A stretch of 39,183 nucleotides of DNA from Chalciporus piperatus. Taxonomy: Eukaryota > Basidiomycota > Agaricomycetes > Boletales > Boletaceae. A program made the translations under genes and the position numbers. The notes beneath the pieces were generated by a model, which searched no databases, had not been told where the DNA came from, and saw only the letters and a list, made by a program, of their open reading frames with translations. How positions within the stretch are numbered: position 1 is the stretch's first letter; each line of letters opens with the position of its first letter. Shown here one piece after another: positions 1 to 39,183 of the stretch. The stretch is taken from contig JBBPTG010000226.1 of NCBI GenBank assembly GCA_038093975.1, positions 1 through 39,183 on the forward strand. Reading direction: 5' to 3'.

Positions 1-277
1 GCATTGAGGTCACGAGTGGACTTCAATGGGGTGGAATGCATATTGATAACACAGATACAGACGCAAGGGTAGGAATGCAAAAAGCGAGAGGTTGGGGGCA
101 TTTTTATACCTATAACTTATGGCACGCACAGATCTAGATAGCAATATCTCAGCATTTCACGAAGGAGGATCCTGTTGAGAATCATATCTTCTCGAACGTC
201 TGATGGTGGCCTCGGAGATACACGGAAACCAATCATATTAAGGCACATGAACAAAGATCAAACTCCTAACTACACAA

Positions 278-3200
278 CTAAGAAGCATTACGGGAAGCAG
301 GTAGGAGCGGCAGAGCATCTTGAGCCTCCGTCTGCATATTTTGAGGTTGCTGGAGTCCGAACACGTATGAGGGATCTTGAGGGCCGCGGTATACACTGTG
401 ACCAAGCTGAGCGTCGCGAGATCCTCCAAACCCTGGCCCGAAGTTGTAAGTGTCCCGCATTTCACGTGAATACATCCCGACGCCCCCGCCCCCATCACGA
501 TAGCCTACCGTATCCGGATAGTTGATACGCCGTGGATCAAACCCCATAGTGTTGAATCCATCACCTGAAAAACCTTGCTGTTGACCGTACACCATTGGTG
601 GGTAGTAGCCAGGACCCATGAGACGGTCTTGAGGAGGGTAAACGGGGCGCATCGTGGTGTATGGATCTTGGGGCATGGGGGAAACGGTGTTAAGCGACGG
701 TGCAGAAGGAGCTGGGGGAAACAATGGCGGAGGAATGATGGATCCATGTTCGGAGGGTAGGGCGTTGTGGAAATGCTGAGTTCGTGACACATCGGTAGAT
801 GGTGCCACTGCAGAAGTTACTGCAGGTGCCATTGCAGTGGGAGGAACAGGTGGCAGTACGTTAAGCCGCTTCGGCGATAGAGTCGACGGAGGTACGAATG
901 GTTCGGGAGGTCCTTCGACCGGCTTGCGAAGGGATGCAATGACGGCATGGGCAGCGCCTTCTGCAGGTTTGTCCTTGCTTTGAAATGGATCCTCGGGGTC
1001 GGATGGAGTGATGATTTTTTAATGAGCCGGGGACGTGGCCGAGGCTGAGCTGGAAGGAAATTAGACTCTTACTACAAGATTCATGATCTGACTTACCTTC
1101 AACTTTGGGTGCTTCGTCGGGTGACTGCGCGTTCTCAGAATCTGTTGGAAATACAGTATGTCAGGGGGTGAAATACGATTAACTAAAGTGTACTTACTTT
1201 GAGCCCCCTCGGACGGAGATACTATCTCCACACTGTCGTCATCTGCACGATGGGCTGTAACGTCTGTTAGTGAATGAACATGAGGCTGAACAAACTAACA
1301 ATGTACCTTCTTCATCGCCGGATGATGACACCGACACCGCTCTATTTGCGCGACGTCCAACGTTTGCCGAGGATGATCGGACATCGCCTCGGCGTCGTTC
1401 TTTGGGGAGCTTGTTGTGATCCACCATGCGTTTCTTTCCTGCACGCTTGTCGGGTTCCGCTGAAGCTTTACGCTTCCGTGTCTTCTTGGGTTCTTGCACC
1501 TCGATATCATCCTGAGAATCGTCGGAAGGGGAGGCTCGTGACTGCATCGGAGGTTCGAGGTGCTTCGAATTCTTCGGCTTCGAGGGACCGGCTTGTGGGA
1601 TAACGACTGCAGCTTTCTTCTTCTGAGGTTGTGGTGGAGGACTCTCCAGAACCTCGATGTCGGAAGAACCGGAGGGGGGAATGTTGACAGCTTCGCGTGG
1701 TTTGGGGCGTCTCACCCGGGTAGCAGCTGCACTGGGAGCCAGGCGTGATGGTCCCTTTCGATCAGTCCGACCATTCTTGAACATGCGCTTTCCACACGCA
1801 TCTGGGGCGGAGGCAGGTGGCGCTTCCTCAATGATAACGGGGGCATTGTTGACATCTATAGCTTCTACTCCTATTCAGCACATGTGCCGCCAGTCAAATG
1901 AACTAAACTTACGTCGTTCACGGGAATCTCGCACCGACCTTATGGTAAGCTTCTCCGACTTGATAGCTGCAATGATTTCACGTTTATCATGGAGCGAGAG
2001 GTCATTGATACCCTTGGTCCTGGCGGCTAAATTACGCCGCTCTCCGGGCATAAGGATGTTGTATGGATAACCTTCGATGACGAGGCCAGTTTTGGAAAGA
2101 AACAATAGGAGCGTTTTCCAAGGGAAATTGTTTTTCTGTAGTGGTGACACATCCACCCCGCGTGCCCCTATAGATTTGGTCAGTCTGATAAGGTGATGAA
2201 GCATGCTGAAAGGTCAATACTTACTGACAAGGCCGATGAGAAGTGTCTTGATGGCTGCAGAGAGGTCGCTATAGTCATCACTTTCGACCTCCTCGGGCTG
2301 GACGTTGACAGGTAGACCAACAGGCTGAGCGGGCCGGTTCAAGTCGTGAGAGGTTGGTGGCGGTGCGTCGTTCTTGATGTCTTCGCGGAAAGCTTCATCA
2401 ACAGCGGTGAGAGAGGTCGCGTTGCTAGGCGTGTTTATCAGTCACTAGTACAACATGCAATTAAATGGACTTGCTAAACGTGAGATTTGAGATGCCCAAT
2501 GATGGTGTCCGGGTCCGCTTTGCAACGCACATCCCAAAACTAAACAGCGGTGTGATCAGACAAAAATAACAGATTGATAAATAACATACCTCGGTAGCCC
2601 GTGAAGTTGTGTGAGCAAAACCTAATGAGGAGTCTTCGTTTACGATGTTACCACACATCACTAAGGCTGTTTCAAAGCCGTGCTGGGCAGCGGCATCATC
2701 GGCCTGCATTGCCATGAGCAAACAGGTATCATAATAAAGTATGGAACGAACTTACAATATTGCAGAGCTTGCGGCGGATAGTGTTGAAGGTTTGCGTACA
2801 TTGTGATATCGTGTGGTCGTGAGACTTCGTCACTTCGACAAGCTCGAACGTCTCCAGGATTTCTTTCCAATCATCACTATGGCCCTCCCTGAATTTCTTG
2901 TAGCAGCGGCTGATGAGGCTAGAAGTGGCTATGTGGGGTGCATGAGTATACATCTAATAATTTACGGGATACATACCTGGACCGGTCGCCAGCAATTCCA
3001 GACGTGCACGCTCTTGTTCCTCGTGGGCCTTGAAGAAGAATTGGTATATGTTCCAGTAGTTCGGCATATTGATGAGGCGACCAGCATGCTTATGCCAAGC
3101 ATCCGCGACTTGCTGTGGGGTCAGCTTTGCCAGGACCGCGATCTTAGTGAGGATTTCTTCAAGTTCCTGATACCCCTCTTCCAAAATTTTGAGAGTCTCG

Positions 3201-4126
3201 GTAGATCTTCGACCGCTAGTAGGAGTCGATGGTTGGGACTGGTGGTCGTTCGGCATATTCATCTCAATGTCGAGAGAGAAATCGCTGTCGGGCGGAGGAC
3301 CATCGTGGTTGGGTGGAGGAGCTTCATGGTTGGGTGGAGGAGCTTCATGGTTGGGTGGAGGAGCTTCATGGTTGGGTGGAGGAGCTTCATGGTTGGGTGG
3401 AGGGACGTGGTCATCAGGAGGAGGTTCAAAGGACACCGGAGGACCAGCTGGTATGATGTTGAGCGGAGGTTCGGAGGACGGATGAGCTGGCTGTTGTGTG
3501 ATGTAGGGTGTAGGCAGAATGACATTCACAGAGGGAAATGGGCACACAGTAATCGGGGACTGTTCATCACCTCCTGAGCCTTGCCCCGACACGATAGATT
3601 GTTCGTTAACGGCGATGGAAGGAGGACGTGATTGGGGGCCAGAACCAGCAGGGTGGGGCACAGAGGGTTGACGAAAAGTCAGAGACGGGTGGCGCAAAGA
3701 GGAAGGGGGTGCAACGGCTTCTCGAGTAGCGATGGCAACAGAAGGGGGGTGGTCAGTGATAAGGCGCGAAGCTCCAGCAATCGCCTCAGGAGGTGCTTCC
3801 GGATGTTGATGGAGGTATGGCCCTTGTGGTACCACTGAGGTTGCTCGCGAGACTGGAGCTGCAGATGATTGGCGTGTACGAGTGGGAGGAAAGGGGGAGG
3901 GTTCTCTGGTGGTGTAGATTGTTGATGATTCGTCCAAAAGAATAGGGGACTTTCCTCGAAAGGACGGCTGCTGGACGGAGGAGGACTGCGGGATCGCTGG
4001 TAAAGCACGAGAAGAGGGACGGGCTGAATGCTGGGAAAGCTCAGGCTGGGACTCCAAAGCCACAACCGGGCTAGGGCTGCGAGGACCGCCGCCAACCTGA
4101 ACTGGCGGGTAATTTTCCGGATCCAT
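278..4126 (-). pseudogene. Broken ten-exon gene for a proline-rich KDZ-neighbour protein of unknown function
   Basis: Exons by splice signals and phase: 4126-2977, 2928-2756, 2703-2590, 2539-2478, 2424-2225, 2167-1913, 1870-1307, 1263-1198, 1141-1097, 1049-278. The start ATG at 4126 opens a Ser/Pro-rich segment of about 300 residues with a PPPNHEA repeat, then a more conserved-looking part (NYWNIYQFFFKAHEE, HGFETALVMCGNIVN, DTIIGHLKSHV), a Lys/Arg-rich acidic-basic stretch, and a Pro/Gly/Tyr-rich tail. I recall similar proteins in many mushroom genomes but know no function. Two lesions: the donor after exon 4 reads TT where phase requires GT (2477-2476), and an A6 run at 1015-1020 (T6 on the plus strand) puts the last exon one base out of frame. 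Both could be repaired by sequencing correction or unusual splicing, so 'pseudogene' is probable rather than certain. Confidence 0.6.
3307..3403 (-). repeat. 21-bp coding minisatellite (about 4.6 copies)
   Basis: Four near-identical 21-bp units plus a partial fifth run head to tail inside the first exon of the proline-rich gene. Each encodes the heptad PPPNHEA. The repeat is in frame and a multiple of three, so it could vary in copy number without breaking the gene. Confidence 0.9.
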
Positions 4127-4897
4127 TTCTGTATACTGTGTTAGTGCAACGATTGTCACGAGGAAAAGGTTCGACCCACTTTTGAACGATTGGCAGGTGA
4201 AGTAAAGAGGCTCGAGAGGTTTGAAAGGCAAAGACAAGGTCCGAAGCACGAAACGAGAGAGCCCCAGACGAGGGGTACGACACTGAAACCTCCATATTTG
4301 TAGTGATACCTCGACCAGAACGGTAGATCCAATCGTTGCACGACCCAGTGATTCGGGAGACACTAATCACGACGAAATAGAAGGTCAGACGAATTTTGAA
4401 AACACAGCGGTTTAAAATTTACTTGGATAGAAAGTATCATCCACAGAAGGCACGATGCTAGGAAACGATGGTGAGTCTGGTTCAAGAAGAAGTTCAGCAG
4501 GAGGCTCACATTCATAGGTATGAGGCTCTCCATGAGGCTTCAGCATGGCTGCGGTACACATTGTTCCGGTTTGGACCGGTCGGAATGAAGATCTCAATGT
4601 TTGCACATTAGCCGGTAGCCAATCAGAAAGGGAATAATCGTCCTGCTGACCACAAAATAACACAAGTTTCGTCTATTCTATGGTCAGAAAACAGTTCTCT
4701 TTTCTTCGATAGGGTGCAGAAGACTAATACTAAGTCATCCAAAGTTGTCTGTCAAAAGAAAATAGCAAACACCTTATACGGACATCGTACAGCGTCTTAA
4801 GCGAGGCAAGATATCAGTAGTACATATTGACCAGATATCGACCTTAAGTCTGACCCAAATTCATAAATGTTACCTTGTACAAAATTACATCCGCTAG
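4127..4897. promoter_or_regulatory. Divergent intergenic region between two KDZ companion genes
   Basis: This 771-bp stretch separates the minus-strand proline-rich gene (start at 4126) from the plus-strand basic gene (start at 4898), so it presumably holds both promoters. I see no convincing TATA box. A minus-strand open stretch at 4412-4663 begins with a run of ordinary residues, but splicing it onto the downstream exon breaks the frame, so I do not call it a gene. Confidence 0.4.
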
Positions 4898-5610
4898 ATG
4901 GGTCACAGAGCAAAATACTTCACTGCAGCAGATAGAGATACCGCTCGTCAGGAGCAACGAAAAGCCTATGCCGAATCTAAAAGGTATGTCTTGATTTTTG
5001 TATTGAAATGTGTATGTATCTACTATGTGATTCTATTTGCTATAGGGGTCGTCTTTCTCGCTCAGCACAAAATCGCCGTGCTTATGCAAAGACAAGCGGT
5101 AAACTCTCATCGCCATCTGTGTCGAAACCATTCCTCCCTTTCGACCTCATTAGACTTGCCAACCTACCACTGCCCGACTCATACTTATACCACGAGGCGG
5201 TTCGGGATTCCAATGCCCTGGACGAGTCGGAAGTTCCCCAGTGGGACAATGATCCACCGTACCGACAACCCGAGCCTCCGGACAATGAAAACGCAGCACG
5301 ATACACAAGAAACCTCAGAGATGTGGCCATGGGGCGTAGAATGCGCTTAGAGAGGGAGGCGATTAGGCAAAGGGCAGTTAGATTTTACGCAGGGGAAGCA
5401 TGCCAGGTCATTGTCGACGAGCTCGAACAGAACACCGTGGACAGTCTGGCATGCTGGACAGCGCTTTACGGCCATGTGGGTATGTGTACTGCAAGGAGAC
5501 ATCGCGAGATGGCGGAGTGCCTCTTACAGTGGCGAGCATATCTTGTCAGCTCATGGCACACGGAGATGGAGCAGCTGCGCGCAGAACGAAATCCATATGA
5601 TACGAAGTAA
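4898..5610 (+). CDS. Small basic protein of a KDZ element, intact, 216 aa
   Basis: Two exons, 4898-4983 and 5046-5610, joined by a 62-nt GT-AG intron, give 651 nt with a TAA stop at 5608-5610. The N-terminus is rich in Arg, Lys and Tyr (KYFTAADRDTARQEQ, then RSAQNRRAYAK), followed by an acidic, proline-containing middle and an Arg-rich C-terminal half with helix-like spacing. The QNRRAYAK stretch superficially resembles a bZIP basic region, but there is no leucine zipper, so I make no DNA-binding claim beyond noting the charge. The gene ends 10 bp from the end of the convergent KDZ gene. It is the only undamaged gene of the KDZ cluster. Function unknown; a role as an accessory DNA-binding protein would be inference. 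Confidence 0.65.
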
Positions 5611-5620
5611 TGGACACAGG

Positions 5621-6437
5621 TTACAGGGACGAAACTGTAGCATATAGGTAGTACCTAAAATCTTTGATGTCCTCCTCGCATAAGCCAGTCATATCAAACC
5701 CTCGGAGAACAGCCGCTATGACAGCAAGGACCCAGACACCGCAGTCGTATCCGTTTGTCTGTACAGGCTGCGTCTAATTTGGTGTAAGTAATTCTGGTTG
5801 AAGGGAGGGAACAATGTACTTACCGTGACTGGATGCGCGATCCATTCGGCGCTCATATCGGGATTGAATCTGACACCTTGTTGAAGCAAAATGGTTCGGA
5901 GGCGTGAAATCAACACCATAATTTCCTTGGGTCGCGTCAGCCGAGGGTGATAGGGACATATGAAGTTGTACTGACTTGAATATTAGCGCGCCATGGATGT
6001 CGCTCACCCAGGCTGTCAAAAAGCAAGAGTTCTCTGCGCGCGAGGTGCACAATGCAGAGGACCCAATGCCCACTGCTACTTGGCCGATGGATGGGGATGA
6101 TCCAGACGTTCTTGGTCCAGAACGAGATGTGTTTCATCGTCTTCCAGAGAATTTGATCCGAAGCGTTGTACCGAATACGATGGAGATCATATGTAGAGAA
6201 GATCCCAATCTGATCCGCACTCTCGGGCAGAATGTCAGAAAATAGCAGCGGGATACAACCATTAAGACAAATATCGTTCAGGCATGCCGTGGGGGATGAA
6301 AGTAGCCGAATGTCGTCAGGTTCGAAGGTGAGTCGAGGAAACCCATCCATCGCCGGGCGGATCTTCTGAGCAAGCTGGCCAACTTCGGTGGGAGGATTGT
6401 TGCTCAACGGTGGCAGCGTGGGATCGACGGAAAGGTT
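5621..6437 (-). other. C48 (Ulp1/SUMO-protease-like) domain within the KDZ gene
   Basis: The last three exons (6437-5976, 5925-5824, 5773-5621) encode a cysteine-protease domain in unbroken frame. The catalytic set is visible in order: His in GHWVLCIVHL, Asp in LLLFDSLGE, then Gln and Cys in QTNGYDCGVWVLA. The introns of 50 nt each have good donors and CTRAC-like branch sites. Ulp1-family enzymes remove SUMO-like tags from proteins; C48 domains are known companions of KDZ and related transposases. Unlike the upstream transposase half I found no lesion here. Without an intact upstream frame it could only be made from an internal start, which I cannot show. Confidence 0.85.
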
Positions 6438-9400
6438 CTAAGGACGTTGAAAGAGGGCAAACATGGAAAATAAGACCCACTTACTGGTGGGACACTCCAG
6501 ATGAGCTTTGTGGCTGGGACAATATCACAGGCGGACTGTTCATCCAGCTCGGGATCTGGTTCTACATCATCTTCGGCGAGATAATCCGCTAGCGGAGCAT
6601 TCCCTTCTTCTTCCTCTGGGGATGTATTTGGTTCAACGTGTCCAGCTTCTTGGACTTCTGCGAAGGCGGCGGTGGCTTCGATGGTGCTGGGTGTAAGCCA
6701 CGTGAGGGACATTTCACCTATGCCACCTGCAAGAGCGGTTGCGAGGGAAAGGGCTTCCTTCGTGCGCGATTCGAAGCGCAAGGAAGACACGAGGGGATTC
6801 GCCCATCGAGAGGCGAGAGAAAGAAGATGAGAGCGCCTTTGCGCAAGTAATAAAGGGAACATCTTGTCTGGTAGCTGTCAGCATGAAACATGAAAACGTC
6901 GATCGAATGAACGCACTTTCGGATGTGCGTAATGCAAGCTCAACGGCTGCAAGTTCTTCGCCATACCAGTGCCAAAGGTTGTCAGCTTCGATGCCAAGAC
7001 GGCGCTGTTCCTCAACGCATCGGTCTTGCTTGAGCATCCCACGGATCCCGAGGCGCACGTCCTTGTCTTCCATCCAGAGCGGAACTGTGCCTGTGGACGG
7101 AGTGATCCACATGTCTTCCATGAGGGTCTGATTGTCACGCAAGTCAGAGAGTTTTGTTGCGAGCGGAGTGGGAAGGGGTATCGACCACTCTGGGTCGTAT
7201 ATTGTCTCAAGTCGTGCGCAATAACCATTGAACTTTCGAATCGCACTCAGTAGGGCAGGCTGGCGTTTGGCGATGGCTTTCCGAGTATGTTGATGAAGCT
7301 TCGTTCCTAGAAAGTAAAAATCAACGTCAGTGTAGCGTCATGGAGACAAGTTAATTAGGTACCAAGAGGCTTCTGTCCGCCACCCACGGCCTGGTCGAGG
7401 TGATCCCACTCGAAGAAGGAGCCTATGGCACGCTTGCGGATATTAATCTTCAGGTCACGGGCTAGAAGGAGAAGTCTGATGAATTCGAAGTTGACTTGTT
7501 CGAGCTCGGGAAAGGTGTCTTGAACATTGAGTGATGCATAGAGGTCATCCACCTTCGTCATTAACCGATCATGAGTGCGCTCCAAGCTGTCAAGGACGGA
7601 GAGAGCGTCTTGGCATAGTTCGTCCCTTTCAATCACACCTCGGGCAGCCTGCAAAGCCTTGTTGGAGGCATCAAGGTCGGACTGCAGTGAGATGACAGTG
7701 TCGAGCTGTTTTTTGAGGCGCTTCGGAGCATCTGACAGCAATGTCAGCATGTGCATTTGAAACATAGTAGACATGGACGTACGCGCTCTAATGGACAACT
7801 GAGAAGTCCTTTGCAGCGCCCATTGGTCCCGGAGGTCTTTGACTGGGTATCCGCTTTCGGCAATTTGTCGACGGGCAGCATCACCTTGGTCCTGGATCCC
7901 ACGTCGAAGCCGGCGTTTGATCCAATCCCCGAGATCGGCTCTCATTTCGTAACCAATCGCAAATGCCTGGCGATCTATCATCCAAATGCGGCGGTTGCGC
8001 TGTACATGACATGAAATCAGCGCGCTCTAAAAATGGACAGATCACTTCCTTACCGATGAAGAACGGCCGAGGGTTGAACATAAGCTGACAGGCCCATTCG
8101 TGACCATAAGCATGCATTGCTGTAGTGGCAAAACGAAGTCGTTTAACGATGTTTACTGGAAGGATATCATACTAAAAAAACCCTATAAGTATCTGCGGAG
8201 AGGCGATATTTACTCACACCTACCTTGGACAACGACCACGCCAAAACGCAGCCCACGTCATATAGAATAACAACAGTCGCGTGGGAAGGGAGAAGGGAGA
8301 ATAGGTGGTCTATGAGAGCCAGGGGGAACTTCTGTTGCTCGCCGGCTGTGTCGATATTCGCAAAAAAAAGGGGTAAGTCATGACGGCAGATGAGAGCCAT
8401 GAGTCCGGTGTCATCGAAAGCTTCTGTGGCGGCCTTCTCCTTCTTGCCATCAGCAGCTACATATGAGGATTCGCACTCATCAATGGCCTCGTCTGGAACA
8501 ATTTGCTGATAAGATTTGACCGGCTTCTTCCGTGCCTTCGAAATGCGATCACCCATGGCATCAACCTGTGCCTTGGAAAGGAAGTACGAGGGATCGTAAA
8601 AGGAAGGGCTATTGCCAGCAGTGCGGCGATGGCGGTGATGGAAGTTGCCATCAGTTGCTAGATGGAAATCACCGCCATCAACGGGAGGGGTGCCAAATTT
8701 AGTACCTCCGAAGCAAGCAGGACAACGCTGTACGAGTATAGGGGCAGGCAATCCGTTAGATAGCGGCTCTGAAATGGGTTCGGACTCGGAGTCGGCACTG
8801 GATGTAGGGACAATTTGATCTGGTCGCGGGAGCGTTGAACTGCATTCTCTATTTGTTGCTCGACTTCAACGAGAAGTATATCATACCACTGCACGGCATT
8901 CCCCAAGCTACGCCGGAATGGGTCCTGAATTGGCAGACCCTGGATCGAGAAGCGTTAGTGAGGACGAACATTGCTTTGAGAAAGGTACTTACTGCTTTGT
9001 CGACAACATGAAAGCCACGGCGAGTGTAATGTGTATGTAACGCTGAAGCGAGGGCATTGACGGCATCACATGAGCGCTCGAATAGGGCACGGTAGAACGC
9101 AAGGAGTTCGACGGAAGCGGCCATGCGGGGTTGACTCGGTGATGTTGGGAAAAGACCGAAGGAAAGTAGAACTTGAGGAAGAGTAGCACACTTGCAACTG
9201 ATGACTTCGAGCGAGACAAAATCTGTGCTAAAATCAGAGAGCAGTGAATCAGGACAGGAGATCACTCACAGTCGGATAGCAGACAGAGAATCCGGGTTGT
9301 CTTCCGCTCACACAAGAGTTGACCACAGCGAGACATAATGCTAGGCAAGGCTGCGAGCGGTTTTCCAAGAGTGTGCGAAGAATATCACAGATAAGGCTCG

Positions 9401-9843
9401 ACTAGCTGGGGTAAAATTGTCCTCCAGTTATGGTAAAGGCGTTGTGCAGCAGTATCAGGGAGTGTGCGTCGCTTCTGTGGGGCGGGACTAGTGCCTCTCG
9501 GCGGGGACGGTGGTATCGGGTAGTCCTCCAAGTCAATGGCCATGTCGTATGTGTCGCCATCGTCATCCACATGAAACGAGATGTTGTCCTCAGCAAAAAC
9601 GGAGTCTTGAGGGTCAGATGCACAATCTGGAGTTGTCGCTTGTGGAGGTGGGGTGGACCGACATATATTGCCGAGGAGTTGAGCTAACCGCTCAGCGTGC
9701 GCTCGATGTTGAGCGGCTTGACCAGGTACTTGGACGACATTTTGCGTGTAGCGCTTGTTACGAGGACGCTTTGGGCTTTGAAACTGACGACCGAGCTTGC
9801 TCGTGGACGGTTGCGCCCTTCGAGTACCAAGGCGGGGGGGCAT
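5621..9843 (-). pseudogene. KDZ transposase with CxC2 region and C-terminal C48 protease, disabled
   Basis: Eleven exons fit: 9843-9266, 9227-8993, 8939-8224, 8171-8046, 7999-7783, 7731-7363, 7306-6917, 6867-6485, 6437-5976, 5925-5824, 5773-5621. The order is a basic N-terminus, a CxC2-like cysteine cluster (ISCKCATLPQVLL, FYRALFERSCDAVNALAS), the KDZ core (CPACFGG, TDGNFHHRH, LYDVGCVL, MHAYGHEWACQL), a long helical region, and the C48 domain. Known role of the family: cut-and-paste transposition in the nucleus. Lesions: a TGA at 9385-9387 after VEPYL, where I expect Arg (CGA); a probable one-base loss at the A-run 8814-8816; and, between NPRPFFIG and NRRIWMIDRQ, absence of the block (roughly GL-DGEG-ER-WSR in relatives, from memory) that carries the third catalytic acidic residue. 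The transposase is therefore almost certainly dead. Confidence 0.85.
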
Positions 9844-10149
9844 TGTAAGGGTCAAGGATGGGAGGGAAGCGTAAGAGACCTGCCAGCAGGCCCGAGGATT
9901 GGGAAGAAGCACCAGACGGTCGTTCTGTTTTCTCAAGGCTCCTCTGGGGGTCTCACAAGAGGTCGCAGGAGGTTTGGGAAGAGCTGCGAGGAAGTGCTTG
10001 AGCCTCATGTGCGGCACATGGGAGGTACAGGAGGCGCAAAGACAAACATCCTGAAAGTCTATTTTTAGAACTCGGGAGGTCTGGGACCTTACAGGACGAA
10101 AAGTTGTTACATACGAAACTATCCTTTTAGGTCTCTATTGGTACCGAAG
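9844..10149. other. Junction between the KDZ gene and the tnp2 pseudogene
   Basis: The 306 bp between two divergent transposase genes must hold a boundary of at least one element. The KDZ frame stays open upstream to an ATG near 10008, so a longer N-terminus is possible. I see no inverted ends or target duplication. Confidence 0.35.
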
Positions 10150-11964
10150 ATGTGCTGCCTTAGGTGTGGATTGCAGCCTCGAGGCTCCGGACGACAACTT
10201 GAGGAAGACGAACAGGATGAGCCAGCAAGACCGTCAAATCGGCAACGAATAGAGCCAGACTCCGAGGGAGCTCAGGTATTCATTCATACATATCGTTATA
10301 CTAATGATCCCATCGTCCGAGTCTGCTAGACATCCGAAATCCGTCGCGATCGTGATTCCATGCAACCGCTTGGTCCTGAAAATGGGCCTGTGAACAAGGG
10401 AGATGATTCCCAAGCGAGAGAGGAGGAAGATAGCCAATCCGACGAAGCAAATGATCGTCCACCAAACAGAGATGATGATCCCATGAACGAGGAAGACGAT
10501 GATCCGGGCTACTGGGGAGATGATGATCTGGCAAACGTGGCAGATTTTGGACAACCCAATCAGCCTTGGAACGAGGACGATGGCCAAGTACACCCAGATC
10601 AAGGACCTGAGGCTAGGCCGATTCAACGACAAGATCGAGATCTTCTTCGACATCAAAACCCACTCTTCGAACTTGATCTTTCTCAACTTGAGGAGAGTGC
10701 CCGTATGGATGAACTCAAACGCGACATGCAATTCATTCAAAGTCTACGGAATGCAACATTAGATGATTGTGTTGGACCCGCAGGAGAGTCACTTGCCCGC
10801 CTTCAAAATCCCCCCCGAACGACACCTGAGATCAATGACCCCATTAACGAGCTTGCACTCAGTATGCTCCTCGCACTCGAGCACTCATCGCAAGAAACCT
10901 ACGAGAAGATCCGCCGAGCAATCGAGAAGTGCTTTCCCGACTCTGCAGTTCCATCTTTCTATCATGCCAAGAAACTCCTCACGACACTTAGTGGCATTGA
11001 GCCTATCGTAAACGACATATGCGTCCAAAATTGTGTTGCGTTTACTGGTCCATTCACGGATCTCGAAGAATGTCCAGACTGCGGCCGGCCTCGATATGAT
11101 CAAGTACGGCTCATCAACTCAGGAGGTCGAGACAAGGTCCCTCGTGCGGTCTTCAATACAATCCCGATCGGCCCACAAATCCAAGCACTCTATCGTCATC
11201 CGAGCATGGCTGAAAAACTTCGCTATCATGACCAGCGAACGCAGGAGATTATCAGAGAGATAGAAGAAAACGATGGACTGGTTGACAAGTACGATGACGT
11301 GCTGACAGGGAGTGCATACCTCGATGCTTTTCGATCCGGCGCGATCACGATTCACGAAACACGATACACTCCTCGTTTTCTCGATCGATGGCGCTCAGCT
11401 CTATGAAAAGAAGGAATCCGACTGTTGGATCTATATCTGGATCATCCTCGAGCATGCTCCCAATGAGCGCTACAAAAAGAAGCGTGTTTTACCTGGCACG
11501 ATTATACCTGGACCGAACAAACCCAAGTACATCGAGTCCTTCCTTCACCCTGGGTTTCACCATCTCTCGGCACTACAACGAGAAGGACTCGAAATTTGGA
11601 ATGCATCCACAAACGAGACTTTCGTCTCGCATCCATTCCTCTTTCTGTCTTGTGGTGATGGTCCTGGGTTGCTGTGTACCAGTAATCTCGTCGGTCATTC
11701 TGGCAAAGCGGGCTGTCGCATGTATTGCAAACTCCGAGGCCGTCGTAAACCAGGAGGCTCACAGTACTACCCCGTTCTGCAGCTACCCGGCCCCGACCAG
11801 GATTACAATGTTCCTGGCTGTATGCACGACGATATCGACCCAACCGAGATCGAATATAGTACATCAACGGAGTATATCACAAATCTAAAGTATCTCGTGT
11901 CCTCGCCAACCAAACAAGACTTCAAAGCATGGCGTCTCGAGACAGGAATTGTGGGACCCAGCAT
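10150..11964 (+). pseudogene. tnp2 (CACTA/EnSpm-type) transposase, 5' part, frameshifted and interrupted
   Basis: Exon 10150-10275, a 54-nt intron, then an exon from 10330. The product starts with a short Cys-containing segment (MCCLRCGLQ), a very acidic region, a Cys motif (EECPDCGRPRYD) and the tnp2 core: FSIDGAQLYEKKESDCWIY, PGTIIPGPNKPK, FLHPGFHHLSALQREGL, LVGHSGKAGCR and HDDID. These match the transposase family tnp2 of basidiomycetes. An extra A in the AAA run at 11357-11359 shifts the frame just before FSIDGAQ. The gene then stops in the middle of a conserved stretch (ETGIVGPSI) where a 10-kb element has inserted. Its continuation lies at 21975-22021. Confidence 0.85.
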
Positions 11965-12625
11965 CATCAGCAAGACTGTAAAAAGTCTGAAATGACTGGA
12001 ACTTACTTGTCTGACTGGAGCCAGCCAGACAAGTAAGCCAGTAGCCAAGTACCCCAGGCATCCAGTAGTCTCAGTCATCCAGTACCCAAGTGTTCCAGTC
12101 ATCCAGTAGTCTCAGTCATCCAGTAGTCCAGTAAATCAGGGCTCCAGTAGGATCAGCAGTCTCAGTCATCCAGTCATCCAGTCACCAAGTCATTTCAGTA
12201 GTCCCAGTGGCCCAGTGGCCAAGTGTCCCAATCATCCAGTAGTCTCATGCTCCAGTTATCCAGTTATCCAGCCATCCAGTAATATCAGTAACTCAGTAGC
12301 CCAGTACTTCAGTAATCCAGTAGCCCAGTAGCCCAGTTGACAAGTGATTCCAGTAATCCAGTGCTCCAGTGCTCCAGTAGTCAAGTAGTCCAGTAACTCA
12401 GTAACCCAGTAATCTAATAATCTAGTTATCTAGTAGCCCAGTTGACAAGTGATTCCAGTAGCCTAGTTACTCAGTATGATAGTCAGCCAGTCATCCAGTA
12501 TACCATTGGGCTCAGAAACCTAGTCACTCAGTAATCCAGAAACTCGAGTGTTCAAGAAGTCAATTGTCCCAGGAGCCAAGTAACTCCAGTGTTCGAGATC
12601 CTGAAGTCAATCTGCAAGGCCAATA
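11965..12625 (+). repeat. Left inverted terminal repeat, CAGT-rich
   Basis: About 660 bp of short units of the kind CAGT-AGTC, CAGT-CATC and CAGT-AGCC at roughly 8-10-bp spacing. The outer 290 bp or so match the right end with only a few differences by eye; inner parts differ by unit gains and losses but remain recognisable to about 12625. Confidence 0.85.
12002..12037. repeat. Subterminal hairpin in the left repeat
   Basis: CTTACTTGTCTG at 12002-12013 pairs perfectly with CAGACAAGTAAG at 12026-12037, and the 12-nt loop contains a further CTGG/CCAG pair. A smaller stem, AGACT/AGTCT, sits just outside it. The same hairpin is present at the right end. Confidence 0.85.
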
Positions 12626-12744
12626 GCCAGAGATTTAATAGAGTTAGTTTCAGAAATATATATATTTGTATATCTAATACAATGTATTTACAGGTGGCAA
12701 GAGGGCTCGAGAGGCACCAAGGTTTACAAAGATGGCAAGTAGAC

Positions 12745-13455
12745 TTATGAGCTCAAAACTGTTACCCTCAGCCTTCTTGGCCCATTGAACTCCGAGTCCT
12801 CATAAGCGACAGTGAGCACACAAAGACAGCGAGTGGCAAACTCCTCGAAGTTGGCTTCCTGTTCGTCCTCGATCTCGTCAGTCTTATTGCATGTGCAGAG
12901 CTCGATGATGATACCATACCCTTGGTGATAGACAGGACAGTAGGTAGGAATGATAGATGTGTCAATGGTGAGCGGTAGTGAGGGTACCGGTCCGTTCGTC
13001 AGGTTGAGGGAGTTGAAGTCAAGTCGAGGGTAAGAAGACGAGGGGCCAGGCACTGGGGGAGAGATGACGAGCAAGAGAGTGGTGGATGAGATAGTGGGAT
13101 GGTGGTAATTCCTGATGCTTACAGAATGAAACGGCGACGGGGAAGCAGTGGGAGGAGCCGAATTGTGCTTACTGCGCCGAGAGGAATGCTCTAGGTGATT
13201 CAAGGCGGGCTCATAGTTTACAGATGGTACCTTTGCGGGCAAGAACGACGACACTGAGAACGAGTCATGATGATTGAGAGGTGTCGAGGAGTGGCTAGGA
13301 ATGAAAAACGTACTAGAAGACACGTCAAGGGCGCTTGTCTTGAAAATCTAGTTCGTCTTGTGGATGGGATTTGGGAGAGTCCGGTGTGAGAGGTTGGTAC
13401 GAGAGTTGTGTGGTTCTTCCGTGGGCGGTAGGTGAGATGGGACGGAAAGTCGCCA
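12745..13455 (-). pseudogene. Unidentified Ser/Pro-rich gene fragment, frameshifted
   Basis: An ATG at 13455 opens a 43-codon frame (MATFRPISPTAHG...) ending at 13325. The adjoining frame, one base away, continues to 12745 for about 192 codons, rich in Ser, Pro, Thr and His, with a more structured C-terminal part (IIPTYCPVYHQGYGIIIEL, EFATRCLCVLTVAYED). A single-base change near 13325 would join them. I do not recognise the protein. It may be a third captured host fragment or a former gene of the transposon. Confidence 0.4.
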
Positions 13456-14084
13456 TACTAGTCACTGGGGGCTGAAACGCCAGTGACAACGAGCAACATT
13501 GTTGTTGGACTTCAGTTTGTAGTGCCCTGTTACTATTATGGCGCAGAATTACAGCAAAAACAAAAAACTCCGGGAGCGACGGGGAATAACGACAGCACCC
13601 GAGATGATCCGAGTCACACAGGACTCCAGCCACCTGTCGGCTAAAATTCAACCTCAGCCAATATATAGCACTGCGTTGTCGCTGCTCAAGTTCTCAACCA
13701 CCCACCTATTCTATTCTCTCCACGACCCACTCGCATTCGCTGGCAGTGCACTGTTGCACAGACACTGTCGGTCGTCCAAGTCCTCTTCCCTACGCTGTAG
13801 AGCAATGTAGTTAGGTCATTGAGTCTGTGTCGTAGATCAGGAGAACATTACCTCTTTGTATAATTTTCTGGGGAGCGAACGAGTAGAAGACATCAGCAAG
13901 GCAGAGTGTTGGGGATGGAGCCAGGGTAGGGAGTCATTTGGGGTCTGGTTTCCAACATAAATATATATTCACAATGAATTGCATACCACGGAGACCAACA
14001 ATCAGGGGGAGCATATAATGCTGATGAACATCACAGTCAGAAAGACCATTAAATCAAAAATTCCCTGTGGTGGAATCAGTATGG
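13456..14084. other. Unassigned spacer inside the 10-kb element
   Basis: I see no convincing gene or repeat here. Short frames on both strands lack motifs. The part next to 13455 may hold the former promoter of the minus-strand fragment. Confidence 0.4.
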
Positions 14085-14582
14085 TCATTCACCCGTGACA
14101 CGACGCGGGACACGAACCAATAGCATAGTTCGCGGAACCGTATATACGAGTAGATCATGAGGGACATGAAGAGGATAAGGGTAGCAGCAAGAAGGATGAG
14201 TTGTGACTACACAACGTGTGCAATGTCTATGCGAGGACTGGTAAGGATGAAAGTAACAGGCGTCCAGGATGCAAAACATAACCGTACCAAACAAAATGAG
14301 GGATGCAGAGAATGCCGCAACGATCGTTGAATACCCAGTTTCTTTCACGATGGCGTAGACCACAGGGACCATTAGACTACTGAGGGTAGCAGGGAGCGCC
14401 CGCAAGCCGACATAAGGAACATGGTTTTCGGTGTAGCTGTCCTCGATGTTTTCGAATGTAAAGTGGCCATCAACGGCGACGAACCAACCCGCAAGCCCAA
14501 ACAAGAGCTTTGCAGGTGGTGGGTGGACGTCGAAATAGTATTCGCGGCGGAGATAGTACGAGGCAAACTTGCCAAAGTGGGA
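14085..14582 (-). pseudogene. Captured fragment of a PMT-family protein O-mannosyltransferase gene
   Basis: On the minus strand the sequence encodes HFGKFASYYLRREYYFDVH, PPPAKLLFGLAGWFV, DSYTENHVPYVGLRALPAT and TGYSTIVAAFSASLILF, the classic N-terminal part of PMT enzymes, which transfer mannose from dolichyl phosphate to Ser/Thr in the ER. The frame then runs into an apparent retained intron (about 14287-14207), and resumes in another frame with ILLAATLILFMSLMIYSY and IRFREL, the next membrane segment of the same protein. The rest of the enzyme is missing. Retained intron sequence shows capture at the DNA level, not by reverse transcription. The Asp of the usual LLDAT motif is Ala here. Non-functional. 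Confidence 0.85.
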
Positions 14583-14639
14583 TCGAGAGCGAAGGTGATA
14601 GGGTGGTGAATGGGTGCATGGTGGTGTTGTCGAGGGGAG

Positions 14640-15300
14640 GATGTAAGTAGGATAGGGCCGGGACGCACGAAGACCGCTCACGAAGGCGAAGCGGAGGATG
14701 GGCTGGGACGTGCAACAACCGCTCGTGAAGGTGGGTCGATCGCTGGATGGATACCAAGGACGGTCTAGGGTCAGAGAAGGTCAAACTCTAGGTTCGAGAA
14801 TGGCCTGTGAAGCCGTGAACGAGCTAAATATGAAAGGTGGAGATGGTTAAAGAGCGGTGTATGCAGTAATATGTGGGAGTGTGAAGCGGTCACGGTTGAG
14901 AGAGACGGAGGAGGAATGGGGGGAAAGATGGAAGCGGTTGGCGAGGTGGTACATGAGCGGAGAATCACGAACGGTTGCGCTGTGAGAGGTCATCAGCAAT
15001 GCTCGAGGGAGACATAAGCGGTGTATTTTACCTGTCGTGTACCCACACCACGCCCCTCGACGACTAATCTTCGTCCGCGGTCTTCCGGCTATGTGTCAAT
15101 GGCGGTGGTAGCTGGTGTTGGCGGCGAGGAGACGATGTGGATGTTGAGGTGAAGGACGAGTCGTGTGGCTGTGATTTGTTTCTAATCCCGGAATTTCGCT
15201 TCAAGACAGGCTGCGCTAAGCGAGTGCGGCTCACCGCAATGCTCAGCGCTCAGCACAACGCTCGACGACGACTCGCAACTACCCTCCGAGTCCGCCCAAG
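14640..15300. other. Spacer upstream of the transposase-like gene
   Basis: Holds an imperfect duplication of about 50 bp (near 14655-14700 and 14700-14745; both contain a GGGACG-GC-ACGA-like core and CCGCTC-CGAAGG). Otherwise I see no gene. Its right end contains the promoter of the plus-strand transposase-like gene. Confidence 0.4.
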
Positions 15301-15309
15301 TATAAAAGG
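15301..15309 (+). promoter_or_regulatory. TATA box of the DDE transposase-like gene
   Basis: TATAAAAGG lies 35 bp before the ATG at 15344, preceded by GC-rich sequence and followed by a pyrimidine-rich leader. Spacing allows a transcription start about 25-30 bp downstream and a very short leader. This supports the start at 15344 over the in-frame upstream ATG at 15137. Confidence 0.6.
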
Positions 15310-15343
15310 TACGCCATCTCATCTCTTGTTTTCAGGTCGTCTG

Positions 15344-18300
15344 ATGGACCTCTCCAGCCACCAGTGCGCTGTCTTGGAACAGGCGCAGCAGCTCCTTGAA
15401 GGAGCTGGGCTCTCGCCGGCCGATCTCGAGTCAATTTTCTCCTCGTCGTCTCGTCCGTCCTCCCGGCTATCCTCTCATTCAGACACTCCTTCCACTTCTC
15501 CTTCGTCCGGTCCATCTCCTGCTGTCATCGCATCCCGTTATCTCCCACCGCCCACACGTCCATTTACACCTGACGAAATCAACCAACGACTTCACAAGAT
15601 CAACCCCAAGTCGAAAGCTGACCGCGTTATCTTCCACGTCCCAAACGTGATCGTTGAATACCCAGAAACGGGTGCCGTGCCTTTCCAATCCATTGCCCAT
15701 GTCTTTCCCATTGTTCCTGAACACGTCGTGGATCCCAAGTTGTCTTTCCAGTATTCTCTCGGCGGCGAGCACGGTAAACTGTACGGTGTCCGCTGCAGTC
15801 TTCTGCGGAACAACAACGGCGAGCAGGTCAAATGTAACCGGCTCCTTACATCATGTATTTATTTTACTCGTGTCTGTTATCTCCTGCGGCTCACACTTGT
15901 GTGCAGGCCGTGGTCTCAAGGTCTGCTCTGCCCATTCCAAAGATGCAGCTACCAACCCCCCGCACTGGTATACGACCCGCGAGGACGTGCGTACTGCTAT
16001 CGCCCCTCCGCCATTCCTTCACACAGCCAGATCCGAGGTCTTCCTGAAGACCTTGGCTCTCTTCTGTTCATTGACCGAGCATGGATGTTCGTTCGCAACC
16101 AGCCCTGACTATGTTAAACCAAGAGCAGGGGTGGATGATTCTGAGTCGGAATCAGAGATCGAGAATGACGAGCCTGATAGGTTAAATCCCCCCGGTCCCT
16201 CTGTGTTGACCAAACGCGGTCGTCCAAGTCGGCGAAAGAAAGTAGATGGTAGTGCGAACAAGTGTGCGGGTAGGCTCGTACTGCGTCGAGACGCCTACAA
16301 TCGTTATTTTATTGTGTATGGATTTCTGCTTCGTGATCGAGTAGATCTCCACTAACCATGTCGTAGCTGCCAATACCGCAAGCCCACCGATCACGCACAT
16401 CTCATCATGCGCAACCTTCAACAGTACGATATTGACTACCTTTCGGCACTGCTCAACGACGATCTACCAAGGATTTTGCAGTATGAGAGAGCTGCGATGC
16501 GAGAAGGATATGGTCCACTGGTTCCGTGCACCATCACTGCCTCACCGTCAGCGCAAACGCAAACATGTCGTGCGTATATATACTGTTATATATTTATCTA
16601 TAACTGACGAGTTCTGCAGCGTATTGGCATCGTTCTTCGGATGGCACACTCGCTCAAGGATCTTTAGTGCCATGGATCGTAAAGTGTCCAACAAAGTTCT
16701 ATATCTATGAACCACAAGATCTCACTGCGTGCCCGCGGATCGTTGTTGTCTGTCAAAGCCCACACTCTCATGCACCACCAGCTCCTGTCAACACACCCCC
16801 TCCGCTCGAGGCCGAGTTACAGAACTTGTTGTCAAACATGGGTTGGCGTCTCGCTGACGCAACACCTCGTCGGGTCGTGCTCGACACTGGATTTATGCAT
16901 GGGTTGCGAAGTATACTTGGCTGGGACATTGATAGATCCCCAAGTCTTGTGGATCTTCATCCATCGTATGGAAACCTGGATCACCTGCGGCGTTTCATCC
17001 ATGATGTGCGTAAGGCCCAGTTCCCACACAAGACTGATTTTGACGGCGAGTATGATTTATGTCTTATTTGTTTGTTTATTTATCTATTTATTTGACGTGT
17101 TGACAGCGATTCAACACCTGGTTACCAGTACTGCTGGCCAACCACGCTGCTATGTCCGCTGTGCAGAGATTCACAAATTGAGAAATGGTGAATTTAAGCT
17201 GATCGTTTGCATGACCACTAACATGTCAATTCGACTGATGCATGCAACACAACTTTCGATTGACATGTCCTTCAAGCGTGTTAACGGCAAATGGGAAGAG
17301 TTTGAGATTGAAACGTGGGACAATCAGCTTATGAGATGTATGTTATTTTTATATATATCCAAGATTATTTGAGGCCTCATGAGTGCTTATTTATAGCTGT
17401 CGTCGTTGCCCGTGCTTTCACAACATGTGACTCTGGTGAAGCACACTCTATATTATTTTCTCGCATCTTTGAGATTGCGCAGCAAGATACTGGGCTTCGT
17501 GTTGCATTTCACTATATGGATGGAAAGGGTATTCAGTCCATTGTGGCTGATGGTCACAGGGGACAGGCACTGGGTATGTATTGGACCTTGGTTTTTGAAT
17601 CATACTGACATGGATTCCTAGGGCTTGGGATGTTCTGTGTTTCCCTATGTCGTGGCAACACGATGCCTTGCAGATACGAGCTCCATCGTCGCCTCTGTGA
17701 CCTCACACCATACGAGCATCTTCGCCGAATGTATCGTCTTTGCATTCTCCACTTCCGACGGAACTTATACAAGCTTCGCACAATGGTTAACTCCAACGTG
17801 TATGGTGCTATGCTTAGTATATCATCATTTGAATCCCATCCCGACTTCGAGAACACACTGCGCATAATCAGAAATGGTGGCAAAAAAGCGAAAGGTAAGC
17901 ATTGTCTCACAAAAGAAATCACTAGTCTAACACACCCATGCACAGACTGGTTGAAAGACAAGGAAGATAGCATATTCACAATTCCGGCACTCTACTTTCC
18001 AAGGAGCCTCATACCCGCCAAGCATTGGAAGGCTTGTCCTACAACAACAAATGGCAATGAGCAGGCACATAGGAATATAAATCGAGATGGGATTAACCTC
18101 ACCTTACTCGGAGGCGTCATGCATGGCCAGGACTATGACGAACGTGTCAGCACTAGCATGCAAGTTCAATTAACCTACGGGATCCAGGTTCGAGATCAAA
18201 TGTCAACACATGGATATCGTACATCACGCACTGTTTCACGTCTTGGTAAGTCACCATTGTCGAGTTCTTAACAAAGCAACTTACTTTGAACTAGTTAGCA

Positions 18301-18809
18301 CCCAACGCCGACAGTACGAGACAAGACGTCCATCATTGCCAACCATTCACGAAGATAGTCGCAATGACCACTCTAATTCAGTCTTCCCCGCATCCTGTCA
18401 CCCAATCAGACCACCACAGCATCACAACACTATACCCCACTTACCTTCATTCACGGAACATCCACCACCCACTCGTACCATACCACTGAACCCAATCAAA
18501 CCTAATGCGCCCCAACTCTCGACCTACAGCAGCCTCGCGAATGCACTGACACCTAATGTCAGTATCACCGACTATCAGTCATTCACGAGCACCAGGGACA
18601 CTCGTACCATACCACTGAACCCAATCAAACCTAATGCACCCCAACTCTCGACCTACAGCAGCCTCGCGAATGCGCTGACACCTAGTGTCAGTATCACCGA
18701 CTACCAGTCGTTCACGAGCACCAGGGACACTCGTACCATACCACTGCACCTTTCACATGTCATCACTGTAGTTGTCACTTGCTCTTCTTTCTCTCTGTCG
18801 CTCACATAG
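15344..18809 (+). CDS. Intact nine-exon DDE transposase-like protein (MULE-like?), about 1008 aa
   Basis: Exons 15344-15854, 15907-16315, 16367-16569, 16620-17049, 17129-17337, 17397-17573, 17622-17894, 17946-18245 and 18295-18809 all join in phase (3027 nt). Order: Ser-rich N-terminus; a Cys-rich region (GVRCS, QVKCN, LKVCSAHS, CQYRK) likely to bind zinc; a Pro-rich linker; then the probable catalytic core. Candidate acidic residues are Asp563 (LSIDMSFKRV), Asp639 (SIVADGHRGQALG) and Glu776 (TTNGNEQAHRNINRDG), with LCILHFRRN between, reminiscent of the C/H motif of MULE transposases. I recall close relatives scattered through mushroom genomes, usually unnamed. The tail carries a 129-bp repeat. 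A downstream frame to about 19006 (TYTPGKKYWKHD) may be an alternative last exon. No lesion found, so it could be the active enzyme of the 10-kb element. Confidence 0.7.
18471..18728 (+). repeat. 129-bp in-frame tandem duplication in the last exon
   Basis: Two copies (18471-18599 and 18600-18728) differ at only a few positions, and the first bases of a third follow. Each encodes 43 residues beginning TRTIPLNPIKPNAPQ. High similarity indicates a recent duplication. Confidence 0.85.
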
Positions 18810-19009
18810 ATGTTCATCATGGCACTTGCAATATTCACAGCCCTGTCAGGGTCCGCAATGGACGTGCTTACACTTACACACCAGGAAAAAAATACTGGAA
18901 ACATGACACATTTTTGCCTCTCCACTCAGGTGATTTGCCTGTCAAGTTTTTTATGTTTGGAGGTGCATCTGTTCCTCTTGATGACAGTGCTTACCTTGGC
19001 TATTAAAAG

Positions 19010-20371
19010 TGTGTGTGTAATCTGGGCAGTGCACTTGTCTGATGCTTGACATCTCATAGATTTCATCAGGCAGTCAGGTAAATTCTACTTGATAATAGTG
19101 CTACTTAGAGTACCATGCAGCAGACTGGCCTGCTATTATCAATTTTAGGTGTAATATAAAAACTACAATGAGAATGGAAAAAGCCCTGGCCTGGGCCCTG
19201 GGCTTGGGCCTGTGTATATCTCAAGCCAGGCCGTAAGCCCTTACAAGCCCAATATCTGGGCCTGGCTTGGCCTGGCCTATATAGGGCCTGGCCTGTGGGC
19301 TTCAGGGCTTCAGGCCCAGCCCATCCATCACTACAAGTATCGTAGTACAGTTCACTCGCTGGTGCTCTCGGGTCTAACTAGAGAATGGATTATCAGAAAC
19401 TAGCAGGTACATACATGTGCAATATGGCGTTACACCATGCAGCATACGTAGAAAGTTGAACACTCACCATAATCAATTCTTGCTTTGTGAACTTTCACCG
19501 CAGGAGTGAGCAGGGCAGCAAGAAACATCGATAACACACGAGATTACAGTGCAGCGAGGGCGGCGAACAGAGATAAGTGAGATGTGGGCAAGAGCGAGGG
19601 AAAGAGAAGAACTCACCGGTCATTACAATGGTTGACAGCGAGGGCAAGACAAGGATGAGGGCAGCGGAGAAGGCAAGACCACGGCGAAGGCAATATGATG
19701 ATGATGAGGGCAACGGCAAAGGCAAGACCACGGCAAAGGCAAAGGCAAGACGACGACGAGGGCGGCGGCGAGGGCAATGAACAAGGTGAAGGCAGTGAGG
19801 GCGGCGTGGGTGAAATGGGGGAAAGAGCGAGGGTAAGAGAAGAAGCGCTCACCAGTTATTATAATGGTTGATCGCGTAGCGAGAATGTGACTCGGCAATT
19901 GCTCGGAAAGGTTCCGGTGGCTAAGCGAACTTAGTGAAGCGGTTTTCCGGGGTCTGTGGTGTGATTTTCGGCAGGTGTCCCGGACTTTTTAGCCATCGCA
20001 GGTACCGTGCGCCGTAATGCTTCTCCAGAGTAACAAGGCACACAACACTCTTGGACTTCAGCGAGGTGGCTCTTAGCGTTGCACTGCAATATTATGTAAG
20101 CTTTGGTAAGCCGAACACACATCAAACACGCCCAACTACAACACTACAACCAACCTATCCACCAAGACTCCAACCGCTGCATCAAACAATCTCCGAGGTT
20201 CACCTCGTCGTCCCTGCTTAGTCCCTCAACTTGAGGACCCAGCCGTCGCTCTCCTCAAGAGCATTAACGCCCACGCAAACGGTCAAGGTTTCCAACTCTC
20301 ACAAGCTCCGTGAGGTGTGCGACCGCCGTTACCACCAACGCTGTGGTCCGCTCACTGACCAACGTAAAAGC
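19010..20371. repeat. Low-complexity spacer: GGCCTGG-rich patch and purine-rich repeats
   Basis: No gene recognised. At about 19180-19325 the strand is dominated by GGCCTGG, GGGCTTGGG and GCCCAGCCC, which can pair with one another. At about 19560-19880 purine-rich GGCAAG and GAGGGC units run in tandem, and a segment near 19591-19630 (AGAGCGAGGG-AAGAGAAGAA, then TACAATGGTTGA) recurs near 19824-19870. Open frames here follow the repeats and encode Arg/Lys-Gly-rich or Leu-Pro-rich strings with no motif. Confidence 0.55.
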
Positions 20372-20998
20372 AGTTCATCTTCTGGACCTTTACCAAGTCT
20401 CCCCAACGCCGCATTGAGTTGTTCGGCCCCAACAGGCTCAAACAGTAAGACCATTCGTGAGTATTGTACTCCTGCTCTTCATCAACTCTACCATCAGTTT
20501 CTACGAAGATCATAGTGCCGGTAACACAGTCAAGGCCCTCGTTGACTCTCTGAAAGTCAATCCGCCAACCTCGTTCCTGGCGGATGATGCCATGTTCCTC
20601 GCTGCATGTGCATCTCGCCCTCTCCCGTGCCGATGTTGGTATTGCCATTGAAGGTGCCACCAACGCTGTCCGTGATGCTGTTGACATTGTCTTGACTGAG
20701 CCCAGTCGCTCCACCATCGTTCACGCTACCCGCGGTTCCGGTATCATTTTCCAATGTACGTGCAACTACTCCATCTACGCCTGCGCTGAGACATCCGTAG
20801 GGTCGTCTGCTTCGCTATCTTGGCTTTCACGTTCTGCTTCGACTTCCCTCCCTTCATGGTTCTGATCCTCGCCCTCTTGAACGATGGTAACATCATGACA
20901 CTCTCTGTTGACCGTGTCTGAGCGCCCGTCTGTTGCTCTCATGGTCGCGTTCTGTATTGCTCAGCTGATTTCGTTGATCATCGCCGCCTATGGTAACT
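20372..20998 (+). pseudogene. Captured, internally deleted plasma-membrane H+-ATPase (P-type) fragment
   Basis: Pieces in different frames match a PM H+-ATPase: RRIELFGPNRLKQ (20407-20445), SIVLLLFINSTISFYED with AGNTVKALVDSL (about 20457-20555), then, after loss of the whole phosphorylation and nucleotide-binding region, ALSRADVGIAIEGAT and DIVLTEPSRSTIVHA (from about 20620), [39 protein letters not shown] and VAFCIAQLISLIIAAYGN. Order and strand are those of the real gene. The enzyme pumps protons across the plasma membrane, but this copy lacks the catalytic DKTGT region and is shifted and stopped several times. Confidence 0.85.
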
Positions 20999-21142
20999 GT
21001 AGTACCAGTCGTGCACTGCTTCGATCCATGAGTCCTTCATTCGTTGTACATTAGAACTACCCTGTAAACAATTGTACTAGATAAACAAATATATAATTGT
21101 CCCAAAACTAGCCTGTTGTATTACTGGATGTTGGACTGATGT

Positions 21143-21974
21143 ATGATTGATTTCGGGATTTCTTAAGCACTGGAGTCACGTGGCTTCTGGGATAGTTAAC
21201 TTCTCGAGTACTGGAGTTGCTGGATTACTGGCTGACTGTCATACTGAGTAAATAGGCTACTGGACTACTAGGTGACTGGATTATTAGATTACTAGATAAC
21301 TGGACCACTGGGTGACTGGATTACTAGATAACTGGACCACTGGGTGACTGGATTACTGGATTACTGGATTACTGAAATCACTTGTCAATTGGGCTACTGG
21401 GCTACTGGATTACTGAAGTACTGGGCTACTGGATTACTGGATTACTGGATTACTGGAATCACTTGTCAACTGGGCTACTGGGCTACTGGATTACTGAAGT
21501 ACTGGGCTACTGAGTTACTGATATTACTGGATGGCTAGATAACTGGATAACTGGAGCATTGCCACACTGAACTGACTGGGTGACTGGAGCACTGGAGCAC
21601 TGCCACACTGAACTGACTGGGTGACTGGAGCACTTGGCCACTGGGCCACTGGGACTACTGAAATGACTTGGTGACTGGATGACTGGGTGACTGAGACTAC
21701 TGGATGATTGGGACACTTGGCCACTGGGCCACTGGGACTACTGAAATGACTTGGTGACTGGATGACTGGATGACTGAGACTACTGATACTACTGGAGCCC
21801 TGATTTACTGGACTACTGGATGACTGAGACTACTGGATGACTGGAACACTTGGTTACTGGATGACTGAGACTACTGGATGCCTGGGGTACTTGGCTACTG
21901 GCTTACTTGTCTGGCTGGCTCCAGTCAGACAAGTAAGCTCCAGTCATTTCAGACTTTTTACAGTCTTGCTGATG
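21143..21974 (-). repeat. Right inverted terminal repeat, CAGT/ACTG-rich
   Basis: Reverse complement of the left repeat, about 830 bp, longer because of extra ACTG units. Ends in CAGTCTTGCTGATG. The hairpin CTTACTTGTCTG (21902-21913) with CAGACAAGTAAG (21926-21937) mirrors the left one. Inner similarity to the left repeat is traceable to about 21143. Confidence 0.85.
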
Positions 21975-22021
21975 ATCCTTCTTGGACTCCAGCCGGAGTG
22001 TATTCTGCATCAGCAATTTAA
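21975..22021 (+). pseudogene. Continuation of the split tnp2 transposase
   Basis: After the right end of the 10-kb element the sequence reads LLGLQPECILHQQFN in the frame that continues GPSI of the left part (one AT removed). Only about 15 codons remain before the Copia LTR begins. The rest of the tnp2 gene is not seen in the window. Confidence 0.7.
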
Positions 22022-22557
22022 TGTCAAAATATAGTCCAATCCGTGCCTATCCGCTCCTTTCCGCTTCCGGATAGCCCCTATCTGTTTCCGGATACTTCCG
22101 GATGCATTCCGTGTTTAATCCGACGTTTCCGATGTCCGGAACGCATGGAAACATCTCCGGATTTGTTGGAATGGATCCCTTTTACATTTGTATGTTCTCC
22201 TATATGTCATTCACTTGTCTATTCCCTTTCGTGACATCTCTGTTCACCATTCACCCTTTCCATTCTTATCCATGTCAAGTCCTTGACATTCCTTGATCCT
22301 TTTTCACCCGGAATCGGTCATTCCGGACCGGAATCACGTCAGATCGTTCCGAGCACATCTCCACCCATTTACTTAAACTCCTCGTCTCACTTCCAGAGCG
22401 CCTAAGTTGTTTCCGCCTCTCTGAGGCATCGGCTGAGGTGAGTATTTACTTTCTTGACTTAGTTCCTTTACTTATTTGAGTTGTACCTAGTTCGTTTAGG
22501 TGAATACAGTCGTTTCCGCCTCTCTTAGGCATCGGCTGAGTTCATTTAGTTTTCACA
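22022..22557 (+). repeat. Copia 5' LTR
   Basis: Starts TGTCAAAATATAG and ends TTTTCACA, about 536 bp, followed by GGTTATGAGCCCTGGC at 22558-22573, a likely primer-binding site. It contains a duplicated segment (GTTTCCGCCTCTC-AGGCATCGGCTGAG near 22408 and 22510) in its 3' part. Limits rest on TG...CA and on position only, as no second LTR is available for comparison. Confidence 0.6.
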
Positions 22558-25500
22558 GGTTATGAGCCCTGGCTAGCGCCCACTAGCAGCACACGGTCCT
22601 CTTGCCCAACGACTCCGAGTCCCTTGACTCTACCCACTTTCGCGCAATTTTCCCGCGCCCTTCCGGCCCGTTTCCGGACCGTTCTAGACATCCTCAGATC
22701 ACTCCGACATAGGAACCATCTCCTGTCACCTGTCGATCAAACTGTCTTGTCACCTGTCATCTGTCACCTGTCATAATCATGACATCGGATACTACCACCC
22801 GGACTTCCACAGTCCCTCGCTTGATGGGACCCAGAAACTTCACCATTTGGCGTCTTCGCATCACCGTCCTCCTCAGAAGCGAAAAGGTTCTAGGTGTTGT
22901 ACTAGGAACGGATCCGGATCCCTCGCTATCCGTAGTTTCCGGAACCTCTAGCACAGCCACTCCCGCAGTTGCTCCGTCCACTTCCGCATCCGGAAACACT
23001 CCTACTCCTGCTACGACCACCACCCCTTCTACCACTGGTCCAACGGCAGAGGAGATTCGGAAGTGGAGGGAACGAGATGAGAAAGCGCACGGAATCATCC
23101 AAACCCACCTGGATGACGTTATCCTGATGCAAACGGAGAACATCCTGACTGCTCAGGAACTCTGGGATAAACTCCTGGAGCTCTATGCAACTCCTAGCGT
23201 TTCCGACGCTTTCCATTCATTCCGCAGTCTCTTCTCCACTGCCTGGAACGGCACCTCTGCCATCTCTGAGCACGTCGCTTCCATCCGGACCATCCAACGC
23301 CAACTCCTCGGGATGCAATACACCATCGATCCACAACTCCTTGCCTTCACACTCCTCAACTCCCTTCCCAAAACTCCGGATTGGACCATGTTCACATCCT
23401 CCATCATCAACACCGTTGAGAAAGACAAACTCACGTTCGACACCATCGAACTTCGTGTTCTATCTGAGGAATCCCGTCTCAATCCGTCCGGAACTTCTGA
23501 TTCCGCCCTCAAAGCGTCCGGAAGAGTTCCTGGAAACTCCTCCGCCTGGTGTGAGCACCATCAGTCCAATGGACATGACTCGTCCAACTGCTTCGCTTAC
23601 AAGAAGTGGGTCGAGAGGCTTCGCGAAGGCGGAGGACCTGGACAGAAAGGAAAGGGAAAGGAAAGGGAAAAGGCTAATGCGACGGAAGAGCGTCCAGACC
23701 AAAGTTCCGGACCTCCGGAAAGTGCAAACGTAGCTAAGGAGAGTGTATCTGAGTCTCTAATCCAACGTGTTCACGCCTATCTGTCGTCTGAACCCAAGCT
23801 GGCTGACTTCTCACTCCTCATCGACTCCGGAGCAACATCCCACATGGTTCCGCACCGTTCCTGGTTCCGCACGTACCATCCACTCCATCCACCACGTCCC
23901 GTGTCATTCGGAGACAACTCCACCGTTTCCGCGATCGGAATTGGATCCGTTCCACTTCGCTCCACTGTCAAAGGGAAGACATTTGAGGTCATCCTAAGCA
24001 ATGTCCTTCTCATTCCAGACTTCCGGATTTCTCTCATCTCCGTCCATCGCCTGTCCAATGCTGGACTATCCACCCTCTTTCCTGCGAACTCCTCCATCTG
24101 CCACATCCGGAAGGGGCCTGTTCCCATCATCGTTGGAACACACAAGGAGGGTTTGTACCACGCGGAAGCCACTCCAATGCTCACTCCAAAGGCTGCGCAT
24201 GCCACTGTGGATATCAACCTCCTCCATCGACGCATGGGACACATCTCCATCCCACGGATTCAGCATATGATCAGGCATGGTCAACTCCAAGGGATTGACA
24301 CGCTTTCTGGAACTCCGGAATTCTGTGAGTCCTGCGTCCTTGGAAAGATGAAGAAGCTTCCGTTCGAGCTACTGGAAAGACCCCGAGCTACGCATGCACT
24401 CCAAGTGGTCCACACGGATGTCGGAGGTCCTATAACTCCACAGTCCAGGGAAGGATTCCGGTTCTGGCTCCTAATCGTCGACGACTTCTCCCGTTTCCCT
24501 TGGATCTACTTCCTGAAGAAGAAGAGCGATGTCCTAGCCACATACAACCAGTGGAAGGTAGACGTCAAGGCCTTCTTCAAGGCTGAGGTCGAACAGGAGG
24601 AGTTGTCTGAGGCGCATGTCCAGTTCCTTAGGAGCGATGGGGGTGGCGAGTACACCGGACAGGACTTCCGGAACCAACTCTGGAAAGATGGAACCCTTCA
24701 GGAAATGTCTGCTCCTTATACTCCAGAGCAAAACGGACTCGCGGAACGGATGAACCAAACTCTATCCTCGCTCGCCAATACCATGCTCGAGGAGTCCAAA
24801 CTTCCTAAATTCTTCTGGGCTGACGCTATGGCCACTGCTGCCTATGTTACATCCAGGAGTCCAACGTCCGCGCTCCAAGGAGCGAATCCCTACCAGATCC
24901 TTTTCAAACGGAAAGTCGATCCGACCCTCTTCCGTCCTTTTGGATGTTCTGCCTATGCTCACATTCCGAAGGATTTGCGTGGAGGAAAGTTCCGGAGCCA
25001 CAGACAGAAATGTATCATGCTTGGATATACCTATGGGCAACAGGCATACAAGCTCCTCGATATCGAACGCCATACCATCATCTCCAGTCGACATGTCACC
25101 TTCAATGAGTCCGGAACCATCTCTGAAGCGGACTCCGCACCTTGGAGAAATCTCCCTGCTGAGGGTCAGTGGGAGGGACTTGTTCCTCAGCGTCTCCATC
25201 AGCCGGAACCTGAGGAATCCGAGGAGGACAACATTCCTGTACCTCCAGCCCTTCCAGGACCAGTGGGAGATGATCTCATACCTCCAGATCATTCCGTTGA
25301 GGATCTCGTCGACCGCTTGGGTCAACTCCACATAGGTCCGGAACCTCCTGCTCCTGCTCCTGCCCCTCATCCTGCTCCCATTCCCGTTCCTATTCCTGTT
25401 CCTGCCCCTGCTGCTTCAGTTCGAAGTCCATCTCCGGAGCGACCTCCTGCACAAGTTGTAGCAGGAGTTCAAAGGAGCAATCGGAACCGTCAAACAGCAA

Positions 25501-25882
25501 ACCGGAATCGAGACTACCAGCGCACCCTTGATGAGGAAGCTGCACGCCGAGCTGAACGCCAGGATGTCCAACAGGAACAACTGGAACCCCCTGCGGAAGT
25601 ACTTTCCGAAAACGCGGAAGCTCCGGATCCAGATTTGGACATTCCAGGAGCATTCTACGCCTCTCAGGAAAGGCTCCGGGAGCATATCTTTGCAGGAGCC
25701 GCTGACGCAACCCAGGGAGAACACCTTCCTAACACTATCAAGGAAGCGTATGCAGGTCCTAATGCAGACCAGTGGAGATCCGCTGTCGAGGAGGAACTCC
25801 TCAGCTTAAACACCAACCATGTCTACGAAACCGTCCCCATTCCATCCGGAGTCAATCCGATCACTTCCAAGCCCGTGTTCAT
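22022..25882 (+). mobile_element. Ty1/Copia retrotransposon, 3' truncated
   Basis: A 5' LTR, leader, and a gag-protease-integrase frame are present. Reverse transcriptase, RNase H and the 3' LTR are missing because sequence beyond 25882 is another element. It interrupts the tnp2 remnant at about 22021. Confidence 0.85.
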
Positions 25883-25913
25883 CAGGGAAAACCTCCCCTG
25901 GATAATTGCATAG
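22779..25913 (+). pseudogene. Copia gag-pol polyprotein, truncated at the start of reverse transcriptase
   Basis: The frame opens at ATG 22779 and stays open to a chance stop at 25911-25913 inside the next element. Gag domain first (FTIWRLRITVLL); a zinc-knuckle-like CEHHQSNGHDSSNC near residue 256; protease LIDSGATSHMV near 346; pre-integrase HHCC region (LHRRMGHISIPRI, CESCVLGKMKK); integrase Asp in VHTDVGGPI (about 543), Asp in LRSDGGGEY (about 616) and Glu in NGLAERMNQT (about 650); then a Pro-rich linker. The last Copia residues, NPITSKPVFI, stand where the RT domain normally begins. Ser- and Pro-rich linkers are usual for the family. No stop or frameshift before the truncation, so damage came from a rearrangement, not slow decay. 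Confidence 0.9.
25883..25911 (+). repeat. Left 29-bp inverted repeat
   Basis: Identical over all 29 bases to the reverse complement of 28429-28457; identity stretches up to three bases further outwards (CAT) on each side. Confidence 0.95.
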
Positions 25914-26099
25914 AATTGTAGATAATCTCAGCTAATACTTGAAATTTTCGAAAAAACTTGAAATTTCATGAATTATCTGGAATTTGACCACCCCTGACTA
26001 TGTATTAGTTGATATTTTATGATAATTCATGATGATTATATAGATAATTTTACCCTTGTAGTAGAGTGTGCAGAAAGTGTACAGAAAAGTGTACTAAGT

Positions 26100-26995
26100 G
26101 TAGTCAAGATTGTATTAGGATTGAGTGTAGCTCAAGTGTATAAAAGAGTGGAGTGAAAGTGTAGTTAAAAGTGTGGGAAAGTGTACTGTGATTGAGTGTA
26201 GCTAAAGTGTACAAAAAAGCGTAGTGAAAGTGTAGGCAAGAGTGTGGGAAAGTGTAACTAGATTGAGTGTACTAAAGTGTTCAAAAAAGCGTAGTGAAAG
26301 TGTAGTTACAAGTGTGGGAAAGTGTATTTGATTGAGTGTAGCTAGAGTGTACAAAAAAGCGTAGTGAAAGTGTAGTTACAAGTGTGGGAAAGTGTAACTA
26401 GATTGAGTGTACTAAAGGGTACAAAAAAGCGTAGTGAAAGTGTTGTTACAAGTGTGGGAAAGTGTATTTGATTGAGTGTAGCTAAAGTGTACAAAAAAGT
26501 GTAGTGAAAGTGTAGTTACAAGTGTGGGAAAGTGTATTGTGATAGAGTGTAGCTAAAGTGTACATAAAAGTGTAGTCAAGAGTGAGGATAAATGAGTGTA
26601 GCTAAAGTGTGCAAAAAAGCGTACTAAAAGTGTAGTTAGCAATGTGGGAAAATGTACTGTGATTGAGTGTAGCTAAAGTGTACAAAAAAGCGTACTGAAA
26701 GTGTAGTCAAGAGTGTATTAGCATTGAGTGTGGCTGTGTACCAAAAAGCGTAGTGAAACTATAGTCAAATGAGTAGGACAGTGTAGCTAGATTGAGTGTA
26801 GCTAAAGTGTACAAAAAAGCGTACTAAAACTGTAGTCAAAAGTGTGGGAAAGAGTGTTGTGATTGAGTGTACCAAGTGTGTACAATAAAGTGTACAAAAA
26901 GCGTAGGACAAGTGTACTGGAAAGTGTAGTAATCAGTCTATTGAAAGTGTACAAAAAAGCGTACACAAGTGTACAAAAAGTGCAGTAGTTGTCTA
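26100..26995 (+). repeat. Minisatellite, period about 70 bp, about 12 units
   Basis: Each unit begins near GATTGAGTGTAGCTAAAGTG and includes GTACAAAAAAGCGTAGTGAA and AGTGTGGGAAAGTGTA. Unit starts fall near 26118, 26188, 26262, 26330, 26401, 26471, 26544, 26594, 26660, 26725, 26791 and 26863. The motif AGTGTA recurs every 10-12 bp within units, so the array has two nested scales. Confidence 0.9.
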
Positions 26996-27066
26996 GTGTA
27001 GGAAATCCTAATGAAATGTAGCCCCAATGTGCTAATGCTCGGACTTGACAAAAATCCGCGCGAGCA

Positions 27067-27078
27067 GGTCACGTGACC
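27067..27078. repeat. 12-bp perfect palindrome GGTCACGTGACC
   Basis: A perfect inverted repeat with an E-box core (CACGTG), lying between the two minisatellites. It could bind a bHLH factor, but this is a single short site with no other support. Confidence 0.5.
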
Positions 27079-27149
27079 GTGTTGAACTCGCCGTGTCACT
27101 GTCACTGTCAGCCTTTGCTCACATTCCTCTTTCCACACCATAAACACGA

Positions 27150-27960
27150 CTCGGAAATCACAGCCGGCGTGGCCTCAACAGCCCCGCCGGCCTCGACAGG
27201 TGAGTATTTGAGTATTCTTGCACCAACCTCGACACCCACTCACTTCGAACACGGCCGCGCGGGCTCTTTGCCTCACCACGTTCCATCACATCTCAACACA
27301 AGTCGGAAATCACAGCCGGCGCTGGCTCAACAGCCCCGCCGGCTTCGACAGGTGAGCATTTTTCACCAACCTCGACACCCGCTCACTTCGAACACAGCCG
27401 CGGGCTCTTTGCCCCACCACCACCTTCCACCACATCTCTACACAACTCGGCTCACCCTCGACCTCAAAAAAAACGGCCGGTGTGGGCTCAATAGCCTCGC
27501 CGGCCTCACTAGGTGAGTTCCCACTCACCCATCACCACATCCACTCACCTCGTCCACAACGGCTCAGGCCACCACCACCACCTTCAAACCCACCTCACCC
27601 TCATCTCGAACGAACGGCCGGCCGGTGTGGGCTCAATAGCCTCGCCGGCCTCACTAGGTGAGTTCCCACTCACCCATCACCACATCCACTCACCTCGTCC
27701 ACAACGGCTCAGGCCACCACCACCACCTTCAAACCCATCTCACCCTCATCTCGAACGAACGGCCGGCCGGCATGGGCTCAATAGCCCCGTTGGCATCACA
27801 AGGTGCGTTTTGCGCACCCACTAATTCACCCGCTCACTTCACCAAGCCGCTCGGGCTGTTCGCCCCACCACTACCACCTCCCACCATCTTCACCTTTCAC
27901 CCTCAACTTGTACAACATGGCAGATGTGGGCTCAACAGCCCCGCCGCCATCATGAGGTAA
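27150..27960 (+). repeat. GC-rich tandem repeat, six units of about 145-160 bp
   Basis: The core GGCTCAA(C/T)AGCC(C/T)CGCCGG recurs at about 27171, 27324, 27485, 27630, 27775 and 27929, followed each time by a sequence close to AGGTGAGT and then a C/A/T-rich spacer with ACTCACC. Units 3 and 4 are almost identical, showing recent amplification. Reading frames through the array change between units, so it is not obviously a repeated protein. Confidence 0.85.
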
Positions 27961-28083
27961 GTTTTCATCACTCACCAACCCAACTGCTCAACTCACTCTC
28001 GCTCATGCCTGCCACCACCTCCAGCTCACTCGTGTATGCCATCATCCCCTTATCTCACCATCACCACTGGTAGGTCCATCATC

Positions 28084-28084
<1 letters not shown>

Positions 28085-28117
<33 letters not shown>

Positions 28118-28120
28118 AGC
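28085..28120 (+). repeat. (CAT)n microsatellite
   Basis: About eleven CAT triplets in a row inside the non-autonomous element. Confidence 0.95.
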
Positions 28121-28428
28121 CCATCATAGCCCATCATTATTGTAGTGATAGATTAGTACATGAGATGTAGTAGATAATGCTGCCACTGGCAATATATATG
28201 ATTTATCTTTCTCTATCCTTGCTTTGTGTGAAGTTAAATTGAAAGAAGCAATGTATGGCAGTAGAATTACTCTAGTAATAGTCATGAATTATCAAGTATT
28301 TGAAGTAATTCTTGATAATTATCAGGATGATCAGAGGAGGCTAGGAATTAGTTCGTAATTCATGAAATTGCGAAAATTGAGCTATTATCATATTTTACCA
28401 AGTTTTACCTGAAAATACATGGGATTTG

Positions 28429-28457
28429 ATGCAATTATCCAGGGGAGGTTTTCCCTG
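28429..28457 (-). repeat. Right 29-bp inverted repeat
   Basis: Mate of 25883-25911, identical over 29 bases, ending GGTTTTCCCTG and followed by AT. Confidence 0.95.
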
Positions 28458-29159
28458 ATGCAGCGCGCCACGTCCCCTGTACCTTCCATCCAGTGGAACG
28501 GTATACTTGATCTCCCCGCCGTCGAGAACAACCTCGACTTCACTAGTGTCATCAGAAACCTCGAACGAGCTGTAGAGGTCTTCCCCGGCGTCACCAGCAT
28601 CATCAACGACCTCGAGCGAGAGAACGCTCGTGTCCAGGAAGACTACGCTCGTACTCAGGCGTTACACGCTGAGAGAGAAAGGGAGCTCATTGAGAAGTAC
28701 TCAGCGCCGATAATCCCAGAGCCTGACTACTCGGATCTCTACGTTGATTGGGTAGAACCTCCGGTAATTCTCTCCTATCCATACCATTTACCTTCAGAGG
28801 TTTACATTCACCCTCTCGGTACCCTTCGGTTACCTCATCATCCCGCCAATCTCCAGATCGGCACTCGTCGACTTCCGTCACTCCCTCCCATCGAGGCTAT
28901 TCGGGCACCGTTGCCACCCAACCCCCAGCAGATACTAGCCGACGCCTTCGGCGTTGAAGAGTTATATTACCGTGCCTCCTGATTAGTAGAATCAGATAGC
29001 GAAGAAGAAGAAGGACTAAGAGATACAAACGTACCAGGAGTACAACTGTACTATCCCGCGCCTCATTCCATCAGAAGAAGCATTCCACCACCGCCTTACC
29101 AAAGAGACGCCCCTGCTTCGTTATCAGGAGAAACCCTTGAAGGATCTCAGGAGATCTGA
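28458..29159 (+). pseudogene. Reading frame upstream of gag in the Gypsy element, interrupted by TGA
   Basis: An ATG at 28458, the first Gypsy base after the neighbouring element, opens a frame of 174 codons with a coiled-coil-like middle (INDLERENARVQEDYARTQA) and a Pro-rich tail. TGA at 28980-28982 stops it, but the same frame continues for 58 more codons (LVESDSEEEEGLRDTN, PPPPYQRD) to TGA at 29157. The stop reads TCC TGA TTA, so a CGA-to-TGA change is an easy explanation. Charge and position suggest a structural or accessory protein, but I know no family. Its true start may have been lost with the 5' end. Confidence 0.5.
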
Positions 29160-29206
29160 AATAAATAAAAATCTAGTTTTACCCCTTCCATTCTAGTGCT
29201 TCAAGA

Positions 29207-30403
29207 ATGTTGGTTCTCACCCCAGACTTAGCAGCTGCCTTAACAGGCATTCTCGGACATCGTGACGCGTCCATACGGGATCTTGGAACGCAGTTGAGAC
29301 TCACGTTAGAAACTATGACGGATCAGCTTACCAACGCTCAGAGGGTAAATCAAAATCTAAACAATAATATCTTGCAGCTTGAAGCGCAAGTGCAAGCTAT
29401 TCAAGCGCCTGGCGCAATACCAGCTCCTACAGTCGGACCTAGCGGACCTAAGTTATCCAAGATCGTCAAAGATCCAGGAGATTATGACGGATCCAGAGGA
29501 AGGAAGTTCGAAGAATGGTGGACAAGAGTTCGCGCATGGCTAGATGAAAACAACACCGTGTTAACCGGAATGACGGCGATCAGAGCTATCCTTAGTCGGA
29601 TGACAGGAGGAGACGCCGCTACTTTCTCACGAGCCATGACACACGACATCTTGGAAAATGGAACCACGTATACTTCCGCCGAATTCCATAAACGTATCAC
29701 CGATCAATTCCGCTCGGGTAACGAAGTGGAATATCACCGCAATCAGATCAAAAATCTGAAACAAGGCAAGATGTCTATGGAGAAATTCCTTACCACATTC
29801 CAGACTCATCGCCTTATGGACGATTGGGACGACGCGAGACACATCGAACTCCTAGAGCTAAACGCAGATCCAGAGATCACACATCGGATCTTAATGGAGA
29901 AAGGACGGCTCGACAAATATGACACATATGTCGAAGAGCTACGCCTCCTTGCAGGAAGGAAACAGCTTATCTCTATGATCAAGACAGGAACCGCAGGTGA
30001 TACCCCGCGATATAAATATACCAACACGGGCACACAACCAGGTCGTGGTGCCCCAATGGATATAGGCTCTGCCGAAATCGAAGAAGGCGAGATAGAAGAA
30101 GAAGAAGCACCATCTGTCGTAAAAGCAGCCACAAGCAATTTCAAAGAGAAGAAACAAGGAAATTGTTGGAACTGTGGGAAACCGGGGCATCCGAAACAGC
30201 AATGTCCGGTACCTAGTACCAAATGCAAGAACTGTGGTTGGTCACGAGGCGAACACAAACATGCTTGCAAACTTCAGAAGAGACAGGTGAGAGAACTGTC
30301 TACCAAATCTAGCGCTCTTGAAGGCCGTTCATTCGACGAAATGAAGGCTTACTTCTACGATATGAAAGACATCGAAATGAAGGGAAAAGGCAAAGCGGCC
30401 TGA
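29207..30403 (+). CDS. Gypsy Gag polyprotein, 398 aa, with CCHC zinc knuckle
   Basis: The N-terminal third is helical and Gln/Asn-rich (LGTQLRLTLETMTDQL, NLNNNILQLEAQVQAI). The retrotransposon gag core follows (FEEWWTRVRAWLDE, then FRSGNEVEYHRNQIKNLKQG and MSMEKFLTTFQTHRL). A classic knuckle CWNCGKPGHPKQQC lies near residues 319-332, followed at once by a second Cys/His cluster CKNCGWSRGEHKHAC of unusual spacing. Gag forms the particle and packages the RNA. The frame is intact. The end overlaps the upstream extension of the pol frame, with a possible slippery site at 30382. Confidence 0.9.
   Translation: MLVLTPDLAAALTGILGHRDASIRDLGTQLRLTLETMTDQLTNAQRVNQNLNNNILQLEAQVQAIQAPGAIPAPTVGPSGPKLSKIVKDPGDYDGSRGRKFEEWWTRVRAWLDENNTVLTGMTAIRAILSRMTGGDAATFSRAMTHDILENGTTYTSAEFHKRITDQFRSGNEVEYHRNQIKNLKQGKMSMEKFLTTFQTHRLMDDWDDARHIELLELNADPEITHRILMEKGRLDKYDTYVEELRLLAGRKQLISMIKTGTAGDTPRYKYTNTGTQPGRGAPMDIGSAEIEEGEIEEEEAPSVVKAATSNFKEKKQGNCWNCGKPGHPKQQCPVPSTKCKNCGWSRGEHKHACKLQKRQVRELSTKSSALEGRSFDEMKAYFYDMKDIEMKGKGKAA
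30382..30388 (+). promoter_or_regulatory. Candidate -1 frameshift site GGGAAAA at the end of gag
   Basis: In the gag frame the heptamer reads G GGA AAA, the X XXY YYZ form needed for -1 slippage. The pol frame is the -1 frame here and stays open from this point past the gag stop to 30537. I did not identify a clear downstream pseudoknot, so this is a prediction. Confidence 0.35.
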
Positions 30404-30540
30404 ATGATCTGGGCAAACGGACCGCAACTAACTCGTTAGGAAAATCTGTAAACTATTCACACAGTCAAACGGGGTCTCATGTTGATCATGAGCTTGGCCT
30501 GGACTCTAGTCAGGTGCTTAATTCCGTTTCCATAATCTGA

Positions 30541-33500
30541 TATCTTTCCGAAAACCCAGGACCACGCTTTATTCGCACGACGGATCGAGAACTGAAATTA
30601 TCTACTTCTATTGCTTCGCAACGCCTTCCGTCTACCTTCACACGCGCAGAAGCACTTCTGGATTCAGGAGCTAATGCTATCTTCGTTGATCGGAGATGGG
30701 CTGATAAAATCAAATTACCCCTCGTGCAACTCAGACATCCACTTACGGTATACAACGTGGACGGAACACATAACTCCGCTGGACAGATAACACACTGTGC
30801 GGAAATCATTATCCACTTCAACGGACATCGTGAGAAGGCCATCGCAGAAGTCACTGATCTCGGAAAGAATCAGATGATACTAGGATACGCATGGCTGAAG
30901 CAACACAATCCAGAGATAGATTGGAACAAAGGAACGGTCCACATGACACGTTGTCCTTGGTCTTGTTCCGTCTTACGAGATAAACCGCCGTTCGCACGTC
31001 AACTTGATGATGAAGAACGAAATTCTCTTCGTCACATCAATGCCGCAAAGAGGGAGGTACCTGAACCAAAAATGGAAAAGACTCCAGAAGAGCTTGTTCC
31101 AAAAGAATATCACAAGTATATCCACCTATTCAAGAAAAAGGAATCTGAACGCATGCCAACCCGTAAGCCGTGGGATCATGCAATTGATTTGAAAGACACC
31201 TACAAGCCGAAAAAGGGTCGTCTAATTCCACTCTCTGTAACGGAACAAGAGGAAGTCAGTGCCTTCATTGATGATCAGCTCAAGAAAGGATACATTCGTC
31301 CTTCCAAATCTGAGCAGACTTCCCCCGTGTTCTTCGTTCCTAAGAAAGATGGCAAGAAACGCATGGTTCAAGATTACCGTTACCTGAATGAACATACGGT
31401 GAAAAACAATTATCCGCTACCCCTCATCTCCCAATTGGTTGATAAACTGAAAGGCGCAAAACTGTTTACCAAAATGGACTTACGCTGGGGATACAACAAC
31501 ATCCGCATCAAAGAAGGCGATGAATCTAAAGCCGCATTCGTATGCTTCCGTGGCGCCTTCGAACCCTTGGTGATGTACTTCGGATTATGCAATTCTCCTG
31601 CAACATTCCAAACCATGATGAACGACATCTTCTCGGATATGGAAGACACCGTCGTTGTTTACATTGACGACATCATGATCTTTACCAAATCCGACGACCC
31701 TGCTGTCCATGCCACAATAGTCAGAGAAGTTCTTCGTCGCCTAGAAGAGAATGACCTTTTCATCAAACCAGAGAAATGTGTCTTCCATACCAAGGAGGTA
31801 GAATTCTTGGGAATGACAATTACTCCCGAAGGAATCAGGATGGACGACGATAAGGTCAAGGCAATTACCGAATGGCCAACTCCGACGAATGTCAGAGGTG
31901 TCAGAAGCTTCCTTGGGTTAGCAAACTTCTATCGCCGCTTCATTCAAGATTACGCTCAAGTAGCTAGACCCTTGAATGACCTTACCAAGAAGGATGTGAA
32001 ATTCGCATGGGAAGATGCGCAGAGGAACGCCTTCAACACATTAAAACAGAAATTCATCACCGCTCCCATACTCGCTTTTCCAGACAATGACAAACGCTTC
32101 CGTCTAGAATCGGATGCATCTAATTACGCCACGGGTGCTGTTCTATCTATAGAACAAGGAGACAAATGGCATCCCGTCGCGTTCTCTTCCCACTCCATGT
32201 CGCCAGAAGAACGCAACTATCCTATCGCGGATAAAGAGATGCTAAGCGTTATCAGAAGTCTAGAACAATGGAGACATTATCTGGAAGGTTCCAAGCACGA
32301 GTTCGAAATCTGGAACGATCACGCGAATCTTCAGTTCTTCATGACTCGGCAAGATCTAAATCGATGCCAAGCACGTTGGTCTCAATATCTTAGCCGATTC
32401 AATTTCAAATGGTTACACAAGGCAGGTTCCCAAATGGGAAAAGCCGATGCTTTATCAAGAAGAGAAGATCACGCAATCGGTATCGAAGCAGATAACAAAG
32501 CTGTCCTTGTAATACCTCCGAACAGGATAGCGGCCACGTCAACTGTTCAACTCTCAACCGATTCCGATCTGATCAAGGACAAAATCAGAAAAGCAACCTT
32601 CAAAATACGTGAGACAGAAGTCATGAAACTCTGTAAAGAACACAGCATTTGTGAAGAGTCTGATGGAATTCTGATTGACAAGAAAGGAAGATTATACGTT
32701 CCTGAAGAAGAAGATCTCCGCATGGAGATTATTCGGCTTCATCATGACACACCCGTTGCTGGACATCCCGGATATGAAAAGACAATTGAACTGCTCCAGC
32801 GCAGCTACGCCTGGCCAGGAATGGCTACGCTTGTAAAAGACTATGTCTCACGCTGTGACAGATGTGCACGTTTCAAAGGGATAAACTATGCTCCTTCTGG
32901 AAAGCTCCACCCCCTCGAAGTTCCGGATCTTCCCTGGGAACATATCTCTGCAGATTTCACTACCGATCTGCCACTCTCGAACGGATTCGATTCTATTCTT
33001 GTCATTGTAGACAGATTCTCCAAAGAAGTCGAATTCATTCCCTGCAACAAGACAGTCACCGCTCTCGACACTGCTCGTCTTTACCTAACCCATGTATGGA
33101 AACATCATGGACTTCCTAAAACCATCATATCGGACCGAGGTCCGCAATTTGCATCTCAAGTGATGAAAGACATATGCAAACGTCTTGGCATTACGCCCAA
33201 ACTCTCTACCGCCTTTCATCCCCAAACTGATGGACAAACTGAACGTATGAATCGAGATCTACAACAGTACCTTCGTCTATTCTCGTCAGAAAAACAAGAA
33301 GAATGGACTGATTGGTTGCCAATTGCGCAATTCTCATACAACTCGAAGAAGCAAGCTTCTACATCCAAGGCTCCTTTCAACGTCACGCACACATATTCCC
33401 CAAGGATGGGAATAGAACATTACACGTCTAAAGCACCAGCTGCTACAGACTTTGTTGACACGCTTGCCAATACGTTGAAAGAAACCAAGGATAACATAAT

Positions 33501-34116
33501 AGAAGCTCAGAAGCGTATGAAAGCGCAAGCCGACAAACACCACTCTGACTCACCATCTTACGAGATTGGTCAGAAAGTTTGGTTGTCTACAGCTAACCTC
33601 CGCCTGGCGCAGAGATCTAAGAAACTTTCCCCACGTTGGTTGGGCCCTTACGAAATCACAGCCCTGATTGGACGGAACGCACTACGTTTGAAGCTTCCGC
33701 GTACCATGAAAATTCACCCCGTCGTTAATGTTTCACGTGTCAAACCATACAAGGACAGGTTACGGAAGCAAACTGTTGACAAGCCTGGGCCTGTGATTGT
33801 GACAGAAGACAGAGATGATGAATATGAGGTGGATTACATCGTTGATTCTCGTTTACAGGGAAAAACCCTGAAATACCTCGTGCATTGGAAAGGCTATGCA
33901 GAATCTGATCGGACATGGGAACCAAGATCGAATCTCAAGAATGCACAGGATGCAATAAGGGAATTCAACAAGATACATCCGTCCGCTCCACGATTCCTTC
34001 GCATGACACAGAGTCTATTTGAGTCACTGTTCCAACCGTATGACAATCTAACGAGTCAGGTGGACGATGGACAAATTAATTGGTTGAATACCGTGCCGAA
34101 TACCGAAGAGGTATAA
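30541..34116 (+). CDS. Gypsy Pol polyprotein: protease, RT, RNase H, integrase, chromodomain
   Basis: The frame is open from 30541 to TAA at 34114. Domains in order: aspartic protease (LLDSGANAIFVD, active Asp at 30661), reverse transcriptase (FTKMDLRWGYNNIRI, then YIDDIMIF at about 31660), RNase H (RLESDASNYATGAVLS, ending DALSRRED), integrase with HHCC zinc finger (HHDTPVAGHPGYEK, CDRCARF) and catalytic Asp, Asp, Glu in SADFTTDLP, IISDRGPQFAS and TDGQTERMNRD, and a C-terminal chromodomain (EVDYIVDSRLQGKTLKYLV, HWKGYAESDRTWEP). The chromodomain places it among chromoviruses, which target chromatin. The same frame also runs upstream from the gag overlap but meets TGA at 30538-30540, probably a mutated Arg codon, which would prevent a Gag-Pol fusion. 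The catalytic domains themselves look undamaged. Confidence 0.92.
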   Translation, partial: YLSENPGPRFIRTTDRELKLSTSIASQRLPSTFTRAEALLDSGANAIFVDRRWADKIKLPLVQLRHPLTVYNVDGTHNSAGQITHCAEIIIHFNGHREKAIAEVTDLGKNQMILGYAWLKQHNPEIDWNKGTVHMTRCPWSCSVLRDKPPFARQLDDEERNSLRHINAAKREVPEPKMEKTPEELVPKEYHKYIHLFKKKESERMPTRKPWDHAIDLKDTYKPKKGRLIPLSVTEQEEVSAFIDDQLKKGYIRPSKSEQTSPVFFVPKKDGKKRMVQDYRYLNEHTVKNNYPLPLISQLVDKLKGAKLFTKMDLRWGYNNIRIKEGDESKAAFVCFRGAFEPLVMYFGLCNSPATFQTMMNDIFSDMEDTVVVYIDDIMIFTKSDDPAVHATIVREVLRRLEENDLFIKPEKCVFHTKEVEFLGMTITPEGIRMDDDKVKAITEWPTPTNVRGVRSFLGLANFYRRFIQDYAQVARPLNDLTKKDVKFAWEDAQRNAFNTLKQKFITAPILAFPDNDKRFRLESDASNYATGAVLSIEQGDKWHPVAFSSHSMSPEERNYPIADKEMLSVIRSLEQWRHYLEGSKHEFEIWNDHANLQFFMTRQDLNRCQARWSQYLSRFNFKWLHKAGSQMGKADALSRREDHAIGIEADNKAVLVIPPNRIAATSTVQLSTDSDLIKDKIRKATFKIRETEVMKLCKEHSICEESDGILIDKKGRLYVPEEEDLRMEIIRLHHDTPVAGHPGYEKTIELLQRSYAWPGMATLVKDYVSRCDRCARFKGINYAPSGKLHPLEVPDLPWEHISADFTTDLPLSNGFDSILVIVDRFSKEVEFIPCNKTVTALDTARLYLTHVWKHHGLPKTIISDRGPQFASQVMKDICKRLGITPKLSTAFHPQTDGQTERMNRDLQQYLRLFSSEKQEEWTDWLPIAQFSYNSKKQASTSKAPFNVTHTYSPRMGIEHYTSKAPAATDFVDTLANTLKETKDNIIEAQKRMKAQADKHHSDSPSYEIGQKVWLSTANLRLAQRSKKLSPRWLGPYEITALIGRNALRLKLPRTMKIHPVVNVSRVKPYKDRLRKQTVDKPGPVIVTEDRDDEYEVDYIVDSRLQGKTLKYLVHWKGYAESDRTWEPRSNLKNAQDAIREFNKIHPSAPRFLRMTQSLFESLFQPYDNLTSQVDDGQINWLNTVPNTEEV

Positions 34117-34859
34117 AAGACTGATGTTTGACGGTCTTTACTCTCACGGTTTCTTTTCCACGAACCACCATCATCACCAATGGATCTCAACGACGTCTAC
34201 GCTTGGGAGAGTGTTCTCCGCGACATCTTTATCCGAAACTTTACTCGGGATCGAGGCAACTTCGTCCTCTCCCTCCTCTTTGTGCTCTTCAGCATCTGCA
34301 ACGGTTGGATTCTCCGCATGCTCATCCCCTCCCTCCTCGCCGTCATCGCCATCGTCGTCGTCACTGTTACGATCACTCATTCTTTCTTTCTTTGTTACCT
34401 TGTACTAAGTCCTAGTCGCTGGTTCGAGTCCTGCCTAGGCCTCTCATTTCTTACCTTGCTTTAGTCAGCGAACATTCCTTAATGTTCTTTCACCTTCCAC
34501 GCTTCGTCATCGCTGACTCGTATGCTTACCGAGCATGACTCATTCCTATTCGTCATGACTTGTTCTTACGTATTCTGACTTGTTCTATGCCTGCCCTTAA
34601 CTCGTTTCTTCACTTATATAAACCCTCGAGTTTCCTCCTGTAACCCTAACTTAGACCTACGCAATCTAGCTTGGTCATTCCTCGCTTCCTTTGAACCCTC
34701 TGAGAGTCACCGTCCCACTCTTGAACGGACGCTAGGCCTTAACGTGGACATCCCATCGTTAGGCTACCTTTGAAACCCTTGTCCTTGACTAGGCTTTTGC
34801 GTCTACGCTTTGACCTACCCGGTACAAGCGTAACAGTCACCATCGCCATTCAATATCTC
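34117..34859. other. Non-pol region of the Gypsy element between pol and the last reading frame
   Basis: No convincing gene. A minus-strand ATG frame at 34174-34380 would give a very acidic 68-residue protein (NSDDDDGDDGEEGGDEH), but it can equally be a shadow of a TCC/CTC-rich stretch. A TATATAAA motif near 34615 resembles the one in the 3' LTR, so an older LTR fragment could be buried here. Confidence 0.35.
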
Positions 34860-35222
34860 ATGTTCGCTCAGGTGATCGTGACCAGACGATCCACGTCTAT
34901 CGAAGTGAACTGGGACTGGACGACAAAGTGGATGAAGCTCGTAGTATGGCACCCGGATTTGAGCAAGTGGGACAACGTGATGGAGGAACAGCCAGAGAAT
35001 CCTGATCAGCAGGAATGGCCCACAAACTGGCCTGATCTCGCTGGAGCTCCTATTCCCGATCCTGCACTCGTAGGTGCTCCCCACCCTATTCCTGTTGATG
35101 AAAATGATGGTAATCCATTCGAACCACCAGTAACCTGGACAAACAATAACCTTCAGGTCGCTACTGCTCCGCCAGCAAATGGAGTACCGTGGATGAATCA
35201 AGGTCCACTCATCGAAATCTGA
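34860..35222 (+). CDS. Short reading frame between Gypsy pol and the 3' LTR, 120 aa
   Basis: ATG at 34860, stop TGA at 35220, ending about 20 bp before the polypurine tract. The product begins MFAQVIVTRRSTS, is rich in Trp, Pro, Asp and Asn (WDWTTKWMKLVVWHPDLSKW, NWPDLAGAPIPDPA) and has no signal peptide or membrane helix, so it is not an envelope protein. The position is that of env in other retroelements. Function unknown. Amino-acid usage looks like a real protein, but I cannot exclude chance. Confidence 0.4.
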   Translation: MFAQVIVTRRSTSIEVNWDWTTKWMKLVVWHPDLSKWDNVMEEQPENPDQQEWPTNWPDLAGAPIPDPALVGAPHPIPVDENDGNPFEPPVTWTNNNLQVATAPPANGVPWMNQGPLIEI

Positions 35223-35243
35223 TCGTCTAGGAATACGATCCAT

Positions 35244-35253
35244 AGAGAGGGGG
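35244..35253 (+). other. Polypurine tract of the Gypsy element
   Basis: AGAGAGGGGG lies 3 bp before the LTR start TGTTACG, the expected place for the plus-strand primer of reverse transcription. Confidence 0.7.
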
Positions 35254-35256
35254 TAG

Positions 35257-35747
35257 TGTTACGAACGCTCCATTCCTTATCCTAATCATCCCTACATTCC
35301 ATTATGCTTACTAGGTTTCTCTTCGTTTCTTGGACTTAGTCGTTTCACTTTCTCTTTTGTTATCTTATCTTATCGTGTCACGTGACTTACTTACATAAGC
35401 TAGGTCTAGACCTTCGCTTACTAACTGATGACTCACCGCTCACTCGTCAGCATCAGTCAGCATTACTCATCATATGACTCACGCTTACTCATTCCGCAGT
35501 AGAGCTAGTTACGCCATTGGCTAGTAGTCAGTATGAGTCATATCCAGTCACCTACGATAAGGTTTAGCCACAACATGTACAAACATTGACAATAGTATAT
35601 AAACCCGGGTCGACAAGCACTGGACTCCCCAGTCTTGTTCTCCTGGAGTTTCCTCATCGAACCTCAGCCAAGTACATCGGCTCGCTATTGTCTAGTGTGA
35701 GTCTTAGCTCTTAGTTGAGTTGAGTCGTTTCAGTCTGAGGACCCTCA
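35257..35747 (+). repeat. Gypsy 3' LTR (right limit uncertain)
   Basis: Begins TGTTACGAACGC after the polypurine tract. A TATA box TATATAAA at 35596-35603 marks the promoter. A plausible CA end is at 35746-35747, but with no second LTR in the window the limit cannot be confirmed. Confidence 0.6.
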
Positions 35748-36065
35748 TGCTTGTTGATGCTTGTTGAACCACCAAAGTATTTTGCTGTGATAATGAAGCT
35801 GCTGCTGGGGAGGGACATGTCTGCAGTTGACAACTTGAAGTCGGCAGGATGTCAATGACGGCGATGAGCAGCTACATACCTGTTGAGACATATTCAAGTT
35901 GTCTGTAATAGGTTATACAGTCACACCACTGCTGAACATGGAGCAACATGAAGTCACTAGCAGGCCAAAAATTGGATTGCATAGGATATGTACAGCAATA
36001 TGAGGGGCATCAAGGAATTAGACTCCAAGTCAAATTGCCTGCACACCTCGATCATTCTACAAAAC
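35748..36065. other. Unassigned spacer
   Basis: I see nothing coding here. On the minus strand the sequence after the donor-like GTAAGTG near 36107 may be decayed intron or downstream exon of the kinase remnant. Confidence 0.4.
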
Positions 36066-36630
36066 TTATTTAGTGTATGCGAAGATGTTGAATAAAACAC
36101 TTACCACGAAAGGGCAGTGATTAAGTTCCTCTGGGAGCGGTGTGTTCTCAAGCCACCTATCCAACACATCAATAAACTCTTGATGGGAGACATGACTCGG
36201 AGGTATGCATGATGACTCCATGAACAGCAGCCAGGAACTGTCAATGAGACCAAAGATTTCATTTATGAATTTTTGAGAGCCCCAGTTTCCACTCATTGCA
36301 GCTGCTTGGGGGATAGTGAAATCCTTGTAGCCAGAATTGTGGAACAGTGCTATTTTGGAATGTTTGGCATGAACTACATTAGCTCCTGACCAGGACCAAA
36401 AGATTGGAGGCCAGGTTCAAATGTGTGGAGGGTGTTCAAAGCTGACAGTGTAGTGGGATTTGTGTGCCCAAATAAGGTCACTCATCAAAGGACCAGAGTA
36501 TGTGACAAAGAATAGAAAAAGAATGTAGAAAAAGGACTCCACATCATCATATTGGGTGTGTTGCTTTCCAGAGAGAACTTTGATTGCTGTATAAGGAGTC
36601 CAGTTCTCAGGCTGCCAAACCAGTTATTAA
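36066..36630 (-). pseudogene. Decayed FunK1-type fungal protein kinase fragment
   Basis: On the minus strand, from about 36625 downwards, the frame gives TPYTAIKVLSGKQHTQYDD then VESFFYILFLFFVTYSGP, which corresponds to the 'RTGT-PFMA...H-DLESFFYVL' signature of FunK1 kinases just after the activation loop. It continues with WAHKSHYTVSFEHPPH, a TGA, then TWPPIFWSWSGANVV and AKHSKIALFHNSGYKDF into a C-terminal tail (SHQEFIDVLDRWLENTPL). Lesions: the TGA at about 36415-36417, and a missing base before TPYTAI (RTG-PYTAI in mixed frames). The N-lobe and catalytic loop are absent or unrecognisable. FunK1 kinases are a large family of unknown role in mushrooms. Confidence 0.65.
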
Positions 36631-36890
36631 GCCACAAGTTGTGGATGATCAATAGGAACTCACAGGTTCCAACAGTGATTGATGTTTTAATGTTGCAATA
36701 GGTTTGGGGGATTTGAAATGGTGGTTTTTCAGGGGAGTGGCCTTATCATCAGGAAAAACCCTGTATGTCATAGCCAGTCATTTGTAGTCATATGTGGACC
36801 TATGACTTATTTGTGCACTTTTGTAAACAAATGGAACAATTTATGTACATATGGATCTTTTTTGAATCGACATTGTAGCATCTACAACTA
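36631..36890. other. Spacer between the kinase remnant and the Plavaka gene
   Basis: No gene recognised; may contain degraded upstream kinase sequence and the Plavaka 3' untranslated region. Confidence 0.4.
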
Positions 36891-39183
36891 CTAGTACAAC
36901 GTCTGATAGGAATACTTACTAGACCAATTATTCAAAAGGAAGGTAGAACAAGTGTCTAAAACAATATCACCAGTCCAATCGGCAGAACGCTCATCATCAG
37001 TAACATGCGGAATTAGTTGACAACTCTGCCTAATGGTTTTGAGAGGGATAATGTCACCGGGAATGGTAGGAGCCAAGTTTGAGATATTTGGAGGAAGAGA
37101 AGGTTTAGTAACTCTATACATGTTGTGGAACTTGCCTGGTGACGCCGAATGCTTATACCACTCTACGTATGCCAATGGTTCTTTTGGCCAGGTATCAGGC
37201 GCCTGAGTCAAAAGAGAAAGGGAGGAGGGAAGTTTGAAAATAACTCGCAAACGTCCTATTCGCATTCCTTTGAAAGCAAGATGTCAGATTGTTGGGTACA
37301 AATTCAAAACAGATACTATACTTACCTTGCAAACCTGTAGTCTCTGCATCGCTGGTATAAGCCACGACAACGGTATCAAACCTGCCTGGCTTGGCTTTGA
37401 TGGAATCTATCCCCTCTGTACCATCAACGTCGTTACCGAGTACGTCGAGAGCGAACTTGCAGGTATGCCAAATGTCCAGTTTGTCGAATGGAAGATGGGC
37501 AAATGGAATGTTGCGGCGGGGAAGAGCTTCATCAGCGGGTAGAAGGGAGTTGAGATAGGTTCGAAGATGATGAGGGAATGAGGGAGCGTGATGGTTCTTT
37601 TGGATGCTATTGATAGTTTGGCCTGGGACGGCTGGCTGACGAGCGATCACCACGCCAGCTCCAGAAGTTTTTGGATTGAGTGGTTCCTCCCGATCATCCT
37701 GAAGGTCGTCTTGAGTCCTGTATTTGACGTAGCCCTGGAAAAGACTGATTTTCTCTTGTCGCTCCAGCCACCGGGTCATTTGTGGAACTTCATTTCTGAA
37801 GTTGGAGGCTCGCCAGCCTTCCTTGGCCATGTCTATATGGAAGCGCTCGAAAGCTTCCGTGTTGTAGTTGTCCGTGGTTCCGAAGTATCGAATAGAGTCG
37901 GCGTAATGCACGAGAGAATGGAACTTGGGGATATTGAAATGTTCTCGAATGCCCAGCCCATTTTCCCCAGCGAGGAAAATCTCTTTATTCTCGTGGAAGA
38001 GACTGAGCGATTCCTCCATCCATTGGAGGGAATCATCGTCGTGGGTGGGGTATTGGGCTATGTATATGAAGTCGAGGAGGGCGCGGTAGGAGGTGATGAC
38101 CTGGGAGGGGACTTTACCGACCAGGACGCCCAAGAGAATGCGGGCCATGTCCTTTCTTTCTTTGCCAGCGATTTGAGACAGTTTGGACCACCCATTGGTA
38201 AAGTGACGAACGCCGAAACAAGGAGGGAGAGTGCGGATTCGAGAATCGAGCTCCTTGGTGTCCATGAGACTGGTGCACCAGGAGGTGAGGTACTTGACGA
38301 TCCCATGGTATAGTTGGTGGAGAACGTCGGGCGTGATGGAAAGATGAATGTCGCAGAGAGGGAATCCGTCCCAGAAAGGTCGACTGACCCCACCAGACAG
38401 CAGCGCAGCTTTGCAAAGGTCCAGGTAATTGGAATTGGACGTGGCCTGTGCCATGGCGTTCCTTATGGTATCGGCAGTAGATTTCTGAGTGCGAGGTGGT
38501 CCAGGAACTCTCTCTTCCAGCTCATCCTCTGTGACGAGACACTTGGCGCATGTCCCGTACTTGGCGCAGGTCACCAGACACTGCTCGGGATAGTCGGCGA
38601 CGTACGCAGCGAGGATTGGATGAACTCGCCTGACTTTCCCATCTCCTCCCGCTATCTCCACTCCTTTCTTCCCTGCCTCTATCAGTGGCTCCAATATCAA
38701 CCTCATCGACTCATGGAATAGCTGTTGAACGCGCGCCGACTGTTCTTTCTTTGTCAAGTCCTTGCCGACAATCTTGCTGATGGAGAGATAGCCGATGAGG
38801 ACGCATGCATTTTCGCTAGGCTTGCGTCGAAGGGCGCGAGGAATGTTGCCCAGCGTCAGATACACCGGATATGCCATTTTCCCCCCAGAAAACTGCGTAA
38901 GCTGCGTCTTATCGGTTGAGATGATGACGGGGGCAACGCAGGAGTGCTCAGGTAACCGTTTCTGAGACAACTGTCAGTGACGGGGAAAACTGATGCGGAT
39001 TAGACTTACCTGGACTGCTGCCCACCAATCCCCGGTCCACATCTCATGGTATATTCTCTTCTTCTTGGACGAGTTGGTGAAAATCCGTTTAGGCCTGTAG
39101 ACGATGTCCTTCGCATGTGCTGGATTTCCCAATAAAGTCTTGACCGCATCGATGACGTCCCGATAGTGTATCGTGTGTCTGGC
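36891..39183 (-). CDS. Plavaka-family transposase, 5' end beyond the window
   Basis: Exons 39183-39010 (partial, 58 codons), 38970-37326 and 37267-36891 join in phase through 39-nt and 58-nt introns; stop TAG at 36891-36893. Signature segments are all present: RIYHEMWTGDWWAAVQ, PVIISTDKTQLTQFSG, YPVYLTLGNIPRALRRKPS, CAKYGTCAKCLV, SITPDVLHQLYHGIVKYL, NYNTEAFERFHIDMAKEGWR and, at the C-terminus, GRLRVIFKLP and TWPKEPLAYVEWYK. Plavaka is a basidiomycete branch of the CACTA-like DDE transposons; likely acidic residues lie in STDKTQ, TPDVLHQ and NTEAFERFH. No stop or frameshift is seen in about 732 visible codons, so this copy may be active or recently so. Terminal repeats and the N-terminus lie outside or were not recognised. 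Confidence 0.92.

Follow-up and report, generated by a model that had tools for sequence, protein, structure and literature searches.

Results

A 10-kb unit with matching ends interrupts a tnp2-type gene

The window analysed here, 39,183 nucleotides in length, is contig C226 of the 35.5-Mb assembly of Chalciporus piperatus; the other C-numbers below denote contigs of the same assembly. Positions 11965-21974 are occupied by a unit to which no strand is assigned, the outer element, which measures 10,010 bp as it stands and about 3.46 kb once the insert described below is removed. Its termini, 5'-CATCAGCAAG..CTTGCTGATG-3', could be placed exactly at 11965 and 21974, and each belongs to a terminal arm: a CAGT-rich left arm on the plus strand (11965-12476) and its inverted copy on the minus strand at the right (21435-21974). 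Alignment of one arm to the other gives 84% identity in 541 columns; this covers the first 512 bases on the left, and a weaker likeness continues until about 12694.

The dinucleotide AT flanks the unit on both sides (11963-11964 and 21975-21976, plus strand). Joining the flanks in silico yields 197 bases that are 99% identical to C81:105411-105607, where a single AT stands. Because the match runs across the junction with one AT, a single insertion event that duplicated 2 bp is well supported. The gene interrupted by the insertion is itself a transposase gene of the tnp2 type (PF02992, E 4.8e-08). Thus, two features that the original prediction had read from the letters, matching ends and an insertion site with a 2-bp flank that can be repaired in silico, are both borne out.

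Other mobile sequences lie nearby. Similarity of the target to C81 ends at 22007, and CATCAGCAATTTAATG, which starts at 22008, is possibly the end of a second insertion of the CATCA type, 33 bp away from the outer element; a search of the window for its partner end gave none that was convincing. The window also contains a Plavaka transposase gene on the minus strand at 37198-38970 (PF18759, E 8.8e-83), outside the outer element, and an exact TTGCTGATG occurs inside this gene at 38774. Two long open frames, at 22779-25913 and 30724-34116, look by eye like those of Copia-like and Gypsy-like retrotransposons, respectively.

The outer ends are those of a PlavakaB-type family

We searched the whole genome with the terminal 29-base pattern, lacking its first CAT and allowing up to 3 mismatches, and used the reversed pattern as a control. 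The pattern occurs at 118 places (56 on the plus strand, 62 on the minus), and the control at none. Both sides were available for 19 candidate elements, and ends could be paired in 18 of these; the element on C55 was left out of the pair count, as the pattern did not recover its right end. Target duplications of 2 bp flank 10 of the 18 pairs and one of 3 bp flanks a further pair, while shuffling of end partners gave a mean of 2.0 2-bp duplications and did not reach 10 in any of 20,000 shuffles. We assume that the remaining 7 pairs, which have neither, are explained by recombination between copies. As a separate observation, two different elements, at C2:1177948 (L023) and C36:101838 (L032), share the sequence that flanks them on one side, which would fit either recombined ends or a flank that is itself a repeat.

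Elements with these common ends form partly overlapping groups that differ in interior: C2 and C36a with C249, C259, C338 and C348; C20, C65 and C221; C18 and C174b with C84, C207 and the window copy; and C170. Copies sharing the outer ends around different interiors, which the original prediction had named as support, are therefore present within this one genome.

The ends can be compared with published families. In the excerpts of a 2025 paper available to us (PMC12730594), PlavakaB families are given a target duplication of 2 or 3 bp and the termini 5'-CATCA..TGATG-3'. C(2)C and H(3-4)H motifs in the transposase are a further criterion for membership of PlavakaB. The outer element has these termini and an AT duplication, and judged by its ends and the size of its duplication it is of PlavakaB type, where the original prediction had proposed an unknown superfamily. 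We considered and rejected KDZ and hAT, for which the same excerpts give duplications of 7-8 bp against the 2 bp found here (PMC12730594). The Plavaka transposase model has 135 matches in the genome, counted exon by exon. One set of matches (PF18759, C170:24266-25435) lies within C170:16519-31017, a 14,499-bp element that has outer-type ends, is flanked by a TA duplication and carries a CAGT-rich arm on either side, so that the enzyme is found at the level of the family; this is the only element with outer-type ends that was shown to encode it. Among the arms compared, the right arm of the C170 element matches its own left arm best, and the left arm is 86% identical to a C221 arm as against 82% to its own right arm. 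A search of 11965-21974 with the model found no Plavaka transposase, which leads us to regard this copy as non-autonomous.

A MULE-like element with its own ends is nested inside

Within the outer element, 13513-20050 (plus strand) matches C183:37897-44148, the closest relative in the genome, in a series of segments that fall between 13512 and 20050 and do not extend beyond. The 6,538 bp so delimited have marks of insertion of their own. An 8-bp direct repeat, TTGGACTT, stands on each side (13505-13512 and 20051-20058, plus strand), and the borders carry 22-bp inverted repeats that agree at 16 of 22 positions (13513-13534, plus strand; 20029-20050, minus strand). The C183 copy likewise has inverted repeats at both borders, with CAGTTTGTAGTGCCCTGTTACT on the left in both copies, and is bordered by a 9-bp direct repeat, GGGTTGTCT. 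Genome-wide, the end pattern of this element finds the four window and C183 ends free of mismatches and one further place with a mismatch, the control giving one place per strand.

The site also exists without the insert. Related Plavaka copies continue through it, the best of them being C465 (72%, 85 bases left of the junction); C174b, C84, C207, C316 and others cover only 13-27 bases left of the junction. Conversely, no CATCAGCAAG-type ends surround the C183 sister within C183 35.6-47.5 kb. For a third transposase relative, on C95 (66%), only one MULE-type end, with mismatches, was found within the stretch examined. Between the window and C183, the left arm (13513-14044, plus strand) is 89% identical up to a point at which both copies diverge, and the gene region (15001-18614) is 76% identical; the opposite would have been expected.

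MULE duplications measure 8-11 bp, according to the portion of the source consulted (PMC6446971), and the 8 bp in the window and 9 bp in C183 fall in this range; in addition, the inverted repeats bracket a DDE transposase. By its ends and duplication, 13513-20050 is a separate, nested element of a MULE-like kind. The original prediction had itself named a transposase-like gene in a smaller nested element with its own ends as the finding that would count against a single transposon at 11965-21974, and such an element lies here: the 10,010-bp unit and its ends stand, its reading as one element does not, and the transposase-like gene belongs with the inner ends and not with the CAGT-rich ones.

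The transposase gene keeps its catalytic core

The gene of the nested element (15344-19006, plus strand) can be modelled with 10 exons, one intron being GC-AG, to give 1047 amino acids; splice sites were picked by eye, guided by the C183 copy, and the model is a prediction from sequence. On the plus strand, the predicted catalytic residues are D562 (17262-17264), equivalent to D565 of P0004, D638 (17549-17551) and E775 (18059-18061). A C..H motif, with codons at 17741 and 17750 on the plus strand, lies between the second D and the E; in DDE transposases this motif is a link to MULE. With residues 500-860 as the query we found 102 protein relatives, of which 80 and 47 were used in two alignments. 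The first catalytic D (D565 of P0004) is conserved in at least 90% of the 80, and in the wider set of 47 it is absent from the columns conserved at 90%.

The superfamily is indicated less directly. The profile search that had been suggested for placing the window protein returned no Pfam match at E 10, and only one of the 47 relatives matches the PF10551 MULE model at E 7.1e-05 with 23.6 bits, below the cut-off of 27.6. Since this cut-off is not reached, we file the element as MULE-like and not as a certified MULE. Foldseek itself returned no match at E 0.001; the best structural match of the catalytic domain, ISCth4, belongs to IS256, a family of prokaryotes that is related to MULE.

The 3' end of the gene has been altered by a dispersed repeat. 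This copy (18753-19334, plus strand, 582 bp) shares its 3' end with 8 other loci at 94-98% identity, is cut at its 5' end, and is not present in the C183 sister. It supplies exon 10 of the model in place of the C-terminal tail, for which the C183 copy and a Lanmaoa protein have a different ending. The predicted catalytic DDE core is therefore intact, and the usual tail is lost; the gene had originally been described as fully open over 1008 residues, and our reading is indeed open, but it ends in inserted sequence. The common 3' end and the cut 5' end make the repeat, judged by eye, more like the tail of a retrotransposon. A Helitron was rejected for it, as the base following CACTA varies among the 8 other loci. 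Just upstream, the 3' coding region of the transposase contains a repeat with a 129-bp period (18571-18750).

Host-gene fragments lie in both elements

Fragments of two host genes had been predicted in this region, and both are there. The first, from a PMT mannosyltransferase gene, occupies 14045-14580 on the minus strand of the nested element, matches PF02366 (E 1e-29), and is 91% identical without gaps over 536 bp to C6:129423-129958, where the gene also matches PF02366. The reading frame changes inside the region of similarity, and this suggests copying of an intron as well. In the C183 sister, the left arm stops at the same point and a different fragment takes the slot of PMT, with 74% identity to a gene locus on C84 over 346 columns (46 gaps). 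We rejected a GATA gene as its source: the GATA match at the C84 locus, E 0.0062, does not reach the cut-off, and the open reading frame there that overlaps the fragment has no GATA match. Given so weak a match, the source is called only a host-like gene.

The second fragment lies in the outer element, on the plus strand. Two pieces resemble the N-terminal part of a plasma-membrane H+-ATPase (20402-20551; matches on C32, C483, C372 and C473), and a further stretch corresponds to a later part of the protein (20609-20999). Matches to sequences of solved structures reach E 1.5e-10. The ATPase models of Pfam did not match the frames of the window that were tested, 20418-20648 included, and the open reading frame of the C18 element that corresponds to the N-terminal pieces matches Cation_ATPase_N at E 2.1e-06. 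Similar pieces are present in C18 and C174b (79-80% at the DNA level) and partly in C84. A candidate for the source is a longer open copy on C32, which has a 534-aa frame and is 83% identical in protein sequence to the piece in C18. Another member of the family, the C170 element, carries about 2.6 kb derived from the region of the Rax2 gene on C12; identity is 91% over most of its length, and some of the C12 sequence is not represented. The fragments in the window thus have two separate histories, PMT in the MULE-like element and H+-ATPase in the Plavaka part.

The evidence on age is mixed. Because C81 is an uninterrupted copy of the target at 99% identity, the outer element inserted after this target and C81 had diverged, and the stretch 12640-13144 reaches 97% identity with C62. 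The remaining outer interior is only 75-77% identical to those fetched copies that share most of it (C18, C174b, C84 and C207), and the arms differ from each other by 16%. The element had been called apparently young, a description that fits in part.

Discussion

We conclude with high confidence that 11965-21974 is layered: a PlavakaB-type element with old H+-ATPase fragments, a MULE-like element with a PMT fragment inside it, and a truncated repeat in the MULE-like gene. Weighing against this reading are the 7 pairs with neither duplication, the unmatched right end on C55, the single element with outer-type ends shown to encode a Plavaka transposase, the single C95 end, the Pfam, Foldseek and conservation results for the MULE-like protein, and an inner duplication of 8 bp in the window as against 9 bp in C183. 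The original reading, in which a single 10-kb transposon from an unknown superfamily is autonomous and uses its transposase-like gene on the CAGT-rich ends, draws on the position of gene and ends within one unit, on its clean 2-bp duplication and on the open core of the gene. We hold it to be almost certainly wrong: the gene has ends and duplications of its own in two copies, the C183 copy does without the outer ends over 35.6-47.5 kb, uninterrupted relatives of the nested site exist, and C170 holds a Plavaka transposase between outer-type ends.

Two other arrangements would keep some of the layers and read them differently. The MULE-like gene could be cargo captured by the Plavaka element instead of an insertion by its own transposition, and Plavaka copies do contain other captured fragments; the inverted repeats at both borders and the duplications of 8 bp (window) and 9 bp (C183) are marks of transposition, however, and make capture extremely improbable. 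Alternatively, the outer ends could come from a different CA..TG lineage, EnSpm/CACTA-like and not PlavakaB. CA..TG ends with duplications of 2-5 bp are common to most of the CMCT group in the excerpts consulted (PMC12730594), and the interrupted target is itself tnp2-type, but the CATCA..TGATG ends with 2-3 bp are those published for PlavakaB (PMC12730594, same excerpts), and the sole transposase found between outer-type ends matches PF18759. We regard this lineage as very unlikely.

For the layered reading, the order would be tnp2-type gene, PlavakaB, MULE-like element and truncated repeat. A non-autonomous PlavakaB-type transposon of about 3.46 kb, with old H+-ATPase fragments, entered the tnp2-type gene and duplicated AT; the enzyme that moved it was presumably the Plavaka transposase of another locus, acting in trans. 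The 6.5-kb MULE-like element with its PMT fragment inserted into this copy through the DDE transposase that it encodes and duplicated 8 bp; we infer that it came after PlavakaB because the window copy is the single outer copy found in this genome with a MULE-like element. Finally, the 5'-truncated repeat landed in the MULE-like transposase gene, at its 3' end. The fragments themselves were probably captured by copying at the DNA level.

Each layer resembles a known system and departs from it. The outer element agrees with PlavakaB, as described in the excerpts (PMC12730594), in its CATCA..TGATG ends, its 2-3 bp duplication and the Plavaka transposase of its C170 member, but the window copy lacks this enzyme and has H+-ATPase fragments and a nested MULE-like element. 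The nested element shares with MULE (PMC6446971, in part) its duplication, inverted repeats, DDE and C..H residues and host fragments; unlike MULE, its repeats are short (22 bp) and imperfect, it lies below the Pfam cut-off, and a transposase is kept alongside the captured fragment. Host fragments that differ by copy between transposon ends recall the Pack-TYPE elements and Pack-MULEs of plants, going by the part of PMC8903248 consulted. Here the host is a fungus, and because the nested element retains its transposase core, it falls outside Pack-MULE in the strict sense (non-autonomous, no transposase). In Pyrenophora tritici-repentis, a hAT element transduplicated histone H3 (PMC3538342, in excerpt), which is likewise a host gene between the inverted repeats of a fungal DNA transposon, but the superfamily is hAT, the host an ascomycete and the copies near-identical. 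Gene capture in mushrooms is described for Helitrons (PMC4289320, in excerpt), and the titles and abstract openings searched contained no description of capture by Plavaka.

Overall, the case is ordinary but layered. What seemed a new superfamily is two known kinds, one within the other, with ends and duplications assigned to each, and 11965-21974 should therefore not enter a repeat library as a single element. The remaining interest lies in capture, as two unrelated DNA-transposon lineages of one mushroom both hold pieces of host genes. On balance we lean, by a modest degree, towards the view that this Boletales-like mushroom has two gene-capturing lineages, PlavakaB and MULE-like: the MULE-like lineage in a fixed slot after a common left arm, with different host fragments in two sisters and the transposase kept, and the PlavakaB family through a 14.5-kb member with a transposase and a Rax2 copy of about 2.6 kb and through small members with common H+-ATPase fragments.
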